Assembly (NCBI GenBank): GCA_913019905.1
Contig: CAJVZD010000001.1
Span: 168,176 to 232,175, forward strand
DNA: 64,000 nt
Origin: an uncultured Cellvibrionales bacterium
Lineage (GTDB): Bacteria; Pseudomonadota; Gammaproteobacteria; Pseudomonadales; Dasaniaceae
Direction of reading: 5' to 3'
The translations under genes were made by a program, and so were the position numbers. Numbering within the stretch: the first letter of the stretch is position 1; every line of letters starts with the position of its first letter. Positions 1 through 64,000 of this stretch are shown here, piece after piece. The notes under the pieces are model-generated. The model saw only the letters and a list, made by a program, of their open reading frames with translations, had not been told where the DNA came from and did not search any database.

Positions 1-98
1 TTTTTCTTGGTTGCCGCCAAAGATGCTGCGAGATTCACGCAGGTTGTCGTTTTACCCACACCACCTTTTTGATTAGTTACTGAAAAAATTTTTCCCAA
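1..98 (-). CDS. parA: ParA-family chromosome partitioning ATPase, 5' end only
   Basis: Only the first 32 or so codons are present; the gene runs off the left edge. The reverse strand reads a short leader, then [19 protein letters not shown], the deviant Walker A (KGGVGKTT) of ParA/Soj ATPases. The first usable start is TTG at 98-96. It follows an in-frame stop and has an AAAGG ribosome binding site about ten bases upstream (near 108-112). ParA drives segregation of the origin region by acting on ParB bound to parS. Its place next to rsmG is the usual one in gammaproteobacteria, where parB follows. Two parS sites lie about 11 kb to the right inside recF. The family is certain from the motif; the chromosomal role is inferred from context. 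Confidence 0.9.
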
Positions 99-147
99 CG
101 ATATATACCTTTACTGATAAATTTTTACTGGTTCCATTTGATTGGTA

Positions 148-783
148 CTAATTCTTACCGATAACAACTAAATGACGTTCTGCATTTTCACCCGGGACTG
201 TTAGGGGACAAATTTCTTTCACCGTATATCCAGGCTCCATTTGCTTCAATTGGTCAATTTCACTGTCCGGATAAACGCCTTTCATCGCGTAAAAATGTCC
301 AGTTTCTTTCAGCAGATGATTACTGCCTTTCACCATATCATGAAGTGTCGAAAAAGCTCTGGAAAGAATACCATCGTATACCGGACCCACTGAATGATGT
401 TCTACTCTACATTGAAAAATTGCAATGTTATCTAAATTTAGCTCTGTTTTTACCTGGAAAAGAAATCGAGTCTTTTTCCCGTTACTATCTAACAAATCAA
501 ATTGCCGCTCCGGATACAATATAGCCAGAATTACGCCGGGTAATCCTGCGCCCGTTCCGACGTCTAGAAAATATTGGCCATCAATACGCGACGCAATACT
601 TAGGCTATCCAAAATATGTTTGGAGACCATTTCTTCAGGGTTACGGATTGCCGTTAAGTTGTATGCCTTATTCCACTTAATGAGTAGTTGAAGATAATCC
701 AACATTAAGTCAACTTTAACATCCATGTTTTTCGGTAAGTTGTTAAACTGGTCTATTCCAGATAACAGTGTTTTTCTAAACAT
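148..783 (-). CDS. rsmG: 16S rRNA (guanine-527-N7) methyltransferase RsmG (GidB)
   Basis: The protein is 211 aa, the normal length. RsmG uses S-adenosylmethionine to methylate N7 of G527 in 16S rRNA; loss gives low-level streptomycin resistance in known species. The SAM-binding glycine motif DVGTGAGLPG is at residues 74-83, preceded by the family-typical YNLTAI and KHILDSL (about 41-61). It starts at ATG 783, 25 bases after the mnmG stop, and is followed 50 bases later by the TTG start of parA. This is the conserved mnmG–rsmG–parA order, probably one transcript. Confidence 0.97.
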   Translation of the reverse strand: MFRKTLLSGIDQFNNLPKNMDVKVDLMLDYLQLLIKWNKAYNLTAIRNPEEMVSKHILDSLSIASRIDGQYFLDVGTGAGLPGVILAILYPERQFDLLDSNGKKTRFLFQVKTELNLDNIAIFQCRVEHHSVGPVYDGILSRAFSTLHDMVKGSNHLLKETGHFYAMKGVYPDSEIDQLKQMEPGYTVKEICPLTVPGENAERHLVVIGKN

Positions 784-808
784 GATTCAATAATTCTCTA
801 CCGGAACA

Positions 809-2722
809 TCAAGCGGTCTTAATACTTTCATCAGTTTCTTTTTTTCTCTCCAACATGCCGCGCTTTTTAAGAAAAATGAGTAGCAAAGAAACTGCAGCAG
901 GCGTGATTCCGGATATTCGGGAGGCTCTCGCTAATGTTTCTGGGCGGGCGTCCGTCAATTTTTGCTTTGCTTCGTTTGACAATCCTTCCACCGAACCATA
1001 ATCGAAGTCAATGGGCAGCAGGGTGTTTTCGTAACGACGTAAACGTTCGATTTCGACAGATTGCCGATCGATATACCCAGAGTATTTGATTTGAGTTTCT
1101 ACTTGGCTTGCGACTTGTGGATCAATCACAGCCTCGCCACCTTTTAGCTTAGCCACATCGGCGTAGGAAAGGTCGGGACGTTTGACAAAATCAAGTAAAC
1201 TGTACTCCCTTGTAATTGGCTTATCGATCAGCCGATTTACCTTTTCTGCTTCTTCAGTGCCCGGTTGAATCCAGGTTGAAGATAATCTATGCGTTTCCTC
1301 GTCAATACTTTTTCGCTTTTTATTAAAAGCATTCCAGAAATAGTCGTCAACTAAACCGAGCTCCCGGCCTTTTTCCGTTAAACGTAAATCGGCGTTGTCT
1401 TCGCGAAGCAATAATCGATATTCAGCTCTCGACGTGAACATCCTGTAGGGTTCAATCGTTCCGCTTGAAATTAGATCGTCTACCATAACACCGATGTAAG
1501 CTTCGTCTCGCCGGGGACACCAGGCTTCTTTCCCCTGAGCTTTCAACGCTGCGTTCAATCCAGCCAGTAAGCCTTGAGCAGCGGCTTCTTCATAACCGGT
1601 CGTGCCATTAATCTGGCCCGCAAAAAATAGACCTTCGATGAATTTCGTTTCCAATGAATACTTTAGATCGCGAGGATCAAAAAAATCGTATTCGATGGCG
1701 TAACCAGGTCGAGAAATATGTGCGTTCTCAAACCCCTGGATGGAACGAACCAATTCCATCTGAACATCAAAAGGGAGACTCGTTGAAATACCGTTGGGGT
1801 ATAGTTCGTTTGTTGTTAGGCCCTCCGGTTCAATAAATATTTGGTGGGAGTTCTTGTTGGAAAATCGATGTATTTTATCTTCAATCGAGGGACAATAACG
1901 TGGGCCAACTCCCTCAATCACGCCGGTATACATCGGCGACCGATCTAACCCCTGTCGAATAATGTCATGGGTTTTTTCGTTTGTATGGGTAATCCAGCAG
2001 CAGGTTTGGCGCGGATGCTGGGCTAAAGAACCGGAAAATGACATGACGGGTTCTGGCTGATCTCCCCACTGTTCCTCAAGTCCTTTGAAATTTACAGAAC
2101 GAGCATCAATACGGGGCGGCGTGCCTGTTTTCAACCTGTCAACGTTGAAGGGAAGCTCTCTCAAGCGCTCGGCCAAAGCCAAAGATGGTGGGTCGCCGGC
2201 CCTTCCACCACTGTGGTTGTCGAGACCGATATGAATTTTTCCACCAAGAAAGGTGCCCGTGCAAAGCACGACATTTTCCGCAAAGAACTTGATACCTATC
2301 TGCGTGACAACACCGATAACTTTTTCGCCCTCAACAATGAGATCAACAGCGGCTTGCTGGAAAATACTTAGACCTTCCTGATTTTCGAGTGTTTCTCGAA
2401 TGGCCGCTTTGTACAGAACTCGATCTGCCTGAGCGCGAGTTGCTCTCACGGCAGGACCTTTTCTGGAGTTTAGGACCCGAAATTGGATACCACCAAAATC
2501 GGTCGCTTTAGCCATGGCGCCGCCCAGGGCGTCGATTTCTTTCACAAGATGACTTTTACCAATACCGCCAATTGCCGGATTACAAGACATTTGACCCAAG
2601 GTCTCGATATTGTGGGTCAGCAACAATGTTTTGCAACCCATACGGGCAGCTGCCAAACAAGCTTCTGTGCCTGCGTGACCGCCACCAATAACGATTACGT
2701 CAAAACGTTCTTGATAGTCCAC
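809..2722 (-). CDS. mnmG: tRNA uridine-5-carboxymethylaminomethyl modification enzyme MnmG (GidA)
   Basis: This 637-aa FAD protein, with MnmE, installs the cmnm5 group on the wobble uridine of tRNAs reading two-fold degenerate codons. The FAD-binding dinucleotide motif [11 protein letters not shown] is at residues 11-21. The conserved [14 protein letters not shown] and the C-terminal [18 protein letters not shown] segment are present, so the protein is complete. The start at ATG 2722 is preceded by a long AT-rich gap containing DnaA boxes. As in E. coli, mnmG therefore sits beside an origin-like region. Its partner mnmE is the next gene to the right on the same strand. Confidence 0.98.
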
Positions 2723-3512
2723 TTAAACCTCGAACAACGATGGAAGATAAAAAGGGCGTGGAGTATAAGGCAGCTTTGCTTCAGTAGATAGGTGTTGGCG
2801 AAAAAATAATCAGCAAAATTGTAAGATTATTTTTAGTTTTTTTATTCCGTTAATTATTATAATAATTAAGGTATATATATTTATGTATATATATTGTTTT
2901 CTAATATTATTGTTATTATTAGGGTCCTTCTTTTCTGTTATTAACTAGATAAAAACCTTTACTATCAATTAGTTAACTATGATTGAACCACAGCGTTTGC
3001 CTATTGATTTGCTGCGTTTAAGCTAAGGATTAGGCGTGGATAAGTAGCTTGGTTATCCACAGGAGCTTCAAAAGGCGGTTTTCAGCTGTTTTCTATCCTC
3101 GCGCTGCAAAAGGCTTTTCAACAGTCTTTCGGGGTTACTTATCCACAGAATTTTTTTCCGAAACTATTAGTATCGAGTAGAGCCGATTTTTGACAAACGG
3201 ACAGCTATTTTAGCGCTAACATGGGAGCGCTTTGTTGATAAGTTGTGGGAACGAAGGGTGAGCGTCTATTTAGGCGGCACTGAAATCGTATTTCATGACT
3301 TTGTCAGTTCGTCACTGCTAAAAACATGAGAGCAAAAAAGTGGTTTTGCTAGTAATTTTTTGCGCTCGCAGTGGACGTTACGGCCAATGATGAAGCATTC
3401 CAACGCCACGCCATCGACCTGAAAAATACCTGATATTGTGTTTATATCTAGAATGCAGTGTAAATGAAGGAAAAAGTTTGAAATTGATATCAACCTACTT
3501 TTTCTAGATCGA
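2723..3512. other. mnmG–mnmE gap: AT-rich tract plus DnaA-box cluster (second origin-like region)
   Basis: These 790 bases hold no convincing gene. From about 2800 to 2960 the sequence is extremely AT-rich, with alternating TA runs such as GTATATATATTTATG. Immediately to its right are DnaA-type 9-mers: two perfect TTATCCACA at 3053-3061 and 3139-3147 on the plus strand. Two more boxes with one mismatch lie on the minus strand at 3035-3043 (TTATCCACG) and 3233-3241 (TTATCAACA). An AT-rich unwinding tract beside several DnaA boxes, next to mnmG, is the layout of the E. coli origin. Gene orientation here favours the rpmH–dnaA gap as the working origin. This region may be a second origin, a DnaA-titrating site or a relic. 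Confidence 0.55.
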
Positions 3513-4910
3513 CTATTTACCAATACAGAAACTGGAAAAAATTTCCCCTAAAAGGTCGTCAGAGCTGAATTCGCCGGTTATTTCATTGAGAAAGTTTTGG
3601 CATTGACGTAAATCCTCTGCCAATAATTCACCTGCACCATAGGATTGGAGTTGGTTTTGCCCAGCGTGGAGGGAATCACGCGCGCTTTGTAAGGCATCCA
3701 GATGTCGTCTCCTAGCAGTAAAGCCACCCTCAGCGCCTTCAAAGCCAACACTGTTTTTTAGATGCTGGCGCAGGAGATCGATTCCATCACCTTTTTTAGC
3801 TGAAAGACTAATAATGCTGGGAGTACCGTCGATGATACCCGTTGCAAGTCCGGAAATATCACACTTGTTTTGAACAATAGTGATATGTTGCTTTGACGTG
3901 GTCGAGATTTCTTCTAGACCTAAATCTTGATAAAGTTTTGCGGGATCGTCTTCCCTGTGAGAGTTGCTGTCGACGACGAGTAAGATGCGGTCCGCTTTTT
4001 CGATTTCATTCCAGGCCCTGCGAATACCTTCTTTTTCGACAATGTCCGGGCTTTCTCGTAAACCAGCCGTGTCGATAATATGTAAAGGCATGCCATCGAT
4101 TTGAATTTTTTCTCGTAAGACATCTCGTGTCGTTCCCTCAACTTCTGTGACTATCGCGCTTTCCCTTCCAGATAAGGCATTGAGTAAACTCGACTTCCCA
4201 GCGTTTGGACGACCAGCGATTACAACGGTCATACCTTCTTGTATTAAGGTTCCTTGTCTGGTCTCTAAAAATACTTGTTCTAGGTTGCTAATAATTTCTG
4301 TTAAATCTCTTGCAACCTTACCATCGGCGAGAAAATCAATTTCCTCTTCAGGAAAATCGATTGCGGCTTCTACATAAATTCTGAGTTGAATAACGGAATT
4401 AACAAGTGTTGATATTTTTTTACTAAACTCTCCTTGTAAAGATCGAACTGCATTTCTTGCAGCTTGTTCCGATGAGCTATTAATTAAATCGGCGATAGCC
4501 TCTGCTTGAGTTAGGTCGATTTTGTTATTTAGAAATGCTCTTTCAGAAAACTCTCCGGGACGTGCAAGGCGTGCGCCTAGACGCAGAACTTCTCTTAGTA
4601 ATATATCTAGCAATAATGGACCGCCGTGTGCCTGTAGTTCAAGTACGTCTTCGCCCGTAAAGGAATTAGGTGAAGGAAAAAAAATAGAAATTCCATTGTC
4701 TATCTCACAACTAGCTAAATCGTTAGGCTTTTTTCCTGACTCGAAAAAGGGTCCGAAGTGAGCAAATCTAGGAGCAAGGTTTGAATCTGTTATGGATGAA
4801 GCAATAGGCTTTGTGTTAGGTCCTGAAATTCGGATTATGCCGACACCGCCACGTCCTGGCGGAGTGGCTATAGCAGCAATAGTATCGGTTTCAATGTCCA
4901 AAGTATTCAT
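3513..4910 (-). CDS. mnmE: tRNA modification GTPase MnmE (TrmE)
   Basis: The protein is 465 aa, as expected. MnmE is a dimeric GTPase that works with MnmG on the wobble uridine of tRNAs. Seen in order are the N-terminal folate-binding domain ([15 protein letters not shown], about 17-30), the G domain with GRPNAGKS (233-240), EGTTRD (258-263), DTAG (280-283) and NKCD (348-351), and the C-terminal catalytic CIGK (462-465). The ATG at 4910 has only a weak ribosome binding site. A terminator-like hairpin lies 16-40 bases upstream, so expression from the yidC transcript probably depends on read-through. It points away from the rpmH–dnaA origin. Confidence 0.98.
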
Positions 4911-4925
4911 AGCTTGTAGGAATAG

Positions 4926-4950
4926 AAAAGGCCGTATATAGCGGCCCTTT
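4926..4950 (-). terminator. Hairpin terminator between yidC and mnmE
   Basis: On the minus strand the bases after the yidC stop form GGCCG (4946-4942) / CGGCC (4934-4930) with a seven-base loop, followed by TTTTCT. The plus-strand side is also flanked by a run of seven T, so the hairpin could work in both directions. It lies between the yidC stop and the mnmE start with no clear promoter in between, so it may act as a partial terminator. Confidence 0.55.
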
Positions 4951-4952
4951 TT

Positions 4953-6665
4953 TTACGCGTTTTCTATGCGCTTAGTAATAATGTATTGCTGGATTATAGA
5001 CAAGGTATTATTAACCACCCAATACAATACCAGACCAGCAGGGAAGAACAGGAAGAAGAAGGTAAACATCACAGGCATCCACTGCATGATCTTTGCCTGC
5101 ATTGGATCTGGCGGCGGTGGGTTAAGCCGTTGCTGTATAAACATAGATACGCCCATGATTAGAGGCAAAATAAAGTATGGATCCATGACCGATAAGTCTT
5201 TTATATATAGGATAAAAGGGGCGTGACGCAATTCCACGCTTTCCATTAAGACCCAATAAAGAGATATGAAAACAGGCATTTGAACGAGTATAGGAAGACA
5301 GCCGCCGAGAGGGTTTATCTTTTCCTTTTTGTATAAGTTCATCATTTCTTGGGATTGCTTCTGACGATCATCGGCATAGCGTTCGCGCAGTTCTGTTAGT
5401 TTCGGCCCGACCTTTCGCATGTTAGCCATAGACGTATAGGCTTTGGCGTTCAGTTGGAAGAAAGCTCCCTTGACGAGAACTGTAACGGCGATTATAGCGA
5501 AGCCCCAATTTCCCAGGTAACTGTGGAGCTTAGTTAGCAACCAGAAAAGAGGCTGGGCGATCCACCAAAGCCAGCCATAATCAACTGTCAGTTCTAGACC
5601 TTCGGAAATATCCTGAAGTTTGTATTGATCTTTCGGACCTGTGTAAAACCGTGATTTCATCGTTGCTGTTTCGCTCGGCCCGACGGTTAGCTGGGGGCTG
5701 GTAAAACGGATAATGTTTGATTTGTCGCGACTCACTGCTGTCGAGTAAGTATGTGTTTTGGTGGGATCGGGTATCCATGCATTCACAAAATAGTGTTGCA
5801 AAATCGCTATCCATCCGCCTTCGATACTTTCTTTAAAGTCGCTTTCGGCAATATCATCAAAACTGATTTTTTCATAAGGTTGATCTTTTAGGTGAATAGC
5901 TGCACCGAGGTAAGGAGCTAATCCCATACCCGAGGAATCCGCGGAGGGATCTTCTGTATGGTCGCGCTTAATCTGTCCAAACATGCCGGCAGTCCAGTCC
6001 AGCTGTCCGGTATTGTTGATGACATATTCGACATTGACTACATAGTCACCTCGGTGAAAACCGAAGCGCTTAATTATTTCTACACCGTTTTCTGCTTGGA
6101 ATATTAGGTCAACCTGCAACTCATCTTTATCGTCTGCAAGAGTAAAGCTGGGCGCGCTGGCCGTGTATTGGGCTCGACCTTTACTGGTATCAATTCCGTT
6201 AACGCCCACTAATCCACTTTGAGCGATATAAGTTCTTATGTTCGACTGTTCTAATAGCGTGAAAGGAACGTCGGGAGTATCAATTTCGGCAAAATGCCTA
6301 GGAAGAGCCGAGTAGATAATGTCGCCGCCGAGTGTATTAATGTCGAGGATTAATGAATCTGTTGTAACGCGAACGACGTTAACGTTGCTTGTGGTCGAGG
6401 CAGTTGGCACCGCTTCTGTTTGCACGATAGGCTGAGCGGTCGGTAAATCGTCGACTCCTACGCTAGTGTTATCGGTAACGGTCGCGTCGGGCAGGGAGAC
6501 GTTGGTATCTGACAGACTGTCATTTGTATTGGCGACTGTCTGCTGCCGATAAGTGGCGGAAGAAGTCTCTGCCTTTTTTTGTTCTTTAAACTGCACCCAT
6601 TCTGTCAATAACATGAAAGACAAAATGGCGATTGCCGCGATTAAAATATATCGTTGAAAGTCCAT
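4953..6665 (-). CDS. yidC: Membrane protein insertase YidC
   Basis: The protein is 570 aa, the length of the Gram-negative form. YidC inserts and folds inner-membrane proteins, alone or with SecYEG. Residues 6-22 form the first membrane segment. The large periplasmic domain follows (about 60-350). The conserved C-terminal core holds five more membrane segments (from WLWWIAQPLFW) and the cytoplasmic loop NPLGGCLPILVQMPVF. The charged groove position that is Arg in E. coli YidC is Lys here (TVLVKGAFF), keeping the positive charge. It starts two bases after the yidD stop, within the rpmH–rnpA–yidD–yidC operon. Confidence 0.98.
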   Translation of the reverse strand: MDFQRYILIAAIAILSFMLLTEWVQFKEQKKAETSSATYRQQTVANTNDSLSDTNVSLPDATVTDNTSVGVDDLPTAQPIVQTEAVPTASTTSNVNVVRVTTDSLILDINTLGGDIIYSALPRHFAEIDTPDVPFTLLEQSNIRTYIAQSGLVGVNGIDTSKGRAQYTASAPSFTLADDKDELQVDLIFQAENGVEIIKRFGFHRGDYVVNVEYVINNTGQLDWTAGMFGQIKRDHTEDPSADSSGMGLAPYLGAAIHLKDQPYEKISFDDIAESDFKESIEGGWIAILQHYFVNAWIPDPTKTHTYSTAVSRDKSNIIRFTSPQLTVGPSETATMKSRFYTGPKDQYKLQDISEGLELTVDYGWLWWIAQPLFWLLTKLHSYLGNWGFAIIAVTVLVKGAFFQLNAKAYTSMANMRKVGPKLTELRERYADDRQKQSQEMMNLYKKEKINPLGGCLPILVQMPVFISLYWVLMESVELRHAPFILYIKDLSVMDPYFILPLIMGVSMFIQQRLNPPPPDPMQAKIMQWMPVMFTFFFLFFPAGLVLYWVVNNTLSIIQQYIITKRIENA

Positions 6666-6667
6666 AA

Positions 6668-6913
6668 TTATTGTGAGGTATGCCCGTGGTGGTTAGAATG
6701 GTTGTCCGGAACTGGATCATAGCCACCGGGATTAAATGGATGACACCGTAACAAGCGTCTTATTGAATAATAACTTCCTTTAAATACGCCAAACCTTTCA
6801 ATGGCCTGAATAGCATAACTCGAACAGCTTGGATAGAATCGACAATGGTTAGCCATTAACGGGCTAATCATATATCGGTAAAATTTTATGCAAGCTATGA
6901 GTATACGGCGCAT
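6668..6913 (-). CDS. yidD: Membrane protein insertion efficiency factor YidD
   Basis: This is an 81-aa protein with the DUF37/YidD signature: [10 protein letters not shown], then [11 protein letters not shown] (24-34) and the C-terminal [16 protein letters not shown]. YidD is a small membrane-associated protein that helps YidC-dependent insertion. It lies 17 bases after rnpA and two bases before yidC, the conserved place. The short His-rich tail (HSNHHGH) is typical. Confidence 0.96.
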
Positions 6914-6930
6914 GGTTCGCCTTTTGAGGT

Positions 6931-7359
6931 CTACGAGGTTAAGTTATTGCCGGCAGTCTTTGAAGTATGGTTTTCTGATTTATACTTAAGCTGCTGCCAA
7001 AGCTGATTAAACATTTTGTGTAAGGCAATATTATCTAGTTTATCTAAACCGCGACGCGCAAGTACAACGGCATCTACACCGTGCAGTTGTTCTTGTTGCA
7101 ATCTGAAGCTTTCACGCGCAATTCTTTTAATTCGATTGCGCTGTGTTGCGTGTTTTGCATTTTTTTTGGCAATAACCAAACCAAGTCTGGGTGCTGCCTT
7201 ATCGTTCGGACGAGCTAGCAATAATATTTCTCTTGCGGAGATTTTAAATTTAGCATCATCAAAAACTGATTTGTAAGCCTTGGCATCCAGCAAACGGAGT
7301 GATTTACCGAAACTATGACTAGCTTCGTAATCGGGCATGTGCTGAGCCAGTTTGACCAA
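6931..7359 (-). CDS. rnpA: Ribonuclease P protein component
   Basis: The 142-aa basic protein binds the RNase P RNA and assists removal of tRNA 5' leaders. The family signature lies at about 64-86 ([21 protein letters not shown]), including the RNR at 74-76. The gene begins five bases after the rpmH stop, the universal rpmH–rnpA pair, and is probably translated from the same transcript. The RNase P RNA gene is not in this window. Confidence 0.96.
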
Positions 7360-7364
7360 TTACC

Positions 7365-7499
7365 TTATGCTGCGAGACGTTGACGACCTTTAGCGCGGCG
7401 GCGATTAATTAACGCTCTGCCACTTTTGGTTGCCATGCGTGCGCGAAAACCATGAGTGCGTTTGCGTTTTAGTACGCTGGGTTGAAATGTTCTTTTCAT
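7365..7499 (-). CDS. rpmH: 50S ribosomal protein L34
   Basis: This is a 44-aa protein starting [18 protein letters not shown] and ending [10 protein letters not shown], diagnostic of L34. The frame stays open 25 codons upstream, but no L34 has such an extension, so ATG at 7499-7497 is taken as the start. It is the first gene of the minus-strand operon rpmH–rnpA–yidD–yidC and has a strong promoter about 90 bases upstream. Confidence 0.98.
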
Positions 7500-7589
7500 G
7501 ACGATTATTCCGAAAATATTAACTAGTGGTAGTATGGAATTTAATTGGCGGAAACCGAATTCTTGTAACCCCATACTTTGGGACCGCGC

Positions 7590-7618
7590 ATTCTAGTGAA
7601 TTTAGCGACTAATATCAA
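7590..7618 (-). promoter_or_regulatory. rpmH operon promoter
   Basis: On the minus strand TTGATA (7618-7613), a 17-base spacer and TAGAAT (7595-7590) match the sigma-70 consensus at ten of twelve positions. Transcription would start near 7583 and lead into rpmH. The inference rests on sequence match and position only. Confidence 0.65.
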
Positions 7619-7659
7619 TTTCTTTCTTCTGCGTGAAGCCGGTGATTGGATACATATAA

Positions 7660-8087
7660 ATGAAGGAAGACTTTGAGAAAGCAGATAAAATTGTTTTTAA
7701 CGGGTTTTTGACATCATATCAAGATGTTATCCACAGCTTTTTTGTGTACTTATGCACATATCGACTTAATGGAGTTTTTTTCGTTTTTTAGTCAGGTTTT
7801 TCATTTTAAGTTGTTGATTACTAATGATAATTTTCTTTTCTATAATATTTCCTTAATTGTGGTTTTTTTGTGGATAAGTCTATAATCTGAGAGTACAATG
7901 CACAGCTTGATGGCATCGCGTGCGTGTAGTTCAGTCGCCTCGTGGTTTCAGCAGGTTTGCGGACATGGACGTTAGTTTTTGATGTGTTAAACATGGATGT
8001 TTAAAACTTAATAATAAATTCGGTGACTAGTATTTTTAATGCACAGTTATCACCATTATATAATTTGCAAGTTTTGAGGATTCTTCA
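7660..8087. other. Probable chromosomal replication origin (oriC) in the rpmH–dnaA gap
   Basis: The gap between the divergent rpmH and dnaA genes holds three perfect TTATNCACA DnaA boxes. These are TTATCCACA at 7727-7735 (plus), TTATGCACA at 7750-7758 (plus) and TGTGGATAA at 7869-7877 (minus). Between the second and third box lies a strongly AT-rich stretch (about 7766-7866), suitable for unwinding. In Pseudomonas the origin lies in exactly this gap. Genes on the left run leftward and genes on the right run rightward, so both forks would move with transcription. No E. coli-type GATCT 13-mers were seen. Function is inferred. Confidence 0.75.
7857..7886 (+). promoter_or_regulatory. dnaA promoter overlapping a DnaA box
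   Basis: A perfect TATAAT (7881-7886) is preceded at 18 bases by TTGTGG (7857-7862). A perfect inverted DnaA box (7869-7877) lies in the spacer. A box in this position would let DnaA repress its own transcription, as known for dnaA in other bacteria. The -35 match is weak. Confidence 0.5.
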
Positions 8088-9533
8088 TTGCCTAATTCAA
8101 CATGGCAGCAATGCGTTGACTGTTTACAGGTGGAGTTACCATCCCAGCAGTTTAATACGTGGATCCGGCCTCTTCAGGTAGACTCGGAAACAAGTTTGGG
8201 TCAGCTCAAATTATTTGCTCCGAATCGGTTTGTTAAGGATTGGGTCAATGATAAGTTTTTACAGAGAATAGAAGAGATTGTCTCTGAAGTGTCGCCCGAC
8301 AAAAAGTTAAATGTATCTTTAGAGATCAGTCAGGTCAAAGTAGCAAGGCGAAACATTGTCGCCACTGTTCCGGCAATGAACAGGCGAACGACGCCCGTTG
8401 CAGGAAGACAGCCAGGCAGTGCAAGCAAAATAGTCACGCCACATCGCAATACTGACTCCCGGTTTATTCCTCCACCGAAACGAAAAGTAGAGGTAGAGGG
8501 CGGTATTCATCATCAAAGTTATTTAATCGAAAATTATACCTTTGATACCTTTGTAGAGGGTAAGTCAAACCAACTAGCACGAGCAGCGTCTCGGCAAGTC
8601 GCTGAAAATACCGGTGGCGCTTATAATCCGTTATTTCTATACGGAGGTGTGGGCTTGGGCAAGACTCATCTTATGCACGCGGTAGGAAATGCTCTCCTTC
8701 AGAAAAATCCGGACGCGAAAGTCGTGTATCTACATTCTGAGCGATTCGTTGCGGATATGGTAAAGGCACTTCAGTTGAATGCTATCAACGAATTCAAGCG
8801 ATTTTATCGATCTGTCGACGCGCTGTTAATTGATGATATTCAATTTTTTGCAGGTAAGGAGCGCTCTCAAGAAGAATTCTTCCACACGTTTAATGCGTTG
8901 TTGGAAGGTGGTCAGCAGATGATATTGACTTGTGATCGTTACCCGAAGGAAATAAAGGGCTTAGAAGAGCGTTTGAAGTCAAGGTTTGGGTGGGGTTTAA
9001 CTGTTGCGGTTGATCCGCCCGAGCTTGAAACGCGAGTTGCTATATTACTTAAAAAGGCTGAGCAAGCTAAGATGACTCTCCCTGCGGATGCGGCGTTTTT
9101 TATTGCCCAGAAGATTCGCTCTAATGTAAGAGAGCTTGAGGGCGCCTTAAAGAGGGTTATAGCGAGCGCGCACTTTACCGGAAAACCGATAGATATAGAC
9201 CTCATTCGTGAATCTCTAAAAGATCTATTAGCTTTGCAGGATAGGCAGATTAGCCTCGATAATATTCAGCGAACAGTAGCTGAATATTATAAGATCAAAC
9301 TTTCAGATATGATGTCCAAACGACGTAGCCGTTCTGTGGCAAGGCCTAGGCAAGTGGCGATGGCGCTTGCGAAAGAACTGACAAACCATAGTTTGCCCGA
9401 AATTGGTGAAAGTTTTGGTGGTAGAGACCATACTACTGTCTTACATGCTTGTAGGAAAATAAAAGAACTGCAAGAATCGGATACCGATATTCGAGAAGAT
9501 TGTAAAAACTTACTGCGTTCACTGACGAGCTAA
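8088..9533 (+). CDS. dnaA: Chromosomal replication initiator DnaA
   Basis: The 481-aa protein has all four DnaA domains: the N-terminal WQQCVDCLQ, a variable linker (about 95-140), the AAA+ core with GGVGLGKTH (186-194) and LLIDDIQFF, and the C-terminal box-binding helix-turn-helix with [15 protein letters not shown]. DnaA-ATP binds the 9-mers upstream and melts the origin. The start is TTG at 8088, with GAGGA about nine bases before it; no ATG in frame fits. dnaN follows after 46 bases. The TTG start and the promoter box suggest tight expression control. Confidence 0.98.
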
Positions 9534-9579
9534 GCATCACTAATAATTTATTCGCTAAAAGATAAGGATAAAGATTGAC

Positions 9580-10686
9580 ATGAAATTTGTAATTTCCCGC
9601 GAGAGCCTTTTAAAGCCACTAAACTTGGTAGCTGGTGTTGTTGAGCGGCGTCAAACCTTGCCTATATTATCAAATGTAATGCTTGTGCTTGAAGGTAGTG
9701 AGTTATCAATTACCGGTACGGATCTTGAAGTGGAGTTGGTAGGACGTGTCAATCTTGAACAGGCGCCTGATTCTGGTGGTGAGATAACGGTACCAGCGCG
9801 TAAGCTAGCCGATATTTGTAAGTCTCTTCCAGATGGCAGTGATATTCAGTTTTCCCTTGAAGATCAAAGACTTATCATTAAGTCTGGGCGCAGCAGGTTC
9901 ATATTATCTTGTCTTTCGGCTAGCGATTTCCCCAATGTTGAAGAAGGACCAGGCAACCAGGGATTTACTGTTACGCAGGGCGTTCTGAAGCGTTTGATTG
10001 ACAGAACCAGCTTCGCAATGGCTCAGCAAGATGTTCGTTATTATTTAAACGGGATGTTATGGGAGATTCGGTCGGGTCAATTGCGCCTCGTTGCTACTGA
10101 TGGACATCGTTTGGCTGTCTGTACCCTACCGGCAGATATTACAGCAGAGGAAAACCTGCAAGTCATTTTGCCTAGAAAAGGTGTGATAGAACTTGCTCGT
10201 CTGTTGATGAATGAAAATGAGAATGTTGAAATTGTCATTGGAACTAATCATATTAGGGCCACAACCACAGAGTTTACTTTTACTTCAAAGTTGGTCGATG
10301 GCAAGTTTCCAGATTATGACAGGGTTCTACCCAAGGCAAGCACCAAAGCTGTTTTCGGAGCGCGTGATGAATTACGCCAGGCCTTTACCAGGACGTCAAT
10401 TTTGTCTAATGAAAAGTATCGAGGCGTTCGTCTATTATTGTCTGATAACAATCTACAAATAGTGGCTAATAATCCCGAACAGGAAGAAGCTGAAGAAACG
10501 GTTTCTGTTGATTACCAGGGAGATACCCTCGAAATCGGGTTTAATGTCAGTTATCTTCTTGATGTTCTTGGAGTTTTGAGTGGTGATCAGGTAAAGATTT
10601 CGTTGTCTGATTCGAACAGCAGTGCCCTACTTGAAGAGGCTGAAGAGAGTGATTCGATGTACGTAGTTATGCCGATGCGACTATAA
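9580..10686 (+). CDS. dnaN: DNA polymerase III beta subunit (sliding clamp)
   Basis: The protein is 368 aa, the usual length. The beta clamp is a ring dimer that tethers polymerase III and other partners to DNA. Three repeated clamp folds are apparent, and the C-terminus YVVMPMRL matches the family's conserved end. The ATG at 9580 has AAGGATAA upstream. The gene lies between dnaA and recF, with recF starting 11 bases after its stop. Confidence 0.98.
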   Translation: MKFVISRESLLKPLNLVAGVVERRQTLPILSNVMLVLEGSELSITGTDLEVELVGRVNLEQAPDSGGEITVPARKLADICKSLPDGSDIQFSLEDQRLIIKSGRSRFILSCLSASDFPNVEEGPGNQGFTVTQGVLKRLIDRTSFAMAQQDVRYYLNGMLWEIRSGQLRLVATDGHRLAVCTLPADITAEENLQVILPRKGVIELARLLMNENENVEIVIGTNHIRATTTEFTFTSKLVDGKFPDYDRVLPKASTKAVFGARDELRQAFTRTSILSNEKYRGVRLLLSDNNLQIVANNPEQEEAEETVSVDYQGDTLEIGFNVSYLLDVLGVLSGDQVKISLSDSNSSALLEEAEESDSMYVVMPMRL

Positions 10687-10697
10687 AAATTTAGAGA

Positions 10698-11807
10698 GTG
10701 CTTATACGACGATTAGATATTTCAGGGGTTCGCAATTTGGCCCCTGTTAGTCTCACAGAATTTGAGCCTGTTAATATATTTTATGGTGTCAATGGCGCTG
10801 GCAAAACCAGTGTTTTGGAATCTATTCATCTGCTGTCTTCAGCTCGATCTTTTCGTAGCCACAAATTAAATCCATTAATAAACAATTCCTTAGAAAAATG
10901 CGTTGTTTTCGGCGAAGTTTTTTTGTCAGGCAGAGGTTATCTGCCCGTTGGTGTAGAACGTTACAAAGCAACGGGAAGGTCTGGCGCAATAAAAGTAGCC
11001 GGTCAACCTGTAAGCTCCGCAGCTGTCTTGGCTGAAAACTTGCCGGTACAGGTTATTTCTTCTGATACCTTTAAGTTGCTGGAAGGAGGCCCTGTCGTAA
11101 GACGGCAGTTTATTGATTGGGGAGTGTTCCACGTGGAACAAAGCTTCCATGCGGTGTGGAGAAATGTTCAACGGGGACTAAAACAACGGAATAGTCTGCT
11201 GCGTCATGGTAGAATTGATCAGCAGCAATTGCATGCCTGGACGCTGGAATTAATCAAGTACAGCGAACAGTTGGACGCTTTAAGGCTCCACTATTTCCAG
11301 CAATTTCTACCTGTTTTTGAAAAATTGCTGAAGCGTCTGGTTGATTTGGAAGATCTATCAGTATCTTACTTCCGAGGCTGGGATAAGACACGCGATATAG
11401 CTGACATATTTGAAGAAAATTTACTCAAGGAAATAGACAAAGGTTATACAACGGTTGGGCCGCATCGAGCTGATCTGCGACTTCGCTATAAGGCAATGGC
11501 AGCTTCAGAGGTGTTGTCGAGGGGGCAGCAAAAACTCGTTGTATGCGCAATGAGGGTAGCGCAGGGTTTGCTTCTGTCCACGTTAACTGGAAAGCAGTGC
11601 GTGTTTTTGGTTGATGACTTACCTTCAGAGCTTGATTCAATGCACCGACAGGCTCTTTGTGAGTTGCTGGAGGAAATAAATTGCCAGGTTTTTTTAACCT
11701 GTGTAGATTGGAAGGATGTAATAGATTACTGGTCGTCCGAGAATAAAGTTAAGTTGTTCCACGTGGAACATGGGAAGATTTCAATAAATGATAGTCGTAT
11801 TCGGTGA
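10698..11807 (+). CDS. recF: DNA replication and repair protein RecF
   Basis: This 369-aa SMC-like ATPase loads RecA at gaps in the RecFOR pathway. Walker A GVNGAGKTS is at 30-38, the ABC signature appears as SRGQQKLV, and Walker B as FLVDDLPSELD. The start is GTG at 10698, with AGAG just upstream. The gene contains two perfect copies of a parS palindrome (11125-11140 and 11755-11770). Both are read in the same frame and encode the tetrapeptide FHVE. Confidence 0.97.
   Translation: MLIRRLDISGVRNLAPVSLTEFEPVNIFYGVNGAGKTSVLESIHLLSSARSFRSHKLNPLINNSLEKCVVFGEVFLSGRGYLPVGVERYKATGRSGAIKVAGQPVSSAAVLAENLPVQVISSDTFKLLEGGPVVRRQFIDWGVFHVEQSFHAVWRNVQRGLKQRNSLLRHGRIDQQQLHAWTLELIKYSEQLDALRLHYFQQFLPVFEKLLKRLVDLEDLSVSYFRGWDKTRDIADIFEENLLKEIDKGYTTVGPHRADLRLRYKAMAASEVLSRGQQKLVVCAMRVAQGLLLSTLTGKQCVFLVDDLPSELDSMHRQALCELLEEINCQVFLTCVDWKDVIDYWSSENKVKLFHVEHGKISINDSRIR
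11125..11140. promoter_or_regulatory. parS centromere site 1 (inside recF)
   Basis: The 16-base perfect palindrome TGTTCCACGTGGAACA matches the widely conserved chromosomal parS consensus bound by ParB. It lies 11 kb from parA and about 3.2 kb from the presumed origin, within the usual distance. Confidence 0.85.
11755..11770. promoter_or_regulatory. parS centromere site 2 (3' end of recF)
   Basis: This is a second, identical TGTTCCACGTGGAACA, 630 bases from the first and in the same reading frame (Leu-Phe-His-Val-Glu-His). Two identical sites close together near oriC are typical ParB nucleation points. Confidence 0.85.
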
Positions 11808-11906
11808 ATCCATCGCTTAATACGCGCGTCGTCGTTGAAACAACGGCTACCAAATGTGCTAGATGGAAGACAGCGATAGCCGATAATGAGCAAAAATAGG
11901 TTGTAA

Positions 11907-14324
<2,418 letters not shown>

Positions 14325-14334
14325 TCTAAACCTC

Positions 14335-14390
14335 GAGCCTTTGTTTTTTGTAAATATTCTTTTAAATCAAAGGCTTAGCTTGTTTTTCTG
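14335..14390 (+). terminator. Possible terminator after gyrB
   Basis: AGCCTTTG (14336-14343) pairs with CAAAGGCT (14368-14375), followed by TAGCTTGTTTTTCT. The 24-base AT-rich loop is long, which lowers confidence, but the position 11 bases after the gyrB stop fits. Confidence 0.45.
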
Positions 14391-14480
14391 TAGAGGCGAT
14401 GGTGATTTCTGCTAGTAAGCGCCGACTAATTGATTGCTTGCTATGATTGAATATAATTCTGCCTATGAGCCGCTCCCAAA

Positions 14481-15317
14481 ATGACCGACTTGATAATTGA
14501 AGCTAGCGAATTAGAAGAAACCCTAGGTCAGCACTGTGTTTTAGACTGTCGTTTTTCTCTGACAGATGCAGCTTTAGGAAGAACACAATATCAACAAGGA
14601 CATATACCGACAGCGCAATATATAAACTTAGATTTACAACTTTCCGGTAACAAGAAGGAAACAGGCGGTAGACACCCTCTTCCTGAATTAGCGACATTCG
14701 CACAAATCCTAGCTGACCTTGGGATTACCCAGGCCAGTTCAGTTGTCGTCTATGACAATAATAAACTCGCTTATGCGTGCAGAGCGTGGTGGCTACTAAA
14801 GTCGGCTGGTGTCAAAAACGTGCGTATTCTCAACGGTGGATACGACGCGTGGATTAACGGGCGTCACAAAGTTGAAGCGCTTGTCGGTTTAACCGAAGTG
14901 AACGCTGTTCGTACCGAAATTGGTCAATGGGAACTACCCCTATATAACTATAGCGACGTGTCCGATGCTGTTAGCGGAAAAACTATAAATCTCGTCGACT
15001 CCAGAGAAGAAAAGCGTTTCAGAGGTGAACTAGAACCGATCGATCCAGTCGCGGGACATATTCCGACCGCAATTAACAAGCCCTGGGCTGAAGTGACAGA
15101 TGAGCAAGGTTTCATTAAAAATGCTCAGTTTCAGCGGGAACGATGGTCGGATCTAGCACCCGACAAACCCCTAGTTATTTATTGCGGCAGCGGCGTTACC
15201 GCCACGGTAAATATCTTCTCCGCTTATCTTTCAGGTCGTGAAGCAGCGCTCTATGCGGGGAGCTGGAGTGACTGGTGTAGCCGACCGAATGCGATAATTG
15301 CGACAAAGACCGATTAA
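14481..15317 (+). CDS. sseA: 3-mercaptopyruvate sulfurtransferase (rhodanese family)
   Basis: This 278-aa tandem-rhodanese protein moves sulfur from 3-mercaptopyruvate (or thiosulfate) to thiol acceptors or cyanide. Two rhodanese domains are seen: N-terminal RHPLPELATFAQ...VVYDNN and C-terminal with the catalytic loop CGSGVTA (Cys 235). CGSGVTA is the mercaptopyruvate form; thiosulfate-specific enzymes have CRKGVTA. There is no signal peptide, so it is cytoplasmic. The gene stands alone on the plus strand after the gyrB terminator. Confidence 0.9.
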   Translation: MTDLIIEASELEETLGQHCVLDCRFSLTDAALGRTQYQQGHIPTAQYINLDLQLSGNKKETGGRHPLPELATFAQILADLGITQASSVVVYDNNKLAYACRAWWLLKSAGVKNVRILNGGYDAWINGRHKVEALVGLTEVNAVRTEIGQWELPLYNYSDVSDAVSGKTINLVDSREEKRFRGELEPIDPVAGHIPTAINKPWAEVTDEQGFIKNAQFQRERWSDLAPDKPLVIYCGSGVTATVNIFSAYLSGREAALYAGSWSDWCSRPNAIIATKTD

Positions 15318-15461
15318 TGATTATTTACTAGTAACCACAGATTGATAGTTTATTGAATAATCGTAAAACCAATCGAGATAAAAACACCCATTTTCAAACT
15401 CTGCCGTTTGACGGGCGGGCACCATCACCATAATGCCGGAACTCGGCGGTGCAGTGACTCA

Positions 15462-16046
15462 CTATTTATTCTTGCCAGCGCCGATTTCGAAACTGGGACC
15501 GTAACCTTTGTAAATCTTTTCCTTACTAAATATGCCACTGGCAGCTTCCTTATGACAGTCTTCACAGGGACTAAAAAAGCCAACAGGCAAGCTGGCTCCT
15601 CCAAGTTGTCGAACTGAAGATTCATGTTCTTTATGGAACTGAGGTAACTCCGATATACGGATAGGAGGCTCGACCGGCACGTTTTTCGACAACTTACTAA
15701 TGATCGGAGAGGTTTCCTTCTCCAGTGAGTTTCGCAATAAATAGTTAGTAAGGTGCCCTATTTCTTCAGAACCCAGCTCAGCATTTTCGCCGAAATGGTC
15801 TTCCAATCCCAGTAATAGCCGTTGCCAGCTTTTGGCGGGTAACAGCCCGGGCGGATAAGCTAGGTGGCAGGAGCCACACTCTTCATCGTAAATAGCGTCG
15901 ACTTCAAAGGTCCGCGGGGTCTTATTATCATAACTACTTCGATCGCCTGCGTAGCGTTGCGCTGAAACTGTCAAACTAAAAAGTCCAACTGACACTAATA
16001 GGCATATCACCAAAAATCGCGGACTGATTTTGCTAGTGCTGGTCAT
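15462..16046 (-). CDS. Diheme cytochrome c (DHC family), periplasmic
   Basis: This is a 194-aa protein with an N-terminal signal segment (about 10-29). It has two haem-binding motifs, CGSCH (57-61) and CEDCH (161-165), in the arrangement of the DHC family of diheme cytochromes. DHC proteins pass electrons to the oxygen-binding haem protein SHP, and the SHP-type gene is 46 bases upstream on the same strand. In known clusters a cytochrome b561 is the membrane electron donor; none is seen nearby. Family assignment is by motif spacing and neighbour. The electron acceptor or substrate is unknown. Confidence 0.75.
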   Translation of the reverse strand: MTSTSKISPRFLVICLLVSVGLFSLTVSAQRYAGDRSSYDNKTPRTFEVDAIYDEECGSCHLAYPPGLLPAKSWQRLLLGLEDHFGENAELGSEEIGHLTNYLLRNSLEKETSPIISKLSKNVPVEPPIRISELPQFHKEHESSVRQLGGASLPVGFFSPCEDCHKEAASGIFSKEKIYKGYGPSFEIGAGKNK

Positions 16047-16092
16047 AGAAATTTACCTGTTCTAATTATTAGTCGATAGCGAGGGCATTAAC

Positions 16093-16494
16093 TCACTGCT
16101 GGCTTAGCCATAAGAGAATGTTGCCCTTTTCCTTTGTTGTACACTCTCTTCCAACGGTCCATTTACAGTTTCGTAGAAACCATTTATTGACCTTTTTACG
16201 GCTTGTAAGCCGCTCCGGATTTACCGACGGAGCCATCGGCTCGAGGATTTTTCCGGTACGTTCATGTCTGCCTTTTATCAGGACTGAATCTGTATGACAG
16301 GTGGTGCAGCTTCTGCCGTTATTATCTTTGTACCAGAAGAGTCTACCGGCATCCGATGAAAATGGGATAGGCTCTTTTAGCTGATATTCCTTTAACATGG
16401 TATCCGTTAAATCGTTAGCTTCGACATTAAACGACATTAACAAAATGAGGCAATGAACCAAAAGCTTAGGGAGCTGATACTGATGGACTCTCAC
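16093..16494 (-). CDS. SHP-type monohaem protein (DUF1924 family), periplasmic
   Basis: A 133-aa exported protein with signal segment about 9-26 and one haem site, CTTCH (63-67). The following segments are characteristic of DUF1924, the family of the sphaeroides haem protein SHP: EPMAPSVNPERLT (85-97) and RNCKWTVGRECTTKEKG (108-124). In SHP an asparagine is the sixth haem ligand and swings away when oxygen or NO binds; Asn109 is the candidate here. Cys110 and Cys118 could form the family's disulfide. It is probably co-transcribed with the diheme cytochrome. The tandem 19-bp repeats lie in its upstream region. Confidence 0.8.
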   Translation of the reverse strand: MRVHQYQLPKLLVHCLILLMSFNVEANDLTDTMLKEYQLKEPIPFSSDAGRLFWYKDNNGRSCTTCHTDSVLIKGRHERTGKILEPMAPSVNPERLTSRKKVNKWFLRNCKWTVGRECTTKEKGNILLWLSQQ

Positions 16495-16861
16495 GGTTTT
16501 CCTGCCCTTGGCTAATAGTTACCCATTTCTAAGTGTATAGTAACCGGAATCGCCAATTCATGTTGAAAAGCAGAATGGACTGAAATACCTATTACGCGGG
16601 ACTAAAAGCATAAAAGCCAGCTGACTAAAAGTCTAGCCAAAACTGGCAGAGTTGACTCATCCCTAAAGAGTTGACTCATCCCTAAAGAGGTGACTCACCC
16701 CTAAAGAGGTGACCCATCCCTCCAGAGGTACCGTAACGCAAATGAGATGACTTATTCCTTGAGACTGACTTCTCGTAAAAATAGTGCGGTGATTGTTACA
16801 GATTCTTGCCACCATCAATATAGCCTAACTAAGGAAAGGTTAACTCCCGGCATTTGTGTAG
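16495..16861. other. Intergenic region upstream of the SHP gene
   Basis: These 367 bases separate DUF5916 (stop at 16862) from the SHP gene start. Apart from the tandem repeats at 16649-16724 and a looser continuation to about 16770, no gene or clear promoter was recognised. Confidence 0.6.
16649..16724. repeat. Four tandem 19-bp repeats
   Basis: Four head-to-tail copies of gagttgactcatccctaaa lie at 16649-16667, 16668-16686, 16687-16705 and 16706-16724. The first two are identical, the third has two changes and the fourth more. A degenerate fifth copy may follow (gaggtacc...). There are no spacers, so this is not CRISPR. The position, 150 bases or more before the SHP gene start, would suit binding sites for a regulator, but no function is known. 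Confidence 0.9.
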
Positions 16862-19144
16862 TTAAAACCGGTAGCGAATCTTCGCAATAACCGAGTCAGC
16901 TATCGGCTCTTGCCAACTCTTTTCGAGCAGGCTTAATGAATGCGCGCGGCTGACATTGTCTTCAACGTATCCTCCGCGGCTGTAGACCAGGAAAATATCT
17001 GACAGAGGAGCGAGTTGATACCGGTAGCGAACCTGTAGTGCAGTATCGCTAATAGTGAAATCCGACACCGACTTTGGAGACTGACGCAACTGCCCTCCTT
17101 CGCTCAAACTATAGGCTGCTATTGCATCGGCACTAATCGCTACCCATTGAAACTTTAGTCGAACCTCTTGGCGAGTTGAAGGATACCAGTCCAGACGCAA
17201 ATCTGCCTCCAGATGCTCTGACTGGTAGGTCGCCAGTTGCAAGCTGTCAAAGTCCCACAATAACCATTCTTGAAAGTACTGATACTTCAGCGTACCGCTA
17301 ATTGTAAAAGTATCGCTTAAATAGATTTGGGGCTCTATTTTCACTCCGCCCGACAGCTTCTCTGTTCCGCTAGTTTCGTAGAATACCGTGGCGTCGAAGG
17401 TAAGCTTCCCTCCCCTCGCATTCAGATAGTGCACGTTGCCCCAGTAGGAGGCTGGTTTCGAATACAAACCATTACCCCGGGTGATTCGATCGTCTGTTAC
17501 AGCGGTATTGTATCCAACTTCAAAGTTAAGTTTACGGCTTGAATTAAAGGTGTAACTTTGAACTAACTCTCCCCACAGCATTAAACGCTCTCCTTGCGTA
17601 TTCTTCTGATAGCCGTAATTGAATTCGGTGTAGCTCGACTGTAGGGAGGACGATCGTCCGTATCGCAGCGTGTTGTGACGATGACTAAGAAAAAGCTCGT
17701 TCATGTCGTTACGTTTTAGAAATCCGAGGTCGTTCATCTCGAATTCAGCACCATAGTGGAACAGTTCTATTATATGCTTCCACTCATCTCCGGAAGAGTA
17801 ACTCCACTGGGTCCATCCTGCATAATCTCGTTTATCGAGGTCTTGCTGAGTATTATACCCGTTGGCTTGTTGACTGATGTCGCTATAAAGAATTTGACCT
17901 CTAAAGCGTCCCCAAGACTCCGATCGCCAATCGGCATCCACTGCATGAACAGTGGCTTCTCTATCTAATGATGGTTTGTCTACATGGGTCAAGCTGTGTC
18001 CGATCGTCAGATTTTCCATCTTTCTCTGTAAGCGTGTTGCGAGAAAATCGCGCCCTTCACTGGCAGAGTTGTCGTCCTCGGTTACGGCAAATATACCGTA
18101 ATCGACGGATTTTCCGTAGTGGGTAAATTTTCCGGCCACATTAACATCATTAATGCCACTGTCACTGACATCGCCAGCCGCACCGATGCGTCGTGTGTGC
18201 AATAGGGTATCGCCGGTGGGAATATTGCTGCTGAACAGTGCTTGATTTTCTGTGAAGAATGGTCTTTTTTCGGACCGGAAAGTTTCGAAGGCCGAAAAGT
18301 TAACCACCAGATCATCGCTTTCAACTTGACCAAAATCAGGATTGAGTGCGCCGGTAATCTGGCTGTTACTGTTGGGCCGCCAAATCACATCGATCCCAGC
18401 CTTCAAATCATCGTCATCCCGCAATCGGTCATTTGAATAGCTGAGGTAAGGGAACCAGTCAAGGGTTGACGTTTTAACCTGGTCGACCGGGATTAAATGC
18501 CATTCCTGAATAAAGGTCGGTCGCTCAGATGACGCATTGGGGTAGGAAAACCGTAAGGATTCATCAAACACGACGCGCGAAAACCACATCGACATTTGCT
18601 TCTTGCCATTAATAGAACTGGTCATGGGCGCCACAGTCCAGGGAATGTGAATTTCGGCATACCAGTAGTTTTCGTCGCCTGATGTTTGAGAGTACCAAGT
18701 ACCATCCCAGTCGCCGGACCAGCTGCTGGCGTTAAAAATACCGTCTTGTTGGGAATTGGCTGAACCCACAGTAAAGTCATAACCAGATAACCCCGAGCCG
18801 TCAAAATCTATCCCGACGACATTACGATCAGCTGCAATATGAGAGTCTCTTGCAAAACGCCGATGCACCCGATTAACGGATTTTGGTTGATAGTTAATAA
18901 ACCCGACGAATATCCCTTCCTTATTACTGACGACCTTAACTTCGGTCGCATATTTTGCCGCTTCACTACTTAAGGGTTCAGTTGTTACAAACTGCTTAAA
19001 GCTTACTGCATGCTTCCATTCTGGATCATCGAGTACTCCGTCAACTTTAATGTCTGCATGTGCAGGAGCTAACATCAATAGTGATAGTAGGAAGACAAAA
19101 AGCGCAAGCGGTGAACGCCCGGCGAGGGATATTGTGCAAACCAT
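16862..19144 (-). CDS. DUF5916 protein: CBM9-like domain plus outer-membrane beta-barrel
   Basis: A 760-aa exported protein with signal peptide about 10-30 (cleavage near AHA-DI). Residues about 31-210 resemble the carbohydrate-binding family 9 fold that opens DUF5916 proteins (IKVDGVLDDPEWKHA). The rest is rich in alternating aromatic strands and ends IRYRF, the terminal Phe of outer-membrane barrels; DFGQVESDDLVVNFSAFETF and the FFTENQ segment are typical. The function of the family is not established; sugar or ligand binding at the cell surface is inferred. It begins one base after the acyltransferase stop, so it is probably the last gene of the glyQ–glyS–gmhB–acyltransferase operon. Confidence 0.8.
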   Translation of the reverse strand: MVCTISLAGRSPLALFVFLLSLLMLAPAHADIKVDGVLDDPEWKHAVSFKQFVTTEPLSSEAAKYATEVKVVSNKEGIFVGFINYQPKSVNRVHRRFARDSHIAADRNVVGIDFDGSGLSGYDFTVGSANSQQDGIFNASSWSGDWDGTWYSQTSGDENYWYAEIHIPWTVAPMTSSINGKKQMSMWFSRVVFDESLRFSYPNASSERPTFIQEWHLIPVDQVKTSTLDWFPYLSYSNDRLRDDDDLKAGIDVIWRPNSNSQITGALNPDFGQVESDDLVVNFSAFETFRSEKRPFFTENQALFSSNIPTGDTLLHTRRIGAAGDVSDSGINDVNVAGKFTHYGKSVDYGIFAVTEDDNSASEGRDFLATRLQRKMENLTIGHSLTHVDKPSLDREATVHAVDADWRSESWGRFRGQILYSDISQQANGYNTQQDLDKRDYAGWTQWSYSSGDEWKHIIELFHYGAEFEMNDLGFLKRNDMNELFLSHRHNTLRYGRSSSLQSSYTEFNYGYQKNTQGERLMLWGELVQSYTFNSSRKLNFEVGYNTAVTDDRITRGNGLYSKPASYWGNVHYLNARGGKLTFDATVFYETSGTEKLSGGVKIEPQIYLSDTFTISGTLKYQYFQEWLLWDFDSLQLATYQSEHLEADLRLDWYPSTRQEVRLKFQWVAISADAIAAYSLSEGGQLRQSPKSVSDFTISDTALQVRYRYQLAPLSDIFLVYSRGGYVEDNVSRAHSLSLLEKSWQEPIADSVIAKIRYRF

Positions 19145-19145
19145 G

Positions 19146-19874
19146 TTAGTTACGCTTTTTCATTGTCCGAACCTGATCTTCTATCCAGACTCTGGCTTCT
19201 TCGGTAATTTCCCGGCTTGTCTTTGCTGTTGACTCGATAGGCTTTCCTATGGATAGGGTTATCTTGCCTGGATACTTCAGTAAAGTGTCCGCCGGCCAAA
19301 ATTCTCCGGCGTTGAGCGCGATCGGTACCACTGGAACACCGGATGCAACAGCAATATTTGCACCACCGCGGGCGTATTTTGCGGAGGTATCGGCTTGTGT
19401 GCGGGTACCCTCAGGGAAGATTAATATGGAAATATTATCTTCAAGATGTGCCTTACCTTGTTCCAGCGTTTGTTTTAGTGCTTGCTTGGGGTTGCTTCGA
19501 TCAATCGCGATGGGATTAGTCAGACGCAAACCCCAGCCAAAAAAGGGCACGTTAAGAAGCTCGCGTTTAAGGACAATAGCAACAGGCGCCAAATAGTATT
19601 GCAAAAAATAGGTTTCCCATTGACTTTGGTGTTTCGAAAGAGCGACATAGGGAGAGGCAGGGAGGTTTTCGGCGCCAATAATTTCAAACCGCAAACCGCA
19701 GATCCAACGGGCGGACCAAATCACGTATCGGTTCCATAATAGTATATAACCGGTTCGAATTCGGTAAGAGGCAAAGCCGAGAAATAGAATTCCTGTTGTA
19801 CTGATCCAGACTATCGTTAGTGCAAAACCGAGATAGAAAATCATCATTCTAACAATTAGAATTAGTGAGCTCAT
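19146..19874 (-). CDS. plsC: 1-acyl-sn-glycerol-3-phosphate acyltransferase family protein
   Basis: A 242-aa protein with N-terminal membrane segments (about 5-35) and the two key acyltransferase motifs. The first is HQSQWE (82-87), the H-X4-E variant common in gammaproteobacterial PlsC in place of H-X4-D. The second is FPEGTR (153-158). It would transfer an acyl chain to lysophosphatidate to give phosphatidate at the inner membrane. It starts one base after the gmhB stop and ends one base before DUF5916. This acyltransferase is commonly found next to gmhB. It may be a secondary PlsC. Confidence 0.88.
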   Translation of the reverse strand: MSSLILIVRMMIFYLGFALTIVWISTTGILFLGFASYRIRTGYILLWNRYVIWSARWICGLRFEIIGAENLPASPYVALSKHQSQWETYFLQYYLAPVAIVLKRELLNVPFFGWGLRLTNPIAIDRSNPKQALKQTLEQGKAHLEDNISILIFPEGTRTQADTSAKYARGGANIAVASGVPVVPIALNAGEFWPADTLLKYPGKITLSIGKPIESTAKTSREITEEARVWIEDQVRTMKKRN

Positions 19875-19875
19875 G

Positions 19876-20448
19876 TTAGTGGTTATTTATGATAAAGTTA
19901 GTGGCGGCGGCGAGATCATCAAAGATCGCCAGTTTATTAATCTTTCCATTGTCACTTGTGTTAAAAATATCGGTAGTATCGAGTTCTTTTACTGTTTTTT
20001 CGCCTTTACCTGTTTTCACCAGGATAGGCCTGCACTGTTTAGCAACGGCAGCTTGAAGATCGCGTAGTGAGTCGCCTACAAAAAAAGCGTTCCTGGCAGT
20101 CGTACAAAACTCGTTTTCGATGGCGTCTATCAATCCTGGTTTAGGCTTTCGGCAATGACAGTTGTCATCTGGATGGTGAGGACAGTAAAAAATTCCTGCT
20201 AATTCACCGTCAGCATCTTCAACCAGTTCAATCATTTTTTTATGCATTGCTTCAAGATCATCGAGATCAAACAAATTGCGACCCAGTCCAGATTGGTTGG
20301 TAGCTACAACAACCGTAAAACCGGCTTTAGATAATCTCGCTATTGCATCAATACTACCTTCGATCGGAACCCACTCGTCGGCAGATTTTACAAAAGTGTC
20401 AGAGTCAGTATTGATAACTCCGTCTCGGTCCAGTATTACCAGTTTCAT
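19876..20448 (-). CDS. gmhB: D-glycero-beta-D-manno-heptose-1,7-bisphosphate 7-phosphatase
   Basis: The 190-aa HAD-family phosphatase removes the 7-phosphate in ADP-heptose synthesis for the LPS inner core. The nucleophile motif DRDGVIN is at 7-13. The zinc-binding loop CPHHPDDNCHCRKPKPG (89-105) is the GmhB hallmark, and GDSLRDL holds the last HAD motif. The start ATG overlaps the glyS stop by four bases (ATGA), suggesting coupled translation. It is cytoplasmic. Confidence 0.95.
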   Translation of the reverse strand: MKLVILDRDGVINTDSDTFVKSADEWVPIEGSIDAIARLSKAGFTVVVATNQSGLGRNLFDLDDLEAMHKKMIELVEDADGELAGIFYCPHHPDDNCHCRKPKPGLIDAIENEFCTTARNAFFVGDSLRDLQAAVAKQCRPILVKTGKGEKTVKELDTTDIFNTSDNGKINKLAIFDDLAAATNFIINNH

Positions 20449-22526
20449 TTTGTTTGAACAAGTACCGAAATATCAGCGACCTCCAAAAAGAGACCTCTTA
20501 ATTTTCTTAACAAGGCCAATCGATTATTTCTTATTGCCTTGTCATCGACCATGACCATGACATCGTCAAAGAAAGCATCGACAGACACACGTAGGTTCGC
20601 GAGTACAGCTAAAGCCTCTTCATATTCGCTATTTTCAAATAACGGTTTAACTTGTCTTTCTTTTTCTTGAACCAATCTAAAAAGGTTTAACTCAGCGTTG
20701 TCTATCAGTAACTCTTCGTTGATCTCATCACTTAAATCTTCGTCATCAAGTTTTGCTAGAATGTTTGAAACACGTTTATTTGCAGCTGCTAAGGCCTGTG
20801 CTTCAGGCAACTGATTAAAACTGTTAACTGCTTTAACGCGTTTATCTATATCTAGTGGAACCGATAAAGCTTTTACTGAAACTGCTTGAAAAACCTCGGC
20901 GGAAATTTGATCGTCGATATACCCAGCGCGAAAACGTTCCACCATGTAGTCAAAGGAACTGCTAGCTGTTGTTTCTACATCTGTGAGAATTGCTCCATAG
21001 TTGGCGGCTGCCAGCTGCAGTAACTCTAAAAGGTCGAGGGAAAAATTCTTTTCAACCAAAATGCGCAACACACTTATACTGGCACGGCGTAATGCAAACG
21101 GATCTTTGGAGCCGGTGGGCTTCTGGCCGATGCCAAAAATTCCGGTGATCGTATCGAGACGGTCGGCGAGAGCCACCGCACAGCCCGTTAAACTTTCGGG
21201 TAGCTTGTCTCCAGCGTATTTCGGTAGATAGTGATCTTTTATAGCGTTGGCAACTTCAACTTCTTCGCCATCATTCAGGGCATAATAATAGCCAGCAATT
21301 CCCTGCATTTTGTCAAATTCTAACACCATATCCGATAACAGGTCCGCTTTGCATAGTTCTCCAGCGCGTGCAGAATATGTCGGATTTCCGCCAATTTTCT
21401 CCCCGATAATCTCTGCGAGGGATTTAACTCTTTGCGTTTTGTCTAATAAGGTTCCGAGTTTATTTTGAAAGACAATGGTGTTCAGTTTTTTAGCGCGAGT
21501 GTCCAATCTTGTTTTTTTATCTGTTTCATAAAAAAAGGCTGCGTCTGCGAGGCGAGGACGTATCACTCGTTCATTACCACTAATAACCTGAGATGGATCG
21601 TTGCTACGGATATTTGCAACAGTGATGAAATTTGGCATGAGTTTGCCGTTTTTGTCGACGATGTGAAAGTACTTCTGGTGTTCTTTCATCGAAGAAATTA
21701 ATGCCTCAGCTGGAACGTCCAAAAACCGATTTTCAAAACTACCGGTTAAAGCTACCGGCCATTCGACTAAGCCGGTTACTTCGTCTAGCAGGTCTTCATC
21801 GATAACGGTTTCGCCGCCAAGTTTAAAGCCTTCTGCTATCACTGATTCTCTTACTATTGCCTTACGATCATCGTAGCTGGGAATGACGTGGCCGCTCTCT
21901 TGCAACAACGCTGGGTACGATCCAGCATTGCCGATATCTAAGGAAGTGTCACAGTGAAAGCGATGGCCACGAGTTATGTTCGCGGCTTTTATGCCGAGAA
22001 TTTCGCAATCAATAACATTGCTTCCAAACATCATGACTATCCATTGGGCTGGACGAACAAACTCAATTCTGCTGGTTCCCCAGCGCATACGTTTTGGAAT
22101 CGGCAGCTTTTCCAAAGCAGTTTTAACGATGTTAGGTAGTAGTGCGGTGGCTTCTTTTCCTGCACTAACACTGCGAAAAATGAGTTTGTCTGCCTTGCCA
22201 TCATTCTCAACTGTTAGTTGATCAATACTGAGGCCATTTTTTCTAGCGAAAGCCTCTGCTGCTTTTGAGGGCACTCCATTATCATCAAAAGCGACTTTCT
22301 TCGGTGGGCCCCAGATAGTGAGCTCTTTTTCTGCTGTCATTTCATCGAGCCCGGATACCAAAACTGATAGGCGTCTTGGCGTAGCAAAGCTCTCTATTGA
22401 TGTGAAGCGTAATTCTTCCGCATCAATACCCTGTTTGATTTGCTCCGTAAAACTCTTGGATAATTTCAATAAGGATGTCGGCGGTAGTTCTTCTGTTCCA
22501 ATTTCTACCAAAAAGTCATTTGACAT
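20445..22526 (-). CDS. glyS: Glycyl-tRNA synthetase beta subunit
   Basis: The protein is 693 aa, the expected length. With GlyQ it forms the alpha2beta2 glycyl-tRNA synthetase; the beta chain binds tRNA. The start MSNDFLVEIGTEELPP and internal RMRWG, EWPVALTGSF and DPFALRRAS are family signatures. ATG at 22526 directly abuts the glyQ stop, and the 3' end overlaps gmhB by four bases. Confidence 0.98.
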   Translation of the reverse strand: MSNDFLVEIGTEELPPTSLLKLSKSFTEQIKQGIDAEELRFTSIESFATPRRLSVLVSGLDEMTAEKELTIWGPPKKVAFDDNGVPSKAAEAFARKNGLSIDQLTVENDGKADKLIFRSVSAGKEATALLPNIVKTALEKLPIPKRMRWGTSRIEFVRPAQWIVMMFGSNVIDCEILGIKAANITRGHRFHCDTSLDIGNAGSYPALLQESGHVIPSYDDRKAIVRESVIAEGFKLGGETVIDEDLLDEVTGLVEWPVALTGSFENRFLDVPAEALISSMKEHQKYFHIVDKNGKLMPNFITVANIRSNDPSQVISGNERVIRPRLADAAFFYETDKKTRLDTRAKKLNTIVFQNKLGTLLDKTQRVKSLAEIIGEKIGGNPTYSARAGELCKADLLSDMVLEFDKMQGIAGYYYALNDGEEVEVANAIKDHYLPKYAGDKLPESLTGCAVALADRLDTITGIFGIGQKPTGSKDPFALRRASISVLRILVEKNFSLDLLELLQLAAANYGAILTDVETTASSSFDYMVERFRAGYIDDQISAEVFQAVSVKALSVPLDIDKRVKAVNSFNQLPEAQALAAANKRVSNILAKLDDEDLSDEINEELLIDNAELNLFRLVQEKERQVKPLFENSEYEEALAVLANLRVSVDAFFDDVMVMVDDKAIRNNRLALLRKLRGLFLEVADISVLVQTK

Positions 22527-23474
22527 CTACACGTCCTCCGAGCTGGCGGATAAAGCTTCATTGCGTAATGCTTCCGGAGCGAGGGGGAAACCTAGTTTTC
22601 TTCGAGCATCAAAATAGGTCTGTGCAACACCGCGAGATAAGGATCGAACGCGCAATATAAAACGCTGACGTTCCGTGACGGAGATCGCATGTCGAGCGTC
22701 CAACAAATTAAAAGCGTGGGAAGCCTTCATCACCATTTCATAAGCGGGAAGCGCTAAACCTTGTTCGATCAAAAGTTGGCTTTGTGTTTCACAATGGTCG
22801 AAGGTTTTAAACAATTGCTCGACATCTGCCTTTTCAAAATTAAATGTCGACATTTCAACTTCATTTTGATGAAAAACATCACCGTAGGTGACAATGCCCT
22901 GGGGGCCTTCAGTCCAGACCAGATCATAGATACTGTCAACGCCCTGCAAATACATCGCAATACGTTCCAATCCGTAGGTGATTTCCCCGGTGACCGGATA
23001 ACATTCCAATCCGCCGACTTGTTGAAAATAGGTGAATTGGGTGACTTCCATACCGTTGAGCCACACCTCCCAACCGAGGCCCCAAGCGCCCAGTGTTGGC
23101 GACTCCCAATTGTCCTCTACAAACCGAATATCGTGAACAAGAGCGTCGACTCCTAACGAACGTAAAGACTCGAGGTATAATTCCTGAATATTACTCGGGT
23201 TGGGTTTCATAACGACTTGATATTGGTAGTAGTGTTGCAATCGATTGGGGTTTTCGCCATAGCGGCCATCGGTGGGTCGCCGACAAGGTTGTACATAAGC
23301 GGCGTTCCAGCTTTCGGGGCCAATTGCGCGTAAAAAAGTCCCGGGATGAAAAGTCCCCGCACCCACTTCCATGTCCAGAGGTTGCAAAATCACACAACCT
23401 TGTGCAGCCCAATATTGTTGCAGGGCTAGTATGAGGCCCTGAAATGTTTTAACGTTTACTTCTTGCGTGACCAC
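22527..23474 (-). CDS. glyQ: Glycyl-tRNA synthetase alpha subunit
   Basis: This 315-aa class II synthetase catalytic chain activates glycine. Conserved segments include [30 protein letters not shown] and [17 protein letters not shown] near the N-terminus. It is the first gene of the minus-strand operon glyQ–glyS–gmhB–plsC–DUF5916. A TATAAT on the minus strand (23553-23548), about 74 bases before the start, is a likely -10. Confidence 0.98.
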
Positions 23475-23547
23475 GAAATATTGCTCTCGTTATATAGGTA
23501 ATGGGTAAGAGTGATGCCAAAGAACGACTCAATTGACAAAGGAGCGC

Positions 23548-23553
23548 ATTATA
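23548..23553 (-). promoter_or_regulatory. Likely -10 element of the glyQ operon
   Basis: A perfect TATAAT is read on the minus strand, placed to start a transcript about 65 bases before glyQ. No good -35 hexamer was found 16-18 bases upstream, so this is only a partial promoter match. Confidence 0.4.
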
Positions 23554-23726
23554 GCGTGACTTTGGCCCTAGAAGTAAGCGCGAAAAGTGGTTTACTGCGT
23601 ATCAGAACACGGTATCATTTCGCTCTCGGTGCACGGTACATGAACCGTATACTACAATAACGTCCTCAAACTCTGTCTTGGAACAAATGTCCGGTAAATA
23701 ATGCCTAATAATCTGCGCTCGTCAAT

Positions 23727-24617
23727 ATGAAGAATTTCGTTTCTGTTTTTGTTCCAGTAGTGTTCCGACTGTTCTCAATGTTACCGCTGTCTGTTGCGCA
23801 CGGTATCGGCACGTTATTGGGCCGCTGTCTTTGGTTGGCGAATGGTCGGGTCCGTAAAGTAACCGAGAAAAACCTGGAAATATGCTTTCCAGATATGAAC
23901 CGACTCGATCGGCAAACTTTGGCGAAAAAGAGTCTTTGTCAATTGGGGATGATGACGATTGAGTTGGGTGCTTCATGGTACTGGCCAGTAGAGAAACTAC
24001 TGCTCATGATAACGGAGGTAGAAGGTCTAGAGTATCTTCAACAAGCCCACGAGGAAGGGAAAGGTGTGGTTGTATTAGCCCCGCATCTTGGCAACTGGGA
24101 AATACTCGGATTGTATTTAGCGAGTAAATACAAAATAACGGGACTGTATCAGCCACCGGTTTATGCATCGATGGACAAAATGATGTACCAAGCGCGGGGC
24201 CGTAATGGCATTCAGCTAGTGCCCACAAATACATCGGGAGTAAAGTCTTTACTGAAGGCGCTTCGGCGTGGTGAAGTTACCATGATACTACCGGATCAAG
24301 TCCCTCCGAAAAACAGTGGAGAATTCGCCCCATTTTTTAATATATCAACCTTAACTGCCACGTTGGCCCAGAACTTAATAGCTCGAACACGGGCAAACGT
24401 TGTGGTGGCGGGGCTTCTCCGTTCTGAAAAAGCCGACGGGTTTCGATTGGTTTTTGGGCCGGTGACTGAGGACATTTACGCTGATGATATGGTCATAGCG
24501 TTAGCCGCGTTGAACAAGGGAGTCGAAGAAATAATAATGGAATCTCCTGCTCAGTATCAGTGGGAATATAAGCGTTTCAGACGCGTGCCAGCTGGGGATG
24601 TGCAACCCTATAAATAG
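23727..24617 (+). CDS. Lipid A biosynthesis (lauroyl-type) acyltransferase, LpxL/HtrB family
   Basis: This is a 296-aa inner-membrane acyltransferase. Residues about 5-35 are hydrophobic, the H-X4-E catalytic pair is HLGNWE (120-125), and LPDQVPP follows near 190. The family transfers secondary acyl chains to Kdo2-lipid IV-A from acyl-ACP. In Pseudomonas a lauroyl or hydroxylauroyl transferase also lies beside glyQ, which supports the call. It is transcribed divergently from glyQ. Which chain it transfers cannot be told from the sequence. Confidence 0.88.
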   Translation: MKNFVSVFVPVVFRLFSMLPLSVAHGIGTLLGRCLWLANGRVRKVTEKNLEICFPDMNRLDRQTLAKKSLCQLGMMTIELGASWYWPVEKLLLMITEVEGLEYLQQAHEEGKGVVVLAPHLGNWEILGLYLASKYKITGLYQPPVYASMDKMMYQARGRNGIQLVPTNTSGVKSLLKALRRGEVTMILPDQVPPKNSGEFAPFFNISTLTATLAQNLIARTRANVVVAGLLRSEKADGFRLVFGPVTEDIYADDMVIALAALNKGVEEIIMESPAQYQWEYKRFRRVPAGDVQPYK

Positions 24618-24766
24618 TACGAGGCATGCTACGACGAATAGGCGCGCATAATTTTTACTGAAAATCCGCTGACTATTTGGATGCGGATAAAAATAGATTT
24701 ACATCTTTTTTGCTAAAACAATTTTCGAAAATAATTTCTGTAAAATCGTAATTTGGGAGTGTAAGA

Positions 24767-25561
24767 GTGGTATTTGGTAAGTTGATCGGTGGTGTGATTG
24801 GGTTTTTCTCTGCGGGAATTTTTGGTGCAGTAATAGGCGTTGCCGCTGGGCATTTTTTTGATAAGGGCTTCGGGCAGGCACTAGGTTTTGACTTCGGTGC
24901 TGACCGGGAGCGTTTGCAACGTTTGTTCTTTGAAACAGCGTTCATGGTTATGGGTTATTTGGCGAAAGCCGATGGACGGGTCAGTGAAGAGGAAATTTCA
25001 CAAGCGGAAGCGCTAATGGGGCGATTGGGGCTAACCCCCGAGCATCGCCAAGAGGCGATTGAACTTTTCAAGCAGGGATCAAAAACTGATTTTCAGTTAG
25101 AACCAACGATTTCGAACTTCATTAGCGAGGGTGGTAGACAGCACAATTTACCCACTTTGTTACTGGAATTTCTATTTTCAATCGCTTTGGCCGACGGAGT
25201 GTTGCACCCGGCCGAACAGGATATTCTTGCTCGAACTGCTTCTTATCTTGGTGTCAATGCTCGCCAATTCGAAAAGCTTCTGTCGATGTTAATGGCGCAG
25301 CAAAGTTTTGCCGGTGGCCAGCAGAGCCATTTTCAACAAGCGCCGCGTCTCGATGAATTGGAGAACGCCTACAAAGCGCTCGGAGTGGCCAGCAGCGATA
25401 GCGACAGAGAGATAAAGAAAGCCTATCGGCGATTAATGAGTCAGCATCATCCGGACAAACTCATAGCACAGGGTGTTCCCGCCGACATGTTAAAACTAGC
25501 AACGGAAAAAGCACAGGAAATTCAAGTCGCTTACGATTTGGTTAAGAACGCGAGAAAATAG
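24767..25561 (+). CDS. djlA: Co-chaperone DjlA (membrane-anchored DnaJ-like protein)
   Basis: A 264-aa protein with the DjlA plan. A glycine-rich N-terminal membrane segment (IGGVIGFFSAGIFGAVIGV, about 7-25) is followed by a TerB-like helical domain (about 50-170) and a C-terminal J domain with HPD at 228-230. It stimulates DnaK ATPase at the inner membrane. The start is GTG at 24767; the frame begins MVFGKLIGG like known DjlA. Its neighbour LpxL-type acyltransferase is also a usual one. Confidence 0.93.
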   Translation: MVFGKLIGGVIGFFSAGIFGAVIGVAAGHFFDKGFGQALGFDFGADRERLQRLFFETAFMVMGYLAKADGRVSEEEISQAEALMGRLGLTPEHRQEAIELFKQGSKTDFQLEPTISNFISEGGRQHNLPTLLLEFLFSIALADGVLHPAEQDILARTASYLGVNARQFEKLLSMLMAQQSFAGGQQSHFQQAPRLDELENAYKALGVASSDSDREIKKAYRRLMSQHHPDKLIAQGVPADMLKLATEKAQEIQVAYDLVKNARK

Positions 25562-25598
25562 TCATTATTGATAGCGCTATCTTTTACTTTTTTTAAAG

Positions 25599-25636
25599 AA
25601 GTGCTGGCTATTACCGAGTGGTATTTGCCAGCACTT
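25599..25636. repeat. Perfect 10-bp inverted repeat after djlA
   Basis: AAGTGCTGGC (25599-25608) and GCCAGCACTT (25627-25636) enclose an 18-base loop, 38 bases after the djlA stop. No T-run follows, so termination is uncertain; it could stabilise the mRNA end. Confidence 0.6.
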
Positions 25637-25744
25637 ATTGGGTCTAACCAATGCCACTTAGTTGGCACTAAAAAGGAGTCCATGAATATTTCAGCGTTCT
25701 CAATGGCCGTATGGGCCAAGGGTGACACCTCCCTGTGCCATTTC

Positions 25745-25787
25745 GTCGACCAGAAAAATGTCTGATACTACATTTTTCAGGATCGAC
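25745..25787. terminator. Long hairpin between convergent djlA and monooxygenase genes
   Basis: GTCGA-CC-AG-AAAAATGT (25745-25761) pairs with ACATTTTT-CA-GG-A-TCGAC (25770-25787), about 16 base pairs with one bulge and one mismatch around an eight-base loop. It lies three bases after the stop of the minus-strand gene at 25791. The A/T arms could work as U-tracts for either direction. The terminator role is inferred. Confidence 0.5.
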
Positions 25788-25790
25788 TAC

Positions 25791-26081
25791 TTAAACAGCA
25801 TCCATCACTTCGATTTCTGGTGCTCCCGCCATGCAAGCACCCATTTTAGCGCCTAAGCTGCGGAAATGGTCGGTTTTACCGTGTGCCGCCAGCGACTCTT
25901 CGTCGGCATATTGCTCGAGCACTATATAGGTCTGGGGATCAGTTCGGGACTTGTGTAAGGCGTAAAAATTACAACCGCTCTCTTGGGTATTAACGGCTTC
26001 CATCAATTCGGTAAATATGGCTTCGAACTCTTCGTTTTTCCCGTCTTGAATTTTTAGTTTTGCGGTGACTCCAATAGCCAT
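25791..26081 (-). CDS. Putative quinol monooxygenase (ABM domain)
   Basis: A 96-aa dimeric alpha-beta barrel protein of the antibiotic biosynthesis monooxygenase (YgiN-like) family. Typical are VTAKLKIQDGKNEEFEAIF at the start, GCNFYALHKS, YIVLEQYADEESLAAH and a C-terminal HF/LG segment. Members oxidise quinols or other aromatics without a metal or cofactor; the substrate here is unknown. The gene is single, starts at ATG 26081, and converges with djlA. Confidence 0.8.
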   Translation of the reverse strand: MAIGVTAKLKIQDGKNEEFEAIFTELMEAVNTQESGCNFYALHKSRTDPQTYIVLEQYADEESLAAHGKTDHFRSLGAKMGACMAGAPEIEVMDAV

Positions 26082-26155
26082 GGTATTTCCTCATTTTATT
26101 AAAAATTTAATTACTAGCTGCTAATCTATTTCTAGGCAAAGCTGCCAATTTGATT

Positions 26156-26176
26156 GTGGACACCGGAGTGTGCCAC
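26156..26176. terminator. Hairpin between the Hsp70-like gene and the monooxygenase gene
   Basis: GTGGACAC (26156-26163) pairs with GTGTgCCAC (26168-26176) around a CGGA loop, with one bulged base. The T-rich tail (CTTTGTTTTTG) is on the plus-strand side, while both flanking genes read minus. It may end antisense transcription or simply mark the operon boundary. Confidence 0.3.
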
Positions 26177-26214
26177 TAGTCTTTGTTTTTGTCAGCAATA
26201 AATCTGCAGAAAAT

Positions 26215-27591
26215 TTAGCTAAAAAGACGTTTTGCCCAAACAGTTAAACCGGCGGCAACGCTACCGAAATGATCGCCATCGACCACTTTAATAGCGCCTA
26301 GTTTTTTCTCGATCGCAGCTCTAATAACGGGTGATTTCGCAGAGCCACCAGTGAGATAGATTAAGTCAGGCTGACATGCGGCTTGCGTAATGGCGTCATC
26401 GATAAGATTCATTACTTTATTTAGGGGGCTCTCTATCGATTCTTCAAATTCTCTTAGCCGGATGTCACAGCTAAGCCCCGGTTCAATGAAATCTAAGGAA
26501 AGTTGTTCTAGTTGTTTGTCTGATAACGCTATTTTTGCCAACTCTGCGCCCCTGACCAGTTGATAGTTTTGTTTTTCTTTGCGTAATTTAATGAATCGTT
26601 GCAAGAGTGTGGGTTCGCTGGTATCAACGAGTAAGCGCTGCAAACTAAGGCCCGTTTGCTGACTGTTAAAAATGGTTTGGGCGCCAACGTCGTTGGTACT
26701 GACGGCATGCCAAAAGGGCTGTGTTGGCATTGGTAAGCCGTTCTTAAGGGTGGAATTCATGCCGAATAAGGGCATCAACGCTGTGGCAGCTAACTGAATA
26801 TCCATATCGTTACCACCAATGCGCTCGCCGCTATGGCCCAGAAAATCGATTGCACGTTCATTGCGGTTGCGTCGACCGGGACCCATCAATACCATAGCGC
26901 AGTCAGTCGTACCGCCACCAATATCTACAACTAATACCGTTTTATCTTCGGTTAAGCTTATTTCGAAATCCAGTCCCGCCGCCAGCGGTTCGTATAAAAA
27001 CTCTACGGACTTAAAACCCGCTCTCTTCGCTGAAATATCAAGAATTTCAATCGCTTGCCGATTACTGTCTTTAGCATTGATACCTTGAAAATTGACCGGC
27101 CGGCCAACAACCGCATGCGTGATCGTTTCATCTAACTGAAGCTCCGCTCTATGCTTGATACCCTGCATCATAGCTGTAACAATATCTTCAAAAAAGTGCA
27201 CGAACTCTTTGCGCAAACCACTGGCACCCAAAAAAGATTTTGGTGATTTGACGAAATATCCTTCACCGGGCAAGTCGAGGTATTGGCCAAAAGCCTCCGT
27301 TCCTAAAAAGACCGTTTGTTCCGCGGTGTTGATGTTTTCTTCACGTCTTATCCTCTGTGCTTGTGCCAGAGCGTTAGTACGAAGATCAATATAATTTGAT
27401 TGTTCTGTCTTGTTGCCAATATTGTGTCCGACAGATTCACATATTAACTCGCGCTCGGTCGCGTAAAGTACCGAAGGCATAAAGGCACGTCCCTGATCGA
27501 TAGGCAGTAGCTCGGCACTCGCTACACCGTTGGATTCGTGCATGATGCCTATCGCGCAATTAGACGTACCGTAATCAAAGCCTGCAAACAT
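26215..27591 (-). CDS. yegD: Hsp70-family ATPase, YegD-like
   Basis: A 458-aa Hsp70 relative. The actin-like ATPase signature is at the start (FDYGTSNCAIGI), the second phosphate loop is VLVVDIGGGTTDCAMV, and the adenosine motif YLTGGSAKSPVIR lies near 410. It is shorter than DnaK and lacks the substrate-binding domain and lid, as in E. coli YegD. It is presumably an atypical chaperone; clients are unknown. The gene stands alone. Confidence 0.88.
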   Translation of the reverse strand: MFAGFDYGTSNCAIGIMHESNGVASAELLPIDQGRAFMPSVLYATERELICESVGHNIGNKTEQSNYIDLRTNALAQAQRIRREENINTAEQTVFLGTEAFGQYLDLPGEGYFVKSPKSFLGASGLRKEFVHFFEDIVTAMMQGIKHRAELQLDETITHAVVGRPVNFQGINAKDSNRQAIEILDISAKRAGFKSVEFLYEPLAAGLDFEISLTEDKTVLVVDIGGGTTDCAMVLMGPGRRNRNERAIDFLGHSGERIGGNDMDIQLAATALMPLFGMNSTLKNGLPMPTQPFWHAVSTNDVGAQTIFNSQQTGLSLQRLLVDTSEPTLLQRFIKLRKEKQNYQLVRGAELAKIALSDKQLEQLSLDFIEPGLSCDIRLREFEESIESPLNKVMNLIDDAITQAACQPDLIYLTGGSAKSPVIRAAIEKKLGAIKVVDGDHFGSVAAGLTVWAKRLFS

Positions 27592-28328
27592 TAGGTTCCT
27601 CTTGTAAACTCTTGGAAATCGACGGTACTGTCCGACATCGGATGGAAAATAGCTGAAAGTGAGCTGTTAACACAGCTGGAATATGGTTTCGGAGAAGGTT
27701 GCGAAAAATAGCATATTGGTACTCGGGAGGCTAGTCGCTATTGCGGCGTATTTGAAGCCCGCCGGTCTAAAACTTACAACTACGAGATTTATTAAACGAA
27801 TTGGATAAAAACCGTCGAATTAATACGGGCAGCACCCCGTTAATCCTATGCACCGGCGCTTACCTAATAGACCTTACTTTATACCCCGCCGAATATCGTC
27901 GCACTCCCGCACTCCGATAATGTCAGCGCTATCGGTTTTCGCAGATGTGCCTCCTTATCGACTGGTGGCCATTGTTAAAACCCTTACTTTTTTAGCCTTA
28001 CGGACGCAAGTATTGGGAAGTTTGTTTAAGATTCATTCCACCAGTACACTATTGACTTATCGATGACAAATTGAGTCCATAAAAATCAGGGGTGCCGAAG
28101 CTGGTCGCAGCTTTCGTAGGAGAACACAGTTGTGATCTACAGTAGTTACCTGATCTACTGTAGTTACCTGTTGTAACAATCTAGTGTAACAATCTAGTGT
28201 AACAATCTAGTGCAGTAATTTATTCTAGTAATCTATTGTTTTAGGATCGTAGGCATCGACAATGGATGACTGAAGAACAAGGACTATTTTAAATAACCTT
28301 AAACGCCAAAAATTAGGGTAGAAGTAAT
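27592..28328. other. 737-bp divergent intergenic region with short tandem repeats
   Basis: The region separates the divergent yegD and dioxygenase genes. No protein with family-like features was recognised in it; a 72-codon open frame at 27848-28066 has no ribosome binding site or recognisable motif. Repeats occupy 28133-28210, just upstream of the dioxygenase gene. Confidence 0.6.
28133..28210. repeat. Two adjacent tandem repeat families upstream of the dioxygenase gene
   Basis: Two 18-bp copies (tgatctacagtagttacc at 28133-28150, tgatctactgtagttacc at 28151-28168) differ only at one base in the centre of the dyad CTAC(A/T)GTAG. They are followed by three exact 13-bp copies of tgtaacaatctag at 28172-28184, 28185-28197 and 28198-28210, with degenerate continuations to about 28238. 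They end roughly 120 bases before the dioxygenase start. Confidence 0.9.
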
Positions 28329-29189
28329 ATGAACGATGATATTGCACTCCAAATAACGCCTTCGGCTGTTGGTTTGGGCGCTGAAATTTCCGGTGTCGAT
28401 TTGAATTCATCACTGAGTGAAAAGGCCATTTTGGAAATCAAGAAGGCCTGGTTTGACAGCGGCGTGGTTTTTTTTCCGAATCAGGATCTAAATCCATCGT
28501 CCTTAGAAAAATTTACCTTAGCTATTGGTGAGTATGGAAAAACAGATTTTATCGTGCCAATGGATGGTCACCCCAATGTGCTTGAATTGCGCAGAGAACC
28601 CACTGAAACAGCTTCCCATTTTGGTGCGAGTTGGCACTCGGACTATTCGTTTCAAGAGAGCCCACCCGCAGCCACAATTCTCTTTGGTCATATCATACCT
28701 CCCGTTGGCGGCGATACACTATTCGCCGACGGACGCGCCGCCTATTTAGCGCTTTCCGAAAAAATGCAGGACTTTTTGGCGGGATTGAATGGAATACACA
28801 GCGCTGCCCTTCCGTATGCTAAAGATGGTTTTTTCGGTAAAGATGACGATCCGTCGCGCAGCTTGAAAATCATTCCATCAGACAGAGCTAAAGAGTGCCA
28901 AACACATCCGATCATTCGCACCCATCCTGATACCGGTGAGAAAATATTGTGGTTGAGTCGCAATTACACATTGGGCATTGAGGGCTTGCATGAAGACGAA
29001 AGTAAGCTATTGCTCAATTTCCTGTGTGATTTCAGTACAAAAGAAGAGTTTGTCTATCGGCATAAATGGCAAAAAAATATGTTGACTATGTGGGACAATC
29101 GCCGAGTGCAGCATTTTGCCGATGGCGGCTTTGACGGACAGCGTCGAGTGATGTGGCGCACGACAGTTGCCGGAACTGTCCCCGTTTAA
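28329..29189 (+). CDS. TauD/TfdA-family 2-oxoglutarate-dependent dioxygenase
   Basis: A 286-aa non-haem iron enzyme. The iron triad is visible as WHSD (His103, Asp105) and the distal His262 in DNRRVQHFAD. The 2-oxoglutarate-binding Arg is in the GQRRVMWR segment (about 271-277). The family hydroxylates alpha to sulfonate, carboxylate or ether groups; the substrate cannot be read from the sequence. No sulfonate ABC transporter is nearby, so taurine is not favoured. A crotonase-family gene and a CoA-binding protein gene follow in the same direction. Confidence 0.88.
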   Translation: MNDDIALQITPSAVGLGAEISGVDLNSSLSEKAILEIKKAWFDSGVVFFPNQDLNPSSLEKFTLAIGEYGKTDFIVPMDGHPNVLELRREPTETASHFGASWHSDYSFQESPPAATILFGHIIPPVGGDTLFADGRAAYLALSEKMQDFLAGLNGIHSAALPYAKDGFFGKDDDPSRSLKIIPSDRAKECQTHPIIRTHPDTGEKILWLSRNYTLGIEGLHEDESKLLLNFLCDFSTKEEFVYRHKWQKNMLTMWDNRRVQHFADGGFDGQRRVMWRTTVAGTVPV

Positions 29190-29235
29190 GTCTGACCTCA
29201 AGAATTGAAATTATCAATTTCGGTGTGGAGTAATT

Positions 29236-30021
29236 ATGGAAAATTCAGCAAAAGAAAATCAAGAACCCTATTTACAGGTCGAAAACTCAGGCCGAGTGCA
29301 ATGGCTTTTTTTGAATAGAGCAAAGACTCGTAATACGCTTTCCCTCGAAATGATTCGTACCTTAAAAAACGCTTTAGAAGCAGCATATAACGATAGTGCT
29401 ATAGGTGTTGTGGTTATCGCGGCACACGGCCCGGTTTTTAGTGCGGGCCACGACCTGCATGAAATGCAAAGCCAACAGCGAGAAGTCCTGATCCATTGCG
29501 CTGACATGATGATGAGCATTGTTCATGGAGCCAAGCCGGTCATTGCTTGTGTAGCGGGAATAGCAACAGCCGGTGGTTGCCAATTGGTATCGTCTTGTGA
29601 TCTTGCGATAGCTTCAGAAGAAGCACAGTTTTGTACTCCGGGAGTTAACAACGGCGGGTTTTGCACCACGCCATTAGTTGGTATTGGAAGGAAAGTTCAA
29701 CGCAAACACGCTATGGAGCTGGCGTTAACCGGTGACATGTTTTCGGCTCAGGATGCCTGGCGTTTTGGTTTGGTTAACAGAGTCATAGCACCCGATTTGC
29801 TTGTTATTGAAACTGAAAAACTTGCGCAAAAAATCGCGTCTAAATCGAACGTCGCTATCGAGTTAGGAAAAAAAGCGTTTTACCAACAGGTTGATATGCC
29901 GATTGAAGAAGCCTACGTATTTGCAACAGAAAAAATGATTGAAGCTCATAATACCGAGGATTCCGCCGAGGGCATTAAGGCCTTTTTTGAAAAACGTAAA
30001 CCGCACTGGAGTGGACGTTGA
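29236..30021 (+). CDS. Enoyl-CoA hydratase/isomerase family protein, ECHDC3-like
   Basis: A 261-aa crotonase-fold protein. The CoA oxyanion-hole segment FSAGHDLHEM (68-77) is intact. The two catalytic glutamates of true enoyl-CoA hydratases are replaced: Gln116 in AGGCQLVSSCD and Gly136 in CTPGVNNGG. The same changes are typical of the ECHDC3 branch, so hydratase activity is unlikely and the reaction is unknown. A GGAG ribosome binding site precedes ATG 29236. The gene overlaps the next one by four bases if that starts at TTG. Confidence 0.85.
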   Translation: MENSAKENQEPYLQVENSGRVQWLFLNRAKTRNTLSLEMIRTLKNALEAAYNDSAIGVVVIAAHGPVFSAGHDLHEMQSQQREVLIHCADMMMSIVHGAKPVIACVAGIATAGGCQLVSSCDLAIASEEAQFCTPGVNNGGFCTTPLVGIGRKVQRKHAMELALTGDMFSAQDAWRFGLVNRVIAPDLLVIETEKLAQKIASKSNVAIELGKKAFYQQVDMPIEEAYVFATEKMIEAHNTEDSAEGIKAFFEKRKPHWSGR

Positions 30022-30455
30022 GTTTTATGCCATCGAAGATAGACATCAATATTGCTGAACTTTTACAAACGACTAAAACTATTGCCTTAGAAATTGCCAG
30101 CCCTAAACAGCATAGAGACTCGAACAAGATTTTGCGTTTTTTGCTCGACTACGGGTATGACGTCTATCCGATTAATCCCGCGCACGAGGGCATCCAGATT
30201 GCAGGGCGGAAAGTCTACGGAAGTCTTTCCGATGTGCCGGTTCCCATCGATCTTGTCGACATTTTTCGACGGTCTGATGGCGTTACACCGATTGTTAGTG
30301 AGGCGATTGAACTCAACGTCAAAGCTGTCTGGATGCAACTGGGCGTTATTAACGAAGAGGCAGCTGCTCTCGCTAAAGCGGCAGGTCTGCAAGTGGTGAT
30401 GGACCGATGCCCGGCCATAGACATTCCGCGCTATCAATCTTTAGGTTTATTGTAA
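30018..30455 (+). CDS. CoA-binding domain protein (YccU-like)
   Basis: A 145-aa single Rossmann-fold protein of the CoA-binding family: FLLDYGYDVYPINPAHEGIQIAGRKVYGSLSDVP is followed by VDIFRR and VWMQLGVINEEAAALAKAAG, ending in DRCPAIDI. These proteins resemble the CoA-binding domain of succinyl-CoA synthetase alpha; the role is unknown. The start may be TTG 30018, which has GGAG six bases upstream and overlaps the preceding stop, or ATG 30027. Confidence 0.85.
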   Translation: MSFMPSKIDINIAELLQTTKTIALEIASPKQHRDSNKILRFLLDYGYDVYPINPAHEGIQIAGRKVYGSLSDVPVPIDLVDIFRRSDGVTPIVSEAIELNVKAVWMQLGVINEEAAALAKAAGLQVVMDRCPAIDIPRYQSLGLL

Positions 30456-30884
30456 AAATCCCTAAAACGCGTAGCCGCTTTCATCGTCTCTTATCACTAG
30501 TGCGGACTGTCCATGGCGAGTCGTTGCCTGCTTCCGTATTTCTCCGGACAAAAAGAGGCCGTTGGCTTTGATTTATCGTGACGTGAGTTCTGACATGGAA
30601 GGTTTGTCTTCGGCATTGCTACCGCGAGATAGATATTCGGTGATTTTGAGAAATGAGTGCTTAAAACCGTCACATTCTAACTAGTGAGTGATTTTCCTGA
30701 AATAGTTAGGCGTCGGTTTTTCGGTTTGGGGCGTTAAATATTCGAATGCTGGTAACATGATTACGAAATGGTCCCTTGTTTTATGAAGTTGCTTAAACCG
30801 GCTTTTTAGACGTTTAGGATAGACTTGGCTAAGGCTCAATTATTGCCATCCAGTTCAGAAAAATAAACACGAAGGAGTAGAACT
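30456..30884. other. 429-bp intergenic region without recognised features
   Basis: It lies between the CoA-binding protein and quinone reductase genes, both on the plus strand. No coding frame, repeat, hairpin with T-run or strong promoter was seen. Confidence 0.5.
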
Positions 30885-31859
30885 TTGAAAGCTATTCGCC
30901 AGTATACTTTTGGAGAACCCGACGTTCTACAAATCGACGAAGTCCCGGATCCCCAGGCGGGAATCGGTCAAGTCGTCGTACGCTTGCATGCTATTGGCAT
31001 TAATCCCGTTGAAACCTATATTCGGGCGGGAATTTATCCCAAGCCTCCCACGCCCTTTTGTCCTGGCAACGATGGTGCGGGGATCATAGAAAGTATTGGA
31101 GAAAATGTTACTGAGGTCGCTGTCGGGGCTCGGGTATATATCGCCGGGTCGGTCAGCGGAACCTATGCCGAAAAGGCCTTGTGTGATGTTTCTAATGTCC
31201 ATCATTTGCCGGAGCGAACGTACTTCGCACAGGGCGCAGCAATCAACGTGCCTTATGCAACTGCGTATCAGGCACTGTTCAACCGCGGCCGAGCTGAAGC
31301 TGGAGAAATCGTATTGGTACACGGCGCCAGTGGCGGCGTGGGTATTGCTGCGGTACAACTAGCGCGCGCAGCGGGTTTACAGGTCATCGGCACGGCCGGC
31401 ACCGACCGAGGACTCGACTTGGTCCTGTCCCAAGGTGCGAATTACGCTTTAGATCATACTAAAGAAGGTTATTTGGATAAGCTGTCAAAGCTCACCGCTG
31501 GCAAAGGAGTCGATCTAATATTGGAAATGCTGGCCAATGTCAATCTGGGTAACGACCTTAATTTTTTAGCACGGGGCGGTCGTGTCGTACTCATTGGTAA
31601 TCGTGGAGAGAATAACCAAGGCATTGTTGAAATTAATCCAAGAGCGGTGATGGGAAGAGACGCCGACATATTGGGCATGACGCTCTATAATGCCTCGGCT
31701 TCGCAACTACGAAGCCTGCACGCTGCGATTGTTGCCGGTTTGGAAAACGGCACCTTACAACCGGTTATTGGTCAGGAGTTTTCTCTGGACGCCGCCGCCG
31801 ACGCACATCGTGCCGTGATCGACAATCGAGCCTATGGAAAGATAGTGTTAATTCCATGA
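30885..31859 (+). CDS. qor: NADPH:quinone reductase (zeta-crystallin-like, MDR superfamily)
   Basis: A 324-aa medium-chain reductase without the structural zinc cysteines. GNDGAGIIESIGENV (61-75) and the NADPH-binding VHGASGGVGIAAVQLA (145-160) are the family motifs. Such enzymes reduce quinones or enones with NADPH. The start is TTG at 30885 with a strong GAAGGAG upstream, and the translation MKAIRQYTFGEPDVL aligns with the family start, so TTG is well supported. Confidence 0.92.
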   Translation: MKAIRQYTFGEPDVLQIDEVPDPQAGIGQVVVRLHAIGINPVETYIRAGIYPKPPTPFCPGNDGAGIIESIGENVTEVAVGARVYIAGSVSGTYAEKALCDVSNVHHLPERTYFAQGAAINVPYATAYQALFNRGRAEAGEIVLVHGASGGVGIAAVQLARAAGLQVIGTAGTDRGLDLVLSQGANYALDHTKEGYLDKLSKLTAGKGVDLILEMLANVNLGNDLNFLARGGRVVLIGNRGENNQGIVEINPRAVMGRDADILGMTLYNASASQLRSLHAAIVAGLENGTLQPVIGQEFSLDAAADAHRAVIDNRAYGKIVLIP

Positions 31860-32062
31860 CCAACTATCCTTAGTGTTTTTCGCAAGAGAGCTCACATAAG
31901 CGGGCCACATCTTTAATACTTGGAGAGGGCCGGCTTCGAGTAAGAATGGCGATGAGATTTTAATCAAAAGAAACAAGGTAATAGTGACATGTTCCATCCA
32001 AAGGCACGCAGCCTGCAACTTCGATCTCTCCGCCATTCAGCACTCGCTGGTGAGTGTTCGCG

Positions 32063-33286
32063 ATGAACAAATCTGCATTATTGTTCATATTTTTCACGGC
32101 TTTATTAGATTCGATTGGCTTCGGGATCATCATCCCAGTATTACCCAGCCTTCTTACCGAAATTACCGGTGAAACACTATCGGTAACCGTGCGCTATAGC
32201 GGCTGGTTAATGTTTGTTTTCGCGATCATGCAGTTTTTCCTTTCCCCTCTTGTTGGGAACCTTTCCGACCGCTTTGGGAGAAGACCCGTTTTATTGCTAT
32301 CGCTTTTTGTTATGGGTGTGAACTATATCGTTATGGGTTCTGCTGAAAGTCTATTCGTTTTGTTCATAGGTAGAATAATCTCCGGCCTGGGTGCCTCGAC
32401 AATGAGCACCTGCAATGCCTATATTGCCGATATTAGTCCAATGGAGCAGCGTGCCCAGAATTTCGGCGTCATCGGCGCCGCTTTTGGTATGGGTTTTGTC
32501 ATCGGTCCGGTTATTGGTGGCTTCCTTGGAGAATATGGCTTGCGTGTACCTTTCTATGCAGCGGCCATCATTACCTTCTCGAATATGTTGTTTGGGTTTT
32601 TAGTTTTAAAGGAGTCTTTGAGTAAAGAGAATAGACGGCCGTTTGAGCTAAAACGTTCGAACCCCATTGGTACCTTGCTTCAGCTGCGGGTTTTTCCTGT
32701 TGTGATGGGAATCCTGAGTGTCATGTTTCTTATTAACTTGGGCCATCATGTTCTGCCGGCGACTTGGAGCTTTTGGGCGATTGAAAAATTCGACTGGTCG
32801 CCAAAAGAGATTGGCTATTCTCTGGGTTTTATTGGTATTGGAATGGTGTTGGTGCAGGGTTTTCTCATTCGCTGGGTGTTGCCTAAAGTGGGTATACGCT
32901 TGGCGGGTATGGTCGGCATGTGTTTTAGTATTACCGCCTATATGGGGTATGCATTGGCCAGTCAATCGTGGATGGTATACGTCGCCTTGGTGCCAGGAGC
33001 ACTGGCAGGTTTAAGCGGCCCTGCTATGCAGGGTATTGCATCAAGTCAGGTCGGCGCAGATCAGCAAGGGGAATTGCAGGGTGGTCTGGCGAGCATGATG
33101 AGCCTGACGTCTATTATCAGCCCTTTGATGATGACGCAAATATTTGGTTTCTTTACCTCGTCTGAAGCACCGGTTTATTTTCCTGGGGCGGCCTTTATGC
33201 TGGCTGCGATTCTCACACTCGTTGCACTATTATTGTTTGTCAAAGCGACGGTTGGTATTCCTCGACATTTGCCCAGTGACAGTTAG
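32063..33286 (+). CDS. MFS efflux transporter, tetracycline-resistance-like (TCR/Tet family)
   Basis: The protein is 407 aa with twelve hydrophobic segments. Motif A is present after the second helix as [14 protein letters not shown]. The start [29 protein letters not shown] is typical of the TetA-like branch of drug:proton antiporters. ATG 32063 is preferred to GTG 32054 because GGTGAG lies eight bases before it. The substrate is unknown; many chromosomal members are not resistance genes. Confidence 0.85.
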
Positions 33287-33297
33287 TCAGTTATCCC

Positions 33298-33330
33298 TAT
33301 CACTTATCGTGATCTAGTGATATTTCTTCT
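33298..33330 (+). terminator. Probable terminator after the MFS gene
   Basis: TATCACT (33298-33304) and AGTGATA (33316-33322) form a seven-base stem, followed by TTTCTTCT. It begins 12 bases after the stop codon. Confidence 0.5.
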
Positions 33331-33550
33331 GCCGGCGTATTCGCATTCGGAATACATCAGTGATTAAGTCGCGCTGCCGGTTTGGACTTTACGAGAATGA
33401 TGGTGTTTTCATTTTTGATAAGCTTGCAGAATCTCTGACAACGGCACAGTTTTCGGAAAAGCTGTACTCATTTGCGGTTTATAATAGAGCCGAACTATTC
33501 CCGAGTCCGCAACCGACTCTGCCCCACTATTTTTAAACAGCGGTAAGAAA

Positions 33551-35080
33551 ATGAATCCTAAGGAATCATCAAGGTCACAGGAGACTAAAACCGCTGCTGC
33601 CGACGCGCCAGTGACAAAAAGGCCGCCTGCGGGAATCGTTTTTTTCACTGAAGGCCCTGTCGGTCATCATATTATTCGCATGGCGATTCCGATGACTTGG
33701 GGAATGTTAGCGTCGGTGCTGGCGGCGCTTGCCGATACCTATTTTTTGGCGCAACTAGGTACCGCCCATTTAGCAGCAATCACCTTTACTTTTCCAGTTG
33801 TCATGCTCGTGATGAATTTATCGTTGGGATTAGCGAGTGGTTTTTCCTCTCTCTTGGCGAGAGCCCTCGGCGAGGGCAATATGATCAAAGTCGAGAATTT
33901 AACCATCTCGGCCATGTTGATGTCGGGGCTCATCGTTTTTGCCTTAAGTGTCGTTGGATATTTGACGATTGATCCGTTATTTACTGCCTTGGGAGCTGGC
34001 GAACAAACGTTGCCGTTGATTCGGGATTTCATGAGTATTTGGTACTTCTCGATGATTCTCGTGGTCACGCCAATCATTGGAAATTTCGCACTACGAGCGA
34101 CGGGGAATCCCAAAACGGCCAGCTATGTGATGATTGTCTCTGCATTGGTCAACGTACTATTGGATCCAATTTTTATTTTTGGCTTTGGTTTCATTCCAGA
34201 AATGGGAATAAAAGGCGCGGCGTTGGCTGGTGTGGTTTCTCGCTTGGCGGCCTTCCTTGTCATGTTTTACATGTTGACCTACCGCACTCGTCTTATCACG
34301 TTTAAATTGCCTGATCTCACAACGATGCTGGTGTCCTGGAAAGAGATACTGAGGATCGGGGCGCCGCTCGCAATGACGAATATGGTGACGCCCCTTTCCA
34401 TTGCTCTAATTACTCGCTTGCTTGCTCAATACAGTGAAAATATTGTCGCTGGATTTGGGGTTGCGGCGCGTATTGAAGCGTTGGCCATTATTCCTCTCAT
34501 TGCTGTCGGTTCAAGTTTTGGTCCGATATCCGGGCAAAATTTTGGTGCCGAAAAATACGCGAGAATCGTTGAACTGATTAAATATGGATTTGTTTTTGCG
34601 GGTATATATGGGTTGAGTTGTGCTGCTTTGATGGCAGTTTTCCATCAAAGTCTTCCGGGTTTTTTTGATGCTAATCCGGATGTGGTTTATACAGCGGGCC
34701 TCTATTTGCTGGTTGTACCTATCGGCTATATTGGCCTCGGTATCACCATGGTTGTCGGAGCGAGTTTTACCGGTATGGGTAATCCTCGGCCCTCGATGAT
34801 CATGTCGCTGCTGCGCCTTTCGGTGGTCTACTTACCGCTCGCTTATATTGGTGCCAAGCTATTTGGTCCAATAGGCATCTTCGGCGCAAATGCGCTTGCT
34901 AATTTGAGCGTTGCCCTGGGCGCTGGGATATTTATCGCACTCGAGGCGCGACAAGCGGTATTGGCAGGTAAGATAGATTACTCTACGGTTTCTTTACTTG
35001 TTCCTAAATCGCTCGCTACCAAGGCGCTAAACAACAGTGCCATAAATGAGCGGGGTGAAGAAGATATCGATAAACGATAA
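33551..35080 (+). CDS. MATE-family multidrug efflux protein
   Basis: A 509-aa protein with about twelve membrane segments and two internally similar MatE halves (IIRMAIPMTWGMLASVLAALADTYFLAQLG near 41, and ILRIGAPLAMTNMVTPL near 270). MATE pumps export cationic drugs against Na+ or H+. The cytoplasmic N-terminal 35 residues are polar and longer than usual, so a later start is possible, although ATG 33551 follows AGCGGTAAGAAA. It converges with the RDD gene. Confidence 0.9.
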   Translation: MNPKESSRSQETKTAAADAPVTKRPPAGIVFFTEGPVGHHIIRMAIPMTWGMLASVLAALADTYFLAQLGTAHLAAITFTFPVVMLVMNLSLGLASGFSSLLARALGEGNMIKVENLTISAMLMSGLIVFALSVVGYLTIDPLFTALGAGEQTLPLIRDFMSIWYFSMILVVTPIIGNFALRATGNPKTASYVMIVSALVNVLLDPIFIFGFGFIPEMGIKGAALAGVVSRLAAFLVMFYMLTYRTRLITFKLPDLTTMLVSWKEILRIGAPLAMTNMVTPLSIALITRLLAQYSENIVAGFGVAARIEALAIIPLIAVGSSFGPISGQNFGAEKYARIVELIKYGFVFAGIYGLSCAALMAVFHQSLPGFFDANPDVVYTAGLYLLVVPIGYIGLGITMVVGASFTGMGNPRPSMIMSLLRLSVVYLPLAYIGAKLFGPIGIFGANALANLSVALGAGIFIALEARQAVLAGKIDYSTVSLLVPKSLATKALNNSAINERGEEDIDKR

Positions 35081-35158
35081 TGGGGCTGAACGGCGTTCTC
35101 GGTCATGTTCAATCGTTGTTGCCGCTAGTTTGATAACTTCGAATACACCCGGAACTGA

Positions 35159-35197
35159 CCGTTACACTATTCCTGTGTAACGGGTGGTACAGTTTTT
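35159..35197 (+). terminator. Probable terminator between convergent MATE and RDD genes
   Basis: CCGTTACAC (35159-35167) and GTGTAACGG (35175-35183) form a perfect nine-base stem with a seven-base loop, followed after ten bases by TTTTT. It lies between two converging genes. Confidence 0.55.
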
Positions 35198-35265
35198 ATG
35201 AACCGGCGGCTCTGTGCTAATTTCCCGCCAACAATATTAATTCTTTTGAGAAAACAACAGCACAG

Positions 35266-35739
35266 CTATCGAACAACAATCGTCCCGCACAAGTAATCGT
35301 GCAAACATTGTCTGTTTTTTCCAAAGATAAACATCTGGTCAAGTACCACCATTAGGGCTATCCACGGCAGGAAAAAGCTTGTTATTCCCATGAGCGGAGG
35401 GATGGTCAGATATAGTGTCGGAAAAAATAATGAACGGATCAGCAAGCTCAGGATCGAGGCTTTCTCGCCAGTTTTTTCGGACAAGATAGTGACTCCCATT
35501 ATGGCTTTACCGAGTGTTTGACCTCTGGAGTACAGTAGCCAGCCGTTAACCAACACATAACTGCTTATTCCGAGTAACAGCGGACGGATGAATAACTGGT
35601 TACCGGCATAGGCTTCTGCGTGCTCCATTGCACCGCTTACCAACATGAGTATAAAACCAAATAGGGGAATGAGAAGAAAGTCTATGATTGTTGCGATTGG
35701 ACGGCGTATTAGGCCAGCAAGAGGGCGCTGATCAGTCAT
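35266..35739 (-). CDS. RDD-family membrane protein
   Basis: A 157-aa protein with three or four membrane segments. The family's first Arg and Asp are in AGLIRRPIATIIDFLLIP and the C-terminal Asp region is CLHDYLCGTIVV. RDD proteins are poorly characterised; some act in ion transport. The open frame extends further upstream, but ATG 35739 gives the normal N-terminus (MTDQRPLAGLIRRP) and overlaps the end of the PQQ-propeller gene by eight bases, so the two are probably co-translated. Confidence 0.82.
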   Translation of the reverse strand: MTDQRPLAGLIRRPIATIIDFLLIPLFGFILMLVSGAMEHAEAYAGNQLFIRPLLLGISSYVLVNGWLLYSRGQTLGKAIMGVTILSEKTGEKASILSLLIRSLFFPTLYLTIPPLMGITSFFLPWIALMVVLDQMFIFGKNRQCLHDYLCGTIVVR

Positions 35740-37342
35740 GGGTTTTTTCCTCCTTGACGGTGAATACCAGTAAGGCGTTGCCGCCTTTTTGCCCAAACGA
35801 GCCGTATCCTGAAGAGACGATAAGCTGGTTGTCTGCCAACATCGGCCCGTGTGCATCAAAAACGCCACCGTTTGTGGCTAGACCGTTAACTGAAGAAAAT
35901 TCTTTTGCGCTATTGAAGGACCATAATAACTCTCCATCTTCAGCGCGATAAACCATCAACTCACTATCCAGTGAACCCGCTATGACGATATCCGGACCGG
36001 CAGTTATGGCCGCCGATAAGCCGGGCCAGCAGCCGCGTTCTTCGCATTTTTTCTGCCGTTCAACAGCCCATTTGACGGAACCATCTTCGGCATTCAGAGC
36101 AAATAAACCAGGCGCAGGATCTCTCTCGGAGGGGAGCGCAGGGACATCGCTTATGGGGATAAAAACGAGTCCTAAATCCGGGTTTGCCGCGATTCCCCAA
36201 TGAACACCGCCTAAGGCCCCGCCTCGACCAAACTGTGTCGACCAGACAGCTTCTCCTGTATCGGGATTGATTCCATAAACGTCACCGGATTTTTGTCCCG
36301 CAATAAGCAAGTCATCACCCGATTTAAGAGTGATGAGTAGTGGCGGTGCTCCGAAATCGACATCGGGGCCCATCGGCTTGGGACAATTTGGATGGTCGGC
36401 TGCTGCGGTACAGGACATATTAAAGGCATCTTTCGCGGTGAATTGCCTCACCCAAGCAATTTTACCGGTCTCGATATGCACAGCGAAAATCGCGTCGCTA
36501 GTGAGTGTGGCGGGCCGGCTGTAGTTCTGACCGGTTCCGTAAAACAGAAGGCCTCGTTTAGTATCGAGCATAGGTGCACCCCACACAGGCGCCCCGCTGG
36601 GGCCGTATTCTTCAACGAACAGATAGTGACGGCCGGTCACTTTAGGGGGTTCTTCAATGGTTGGCCGATACCAGAGTAATGCACCGGTAGCTATATCGAG
36701 GGCTGCCATGCCACCGCTGGTGGTGCAACAGCCATAAAATGGATTGGCCGACAAAGCGATTTCCATGGAAGAAATCGGAACAAAGACTTTATCTTGGTAA
36801 GCGATCGGGCTGCCTGAAAACATCGGCACGGGATCGTCTGCAACGTATTTCTTCCAGAGCACTTTTCCGTTGCTGGCGTCTACAGCGTACACGCCAGAAT
36901 TTCGTCCCGAAAAAACTAATACACGGCGCCCGTCGACTAATTCTGAAACAATAGATGTTGAAATATCGTTTAACTCGTTGTTTTCCCACCGGATGCAACC
37001 ATTGCTCTTATCGAGAGCAACCAATCCACGGCCACCATCGCCAATGAAAATCGTATCTTCAGTCACCAATGGGTATGAGCGCGGTTGTTGAGTTGATAAA
37101 CCATAGACCCATTGTAATTCCAGATTCGCTGCATTCTCGGCGTTAATCGATGTGTTTGTCGATGACTGAAAGCGCTGGCCGTTGAATTGTGTGCCCCAGG
37201 TTTGCGAGTAGAGCTTTTCGAGGCCCGGAATTTTTTCGGTATTTTCGCATTGTCCATAGGCGTGTGCGGCTGCGGCCATATAAATGACCGCCGCGCAGAC
37301 AGAGAAAAACGTACGATATGAATAAGACAAATTGAGGCCCAT
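35732..37342 (-). CDS. Secreted PQQ-binding-like beta-propeller dehydrogenase
   Basis: A 536-aa exported protein. From ATG 37342 it begins with a signal peptide (hydrophobic about 9-28, cleavage near AYG-QC). It then shows repeated propeller motifs of the type VALDKSNGCIRW, VYAVDASNGKVLW and MAALDIATGALLWY, typical of PQQ quinoproteins. The adjacent cysteines in GCCTTSGG recall the vicinal disulfide of PQQ alcohol dehydrogenases, and the overall pattern resembles polyvinyl-alcohol dehydrogenases, though without their cytochrome c domain. The frame is open 36 codons further upstream, but that part does not look like a leader. The substrate is unknown. Confidence 0.75.
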   Translation of the reverse strand: MGLNLSYSYRTFFSVCAAVIYMAAAAHAYGQCENTEKIPGLEKLYSQTWGTQFNGQRFQSSTNTSINAENAANLELQWVYGLSTQQPRSYPLVTEDTIFIGDGGRGLVALDKSNGCIRWENNELNDISTSIVSELVDGRRVLVFSGRNSGVYAVDASNGKVLWKKYVADDPVPMFSGSPIAYQDKVFVPISSMEIALSANPFYGCCTTSGGMAALDIATGALLWYRPTIEEPPKVTGRHYLFVEEYGPSGAPVWGAPMLDTKRGLLFYGTGQNYSRPATLTSDAIFAVHIETGKIAWVRQFTAKDAFNMSCTAAADHPNCPKPMGPDVDFGAPPLLITLKSGDDLLIAGQKSGDVYGINPDTGEAVWSTQFGRGGALGGVHWGIAANPDLGLVFIPISDVPALPSERDPAPGLFALNAEDGSVKWAVERQKKCEERGCWPGLSAAITAGPDIVIAGSLDSELMVYRAEDGELLWSFNSAKEFSSVNGLATNGGVFDAHGPMLADNQLIVSSGYGSFGQKGGNALLVFTVKEEKTHD

Positions 37343-37498
37343 TTTATGGTTTTGTGAAAATGCCGCTAAGTAATATAGGCACAAAATACCGTTAAACGAT
37401 TCCGGCAAATAGTACCTGTAATTGATGTTGGCGAGAATTATACCGACCACGCCAAACCTGTGTATTACCTTATGTTAATTTATCTGTTGGATAATCCA

Positions 37499-38329
37499 TT
37501 AGGGTTGTTTGGTTTTTAGAGCAAGATGCAGCTGCTCTGCTTGTTTTTTGAGTTGGATGAGAGAAGGCGTTCTTCTTTTTTTCTTGATTTTGTCGCTTGC
37601 CGCCTCCAATTCCAGGGCCGCATCGTCATTGCGCCCAGCGATAAGGAGTAAGGTCCCCATTTGTAAATGCCACTGAGGGCTTTCACCTGTCGATATTGCC
37701 AGACTTTGTTGACGGATGATTGCAGAATCGACCTGATTTCTTTTCAACTCTAATTCAATCGCGAACTGTTGCAATTGTGGATTAATACCCAGGTGCACTA
37801 TTCCCGAATCGATAATAGAAATCGCTGCATCGATGTTCGCTTGTTCATTAGCTGTTGCTATGAGTGCAATCTCAGCGGTGGTCAGAAAATGTCCCGGATT
37901 TAGGTAGGGTGAGTGTTTTAGAAAGGTCTTGAAGTATTTGAGGGCTACCGAGTATAGCCCCATTTCACGAGCGGCTTTGGCGCGATATTCCAAAGCGGCA
38001 CCGTTATTAGGGTAACGTTTCAAATAGCGGTCGAATTGTTCGGCGGCTAGTTCGAATTTTGATGATTCATAGTACGAAATACCCAGCGGCAGGAATACGA
38101 CAGCTGGATCACCGAATTTTTTCGCGTCGGAAAAATCCTGCTCGGCGAGCTCGAATTTCTTAGCGCGAACAAAGAGCGACCCCCTGCGTATCAGTGTTTG
38201 TTGTGAATCAGGGTTTGTCTCAAGTTGTCGGTTGAGCTGATTGAGGAGATGCGCATCGCCGGAATGAGACCATGCTGCTGATGAAACCAGCAGTAAACTC
38301 ATCACAAAGAACGTACCTAAGCATTTCAT
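37499..38329 (-). CDS. Exported tetratricopeptide-repeat protein
   Basis: A 276-aa protein with a clear signal peptide (about 3-21, ending AAWS-HS) and at least five TPR-like helical pairs, for example LIRRGSLFVRAKKFELAEQDFSDA and YYESSKFELAAEQFDRYLKRYPNN. TPRs mediate protein contacts; the partner is probably periplasmic. It lies 64 bases after the phosphoesterase gene on the same strand, and the two are probably co-transcribed. Function unknown. Confidence 0.75.
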   Translation of the reverse strand: MKCLGTFFVMSLLLVSSAAWSHSGDAHLLNQLNRQLETNPDSQQTLIRRGSLFVRAKKFELAEQDFSDAKKFGDPAVVFLPLGISYYESSKFELAAEQFDRYLKRYPNNGAALEYRAKAAREMGLYSVALKYFKTFLKHSPYLNPGHFLTTAEIALIATANEQANIDAAISIIDSGIVHLGINPQLQQFAIELELKRNQVDSAIIRQQSLAISTGESPQWHLQMGTLLLIAGRNDDAALELEAASDKIKKKRRTPSLIQLKKQAEQLHLALKTKQP

Positions 38330-38393
38330 TCGCCTAAGGATTTCATACCCCCAACTATGTCGTATCTAAAATCGTTGACGCTGCCTTCAATGG

Positions 38394-39962
38394 TTAGCGC
38401 ACAATGGTTACGGTATCTAATACCTGACCTTTTTCATTTATAAAGCTTGCGGTGAGCTCTGCTGCGCCAGCGTCTAATACTACGGAGCCCAACTCTGCCA
38501 AGCCGTGGCGCTGTTGTGGGTCCGCTTTTTGGACAATATGGGCTGGGTGATCGAGTTTACCTTTGCCTAAACTGACTTTACCGGAGCTACCGGCGACTGT
38601 GTAAACAACTTTGTCATCTTTGTGACTGTTAGCGCTGATTTGTGGGTAACTCTCATCGCCATTGCCTCTGGAGGGTTGTCCCATTGCATTTAATTCAGTA
38701 TGTTTTTCTGCTACAAAGCTGTTGGCGTCGCCGGTATGCCCATGTAGATAAAACGAACGTTCATAGGCGTGGCTATGGCCACCGTAAACAAGGTCAACAC
38801 CATAATCTTCAAAAACAGGCGTAAATTCCAGTCGCATATCAACAATAGGACTGTCTATACCCAAGTATCGCGATGGTGCTGTATCGGAATCATGACTGCC
38901 TTTGGTATAGGGAGGGTGATGAAAAATGACAACAGTCCAGCTTTGATTATTGCTACTTAAATCGCTGACAAGCCATTGTTTCATGGCTGCTCGCTGTTGT
39001 TCGTCGCGAGCAGTTAACTGGGAATCCAGACTGACAATGTGCACGTTGCCGTAGTTGAATGAATAGTATTGCTCATTGCCACTGGGAACGCCGCCGACTT
39101 CGCCTTGAGTAGGTAGGGTGAATATATCCAGATAAGGAATTCGGCCAACACCCTCACTCTTTTTACCGAGATAAGCATCAGGATCAGACGAAGTGCTGGC
39201 GCCCGGAAAGTATACTAGCCCTTTTTCCGGATGTTCTATGGCGCCCATACCCATTTCATGGTTGCCGATAGTGGGCCACGTGGCTGCTTGACCGAGCAGT
39301 TCTGTGTATAGGTCAAAGACGGCGCCCTGCCATTGATCATCAGTTCCGGCGACATAGGCGTTATCGCCCAACATTAAGAGCAAGTCGAGAGGTTCGTCGT
39401 TTTGTTGCGCGTTGTAATTCAGGTAGCCATCCATCACTGCTTTTGCTTCGCCGGGGTGAGTAAATACGCCCGGTACGTATTGTTCTGTGGCAGTGCCAGA
39501 ATCACCGATAATCCAGATGTGGATATTATTGTCTGACGGTAATTTTCCGGTTTCAGGAGCGGTACGAAAGAAAAGGGATTTGTCGCTGTAGGGCCCCACG
39601 GAATAATAATATTGGGTGTCTGCAACGAGACCTTTAAACCCCGCTTCTTTGTGATTGCTCTCGGTTGATTTCGCGGCAACGCACATTTGTGCCAGCTTCA
39701 AGTCTTCGACAGATTTGGCCACACAGGATTTATCGCTTTCTCCTCGCCATTTGACTATCGCGCTATTGCTAGATATTTGCTGTAAGAATAAACGGGACGG
39801 ACGCCTTATACCCGATTCAGCTGCTGTGGATTCGGCTCTTGTGAGTTCGGTTGTGCTGGTCTCTCGTTCGACCGCGGCGGTATCTTGCGGATTGTTTGTT
39901 CCGCAGGCAGTTAATATGGTGAATGCAGCTGTTGCCGACAATAATTGAAAACGACGTCGCAT
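38394..39962 (-). CDS. Lipoprotein metallophosphoesterase, purple-acid-phosphatase-like
   Basis: The protein is 522 aa from ATG 39962, which has GAGGG seven bases upstream; the frame is open further but without such a site. A lipobox (ILTAC-GT) follows the signal peptide, so the protein is lipid-anchored. After a fibronectin-type-III-like segment come the metallophosphatase motifs in order: GDSG, LGDNAYVAG, GNHE, HHPPYTKG and GGHSHAYERS. These are the two-metal ligands of the purple acid phosphatase group. It probably acts on phosphate esters outside the inner membrane; substrate unknown. Confidence 0.82.
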   Translation of the reverse strand: MRRRFQLLSATAAFTILTACGTNNPQDTAAVERETSTTELTRAESTAAESGIRRPSRLFLQQISSNSAIVKWRGESDKSCVAKSVEDLKLAQMCVAAKSTESNHKEAGFKGLVADTQYYYSVGPYSDKSLFFRTAPETGKLPSDNNIHIWIIGDSGTATEQYVPGVFTHPGEAKAVMDGYLNYNAQQNDEPLDLLLMLGDNAYVAGTDDQWQGAVFDLYTELLGQAATWPTIGNHEMGMGAIEHPEKGLVYFPGASTSSDPDAYLGKKSEGVGRIPYLDIFTLPTQGEVGGVPSGNEQYYSFNYGNVHIVSLDSQLTARDEQQRAAMKQWLVSDLSSNNQSWTVVIFHHPPYTKGSHDSDTAPSRYLGIDSPIVDMRLEFTPVFEDYGVDLVYGGHSHAYERSFYLHGHTGDANSFVAEKHTELNAMGQPSRGNGDESYPQISANSHKDDKVVYTVAGSSGKVSLGKGKLDHPAHIVQKADPQQRHGLAELGSVVLDAGAAELTASFINEKGQVLDTVTIVR

Positions 39963-40059
39963 ATTACCCTCTTTATTAATCATTATTAGGAAAAACGAAT
40001 GACATGATAAAGCAGCGTTTCGCTTTGTGGAAGATATACCCGTCGTCAGTGATAGATCA

Positions 40060-41139
40060 TTACAAAGCATTAACGTTTACGGTGTTTACGAAATCCTTGC
40101 GCGGTGGAAGTTGACTGGCAGTATTACCGCTCAAAACATCACGACCTTCGAATAGACGTGAGCGTGCTTTAATTTCTTCTATCCGACCGATATCATTGTT
40201 GCCCCCACTCAAAATGCATACCACGTGTTTACCGCGAATATCGTTTTTTATTTCTTCGAGTGCTGCGATACTTAAGGCGCCGGCCGGTTCCGCAATGATG
40301 GCGTCATCGTTATAGAGTTTTAAAATTTCACTACACGTTCGGCCCTCCGGCACGGTAATGATTCTGTCCAGCGTTTTTTGACAGATATTGAAACCTCTAT
40401 CCCCTACCCGCTTTACCGCTGCGCCGTCGGAAAAAGTATCTATGTCTGTTAGAGTTGTATTGATGCCGGCAGCAATTGATTGCTTCATTGCGGCGGCTCC
40501 CGCGGGTTCGACCCCGATTAACCGTGTGCGTTTGGACAGCTGTTGAAAATAGGATGAGACACCTGCAGCAAGACCGCCTCCACCGAGTGGAAAGAGCAGG
40601 TAATCGATCGGATCCGAGGCATCTTCGAAGATTTCCTTTGCCACCGTCGCTTGTCCTTCGATGACTTTCGGGTCGTCAAAGGGGTGGACTAATATGCTCC
40701 GGTGTTTCTTTTGATAAAGCTGGGCAGCAAAAAGCGCGGCATCAAAATTGTCCCCGCTGAGAACGATGTCGATGGTGCTTCCTCCGTATTTTCGAGTTTG
40801 ATAGATTTTTTGCACGGGAGTTGTCGTAGGCATGAAGATGGTGCCCTTAATACCGAGATTGGCGCAGGCGAAAGCAACGCCTTGAGAGTGGTTACCAGCA
40901 CTGGCGCAGACCACCCCGTGCCCTTTGTCCCGATTGGAGAGTTCAACCATCTTATTATAGGCGCCGCGAATTTTGAAAGACCTCACCACCTGTAAATCTT
41001 CTCGCTTGATAAATACTTTTGCTTCGTAGAGCTCGCTTAAACGAACGCTTTTTAGCAGCGGCGTGCGAACGGCGATACCATCAAGATTTTGAGCTGCGGT
41101 TTCTATGTCAGCGATGTTCGGGCTGTAGTCACTCATCAT
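40060..41139 (-). CDS. ilvA: Threonine dehydratase, short form with truncated regulatory end
   Basis: A 359-aa PLP enzyme that deaminates threonine to 2-oxobutanoate, the first step to isoleucine. The PLP lysine is Lys56 in SFKIRGAYN, the phosphate loop is GGGGL (186-190), and SGGNND closes the catalytic domain near 315. Short biosynthetic enzymes continue with an ACT-like domain beginning LKHYF..FPQRPGAL..FVNTVLGP. Here only a poor match to that start (QLPPRKDFVNTV) precedes two consecutive stops (TAA TGA). The regulatory domain therefore looks lost. The gene is preceded by an isoleucine-codon leader and terminator (41187-41334). ATG ATG at 41139/41136; GGAAA precedes. Confidence 0.85.
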   Translation of the reverse strand: MMSDYSPNIADIETAAQNLDGIAVRTPLLKSVRLSELYEAKVFIKREDLQVVRSFKIRGAYNKMVELSNRDKGHGVVCASAGNHSQGVAFACANLGIKGTIFMPTTTPVQKIYQTRKYGGSTIDIVLSGDNFDAALFAAQLYQKKHRSILVHPFDDPKVIEGQATVAKEIFEDASDPIDYLLFPLGGGGLAAGVSSYFQQLSKRTRLIGVEPAGAAAMKQSIAAGINTTLTDIDTFSDGAAVKRVGDRGFNICQKTLDRIITVPEGRTCSEILKLYNDDAIIAEPAGALSIAALEEIKNDIRGKHVVCILSGGNNDIGRIEEIKARSRLFEGRDVLSGNTASQLPPRKDFVNTVNVNAL

Positions 41140-41186
41140 ACGTTTCCGTTTTTCTAAATAGTTTTTCCTCTAACCGCGGGCAAAAA

Positions 41187-41212
41187 AAAACCCGCCGAAG
41201 GAGGCGGGTTTT
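41187..41212 (-). terminator. Attenuator terminator in front of ilvA
   Basis: On the minus strand AAAACCCGCC (41212-41203), loop TCCTTC and GGCGGGTTTT (41196-41187) form a ten-pair stem running into a tract of nine T. It lies 48 bases before the ilvA start codon and after the Ile-rich small frame. The CCCGCC arm can instead pair with GGTGGG at 41242-41237 inside the leader (one G-U pair), giving an antiterminator. Confidence 0.88.
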
Positions 41213-41220
41213 GATAATCT

Positions 41221-41233
41221 CGAGATTACAGGT
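41221..41233 (-). other. Palindrome between leader stop and terminator
   Basis: TAATCTCGAGATTA (14-base perfect palindrome, about 41215-41228) sits in the spacer between the leader stop codon and the terminator. It could form a small hairpin in the RNA that holds the antiterminator loop compact. Confidence 0.35.
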
Positions 41234-41298
41234 CAGCCCACCATTCTTCCGATGATAATAGGCATAATAATCTGTTGGCTGTTCACTGATGTATTCAT
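41233..41298 (-). CDS. Putative isoleucine-rich leader peptide of ilvA
   Basis: This is a 21-codon frame, ATG 41298 to TGA 41235-41233. The second half reads QQIIMPIIIGRMVG: five isoleucine codons (ATT ATT, then ATT ATC ATC) within seven positions. Ribosome stalling there for lack of Ile-tRNA would leave GGTGGG (41242-41237) free to pair with the terminator arm. Normal translation to the stop would cover it and allow termination. No Shine-Dalgarno is seen. The predicted transcript starts within a base or two of the ATG, so translation may be leaderless. Leader peptides of this kind are known for ilv operons; this one is inferred. Confidence 0.7.
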   Translation of the reverse strand: MNTSVNSQQIIMPIIIGRMVG

Positions 41299-41305
41299 TG
41301 GCGAG

Positions 41306-41334
41306 ATAATCGGCTATTAATTTTCGCGTGTCAA
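41306..41334 (-). promoter_or_regulatory. Promoter of the ilvA leader
   Basis: On the minus strand a perfect TTGACA (41334-41329), a 17-base spacer and GATTAT (41311-41306) resemble a sigma-70 promoter. Transcription would begin near 41299, next to the leader ATG. Confidence 0.65.
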
Positions 41335-41437
41335 TAGCTATTGACAAAAAACAACGGTCACAGCTCGGCGATCAAAGGAACGCTAAATGCAAAGTTAATG
41401 TTGAATAGTGAGGGATTTTTCTTTTATGAAGCTCCAC

Positions 41438-42961
41438 TTATGCGGGCACTCGACTGATATCGTTATAGAACTTTTCTTTCAATTCGTTTTCTTCCCCGCT
41501 TGAAGAGAGCAGCGTTAAAAGAGGAATAGCTACTAGAGGAATGATGGTTGCCGAAAAAGTCGGGTCCTGCCATTCACCGAGCGACTGAGTTAACTCGTAC
41601 CAGGACTGTGCGAACCCGCCGGCCGTCGCATTGTCTACGCCTTTATATAATGTATTGAGTCCCCAGTGTGTTAAGCCGCCAGCGTACCCCGCCAGCATGC
41701 CGAAGAACGCCGCCTTCTCCGTGGTTCTTTTCCAATAGAAAATATAAGCGATCGCAATGGCTGGAGGGACGACCATAGCGAACCCCAATAATAATAACTG
41801 CAACACCGAAGAAATGTTTGCCTTCCAGGCAATGGTTGTTGCTACAAATCCATAGATAACTGTTGTGATCTTGTAGGCGTGCAAGCGTTTTTCGTCGGAA
41901 AAATCTTTTGACCCAGGAATCCAATCGTTCACAAACATGGTTGAGCTACTTAACAGGATTGGTGCTCCCGAGGAAATCAGCGCCCCAAGAATAGCGGCAA
42001 GTGCGATGCCGCCGATAAATGGTCCCGTGTCTGTCGCCAACTGCGTAATATAACGATAGCTACTCAGACCGCTTTCGGAACCATATTTTGCCAAGGCTTC
42101 TAAACCGATAAATCCTGCTAGCAGCGGCATAATTGCAGCCAAAATTCCGGCGAGAAAAAAGCCGGGTAACAAGTTGTCTTCCGTTCGAGCAGAGCTAGAG
42201 TAATTGACATAGACGGACGCTGCGGGGGTATGCAGAGTGGCAGAAAAAAATAAGGCAATGATCGTTATCCAGCCGATACCGGTAAAACTCCACCAGGAGG
42301 CCTGATCTTTGTCGGCAGCTAATAATGCCGCGTCCGTTTGGATTTTTAGATTTTCCCAGCCACCCATATCCTGCATTGCCATATAACCCACCAGTGCTAG
42401 CCCAAAGATGATGACGGTACAATGAATGATGTTTGTAATACCGGTTCCTTTCAGTCCACCGGTGGCTGTGAATGTAAGAATGACAATGCCGCCAAGATAG
42501 ACGCTATAGACAAAGGGTAATCCTGTAACGCCGCTTACGATCGAACCGATCACAAATGGTTCGATGATATTCACAATGAGATATTCTGTTTGCACGCAAA
42601 GACTGGCCAACCATTGGCAGCGTTTTGATCCGAAGCGCCGATCAAATATTTGTCCTGTACTTGATAGTTTTAAACGGCGGTAGGGAACAGCAAAAAAAAC
42701 GCCAACTAATAATAGCGCCAACAGAGAGTTAACCCCATACCAGAGATTCCCGATGCCGCTGACCATCACATCGCCAGCGACACCATAGGTACCTGCACCG
42801 CCGATACGTGTTCCTGCGACACCAGCGGCTAACATCCAAATACTCATATTCGAACTGCCGGTCGCCCAATCGGAAGCATTTTTATTCCCGCGATTGAGCA
42901 TAATTCCTATGATGGTAAATATGCCTAAGTAAACAATAATAACAACGATTGAAATATTCAT
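41438..42961 (-). CDS. Sodium:solute symporter family transporter
   Basis: A 507-aa protein with about thirteen membrane segments of the SSS fold. The N-terminal helix with NKNASDWATGSSNMSIWMLAAGVAGTRIGGA is typical, as is TATGGLKGTGITNIIHCTVI in the middle. The family uses the Na+ gradient to import sugars, amino acids, organic acids or vitamins; the substrate cannot be assigned. The gene is single, with 90 bases between its stop and the ilvA leader promoter. Confidence 0.85.
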   Translation of the reverse strand: MNISIVVIIVYLGIFTIIGIMLNRGNKNASDWATGSSNMSIWMLAAGVAGTRIGGAGTYGVAGDVMVSGIGNLWYGVNSLLALLLVGVFFAVPYRRLKLSSTGQIFDRRFGSKRCQWLASLCVQTEYLIVNIIEPFVIGSIVSGVTGLPFVYSVYLGGIVILTFTATGGLKGTGITNIIHCTVIIFGLALVGYMAMQDMGGWENLKIQTDAALLAADKDQASWWSFTGIGWITIIALFFSATLHTPAASVYVNYSSSARTEDNLLPGFFLAGILAAIMPLLAGFIGLEALAKYGSESGLSSYRYITQLATDTGPFIGGIALAAILGALISSGAPILLSSSTMFVNDWIPGSKDFSDEKRLHAYKITTVIYGFVATTIAWKANISSVLQLLLLGFAMVVPPAIAIAYIFYWKRTTEKAAFFGMLAGYAGGLTHWGLNTLYKGVDNATAGGFAQSWYELTQSLGEWQDPTFSATIIPLVAIPLLTLLSSSGEENELKEKFYNDISRVPA

Positions 42962-43106
42962 TCTTAGCCCTTGAACAGCGAAAAACTAATGATAATCGGT
43001 CGACAATACCTGGCTCGAGGTTTTAGCGCAGCTAAATTGCTCGTGTAGGAAGTGAACATGATGTCATTGGTGAAGCGACTTTTTGGTGTGCTTGAATCTA
43101 TTATTC

Positions 43107-43697
43107 TTAATTTGTATTTCGTTTGCGGCCGACATAATAACTGCAATCGCGCAATCCATCCATTAGATTACCACTTCTGGCATCTTCTCGATAGAACACG
43201 AGCTCTAAAGGCGAACACAGGCTTAGTAGTTCACCGGTGGTTAACAGAAATTCTTTACTGCTAGGTCCCTTGTCGCTGAGTTTGTTTTCGTGAAATGTTT
43301 GGTAAAACAATAGACCTCGTGGACGCAAGGCTGAGATTAACGCGGGAAATAACGGTCGGTGTAAGAATTGGCTCACAACAATGACATCGAAACTGTTTTC
43401 TATCGGAGGGGAAACTTCAATGTCGCGTTCTAACAATCTTATTGTGGTAGACTGCTTTTTTGAAAACTGATCGAGCTTTTCCAAAGCAACGGCGGAGGAG
43501 TCCCAGGCATGGCTGTCGAGATTTAGCCGGGCCAAAAGTAGAGCGTTTGCGCCTAATCCACAGGCAAGGTCAAGGCTCTTACCTTTTTCCGGTAGCAGGT
43601 GTTGATTGTTGTCTAACACCCAGCATGGGTCTCCGGGTGTATTTTTTTTCAGATAACGTTCGTTCCATTTATCTTGCATTGTATTCGAGAATTTCAT
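43107..43697 (-). CDS. SAM-dependent methyltransferase (class I)
   Basis: A 196-aa Rossmann methyltransferase from ATG 43697. It starts with MQDKWNERYL and has the SAM loop SLDLACGLGANALLLAR, the acidic position DSSAVALEKL, and FDVIVVSQFLHRPLFPAL. This pattern resembles the TehB/UbiE-like group that includes thiol and tellurite methyltransferases; the substrate is unknown. The frame opens at TTG 43760, but ATG 43697, with GAG five bases before it, fits the family better. It follows trkH by about 70 bases. Confidence 0.78.
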   Translation of the reverse strand: MKFSNTMQDKWNERYLKKNTPGDPCWVLDNNQHLLPEKGKSLDLACGLGANALLLARLNLDSHAWDSSAVALEKLDQFSKKQSTTIRLLERDIEVSPPIENSFDVIVVSQFLHRPLFPALISALRPRGLLFYQTFHENKLSDKGPSSKEFLLTTGELLSLCSPLELVFYREDARSGNLMDGLRDCSYYVGRKRNTN

Positions 43698-43766
43698 CGT
43701 CACTCTATAATGGCTTATCTTCTCCAACTTCTCGGCTAAAAGATAACTTTGCGGTTTCAATACCCG

Positions 43767-45215
43767 TTATTGTCGCCAGAATGTTGGCGTAAAAAGTACC
43801 AGTAATGTAAAGACTTCCAAACGACCTAGCAGCATGGAAAAACATAAAATCCATTTGGCTGGGTCGGTAATATTTCCGTAGTGCGCAGAGACATCCCCAA
43901 GACCCGGCCCAAGATTATTCATAGAGGCGACCACCGCAGAAAAAGCGGTGATGTAATCGAGGCCGGTGGCCATAAGCAGAATCAATATGACGATAAAGGA
44001 GAACATGTATACCGCAAAAAAACTCCATACGGCGCTAACCACTTTCGCCTCAACTCGTCGGTTTCCCACTTTTAGTGGTATGACAGCATTCGGATGAATG
44101 AGTTGGGAAAGTTCCCTGACTCCCTGCTTGCTTATCAGCATAATTCGGACTGCTTTCATGCCGCCCCCGGTTGATCCACCGCAACCGCCCATAAATGAAA
44201 GGAACAGCAGGAGTATGGGTAAAAAACTGGGCCACAGTGAGAAGTCCGCGGTGGCGAAACCGGCCGTCGTCGCAATCGATACTGTCTGGAATAAGCCGTG
44301 TAATAGACCGTCGGTAATGTCATAGCTGCCGGTTCCGATGAGTGAACCAGCGACGATGATCACAGCGAAAAATATGGTATATGCGTAAAACCGACTCTCA
44401 GAATCAATTTTGTAATGGATGAAACTGCGCTGTCTTAAAGCGTAAAAATGTAAGGCAAAGTTGATGCCGGCTACCATCATATAAAGGCTGGCAATTAGCA
44501 TGATGGCGGGGCTGTCAAAGTAACCAATACTCGCGTCGTGGGTAGAAAACCCACCGATAGCGACAGTCGAAAAAGCATGACAAATAGCATCAAACCCCGT
44601 CATTCCAGCAAACCAATAGGCGAGCCCGCAACTAACCGTTAGAAGGACATAAATTAGAAATAGCGCTTTAGCGGTTTCGGTGATGCGGGGAGTGAGTTTG
44701 CTGTCTTTAACCGGACCGGGGGCTTCCGCACGATACAACTGCATACCACCGATGCCCAACATGGGTAGAATCGCGACGGCAATAACGATGATACCTATGC
44801 CACCAAGCCATTGTAATTGTTGTCGGTAAAACAAAATGGATTTGGGCAAATCGTCAAGGCCGGTTATTACTGTTGCGCCGGTGGTTGTGAGGCCGGACAA
44901 AGATTCAAAAACGGCATCGCTAATACTTAGCTCAGGATGGGGAGACAATATAAAGGGTAAGGCGCCAAACAATCCCAACACGACCCAAAAGAGGGAGGTG
45001 ATTAAAAAGCCATCCCTTGTACGCAGTTCCTTCTTTTGTTTTGCTACGGGCATCCACATAAGCGCGCCGCAGATCACAGTAATCGCAAAAGCCAACAGAA
45101 AAGCGGGATACGCTCCGTCATCGAATAGGAAAGAGACTATTAACGGCGTAACCAGGGTAAAGCTGAATACCATTAGCAGCATACCGAGAATACGAAAGAT
45201 TAGTGAAAAATGCAT
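43767..45215 (-). CDS. trkH: Trk potassium uptake protein, membrane subunit TrkH
   Basis: A 482-aa K+ channel-like transporter with four pore-loop repeats, for example SGLTTTGATVITGL, FSTVAIGGFSTHDAS and TVSIATTAGFATADFS, whose glycines line the selectivity filter. It works with cytoplasmic TrkA, whose gene ends 12 bases upstream on the same strand. The length and the start MHFSLIFRILG are normal. Confidence 0.97.
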   Translation of the reverse strand: MHFSLIFRILGMLLMVFSFTLVTPLIVSFLFDDGAYPAFLLAFAITVICGALMWMPVAKQKKELRTRDGFLITSLFWVVLGLFGALPFILSPHPELSISDAVFESLSGLTTTGATVITGLDDLPKSILFYRQQLQWLGGIGIIVIAVAILPMLGIGGMQLYRAEAPGPVKDSKLTPRITETAKALFLIYVLLTVSCGLAYWFAGMTGFDAICHAFSTVAIGGFSTHDASIGYFDSPAIMLIASLYMMVAGINFALHFYALRQRSFIHYKIDSESRFYAYTIFFAVIIVAGSLIGTGSYDITDGLLHGLFQTVSIATTAGFATADFSLWPSFLPILLLFLSFMGGCGGSTGGGMKAVRIMLISKQGVRELSQLIHPNAVIPLKVGNRRVEAKVVSAVWSFFAVYMFSFIVILILLMATGLDYITAFSAVVASMNNLGPGLGDVSAHYGNITDPAKWILCFSMLLGRLEVFTLLVLFTPTFWRQ

Positions 45216-45227
45216 CGATGGTGCCTG

Positions 45228-46601
45228 TTAAAAGAAATTGAATCCCACTTGAAAAAGACGTTCAACCTGTTTTATTTTGGATTTGTCGGTGAGAAAAACA
45301 ATAACATGGTCATCGGATTCGATGACGAGATATCGATGTGCGATAAGAACTTGGTCGCCTCTTACAACTGCGCCGATACTCGATCCTTCGACCTTCTCGA
45401 TTTCGTCGAGACGTCGACCGACAATCTTTGACGATTTTGCATCACCGTGCGCGATCATTTCCAAGGCCTCTGCAGCACCTCTGCGCAATGAATGAACATT
45501 TGAAATGTCGCCGCGACGAACATGTGTTAGCAAACTGCCAAGGGTTATTTGTTGTGGCGAAATGGCAATGTCGATTTCCCCTCCCTGTACTAAATCGACA
45601 TAAGCGGGATTGGCGATCAACGTAATGACTTTTTTCGCGCCGAGTCGCTTAGCCAACATTGACGACATTATATTCGCTTCATCATCGTTGGTGAGTGCGC
45701 AAAACACATCGACATCCTCAATGTTTTCCGCGATGAGTAAGTCTTTATCTGATGCATTGCCGTGCAGTACGATAGTGCGTTTCAAGCTGCCCGATAGGTC
45801 CCGACATCGAGCGTAACTCTGTTCAATGAGTTTGGTTTGATATCGGTTCTCAATAGCTTCGCAGAGCCGCTCGCCGATGTTTCCGCCGCCGGCAATTAGT
45901 ATGCGTTTATAGGGCTTATCAAGGCGTCGCAATTCACTCATCACCGGTAAAATATCTTCTTTGGCTGCTATGAAAAAGACTTCATCGTCAGCTTCTACTA
46001 CTGTATTTGCCGATGGCATGATGGCGTGGTCGCGCCGGAAAATCGCCGCGACTCGGGTATCGACATTGGGCATATGGCGCCGAATTTCAGTTAGCTCAGC
46101 GCCTACCATCGGCCCACCGTAATAAGCTTTTACAGCAACAAGTTGAACTTTACCGTCGGCAAAATCAACGACTTGCAACGCCCCGGGATATTCGATAAGG
46201 CGCATAATATTTTTGGTAACGAGTTTTTCTGGACTGATAATGACATCGATGGGAATGAATTTGTCGTCAAATAATTCCAGTTTTTGTAAGTAGGCTTGCG
46301 CGCGAATACGTGAAATTTTTGTTGGCGTATGGAACAGCGCATAAGAAACCTGACACGCTATCATATTGATTTCGTCTGAATTGGTGACGGCGATCAATAA
46401 GTCGGCGTCCTCCGCACCGGCACGGGCAAGCACGTCGGGATGCGATGCAGATCCGGTAACGGTGCGAATATCAAAACGATCCTGCAATTCTTTCAGGCGA
46501 TCACCATCTTTATCTACAATAGTGATGTCGTTTTGTTCATCTGCAAGATGCATGGCGAGTGAGCCGCCTACTTGACCTGCACCGAGAATAATTATTTTCA
46601 T
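45228..46601 (-). CDS. trkA: Trk potassium uptake regulator TrkA
   Basis: A 457-aa cytoplasmic protein with two RCK units. The NAD-binding loops are [12 protein letters not shown] (4-15) and [12 protein letters not shown] (about 236-247), each followed by a TrkA-C domain. NAD(H)/ATP binding gates TrkH. It lies in the order def–fmt–rsmB–trkA known from E. coli, with trkH added directly after it. Confidence 0.98.
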
Positions 46602-46690
46602 ATTTGCTGGAGCCGTTCTAAATTGTCATTGTGTTTATTGTATGCGGTTATTGCTTAAAGGCCATTTTTTCCTTATTTAAGTACTTTTTA

Positions 46691-47992
46691 TTACGCTTTT
46701 TCTATCAATGCATAATAGAAACCATCGTGACCTTCACCCTGAGGAAAAAGTTGGCGGCCATAATCACAGGGTATTCCCCAGTCTGCTTCAATGATGACGT
46801 GTTTTGCGTCGTCCTGCAGTCGGCAAAAATGAGCGACGGTTTCCTGGTTTTCTGCGGGTAGAACTGAACAGGTCGCGTACAATAATTTCCCCCCAGGTTT
46901 TAAGGTTCTCCACACGTCGCTTAATATTTCTATTTGCAATTCGCACAATTTGTCAATGTCACTAACACTGCGATGTAGCTTTATGTCGGGATTTCGACGA
47001 ATGACACCAGTAGCCGAGCAGGGGGCATCGAGTAAAATTCGATCGAAGCCTACACCATCCCACCATTGGTCAGCGTGTGCCGCATCTCCCGCTATTAGGT
47101 TGGCGCTGAGGTGTAGGCGCTGTAAATTTTCTGCAACTCTCGGTATTCGTCTTTCGTCGATATCTAAAGCTACCACTTCCGTAAGCTGTGCTTCAGTTTC
47201 TAGAATATGACAGGTTTTACCTCCCGGCGCGCAGCAGGCATCCAGTACGCGCTGTCCGGGAGAAAGCTGTAATAGGGGGGCAGCAAGTTGTGCCGCTTCG
47301 TCCTGTACGCTGACCCAGCCTTCAGAAAAATGTGGGAGGTCGGCAACAGAAACAGCTGTCTGCAAACGAATACCCACAGGTGAATAGCTACAAGGATCGG
47401 CTGGTATATTCGCTTGCCTTAGTCGTTCCAGATAATCTTCGGTCGATACGAATTGTTGGTTGATTCGCAGGCACATTGGCGGATGCTGGTTATTTTGTTC
47501 CATGATGGAAGTGGCGTGCTGGGGCCAGGACTTATGGAGGGCTTGATAAAACCACTCCGGGTGAGCGGCAATATTGGCTTTTGTTAGTTTTCCCAGCAGT
47601 TGTTCAGGTTGTCGCTGCCACTGGCGCAATACAGCATTGACTAGTGCTTTCGCCCAGGGTTTTTTCAAGTCCCTCGTGGCGGCGACGGTGGCGTTAATCG
47701 CCGCATGTTCCGGTATCCGTGTATCTGTTAGTTGATAACCTCCCAATAACATAAGCATGAGCACGTCTTGGTCTTTTTTCTTTAGAGGTTTCTTCAGTAA
47801 TTGTTCAACAATTCCCATTAGACGAGGATAGAGCCGTAGAGTGCCATAACAGAGTTGTCGAAACAGCGCACGATCGCGTTCTTTAACATTGATTTCGAAA
47901 AGCGGAATTTGTTCGGTGAGGGACGCACCATGACTTATTTTTGCTAGACACCGCGCTGCAACAGCCCGGCAATCCAATGATTTTGTAGTCAT
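46691..47992 (-). CDS. rsmB: 16S rRNA (cytosine-967-C5) methyltransferase RsmB
   Basis: A 433-aa protein. The N-terminal NusB-like helical domain (about 1-145) precedes the SAM-binding core VLDACCAPGGKTCHILE. The two catalytic cysteines are in LLDAPCSATGVIRRNPD and YATCSVLPAENQE. It methylates C967 of 16S rRNA. It lies 35 bases after fmt in the conserved def–fmt–rsmB–trkA order. Confidence 0.97.
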   Translation of the reverse strand: MTTKSLDCRAVAARCLAKISHGASLTEQIPLFEINVKERDRALFRQLCYGTLRLYPRLMGIVEQLLKKPLKKKDQDVLMLMLLGGYQLTDTRIPEHAAINATVAATRDLKKPWAKALVNAVLRQWQRQPEQLLGKLTKANIAAHPEWFYQALHKSWPQHATSIMEQNNQHPPMCLRINQQFVSTEDYLERLRQANIPADPCSYSPVGIRLQTAVSVADLPHFSEGWVSVQDEAAQLAAPLLQLSPGQRVLDACCAPGGKTCHILETEAQLTEVVALDIDERRIPRVAENLQRLHLSANLIAGDAAHADQWWDGVGFDRILLDAPCSATGVIRRNPDIKLHRSVSDIDKLCELQIEILSDVWRTLKPGGKLLYATCSVLPAENQETVAHFCRLQDDAKHVIIEADWGIPCDYGRQLFPQGEGHDGFYYALIEKA

Positions 47993-48027
47993 ATAAGCGG
48001 TGACTCACTAATAATACAGACCATTAT

Positions 48028-49023
48028 TTAGGGTGATCCAGCAATATCAAATCGCCTTCCTATCGGGAACATTTCTGCTTTGGAATTCATCAGCGCGCTA
48101 ATATTCATCGCTTTCCCTCCGGGCAACTGCAAATGTTGCAGTGACAAATTGCCACTTCCACAGGCAACGATTATTTCTTTCTTGTTGGCGTGAATAATGG
48201 TTCCGGGTTCAGTGTTTTCCCCTGTAATCGAGTCTAGCGGCAGGTCGACGATTGTTGCTTGCCAAATTTTGATTCGCTCTCCAGCTAGACTGGTATAGGC
48301 GATCGGGAATGGGTTAAAAGCGCGAATTTTTCGGGCGATTTCGTCGGCTGGACGATGCCAATCAAGAATGGCGTCTTGTTTGGATATCTTTGGTGCGTAA
48401 CAGCTTCGCGTATCGTCTTGTTTGATTGGTTTAGTTGCATTGCTAGCGATTAAATCAACAGTTTTTATTAGAGCGGGCACGCCAATTTTTGCCAATGTGT
48501 CATGTATGGTGCCACCGGTATCGTTAAGACTTATTTCACATTGTGCCTTCATCAACATATCGCCGGTATCCAAGCCAACATCCATCTGCATTATAGTGAC
48601 TCCGGTCTCTGAGTCTCCAGCTTCCACCGCTCTTTGAATCGGAGCGGCGCCTCGCCAGCGTGGCAACAGGGAGGCGTGAACATTGATACAGCCATATTTG
48701 GGAGCGTCAAGTATTATTGACGGCAACAAAAGGCCATAGGCGACCACAATCATCAGGTCTGCTTGGAGGTTCGAAAACTCATGTTGATCGGCTGCGTTTT
48801 TGAAATTAATGGGCTGAAATACGGGAATATTGTTGTCTAGAGCAAGTTGTTTAACAGGGCTTGGTTTGAGTTTTTTTCCTCTACCCGCAGGGCGATCGGG
48901 CTGACTATATATTGCGACTATCTCGTGCGGAAAACCGGGATTGTCGAGTAGCGCTTTCAGATGCATGGCGGCAAAATCTGGTGTGCCCGCGAAAACAACT
49001 CTAAGGGGTTGAGCTTGGCTCAT
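48028..49023 (-). CDS. fmt: Methionyl-tRNA formyltransferase
   Basis: A 331-aa enzyme that formylates initiator Met-tRNA using 10-formyl-tetrahydrofolate. Seen are the start LRVVFAGTPDFAAMHL, the catalytic core NVHASLLPRWRGAAPIQRA with Asn and His, and MQMDVGLDTGDML with the Asp. The C-terminal tRNA-binding domain is complete. It follows def by 57 bases. Confidence 0.98.
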   Translation of the reverse strand: MSQAQPLRVVFAGTPDFAAMHLKALLDNPGFPHEIVAIYSQPDRPAGRGKKLKPSPVKQLALDNNIPVFQPINFKNAADQHEFSNLQADLMIVVAYGLLLPSIILDAPKYGCINVHASLLPRWRGAAPIQRAVEAGDSETGVTIMQMDVGLDTGDMLMKAQCEISLNDTGGTIHDTLAKIGVPALIKTVDLIASNATKPIKQDDTRSCYAPKISKQDAILDWHRPADEIARKIRAFNPFPIAYTSLAGERIKIWQATIVDLPLDSITGENTEPGTIIHANKKEIIVACGSGNLSLQHLQLPGGKAMNISALMNSKAEMFPIGRRFDIAGSP

Positions 49024-49080
49024 TGGTGTAATGCCTTCTTGCAGATGGAGAGAATTACATGATTAACAGACGATCAAAAG

Positions 49081-49587
49081 CTAGGCATTTTCTTTATGCA
49101 GTTTTTCCAGCTTTTTCCGAATTCTGGTACGTTTGAGGGCCGACAGATAGTCGACAAATAGTTTGCCATCGAGATGGTCAACTTCGTGTTGGATACAAGT
49201 GGCTAATAGCCCCTCTGCGACTATTTCGAAAGCGATTCCGTCTCGATCGAGTGCTTTTACCGAAACGACTTCCGGGCGAGTGACAGTTTCGTAAAATCCC
49301 GGCACGGATAAACATCCTTCATCGTATTCGTGTAGAGGCCCTTCGCACAGAGTAATTTCAGGGTTGATGAACAGCTGAGGATCATCTTGATTTTCGCTGA
49401 TGTCGATGACAACAACTCGCTTGTGAATATTGACTTGCGTTGCCGCAAGACCTATCCCTGGAGCATCGTACATCGTCTCTAACATGTTATCCGCGAGCGT
49501 TCGGATTGCGTCATTGACCTCCACTACTGGCTTGGCTACAGTGCGCAACCGATGGTCTGGAAATTCTAGTATATTTAAAATAGTCAT
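49081..49587 (-). CDS. def: Peptide deformylase
   Basis: The protein is 168 aa, the usual length. The three PDF motifs are GIGLAATQV (about 45-53), EGCLSVPGF (with the metal Cys) and QHEVDHLDG (two metal His and the catalytic Glu). It removes the N-formyl group from new proteins, the step that complements Fmt next to it. It is divergent from the LysM–dprA genes, as in E. coli. Confidence 0.98.
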
Positions 49588-49833
49588 GGGAGTTGTGACG
49601 AACTTCTAGTATGAATCTAAGTATTACTGCTAACATGATGATCAGAAAGAAAATATTCCTTTCTAATCTTACGCATAAATCGCGGTTAGCTGTCCGGTTT
49701 GCTGCTATAGTATACAGGTTGCTGAATAATTTTAACTAGTGGATACCGACTCAAAACTGTAAATAGTCTATTTTTATTTGCACAATTCACAGATATTAAT
49801 GCTTAGAATAGTTCCGAAGAAAGGACTGACATT

Positions 49834-50895
49834 ATGAAAAACGCCCTGTTTGGGAATAAAACACTCGGTGGATTCATCCGGGTTCTCTTTTTACCATTAT
49901 TTTTAACTGTGGTTAGCGGATCCTTGCAAGCAGCTGAGTCTTTGACTTTGAAGGAAAATCACCCGCAAAGTTATGTTGTGAAGAAAGGCGATACTTTGTG
50001 GAGCATTTCTGGCCTGTTTTTACAAAGTCCCTGGAAGTGGCCGGAGATATGGCATAACAACCCGCAGCTCGATAACCCGGATTTAATTTACCCGGGCGAT
50101 GTGCTCAATTTGGTTTATATCAACGGACAGCCAAGATTGGTTGTGAGCCGAAATAGAAATATAAAACTCAGCCCTAAAGTCCGAATATCTGATCTGGACT
50201 TGGCAATCCCGGCCATACCTCTTGATGCAATTGCGCCGTTTTTGACCGAAAGTCGTATTGTGGGCGCGGAAGACTTAAAGTCAGCCCCGTATATTCTCGC
50301 TGGAAAAGCTGGACATATTGTTAGTGGTGCTGGTGACGAGCTGTTTGCTCGCGGTGTCTTTACACCAAATCAGGAAACGTTCGGGGTATTTCGTCAAGGT
50401 CAAGCTTTTTTGGATCCTGAAACGAACGAACTATTGGGGTACCAAGCACTGGCGATCGCCAATGCGAAGGTCATTGATTTTGAAAATGATGTTGCCAATT
50501 TAGCGCTTAATCAAACGACCCAGGAAGTTCGCCGAGGGGATCGCCTACTTCCCGACGAAGAAAGACGAATTAATACGAATTTTTATCCAGACACACCGCC
50601 AATGGATATCGACGGATATATCGTTGCTGTTGAGGGTGGCGTAACGCAGATTGGCAGTATGGATACGGTTGTGTTGAATAAAGGAGAAAGAGATGGTTTG
50701 AGCGTAGGCCATGTATTGGCAATTAACAGGGTTGGTGAGCAAGTTCGAGACCCGATTACTAATGAAGTTGTGAAGGTGCCGGATTCTCGAGCGGGATTCC
50801 TGATGGTGTTTCGCACCTTTGAAAAAGTAAGCTATGCGCTGGTACTTAAAGCGACTCGATCTCTAGCCGTGATGGACAAAGTACAGAACCCTTAA
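49834..50895 (+). CDS. LysM-domain cell-wall-binding protein
   Basis: A 353-aa exported protein with signal peptide about 10-34 (ending LQA-AE). It has one N-terminal LysM domain (YVVKKGDTLWSISGLFL...NPDLIYPGDVLNLV), which binds peptidoglycan. The remaining 240 residues form the conserved domain found in LysM proteins that precede dprA in many gammaproteobacteria; their function is not established. AAGGA lies nine bases before ATG 49834. The gene is divergent from def. Confidence 0.88.
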   Translation: MKNALFGNKTLGGFIRVLFLPLFLTVVSGSLQAAESLTLKENHPQSYVVKKGDTLWSISGLFLQSPWKWPEIWHNNPQLDNPDLIYPGDVLNLVYINGQPRLVVSRNRNIKLSPKVRISDLDLAIPAIPLDAIAPFLTESRIVGAEDLKSAPYILAGKAGHIVSGAGDELFARGVFTPNQETFGVFRQGQAFLDPETNELLGYQALAIANAKVIDFENDVANLALNQTTQEVRRGDRLLPDEERRINTNFYPDTPPMDIDGYIVAVEGGVTQIGSMDTVVLNKGERDGLSVGHVLAINRVGEQVRDPITNEVVKVPDSRAGFLMVFRTFEKVSYALVLKATRSLAVMDKVQNP

Positions 50896-51008
50896 TTTGT
50901 TAAGCCCTTAATTCGTACAACTTTTGCTAGCGGTTACTCAAGGATGGTGGCCGTTTAATTAACGATAATATACACACCCGCCGAAAACCATTTGATCAAG
51001 GAAGATCG

Positions 51009-52136
51009 ATGCAAAATGAAGACCTTCGCGCTTGCTTAGCGCTCCATAGAACCCCTCAACTTTCCGACGCCACTTTGTCACGGCTGATGGCCGCGACCGA
51101 AGATCCACAGGAAATTCTCCATCTAAGTTCCGAAAAGATGACAGGTTTAGGCGTGTCCGAGGCTGCCCAACGTGTTATTTCGCAATACTCTCGGTCGAAG
51201 ACCATGGCGCTTAATCAGCGGGTTGAGAATGATTTGCAGCTTATCCAGCAGAAAAATATTCATGTTATCCCGTTGTCGGGTAAGCGATACCCGGCGCTGC
51301 TCAAACAGATAGCTGACCCCCCGCCCCTACTTTATGGACGGGGTAACGTCGATTTACTGAATACACCGCAAATAGCGATGGTGGGAAGCCGGCGCACGTC
51401 GCGGCAAGGTCTGGAAAATGCTCTTCGTTTCTCCGGAGAGTTGGCCCGCAGTGGTTTTACCATTACTAGTGGCCTCGCACTTGGCATTGACGCGCAGAGT
51501 CATACCGGCGCACTTGATGAGGAAGGCGATACAATTGCCGTCTTGGGTACCGGGGTAGATCGTGTCTATCCGGCACGTCACAGGACATTGAACAATAGGA
51601 TAATGCAGCACGGATTACTCATCTCAGAATTTGCGCTAGAAACCCCACCACGGCCCTATAATTTCCCGCGTCGGAATCGCGTAATTAGCGGGATGAGTTT
51701 AGCCGTTTTGGTCGTAGAAGCGGCGTTGCAAAGTGGATCATTAATAACGGCTCGCATGGCTTTGGAACAGAACCGTGAGGTATTGGCGATACCAAGCTCA
51801 ATACACAATCCCGGTGGAAAAGGTTGCAACGCTCTTATTCGGCAAGGTGCAAAATTAGTTGAAACGATCGACGATATCATCGAGGAATTGAGTGGGTGGT
51901 TATCTACTGCCCCAACGACTCAGATTGCAACCCAGGTCGACCTGGACACAGTAGATTTGAACGACAGAGAAAAACTGCTTCTGGATAGTTTGGGTTTTGA
52001 CCCTGTATCTTTAGATCAACTTCAAGAAAGGCATCGGTGGGACATTTCCGAGTTGGTTTCAATGCTGACTTTATTGGAAATCAAAGGCCTTATCGAAAAT
52101 CATGAAGGCCGATATTTCCGTCTTTCGTCGGCTTGA
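51009..52136 (+). CDS. dprA: DNA-processing protein DprA (Smf)
   Basis: A 375-aa protein that loads RecA on single-stranded DNA during natural transformation. The Rossmann-like core has MVGSRRTSRQG, SGLALGIDAQSH, GTGVDRVYPARH and FPRRNRVISGMS. A C-terminal winged-helix domain (about 310-370) is present. AAGGAAG precedes ATG 51009. The def/dprA divergence is conserved. No other competence genes are in the window. Confidence 0.96.
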   Translation: MQNEDLRACLALHRTPQLSDATLSRLMAATEDPQEILHLSSEKMTGLGVSEAAQRVISQYSRSKTMALNQRVENDLQLIQQKNIHVIPLSGKRYPALLKQIADPPPLLYGRGNVDLLNTPQIAMVGSRRTSRQGLENALRFSGELARSGFTITSGLALGIDAQSHTGALDEEGDTIAVLGTGVDRVYPARHRTLNNRIMQHGLLISEFALETPPRPYNFPRRNRVISGMSLAVLVVEAALQSGSLITARMALEQNREVLAIPSSIHNPGGKGCNALIRQGAKLVETIDDIIEELSGWLSTAPTTQIATQVDLDTVDLNDREKLLLDSLGFDPVSLDQLQERHRWDISELVSMLTLLEIKGLIENHEGRYFRLSSA

Positions 52137-52473
52137 TTTCAAATGAAATGTTCCTTGGTTCCGGCTCTGTCATCGAAGTGGTGCTGACCGGTAAGGGGTC
52201 GTTTGTTATGTGTTGGAAGAGAGAATGGGTGGGAGGCGCTTCTATTTAGAGGTCTTTGGCATTGGGGTTTTGCAGTCTCAGGCACTTCGATAACAGAAGG
52301 CAGCATTAGAAATTTGGAAAAACCTTCCCATTTAAGCCAATTGTTCTTGCAATCGAGACCAAGGTTAGTTAATTTCCGCGCCTTTGCGGGATTCTGGGCT
52401 AATTTATTAAGTAGACAAGTGTACGCCAATTAGGTCGGAAAAAATTTAGTCTTTGAAAAGTGAAGGAATTATG
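52137..52473. other. Intergenic region between dprA and purE
   Basis: No gene with recognisable features lies in these 337 bases; several short open frames on both strands lack ribosome binding sites and known motifs. No convincing terminator or promoter was found. Confidence 0.5.
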
Positions 52474-52977
52474 ATGAGCAATCGATTTGTCGCTATTTTG
52501 ATGGGTTCCGACTCTGATTTACCTCAGATGGAACCAGCATTTGCAGTATTAAAAACATTTGATATCGAATTCGAAGTTAAAGTTACTTCAGCACACAGAA
52601 CCCCCAAAGTGACTCACGACTATGTTGTCGACGCCGACGAGCGGGGCTGTGGTGCCTTTATTTGTGCGGCTGGAATGGCTGCTCACCTCGCTGGAGCGGT
52701 TGCAGCGGCAACTTTAAAACCGGTAATCGGTGTGCCTATTAACGCTTCTTTAGATGGCTTAGATGCACTGTTGTCAACAGTACAAATGCCCGGAGGTATT
52801 CCTGTCGCTACTGTTGCTATAGGTAAAGCCGGTGCAAAAAATGCGGCTTATCTTGCGGCTCAAATATTTGGTGCCGCAGACCCTGCAATGCATCGCAAGC
52901 TGATTGAAGAGCGAGAAGCTAGTGCACAAGTGGTCATTGCGAAAGACCAGGCACTGCAGGAAAAACTGAAAGCTTAA
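52474..52977 (+). CDS. purE: 5-(carboxyamino)imidazole ribonucleotide mutase
   Basis: The 167-aa class I PurE converts N5-CAIR to CAIR in purine synthesis. [17 protein letters not shown] and [13 protein letters not shown] are the signature segments with the catalytic Ser-Asp and His. Two ATGs adjoin (52471 and 52474); AAGGA at 52463-52467 gives better spacing for the second. PurK, its usual partner gene, does not follow; tsaC does. Confidence 0.96.
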
Positions 52978-52998
52978 GCCTTTCCCCGCACTTGCCCT

Positions 52999-53589
52999 AT
53001 GCAGATCAGCTTACATAAGCCAATCATTCACGAACGCCTGGCGATCACTATGGCCGTCAAGATGCTTCGTGGAGGCGGTGTCGTCGGATATCCAACTGAG
53101 GCTGTGTGGGGGTTAGGTTGTGACCCAAATAATAAAAAAGCACTGCTTCGCTTATTGTCGATAAAAGGCCGTAGTCCGAGCAAGGGGTTAATTCTGGTGG
53201 CGGATTCTATCGAACAATTTGCTCCGTATTTGAAGGGACTCAGCGACTCCTCCATCAAGAACTTACGTCAAACTTGGCCTGGCCCTACTACATGGGTCGT
53301 GCCCGATAATGGATGCGCGCATGATCTCGTTAGAGGCAATCATGAAACCGTTGCCTTGAGAGTCAGCGCTCACCCGATTGTTTCTCGCTTGTGTGCAGGT
53401 TTCGGGGGCCCGATTGTATCAACCTCAGCAAATTATAGCGGTGACCGCCCTCCGCTTTGGCCTTGGCAATTGCAACGTCAAATGGGTGAGTACCTGGACT
53501 GTATCGTGAGTGGTAATCTGGGGTCATCAAAGAAACCGACGGAAATTCGTGACCTGATGTCCGGTGAAATACTACGGACCGCGTCCTAA
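52999..53589 (+). CDS. tsaC: Threonylcarbamoyl-AMP synthase TsaC (YrdC/RimN)
   Basis: A 196-aa protein that makes threonylcarbamoyl-AMP from threonine, bicarbonate and ATP for t6A37 of tRNAs. The segments GGVVGYPTEAVWGLGCDP, KGRSPSKGLILVADS and GPIVSTSANYSGDRPP match the YrdC fold's substrate site. It sits between purE and hemF, consistent with the common dprA–tsaC–hemF–aroE order. Confidence 0.96.
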   Translation: MQISLHKPIIHERLAITMAVKMLRGGGVVGYPTEAVWGLGCDPNNKKALLRLLSIKGRSPSKGLILVADSIEQFAPYLKGLSDSSIKNLRQTWPGPTTWVVPDNGCAHDLVRGNHETVALRVSAHPIVSRLCAGFGGPIVSTSANYSGDRPPLWPWQLQRQMGEYLDCIVSGNLGSSKKPTEIRDLMSGEILRTAS

Positions 53590-53656
53590 TCGACGAGTGG
53601 TAATTTAGCGACAGGGTAAATGTTGATAGCGGGATGTGTTTTATCGTTATCGTTAA

Positions 53657-54655
<999 letters not shown>

Positions 54656-54763
54656 AAACGAGTGGTTCCAATAAGAGATTGCCTCACATTGCGACATACC
54701 GGTCGCCCTCTAGTGCCAGGAACCATTTCGCGCTGTTGATTATGAAATAAAGTGAAAAAAATT

Positions 54764-55594
54764 ATGGTCGACAAATATGCTGTTTTTGGCAATCCGATTA
54801 AGCACAGTAAATCCCCGCAGATTCATCAGGCGTTTGCCAAACAAACGGGTCAAGATCTTAGCTACCGCGCACATAAGGTCGACAAGAAAAAGTTTGCAAG
54901 CGCCGCAAGGAGTTTCTTCGATAATGCGGGGAAAGGTCTCAATGTTACCGTTCCCTTTAAGGTAGAAGCCTTTGAATTTTCAGACAATTTAAGCAGTCGA
55001 GCGCGTCGGGCTGGTGCCGTAAATACACTGGAATTGAAAGACGACGGCAGTATTTACGGTGATAATACTGACGGCACCGGGTTGGTGACAGATATTTGTG
55101 CAAACCTCGGTTGGGAAATTGCCAACCGCAGGGTTTTGTTGTTAGGCGCTGGGGGAGCTATTCGCGGCATTCTCGAACCCATTATCAAACAGGCGCCGAG
55201 TCATTTGGTGATCGTAAATCGAACCGTGCGGAAGGCTCAAGACCTGGCCAACAATTTTAGCGATTTGGCTGATGTTAGAGCCTGTAGTTTTGAGGCATTA
55301 GAGGCCAATCAGTTTGATATTATTATTAATGGCACCAGTGCCAGTTTGGCGGGTGAAATGCCGCCTTTGCCCTCTGACCTTATCAGTGATGACGGTTGTT
55401 GTTACGATATGATGTATGGCGCAGCACCAACACCGTTTATGCGCTGGGGTGCGGAAAATTTAGCCTGGGCGGTGGCTGATGGATTAGGCATGTTGGTCGA
55501 ACAGGCCGCGGAGTCATTTTATGTGTGGCGCGGTTTACGACCTCGAACCGACACCGTTATTGACGCGATCCGAGGTGAGCTAGAAGCGGAATAA
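54764..55594 (+). CDS. aroE: Shikimate dehydrogenase
   Basis: A 276-aa NADPH-dependent enzyme reducing 3-dehydroshikimate. The start YAVFGNPIKHSKSPQIHQAF contains the shikimate-binding Ser residues. NVTVPFK has the catalytic Lys, GDNTDGTGLV the Asp, LLGAGGAIRGI the NADPH loop. ATG 54764 aligns with known AroE starts; the frame also opens four codons earlier at GTG. Its stop is nine bases from that of the convergent SIMPL gene. Confidence 0.97.
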   Translation: MVDKYAVFGNPIKHSKSPQIHQAFAKQTGQDLSYRAHKVDKKKFASAARSFFDNAGKGLNVTVPFKVEAFEFSDNLSSRARRAGAVNTLELKDDGSIYGDNTDGTGLVTDICANLGWEIANRRVLLLGAGGAIRGILEPIIKQAPSHLVIVNRTVRKAQDLANNFSDLADVRACSFEALEANQFDIIINGTSASLAGEMPPLPSDLISDDGCCYDMMYGAAPTPFMRWGAENLAWAVADGLGMLVEQAAESFYVWRGLRPRTDTVIDAIRGELEAE

Positions 55595-55603
55595 GGGTTT
55601 CAG

Positions 55604-56332
55604 CTAATTTACTGACTGTTCCTTTTTCAATAAATAAATCACCCTGATCTGTTGTTGTATTTTTTGTTTGCCTGGCTTTAGTGGGGCCTTATCATCGCGA
55701 CTTTCTGCACTGGCTTGCATGGCCATTCGGGTAACGATTGAGCCGTGTTCTATAGGAGCGATTTGGAAAATGCCGTCCACTTCGGTGCCGAGGTGTTCCG
55801 CCATCGTCTTCGCTTTAAGTTTGGCATCATCGAGCGCTAAAGTAAGGGCTTTATTTTCCAGCTTTTTTTGTTCACTAAAACCCAGCTCAACGGGTTGCAA
55901 GCGGGAAATACCAGACAGCAATAGGCCATCGACCAAGCTATTGTAACGCTTGATGTCCGAGAGGTTTACTTCGACTTGCCGGCTCACCCGCTCACCCTTG
56001 TAGACTCTCGTCTTATTTTGCCAATCGTATTGTGGCGATGCATTTATTTTTGAGGCACTGATGTCGTCCTCATCTATCCGTTCTTTTTTTGCGACTTTAA
56101 TGGCTTTGGCAATCGTTTTATCGACAGATTCCTTAGCTAAATAAAGTGTATTGTCGATTGCTGAGACTTCAAATCGAATGATCGCTTTATCGGGGATCTG
56201 TTCAATTTGTCCATAGCCGTGAACGATGATGTGCGGCTGATCTGGCCCAAGATATTCTGCTGCAGTTGTTGGAAAAAATTGAACAGTAGAGAATGTTAGT
56301 ATCGCAATTACGACTTTTAATCGATATGACAT
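55604..56332 (-). CDS. Periplasmic SIMPL (DUF541) domain protein
   Basis: A 242-aa exported protein with signal peptide about 5-24 (ending TAA-EY). It then has the SIMPL pattern: IIVHGYGQIEQIPDKAIIRFEVSA, YDWQNKTRVYKGERVSRQVEVNLSDIKRYN, and a conserved DAKLKAKTMAEHLG. The family forms oligomeric periplasmic shells in some species; the role is not settled. It converges with aroE. Confidence 0.85.
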   Translation of the reverse strand: MSYRLKVVIAILTFSTVQFFPTTAAEYLGPDQPHIIVHGYGQIEQIPDKAIIRFEVSAIDNTLYLAKESVDKTIAKAIKVAKKERIDEDDISASKINASPQYDWQNKTRVYKGERVSRQVEVNLSDIKRYNSLVDGLLLSGISRLQPVELGFSEQKKLENKALTLALDDAKLKAKTMAEHLGTEVDGIFQIAPIEHGSIVTRMAMQASAESRDDKAPLKPGKQKIQQQIRVIYLLKKEQSVN

Positions 56333-56640
56333 TTTTATGGCTCCGTCTTGTATAGCGACTCTGGAGATGTTTTTCAGCGCCGACTTTTTGATTACGACAT
56401 GATGAAATATGCTTATCCTGCTACCGGTAGCAACTTTTTATTGCATCTTGCAAAGGACTGAAAAGTGATTAAAGCGTTTTTTGTCGAGCTAATTGCTATC
56501 GATGTAATACAATAACAAAATTTAGTTTACAGCACCCCGTATTTAGACAGTGATCATCGTTCGCTGTTTAAGGCTTACTTGGCCAGTTCAGGATGTTGGT
56601 GTAAACGACAAATTAAACAATCTTAGAGGAATTGAGCACT
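56333..56640. other. Divergent intergenic region between SIMPL and prlC genes
   Basis: Within these 308 bases there is a perfect 14-bp palindrome TGCTACCGGTAGCA at 56419-56432, followed by ACTTTTTATT on the plus strand. It could be an operator or a small hairpin. Nothing else was recognised. Confidence 0.45.
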
Positions 56641-58686
56641 GTGTCTAACCCGCTGTTACAAGATTCGCCATTGCCGGCTTTTTCAGATATTAAACCAGAG
56701 CACGTGGAGCCCGCGCTCGACTTTTTGTTACGAGAAAATCGGCGGCGCATTGCCGATTTGTTGCAAGACGGAACAGTTAACCAGACTCAATTTCTTTTAT
56801 CTATGGAGCAGTGGGACGACGAGCTGACAAAATTATGGGCGCCAATAAGTCATTTAAATGGCGTAAAAAACTCTGATGCACTGCGAGACGTATATAACTG
56901 TTGCCTTCCGAAGCTCACCGAATATTCCACCGAAATGGGTCAAAATACTCGATTGTATGAACAGTATGAATCTGTTTTGGAGAACGCCGACGCAGCGAAT
57001 ATTAGTGCGGCGCAGCGAAAAGCCGTAGAAAACTCCCTACGGGATTTTAAGCTATCGGGCATTGCGCTTGAATCTGAAAAGCAGGTTCGGTTTGGTGATA
57101 TCAAAAAGCGTCTCGCTGAATTGTCGACGCAATTTTCAAACAACGTCTTGGACGCAACACAGGGTTGGACTAAGCACATTCTGGACAAACAATTACTCGA
57201 GGGGATTCCGGACAATGTCTTGCAACTGTATCGACAAACCGCCGCAGAAAAAGGCTTGGCAGGCTATGTTGTCAGTCTCGATGTGCCCGCTTACTTGCCG
57301 CTCATGCAATACTGCGCGAATGCTGAGTTGCGTAAGGAAATGTATATAGCGTTTACCACCCGCGCGTCTGACCAGGGTCCGGAAGCAGGTACTTGGGACA
57401 ACAGCCCACTAATGGACGAAATTTTGAAATTACGGCACGAGATGTCGCATTTGCTAGGTTTTGCTAATTATGCAGAGTATTCGCTGGCCACAAAAATGGC
57501 GGAAACGCCGAAGCAAGTAGAAGGATTTCTAATAGATCTTGTCGAAAAGTCTCTGCCGGTGGCAAAAAAAGACTATGAAGAGTTGTCTGCATTTGCGTCC
57601 GGTGAAGGCACCGCGACATTGTGCGCGTGGGATATTCCCTATTTTAGCGAAAAACTCCGCCTTCATAAATACTCGATCTCGCAAGAAGAATTGCGCTGCT
57701 ATTTTCCCGCGGATAAAGTGATCGGGGGAATGTTTACGGTTGTTAACCGACTCTATAGTATTGAAATCACGGAGGCATCCTCCGAGACATGGCATCCTGA
57801 CGTAAAATTTTTTCATGTCTTGAAAGACGGAATACTGATTGCGAAATTCTATTTGGATATTTTTGCGCGTGATCATAAGCGCGGGGGAGCCTGGATGGCT
57901 GACTGCCGGGTGCGACGAAGATTACCCGATGGCCATTTGCAATTACCCGTCGCATTTCTTACCTGTAATTTCAGTTCACCCACGGCTGACACCCCTTCCC
58001 TACTGACACACGCTGAGGTAACCACTCTCTTTCATGAGTTTGGACACGGCTTGCATCATATGCTGACGAACATTGAGTGCGCTGCGGTGTCGGGGATAAA
58101 CGGCGTGGCATGGGACGCCGTCGAGCTCCCCAGTCAATTTCTGGAAAACTGGTGTTGGGACCGTGAGGCCATACCGTTGATTTCAGGCCATTATCAGACC
58201 GGCGAGCCGCTGCCGGGAGAATTACTAAAAAAACTGTTGGAGGCGAAAAACTTTCAATCCGGGTTGCAGATGATGCGGCAGTTAGAATTTGCCTTGTTTG
58301 ACCTGCGGATGCATCTTAATTACTCCGCCGAGTCGCCTGTGAATATTCAAGAAGTGTTAGATGATGTGCGAGGCCAGGTGGCGGTATATCCGGTTCCAGA
58401 CATCAATCGTTTTCAGCACGGGTTTAGCCATGTTTTTGCGGGAGGTTACGCTGCAGGATACTACAGCTATAAATGGGCCGAAATTCTCTCGGCAGATGCA
58501 TTCTCCCGATTTGAAGAAGAGGGGGTATTTAATGCGGAAACGGGTAATAGTTTTTTGACAGAGATACTGCAAAAAGGCGGTTCCTGCAGCCCAATGGAGT
58601 TATTTGTCAATTTCCGCGGGCGAGAGCCTAATGCCGATGCTTTACTTCGACACAGCGGTATTATCGGCACGGGAGACCTTCGATGA
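56641..58686 (+). CDS. prlC: Oligopeptidase A (M3 metallopeptidase)
   Basis: A 681-aa cytoplasmic zinc peptidase that degrades signal peptides and other short peptides. The zinc site HEFGH is at 465-469 (TLFHEFGHGLHHML). The start is GTG 56641, ten bases after AGAGGA; it gives SNPLLQDSPLPAFSDIKPEHVEPAL, matching E. coli PrlC, whereas TTG 56632 would be too close to the ribosome binding site. The stop overlaps yheV by four bases (ATGA). Confidence 0.97.
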   Translation: MSNPLLQDSPLPAFSDIKPEHVEPALDFLLRENRRRIADLLQDGTVNQTQFLLSMEQWDDELTKLWAPISHLNGVKNSDALRDVYNCCLPKLTEYSTEMGQNTRLYEQYESVLENADAANISAAQRKAVENSLRDFKLSGIALESEKQVRFGDIKKRLAELSTQFSNNVLDATQGWTKHILDKQLLEGIPDNVLQLYRQTAAEKGLAGYVVSLDVPAYLPLMQYCANAELRKEMYIAFTTRASDQGPEAGTWDNSPLMDEILKLRHEMSHLLGFANYAEYSLATKMAETPKQVEGFLIDLVEKSLPVAKKDYEELSAFASGEGTATLCAWDIPYFSEKLRLHKYSISQEELRCYFPADKVIGGMFTVVNRLYSIEITEASSETWHPDVKFFHVLKDGILIAKFYLDIFARDHKRGGAWMADCRVRRRLPDGHLQLPVAFLTCNFSSPTADTPSLLTHAEVTTLFHEFGHGLHHMLTNIECAAVSGINGVAWDAVELPSQFLENWCWDREAIPLISGHYQTGEPLPGELLKKLLEAKNFQSGLQMMRQLEFALFDLRMHLNYSAESPVNIQEVLDDVRGQVAVYPVPDINRFQHGFSHVFAGGYAAGYYSYKWAEILSADAFSRFEEEGVFNAETGNSFLTEILQKGGSCSPMELFVNFRGREPNADALLRHSGIIGTGDLR

Positions 58687-58985
58687 GTCATGACAAAATC
58701 GTTAAACGTTTTATAGCAGGGGCTGTGTGTCCTCGCTGCGCAGAGATGGACAAGCTGCTGATGTTCATGAATGACAAGGACCAACAAGTTCGTGAATGTG
58801 TACGCTGCCACTATCGGGATGTAATGACAGACAATGGTCCCCAAGAAATCGGTGAACAGGAGATCGTCACCCGAGTGAACCAGCCCCGCGCCGGTGAAGA
58901 GGCTTTAGGCCACGAAGACGAAGTTCATATTGTTAATATCCTCGATCCTAAAAAAGGCAACGGAACTACGCGTCGAGACCACTAA
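58683..58985 (+). CDS. yheV: YheV-family putative metal-binding protein
   Basis: A 100-aa protein of the YheV/DUF2387 family: KRFIAGAVCPRCAEMDKLLMF, then RECVRCHYRD. The two CxxC pairs (Cys16/19 and Cys39/42) suggest a zinc ribbon. Function unknown. It is translationally coupled to prlC (ATGA), the conserved pairing in this group. The C-terminal acidic tail is longer than the core family needs. The 3' end overlaps the convergent gene by 20 bases. Confidence 0.9.
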   Translation: MSHDKIVKRFIAGAVCPRCAEMDKLLMFMNDKDQQVRECVRCHYRDVMTDNGPQEIGEQEIVTRVNQPRAGEEALGHEDEVHIVNILDPKKGNGTTRRDH

Positions 58986-59622
58986 TTTGAATGTTTACAG
59001 ATAGATGGTCTATAAGGCAGGGCCAGTGTTTAATTTCATTCTCCCAGTGGTTGTCGACGTGTTGGTCGACATAGGCGAGAAAGGCTTCACTGCTGTAAAC
59101 ATGTTCCCTAATCATTGCTCTCTCTGTGGTGTAATGAACTGCTTCGTCAAGCTCGTTGGCGAACGGTTCTCCAATGAGTGTGTGTATGATCAAATTGGAT
59201 TTAGTCATATCCATCGGAATAAGCGGGACCGAAGTCCGCACCATGAATCGATCGTTGACTTCTTCCATTAAACGATGAGCGAGGTAAGCTTCGTACATTA
59301 ACTCATCTAATCCAACGTGACCTGCGACAATACTGGGAGGCTTGAGAAAATAAGCCTCTGCTAATTCGATAAATGGACTGGCGTGCATAAGAATACCCGC
59401 TGAAGATGTAATGTTGTGCGTTGCTTCAATAAATTTGGGGACGTGTTCGATATAAGCGGTTACAAATCTAACCAATCCTGTGGTGGCATCGTCATCGGGT
59501 AGTTTAATCCCTGAATATTCATTATTTTCGATGTGTTGTTCGAGTAACTGAGCTAAGTTTTTGTGTTTCTGTTCATGGTCTTTGGCTCTTTTTATCATTT
59601 CATGAATGGCTGTGATCGACAC
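58966..59622 (-). CDS. Conserved-looking hypothetical protein, predominantly helical
   Basis: A 218-aa protein from GTG 59622, which has a strong CAGGAG six bases upstream; upstream extension to 59754 lacks such a site. No signal peptide or membrane segment is visible. The sequence is rich in His, Glu and Asp (IHEMIKRAKDHEQKHKNLAQLLEQHIENNE; ELAEAYFLKPPSIVAGHVGLDELMYEAYLAHRLMEEVNDRF), which would suit an all-helical, perhaps metal-binding or ferritin-like bundle. I do not recognise the family. It converges with and overlaps yheV by 20 bases and stands alone before the cytochrome oxidase operon. Confidence 0.7.
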   Translation of the reverse strand: MSITAIHEMIKRAKDHEQKHKNLAQLLEQHIENNEYSGIKLPDDDATTGLVRFVTAYIEHVPKFIEATHNITSSAGILMHASPFIELAEAYFLKPPSIVAGHVGLDELMYEAYLAHRLMEEVNDRFMVRTSVPLIPMDMTKSNLIIHTLIGEPFANELDEAVHYTTERAMIREHVYSSEAFLAYVDQHVDNHWENEIKHWPCLIDHLSVNIQISGLDA

Positions 59623-60539
59623 AAATTTCTCCTGAATTGAGTATGTAGGGCAAGCTAATTCTGGCATTAGGCCGACCAAAATAATGCGTCTAAGGCGGTT
59701 CGACTCGCTCCTTCCAGTCAAATAGTGTGGTTTTAAGGCTAGTACATATTTCACGCTTCGCTAGATTGAGAGAAAATGACAACATTGCTTTGCTGAGTTT
59801 TGTGGTTATTTAGTGTGCTCTTTTTATCGAAGGATTTTGGGCGCGTGCATCACAATTCATTTTAGGTAATTGATAGCTAAAGAAAAAACTGGGATATGTG
59901 TTAGTTAATAGACGGGCATCTGTGGCTCAGCGTCTCACAGTCAAGTGAAAGCAGTAACAAGCTTCTGGCAGAAAAAACAGTCCATTCTCCAAATTTGGGG
60001 GTTCGAGAATGGATGACCAGTCTGCTCTTATTTAAAATAAAGTTTAATGGGGAAAAAAGAATAAGCCTGTTGCGATGAACAGAATAAAACAGTTATTCGA
60101 CGGAATTAGTGTGAATTAGTTCCAAAAAGGTGAAAATTTACTACAATAACTTCAGGAAAGATGCGGTAAAAACCATGTATTTGGAGGGAATTACCCCTTT
60201 ATACACCACAAAAAGTACGGTTTTTGATCGATTCACTTGAATCTTTCAGTTTTTAGAAGGCAACTAGTGGCCTGTACTATCAAAGCTGCGTATAATTGCC
60301 GCGTTTTGTCGCACTCAGCGGCTTGAACCTGATATATGTAGTGAAAAATAATGCTAAATATCAGGCGTTAATGAATTCCTGAGCATCTGCACAAGAATTG
60401 TAAGTTCTTGCCTCTTCTTAGTCGAAAAGGTCCATTTCTAATTGAAAATGGTCGATTTCGTCTATTTGGGAGTATGTAGTTACATCATTAACAGTTTTGG
60501 CACTGGGATATTTTTAACATTTTAATGGAGACACGGGAG
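59623..60539. other. Long region upstream of the cytochrome oxidase operon
   Basis: About 900 bases hold no recognised gene. A 9-bp perfect inverted repeat, TCCATTCTC (59981-59989) and GAGAATGGA (60005-60013), encloses a 15-base loop with no T-run. A perfect TATAAT lies at 60291-60296 without a good -35. The length suggests a regulated promoter and long 5' leader for coxB, which is inference. Confidence 0.45.
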
Positions 60540-61697
60540 ATGCATTTACAAGCGAAACGGCTGTCGAAGCTGGCGCTTAGTCCTGTCCTATTGCTACTCA
60601 CAATGATGAGTACGGTTGTGTGGGCTGAAGAAGCTCAGCGTTGGCAAATGAATATGTCGCCAGGCGTTACCGAAATAGGGGCAAAGATTTACGATTTACA
60701 TATGATCGCTCTTTGGATTTGTGTGTGGATTGGCGTTGTGGTGTTTGGTGTGATGCTTTATTCGGTGGTGACTCACCGAAAGTCTAAAGGTGCAGAGTCA
60801 GCAGATTTTCACGAAAGTACGTCGGTAGAAATTGCCTGGACAGTTGTTCCTTTTCTCATTCTTCTTGTCATTGCTTTTCCAGCGACCAATACTTTACTTG
60901 ATGTTTATGATTTTGAGGATTCGGAACTTGATATCCTAGTCACCGGTTATCAATGGAAGTGGAAATACGAATACATCGACGCGGATGGCGAAAATGTCAG
61001 CTTTTTCAGTAACCTGCGCACAGATAAATCAGAAATTTATAATGATGATTCCAAAGGTGAGCATTACTTATTAGAAGTCGATGAGCCTGTTGTTATCCCG
61101 GTGAATACCAAGGTTCGTTTCCTGATTACTGGTAATGACGTTATTCATGCGTGGTGGGTACCGGCACTAGCCGTTAAAAAAGATGCAGTGCCAGGATTTA
61201 TCAACGAAACCTGGACCAAGGTGACAAAAACTGGCGTTTACCGTGGTCAGTGCGCCGAGCTGTGCGGCCGCGATCATGGCTTTATGCCGATTGTGGTGAA
61301 CGTTGTCGAAGCGGATGAATACACCGCTTGGTTAGCCGGGAAAAAATCTCAAGCTGCAGAAATTAAGTCTCTGATGGGCAAACAGTTCACTCTCGACGAG
61401 CAAATGGTAGCAGGTAAGACGATTTATAATCGAAGTTGTGCGGCCTGTCATGGAATGAACGGTGAAGGGGGCGTTGGTAAAGCGATCGCTGGAGGCGCAA
61501 TTTCTACTGGAATTGTTGGTGATCATCTACGGGTAGCCGTTGATGGCGTACCCGGTACTGCAATGCAGGCTTTTGGTGGTCAGCTCAATGATGTAGATAT
61601 GGCCGCTGTTGTTACTTATCAACGTAATGCGTTCGGTAATAATATGGGCGATATTGTCCAACCCATCGACGTATATAACTATAAACAGTCTAAATAG
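60540..61697 (+). CDS. coxB: Cytochrome c oxidase subunit II with fused cytochrome c domain
   Basis: A 385-aa subunit: signal peptide (about 12-29, ending VWA-EE), two membrane segments (about 52-78 and 98-118) and the CuA domain. The CuA ligands are His203 and the C-x3-C-x3-H-x2-M motif CAELCGRDHGFM (Cys238, Cys242, His246, Met249). The C-terminus carries a cytochrome c domain with CAACH (300-304), as in Pseudomonas aa3 and caa3 oxidases. ATG 60540 has GGAG nine bases upstream; ATG 60525 is also in frame. coxA follows after 12 bases. Confidence 0.96.
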   Translation: MHLQAKRLSKLALSPVLLLLTMMSTVVWAEEAQRWQMNMSPGVTEIGAKIYDLHMIALWICVWIGVVVFGVMLYSVVTHRKSKGAESADFHESTSVEIAWTVVPFLILLVIAFPATNTLLDVYDFEDSELDILVTGYQWKWKYEYIDADGENVSFFSNLRTDKSEIYNDDSKGEHYLLEVDEPVVIPVNTKVRFLITGNDVIHAWWVPALAVKKDAVPGFINETWTKVTKTGVYRGQCAELCGRDHGFMPIVVNVVEADEYTAWLAGKKSQAAEIKSLMGKQFTLDEQMVAGKTIYNRSCAACHGMNGEGGVGKAIAGGAISTGIVGDHLRVAVDGVPGTAMQAFGGQLNDVDMAAVVTYQRNAFGNNMGDIVQPIDVYNYKQSK

Positions 61698-61709
61698 GAG
61701 GTTCCGAAA

Positions 61710-63269
61710 ATGAGTGCACATCACGGGCCTGCTAAAGGCTTAATGCGGTGGGTTTTAACCACCAACCACAAAGACATCGGTACTATGTATCTTTGGTTTA
61801 GCTTCGCCATGTTTATTATGGGCGGCGCTTTTGCCATGATTATACGTGCTGAACTATTTCAGCCAGGTCTACAAATAGTAGAGCCTGAGTTTTTCAATCA
61901 GATGACCACCATGCATGGCTTAGTCATGGTATTTGGTGCGATTATGCCCTCTTTCGTGGGATTGGCGAACTGGTTGATCCCCATGATGATTGGCGCGCCA
62001 GATATGGCCCTGCCGAGAATGAATAACTTAAGTTTCTGGATTCTTCCCCCTACCTTTGCACTGTTGGCCTCAACTTTGTTTATGGAAGGCGGTGCTCCTA
62101 ACTTCGGCTGGACGTTCTACGCACCACTATCCACAACTTATGCGCCCGATACCGTCACCTTCTTTATATTTGGTGTCCATCTTTTGGGCTTATCGTCGAT
62201 AATGGGATCAATTAACATAATAGCGACAGTCGTTAATCTGCGTGCCCCGGGCATGACTTATATGAAAATGCCGATGTTTGTATGGACCTGGTTAATTACA
62301 GCATTTTTGTTGATTGCGGTTATGCCAGTATTGGCGGGCGCCGTGACAATGATGTTGATGGATGTCCATTTCGGAACCAGTTTCTTTTCGGCTGCTGGTG
62401 GTGGCGACCCGGTATTGTTCCAGCATATTTTTTGGTTCTTCGGTCACCCGGAAGTATACATAATTATCTTGCCTGCTTTTGGTGTGGTTTCTCAGATCAT
62501 TCCAACTTTTGCTCGCAAGCCACTGTTCGGTTACGACTCAATGGTTTATGCCACGGCCTCCATCGCCTTCTTGTCATTTATCGTTTGGGCGCACCACATG
62601 TATACCGTTGGCATGCCGCTGACCGGTGAACTATTCTTTATGTATGCAACCATGTTGATTGCCGTACCGACTGGCGTAAAGGTTTTCAACTGGATTACTA
62701 CGATGTGGCGCGGGTCGATGACCTTCGAAACGCCAATGCTCTTTTGCATCGGTTTTGTATTTTTGTTTACCGTTGGCGGTTTTACCGGCGTAATGTTGTC
62801 GCTGGCTCCCGTCGATTTCCAGTACCACGATAGCTATTTTGTTGTAGCTCACTTCCATTATGTGATGGTGGCCGGTGCGGTATTCAGCATGTCGGCAGCC
62901 ATTTACTACTGGCTTCCTAAGTGGTGTGGGAAAATGTACAACGAAAATATGGGTAAGGCACACTTTTGGATTTCATTTGTTGGCTTTAACTTAACGTTCT
63001 TCCCTCAGCACTTTTTGGGTCTAGCGGGTATGCCACGACGTATTCCGGATTATGCATTGCAGTTCACTGACTTTAATACCATGTCGTCGATTGGTGCATT
63101 CATCTATGGGGCTTCACAGATATTGTTCCTGTTTAATGTGATTCATACCATTATGGCCGGCAAGCCAACGAGTGAAGAAAAAACTTGGGAAGGCGCCGAA
63201 GGCCTTGAATGGACGGTTGCGACCCCTGCTCCTTACCATACATTCACTACTCCACCCGATGTTAAATGA
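61710..63269 (+). CDS. coxA: Cytochrome c oxidase subunit I (aa3 type)
   Basis: A 519-aa haem-copper oxidase core with twelve membrane segments. The low-spin haem His is in TTMHGLVMVFGAIMP. The CuB His and cross-linked Tyr are in FFGHPEVYIIILPAFG, WAHHMYTVG holds the two further CuB His, and YFVVAHFHYVMV the haem a and a3 ligands. PEVY marks the A-type D/K proton channel family. AGGAGG precedes ATG 61710. Confidence 0.98.
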   Translation: MSAHHGPAKGLMRWVLTTNHKDIGTMYLWFSFAMFIMGGAFAMIIRAELFQPGLQIVEPEFFNQMTTMHGLVMVFGAIMPSFVGLANWLIPMMIGAPDMALPRMNNLSFWILPPTFALLASTLFMEGGAPNFGWTFYAPLSTTYAPDTVTFFIFGVHLLGLSSIMGSINIIATVVNLRAPGMTYMKMPMFVWTWLITAFLLIAVMPVLAGAVTMMLMDVHFGTSFFSAAGGGDPVLFQHIFWFFGHPEVYIIILPAFGVVSQIIPTFARKPLFGYDSMVYATASIAFLSFIVWAHHMYTVGMPLTGELFFMYATMLIAVPTGVKVFNWITTMWRGSMTFETPMLFCIGFVFLFTVGGFTGVMLSLAPVDFQYHDSYFVVAHFHYVMVAGAVFSMSAAIYYWLPKWCGKMYNENMGKAHFWISFVGFNLTFFPQHFLGLAGMPRRIPDYALQFTDFNTMSSIGAFIYGASQILFLFNVIHTIMAGKPTSEEKTWEGAEGLEWTVATPAPYHTFTTPPDVK

Positions 63270-63345
63270 GCGTCGAGTGCAGCAATTGAATGATTTTACG
63301 GTAAGAAAAAATCTAGCAACTAACAGCTAGCATAGGACAGTAAAG

Positions 63346-63915
63346 ATGGCGAATGTGTCAGTAAACAGCTCTATTACCAAGACGGTTGGAAAGTTATCAA
63401 TCGTAGCTGTTGCCATGTTCGCCTTTGTTTTTGTAGTGATGGTCCCACTTTATAATGTGTTATGTGATGTATTAGGCATCAATGGCAAGACAAGTGGTGA
63501 GCGTTACGAGGTCGTGGAATCTGCGGTTGATCTTAGTCGAGAGATTAGAGTTCAATTTGTGGCGACGAACAATGATGGTATGCCTTGGGTGTTTCACCCC
63601 ACGCAATCGGTGGTGAAAGTTAATCCCGGTGCGGTCAACGATACGGTTTTTTTCGCAAAGAACCCGTTGTTAAACGATATGGTAGCGCAGGCGATACCGA
63701 GTATTGCGCCCAGTCGAGCCGCAGACTATTTTCATAAAACGGAGTGTTTTTGTTTCAACCAGCAGCCGCTGTCCGCCGGTGCAGAAACCAATATGCCCCT
63801 GCAGTTTATAGTCGACCAGGATCTTCCGGACGATATAAAAACGATAACTTTATCCTATACACTTTTTGATGTGACAGCGATGGTAAATCCGCAAGCCGCC
63901 ATCGCGAAACGTTGA
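63346..63915 (+). CDS. ctaG: Cytochrome c oxidase assembly protein CtaG (Cox11)
   Basis: A 189-aa copper chaperone that delivers Cu to the CuB site of subunit I. It has one N-terminal membrane segment (about 18-37) followed by YNVLCDVLGINGKTSG, and a periplasmic domain with the copper-binding CFCFNQQPL. Its position between coxA and the next gene is conserved in coxB–coxA–ctaG–coxC operons. Confidence 0.97.
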   Translation: MANVSVNSSITKTVGKLSIVAVAMFAFVFVVMVPLYNVLCDVLGINGKTSGERYEVVESAVDLSREIRVQFVATNNDGMPWVFHPTQSVVKVNPGAVNDTVFFAKNPLLNDMVAQAIPSIAPSRAADYFHKTECFCFNQQPLSAGAETNMPLQFIVDQDLPDDIKTITLSYTLFDVTAMVNPQAAIAKR

Positions 63916-63984
63916 AACAATAAGCTGTTTCTTTCGCTTCTTCTTGGTAGAAGATTGAAACAAAGAAATTAACGGAGAAAAAAA

Positions 63985-64000
63985 ATGTCAGGTCAAAGCA
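63985..64000 (+). CDS. Start of the next gene, probably cytochrome oxidase subunit III
   Basis: Only ATG and four more codons (MSGQS) are present before the window ends; GGAG lies eight bases or so upstream. Subunit III is the expected gene after ctaG in this type of operon, but the visible sequence alone cannot prove it. Confidence 0.5.

What the first reader, a model, noticed from the sequence alone, without database searches (positions are those of the whole stretch)
41187..41334. Isoleucine-dependent attenuator in front of a stand-alone threonine dehydratase gene
Seen on the minus strand: TTGACA-17-GATTAT, a 21-codon frame with ATT ATT ATG CCT ATT ATC ATC near its middle, a stop, then a ten-pair GC hairpin with nine T, 48 bases before ilvA. 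GGTGGG at the end of the frame is complementary (one G-U) to CCCGCC of the terminator, and GAAG just before it matches CTTC in the terminator loop. Terminator and antiterminator would therefore exclude each other. Leader-peptide attenuation is established for ilvGMEDA and ilvBN operons. A purely isoleucine-tuned leader on a lone short-form ilvA, apparently starting almost at the transcription start (leaderless), is not one I know. Mechanism is inference.
Basis: partly seen in the sequence, partly recalled or inferred. Interest (0 to 1): 0.82.

Follow-up and report, generated by a model that had tools for sequence, protein, structure and literature searches.

The report
Isoleucine-codon switch before threonine deaminase
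Just before an extra gene for threonine deaminase, the first enzyme of isoleucine synthesis, this bacterium has a tiny reading frame with five isoleucine codons and two RNA pairings that exclude each other, which likely switch the gene on when charged isoleucine tRNA runs short; the same layout sits before related genes in other bacteria and likely explains an orphan Pseudomonas 'small RNA' called P9.

Summary
In detail: predicted promoter, 21-codon Ile-rich frame, rival pairings and terminator lie before a 359-aa catalytic-domain-only ilvA. In 390 genomes of the order, all 10 short-form ilvA genes listed (the window's included) carry the device; a model built from six of them found nothing above 16 bits at 44 long-form ilvA loci. 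All 10 genomes also have a long ilvA. Most likely mechanism: ribosome-mediated attenuation sensing tRNA-Ile charging, untested at the bench. The same layout precedes ileS, a citramalate synthase, a P-loop kinase and SgcJ/SnoaL-type genes, and resembles Rfam 'Pseudomonas sRNA P9': all 15 P9 hits over cut-off in 379 genomes are Ile-codon leaders directly before a gene (the window's own leader scores below that cut-off). In a P. aeruginosa record P9 encodes a 21-codon frame (..RSIITAIPAMAG) before an SgcJ-ilvA pair. In 22 of 38 leaders the best predicted -10 box ends 6-8 nt before the leader ATG, so 'leaderless' may hold for much of the class, but for only 2 of 10 ilvA leaders. Attenuation itself is known; gene set, geometry and P9 identity did not come up in my literature searches.

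The parts
41306..41334 (-). Predicted sigma-70 promoter TTGACA-17-GATTAT; -10 box ends 7 nt before the leader ATG
   Evidence: consensus match, no expression data
41233..41298 (-). Leader reading frame, 21 codons plus TGA: MNTSVNSQQIIMPIIIGRMVG
   Evidence: comparable frames in the nine other short-ilvA loci
41251..41271 (-). Regulatory codons ATT ATT ATG CCT ATT ATC ATC (five Ile, one Met)
   Evidence: Ile or Ile/Met runs in all 10 short-ilvA leaders
41236..41263 (-). Predicted protector hairpin 1:2 (part of the Ile-codon region pairs with ATGGTGGGC)
   Evidence: at least 4 such pairs in 34 of 36 leaders folded
41237..41242 (-). Segment 2, GGTGGG, complementary to segment 3 (one G-U); a ribosome at the stop codon would cover it
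41246..41249 (-). GAAG, extends the predicted antiterminator by pairing with CTTC of the terminator loop
   Evidence: duplex structure
41203..41208 (-). Segment 3, CCCGCC, in the 5' arm of the terminator and partner of segment 2
41182..41212 (-). Intrinsic terminator 3:4 (ten pairs, six G-C, loop TCCTTC) with nine T
40060..41139 (-). Short-form threonine ammonia-lyase (ilvA), 359 aa, catalytic PALP domain only
   Evidence: NF006390 and TIGR02079 over cut-off; Pfam PF00291 only

Best explanation
The 41334-41182 stretch carries a 21-codon frame with five isoleucine codons and a terminator directly upstream of a short threonine deaminase gene, and it likely works as a ribosome-mediated transcription attenuator that senses isoleucine tRNA charging. 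Shown from sequence: the parts, their order and their conservation. Inferred: transcription probably starts at or one base before the leader ATG, so the first ribosome would load on a nearly leaderless RNA. With charged tRNA-Ile in plenty, the ribosome would reach the stop codon, cover GGTGGG, let CCCGCC pair with GGCGGG, and end transcription. When charged tRNA-Ile is short, the ribosome would stall at codons 10-16, break the 1:2 hairpin, free GGTGGG to pair with CCCGCC, and RNA polymerase would read on into ilvA. The enzyme lacks the C-terminal regulatory domain through which long IlvA is inhibited by isoleucine (established knowledge), so it would presumably escape that inhibition and control would rest on the RNA. 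It is one member of a P9-like class of isoleucine attenuators in Gammaproteobacteria.
For: Parts present. 10 of 10 short-form ilvA genes listed among 390 order genomes, the window's included, keep an Ile or Ile/Met run in a small frame, a G-rich segment 2 and the terminator. Model R1, trained on six, scored the other four at 45.2, 42.2, 35.7 and 16.9 bits (the last with E 0.35); at 44 long-ilvA loci nothing passed 16 bits (L014 has almost no upstream DNA). 2:3 pairing in 244 of 252 cells of 42 leaders against 34-55% when slid by 1-4 columns; its third pair reads T-G 29, C-G 6, T-A 6, unpaired 1, and the terminator pair that shares this base G-C 35, A-T 6, C-G 1. Folding with a ribosome mask: antiterminator (5 or more pairs) at the most favourable Ile codon, terminator (6 or more) with the ribosome at the stop, 36 of 36 leaders in which the arms were located; in two more (L168, L204) the script did not locate them. 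Same layout before ileS (L160, L168, L207, L224), citramalate synthase (L229, L260) and, as a by-catch control, a thr-type leader L189 (Rfam Thr_leader 46.5 bits, under its cut-off of 55). None of 11 short IlvA scanned has PF00585.
Against: No expression data for this locus; promoter and transcription start are predictions. Duplex energies beat dinucleotide shuffles at p<0.05 in only 15 of 35 leaders (median 0.066; the shuffle keeps the G-rich make-up). Without a ribosome the terminator forms in every leader folded, so the switch depends on kinetics not computed here. The 42-row alignment was gathered with models that score the same columns, which inflates conservation. Met codons within the Ile run in 9 of 10 ilvA leaders are unexplained. 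By eye most leader frames lack a convincing Shine-Dalgarno. In eight of ten ilvA leaders the best promoter is not in leaderless register.
Confidence: 0.88

Rival explanations
1. The terminated leader acts mainly as a trans-acting small RNA (as Rfam files its relative P9), and the small frame is incidental.
For: Rfam lists P9 as type Gene; P9 is among the sRNAs that Livny et al. 2006 detected in P. aeruginosa (seen only as cited in passages of PMC2375449). For S. meliloti the terminated attenuator RNA rnTrpL is described as acting in trans (PMC7298713, passages).
Against: All 15 P9 hits over cut-off in 379 genomes lie directly before a same-strand gene and encode Ile codons; antiterminator pairing is kept.
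Confidence: 0.1
2. The leader peptide stalls the ribosome as a nascent chain in the presence of an inhibitor (as in erm or cat leaders, recalled), so the signal is a translation inhibitor rather than tRNA-Ile charging.
For: 12 of the 15 kinase-type leader peptides end IIIIP-stop, and Pro before a stop slows termination (recalled); downstream genes include a P-loop kinase and a GNAT related to the GNAT domain of an IleRS (NF040702, E 1e-17 but far below its cut-off), which could be detoxifying enzymes.
Against: ilvA, citramalate synthase and ileS are isoleucine genes; among ilvA leaders the peptide outside the Ile run varies widely, while nascent-chain stallers usually keep specific residues (recalled); the window leader does not end in Pro.
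Confidence: 0.07
3. A plain terminator of the upstream symporter gene next to a chance Ile-rich frame.
For: The symporter gene 41438-42961 lies upstream on the same strand.
Against: A predicted promoter sits between the symporter gene and the frame; frame, pairing and terminator recur before short ilvA in genomes where, by eye, the upstream coding ends differ; nothing above 16 bits at 44 long-ilvA loci.
Confidence: 0.02

Closest known systems
Classical leader-peptide attenuators of ilvGMEDA, ilvBN and thrABC (enterobacteria; recalled) and ilvBNC of Corynebacterium (search listing only)
   Same: Small frame with regulatory codons, protector, antiterminator and terminator hairpins before amino-acid biosynthesis genes; a thr-type leader turned up in the same model search (L189).
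   Different: Here the codons are mainly Ile (with Met in most ilvA leaders); the target is a single extra short ilvA; the -10 box often ends 6-8 nt before the leader ATG.
Rfam RF00624, Pseudomonas sRNA P9
   Same: Best Rfam match of the window leader (28.8 bits, E 1.3e-4); same order of AUU/AUC codons, G-rich segment, CCCGCC/GGCGGG-T.
   Different: The window scores below the gathering cut-off of 43 bits; Rfam files P9 as an RNA gene, not as a leader.
Sinorhizobium meliloti trpL attenuator (PMC7298713, passages)
   Same: There the RNA starts with the ATG of the leader frame, so it may act as a leaderless mRNA.
   Different: Trp codons, Alphaproteobacteria; here the geometry is only predicted.
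pheST attenuator of E. coli (recalled)
   Same: A leader frame rich in the cognate codon before an aminoacyl-tRNA synthetase gene, as in the ileS leaders here.
   Different: Phe instead of Ile; no sequence relation tested.

Membership tests
Ribosome-mediated transcription attenuator | Short frame rich in codons of the amino acid made through the downstream gene | tested here: met
   Five Ile codons of 21 before ilvA; Ile or Ile/Met runs in 10 of 10 short-ilvA leaders, the window's included
Ribosome-mediated transcription attenuator | Intrinsic terminator between the frame and the gene | tested here: met
   10 of 10 short-ilvA loci, the window's included
Ribosome-mediated transcription attenuator | Antiterminator that uses the 5' arm of the terminator | tested here: met
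   In silico only:
Ribosome-mediated transcription attenuator | Leader is transcribed and translated from its own promoter | tested here: inconclusive
   Consensus promoter only
Ribosome-mediated transcription attenuator | Read-through rises when the cognate tRNA is uncharged | not testable with these tools
   Needs a reporter or term-seq
Rfam RF00624 P9 | Covariance-model score at or above 43 bits | tested here: not met
   Window 28.8 bits; among related loci 13 of 39 meet it, L044 and L050 (short ilvA) included; three Vibrio kinase leaders have no P9 match even at E 0.01
Leaderless leader frame (as S. meliloti trpL) | Transcription starts at the leader ATG | tested here: inconclusive
   Best -10 box ends 7 nt before ATG in the window; 6-8 nt in 22 of 38 leaders, 2 of 10 for ilvA; no start mapped
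Feedback-regulated biosynthetic IlvA | C-terminal regulatory domain PF00585 | tested here: not met
   PALP as the only domain over cut-off in the window protein and in 10 of 10 further short forms scanned, 7 window-type and 3 Pseudomonas-type; L040 and L042 not scanned

The most novel reading that the evidence does not exclude
A P9-class isoleucine attenuator, largely with leaderless leader frames, is a regulatory module that ties a whole regulon to tRNA-Ile charging across Gammaproteobacteria: extra threonine deaminases (short forms arose at least twice, each with this leader), citramalate synthase, IleRS, an IleRS-linked GNAT, an SgcJ/SnoaL protein and a FlaR-type P-loop kinase whose roles in isoleucine physiology are unknown. 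The orphan Pseudomonas sRNA P9 is the terminated leader of an SgcJ-ilvA operon, not primarily a trans-acting sRNA.
Probability: 0.62. Interest if true: 0.75.

Novelty: new variant of a known kind. Interest (0 to 1): 0.63.

Why it matters
It gives a concrete, testable function to an orphan RNA family (Rfam P9). It points to isoleucine sensing by attenuation on single genes that open the pathway (threonine deaminase, citramalate synthase) and on isoleucyl-tRNA synthetase. By shared control it also points to unstudied proteins (FlaR-type kinase, SgcJ/SnoaL, GNAT) that would act in isoleucine or IleRS physiology. And it offers a natural series of predicted leaderless attenuators in which ribosome loading at the very 5' end can be studied.

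Tried and rejected
Tyrosine frame: in another frame the window reads DYYAYYH inside a 72-aa TTG frame; by eye a relative such as L039 breaks it with a stop (AGA TTA TGA). I did not test this frame in all relatives.

Known RNA element: no Rfam family over cut-off in the window.

Other copies in the own genome: R1 gave 13 matches up to E 10; only this leader is strong (82.8 bits), the other 12 score 25.8 bits or less and I did not read them.

'Control moved from protein to RNA' as a general rule: attractive for the short forms, but Flavobacterium ilvA genes of 414 aa from their ATG (domains not scanned) and the 515-aa ilvA behind P9 in P. aeruginosa also have Ile leaders, so loss of the regulatory domain is not required. 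I keep it only as an inference for the short enzymes.

Antibiotic-resistance reading of the ileS leaders: G336 has a second ileS, but G222 and G245 have only the leader-controlled one over the family cut-off (G264 not checked), so plain homeostasis fits better.

Alignments A2 and A3 were partly out of register in the terminator; A5, fitted to model R2, replaced them: 44 sources, 45 rows, three spurious rows dropped, 42 counted; L043 and L253 fell below its E-value limit.

Model hits that were not leaders: of 47 places, 32 read as Ile leaders (ilvA 9, kinase 15, ileS 4, SgcJ/SnoaL 3, citramalate synthase 1), 13 as plain terminators, 2 not read (L174 and the other strand of the G131 site); all 28 places with E at or below 2.1e-5 are leaders. 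Of 17 places, 7 are leaders (one of them thr-type), 8 are not, 2 not read (L194, L195). Of 32 places, the 15 over the cut-off are leaders; of the 17 below it 13 are leaders, 2 are not (L263, L264) and 2 had no locus. At the looser limit (133 of 390 genomes) most weak matches were not read.

Gene names given by eye from translated sequence, without a family scan of that locus: kinase other than L178, L203 and L208; SgcJ/SnoaL other than L162 and L180 (L184 had no NCBIfam match); ileS of L224; citramalate synthase of L260; aspartokinase of L189. L165 has no ATG-started frame; a GTG-started one fits by eye.

Literature: no paper on an Ile attenuator before ilvA, ileS or citramalate synthase, or on P9 as an attenuator, came up (listings of CC-licensed PMC papers). 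I saw passages of PMC2965389 (no ilvA) and of PMC13101641 on ilvA of Halomonas (the word leader absent; it reports only minor transcriptional changes on adding isoleucine, in a strain whose ilvA leader I did not see). The 2004 attenuation survey by Vitreschak et al. (recalled, not looked up) and Livny et al. 2006 (not held) were not read.

A class-wide search for short ilvA was given up in favour of the P9 search because of the genome cap.

Full report
What is there. On the minus strand, 41334-41182, the window has in order a consensus-like promoter (TTGACA-17-GATTAT), seven bases, an ATG-started frame of 21 codons (MNTSVNSQQIIMPIIIGRMVG), and an intrinsic terminator, then after 42 nt the ATG of ilvA.

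The gene. The 359-aa product is a threonine ammonia-lyase (NF006390 462 bits, TIGR02079 445 bits, both over cut-off) with the catalytic PALP domain only. In a 5.8-billion-protein search, capped at 7,999 candidates, its three closest relatives other than itself are also short (355, 355, 349 aa), while 115 of the best 120 listed carry PF00585 as well. The genome has a long ilvA (518-aa frame) on another contig.

Conservation. In 390 genomes of the same order, 105 have a match at E <= 1e-75; ten of the listed matches have open frames of 339-383 aa (the window's own among them), all other listed frames are 464 aa or longer. Weaker short forms would be missed. The nine others are 44-54% identical to the window's. 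All ten have upstream a frame of 15-29 codons with an Ile or Ile/Met run, then a G-rich segment 2, then a GGCGG-type terminator that ends 20-96 nt before ilvA. Examples: MITSDRASRSSSVARQIMMIIHTISRLVG, MTSLKTAQIIMIMSITERLSVG, MHTQNTQQQIIIIIPS. All ten genomes also carry a long ilvA with a frame of 511-557 aa. A covariance model from six of these leaders (R1) scored the four others at 45.2, 42.2, 35.7 and 16.9 bits (the last, L043, with E 0.35), and nothing above 16 bits at 44 long-ilvA loci, of which one (L014) has almost no upstream DNA.

How it would work. Three pairings are supported in silico. The 1:2 hairpin joins the Ile-codon region and segment 2 (34 of 36 leaders with at least 4 pairs). 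The 2:3 antiterminator (GGTGGG:CCCGCC) forms when the RNA up to a ribosome stalled at the most favourable Ile codon is masked and the 3' arm is not yet made (36 of 36 with 5 or more pairs). The 3:4 terminator forms when the ribosome sits at the stop codon (36 of 36 with 6 or more pairs) and also without a ribosome (for two further leaders, L168 and L204, the script did not locate the arms). In 42 aligned leaders the 2:3 helix is paired in 244 of 252 cells against 34-55% when slid by 1-4 columns; one position reads U-G 29, C-G 6, U-A 6 and unpaired 1, and the terminator pair that shares this base G-C 35, A-U 6, C-G 1. This alignment was gathered with models that score the same columns, so the percentages are biased upward; the changes that keep both pairings are the better evidence. 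Against shuffled segments, the 2:3 duplex energy reaches p<0.05 in 15 of 35 leaders (median 0.066; window 0.046).

Leaderless geometry. Scoring promoters at each distance up to 59 nt, the best -10 box ends 6-8 nt before the leader ATG in 22 of 38 leaders: 2 of 10 ilvA (window and its congener), 4 of 4 ileS, 1 of 1 citramalate synthase, 13 of 15 kinase, 2 of 6 SgcJ/SnoaL, 0 of 1 GNAT, 0 of 1 thr-type; the mean promoter score by distance peaks at 6 and 7. Many kinase loci are close relatives, so these are not independent cases. By eye the Pseudomonas loci L236-L238 fit too. S. meliloti trpL is a precedent (PMC7298713, passages).

A wider class. The models also found the same layout before other genes: isoleucyl-tRNA synthetase (L160, L168, L207, L224), citramalate synthase (L229, later L260; best NCBIfam hit of L229 is NF042433, below its cut-off), a P-loop kinase of about 171-179 aa weakly similar to FlaR (NF005994, below cut-off; 16 loci in these calls, 3 more), SgcJ/SnoaL proteins (6 loci; TIGR02246 over cut-off for L180, SnoaL_3 for L162, none for L184), and one GNAT whose best NCBIfam hit is the IleRS-GNAT fusion NF040702 (E 1e-17, far below cut-off). 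A thr-type leader before what looks like an aspartokinase gene (L189) was caught as well; Rfam scores it as Thr_leader at 46.5 bits, below its cut-off of 55. Named examples: plasmids of Vibrio fortis, V. pelagius and Vibrio sp. THAF190c match R2 at 40-41 bits before a gene annotated adenylate kinase, and the first two read ..QRIIIIL; these three have no Rfam match at E <= 0.01, and a cyanobacterial relative (L269) has no R2 match.

P9. Rfam RF00624, 'Pseudomonas sRNA P9', matches 13 of 39 of these loci over its gathering score (3 of 19, 10 of 20) and is the best Rfam hit of the window leader, though below the cut-off (28.8 of 43 bits). Searching 379 order genomes with P9 gave 32 places at E <= 1e-4, 15 of them over the cut-off; all 15 are Ile-codon leaders directly before a same-strand gene: ilvA six (one, L239, with part of the gene masked), kinase six, SgcJ/SnoaL three. 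A tree places these three inside the long type (100/99 with L020) and the window type with the THD1 family (100/100 split), so short forms arose at least twice (midpoint root, two long branches among the window type). In a record of P. aeruginosa strain ZYPA1927, P9 scores 89.8 bits and lies before an SgcJ/EcaC gene that overlaps a 515-aa ilvA; it encodes MTFATLLTRRSIITAIPAMAG. In Azotobacter chroococcum a P9-like leader (39.0 bits, under the cut-off) precedes SgcJ and an ATP-binding protein. P9 had been detected as an RNA in P. aeruginosa by Livny et al. 2006, which I know only as cited in PMC2375449 (passages).

Unexpected control. Four of 62 terminator-like sites in 131 control loci had an Ile frame; all four lie 19-555 nt before ilvA of named Flavobacterium species (L125, L127, L137, L138; frames such as MKNLNNIIIAITIIAIQQ), whose ilvA reads 414 aa from its ATG. 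So Ile leaders on ilvA are not limited to Gammaproteobacteria nor, by length, to truncated enzymes. The same script recovers 6 of the 10 short-ilvA leaders.

Verdict. Attenuation is a known principle, so I rate it a new variant of a known kind. The added value is the conserved class, its gene set, the predicted leaderless geometry of part of it and the likely identity of P9. What is missing is any experiment on read-through and start sites.

Noticed in passing
L270:2479-2552 (P. aeruginosa plasmid pZYPA1927, NZ_CP133752.1): Rfam 'sRNA P9' (89.8 bits) lies before an SgcJ/EcaC-ilvA gene pair and encodes ..RSIITAIPAMAG-stop.
   Followed up: yes
L125, L127, L137, L138, 19-555 nt upstream of ilvA: Flavobacterium ilvA genes have their own Ile-rich leader frames (e.g. 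MKNLNNIIIAITIIAIQQ) and a CCTCCC/GGGAGG terminator.
   Followed up: partly
L182:1501-1601 and downstream: An Ile leader precedes a GNAT acetyltransferase whose best NCBIfam hit is an IleRS-GNAT fusion model (NF040702, below cut-off).
   Followed up: partly
L165, L178, L193, L198-L206, L208, L209, L223, L228, L249, L251, L253, L266-L268: A FlaR-type P-loop kinase of unknown role is the most frequent gene behind the Ile leader outside ilvA; 12 of the 15 leader peptides end IIIIP-stop. In two of the three Vibrio plasmids an ACT-domain protein is encoded nearby.
   Followed up: partly
41271-41251 and the ilvA leaders of the relatives: Met codons lie within the best eight-residue Ile window in 9 of 10 ilvA leaders but in none of 15 kinase, 4 ileS and 6 SgcJ leaders; the reason is unknown.
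   Followed up: no
L229/L265 and L207 (genome G245): One genome has Ile leaders on both a citramalate synthase and its only ileS over the family cut-off.
   Followed up: partly
window:38394-39962: Downstream of ilvA lies a metallophosphoesterase (PF00149); the frame listed from 40070 overlaps ilvA, and an ATG at 39962 with a lipoprotein-like signal looks the likelier start (by eye).
   Followed up: no
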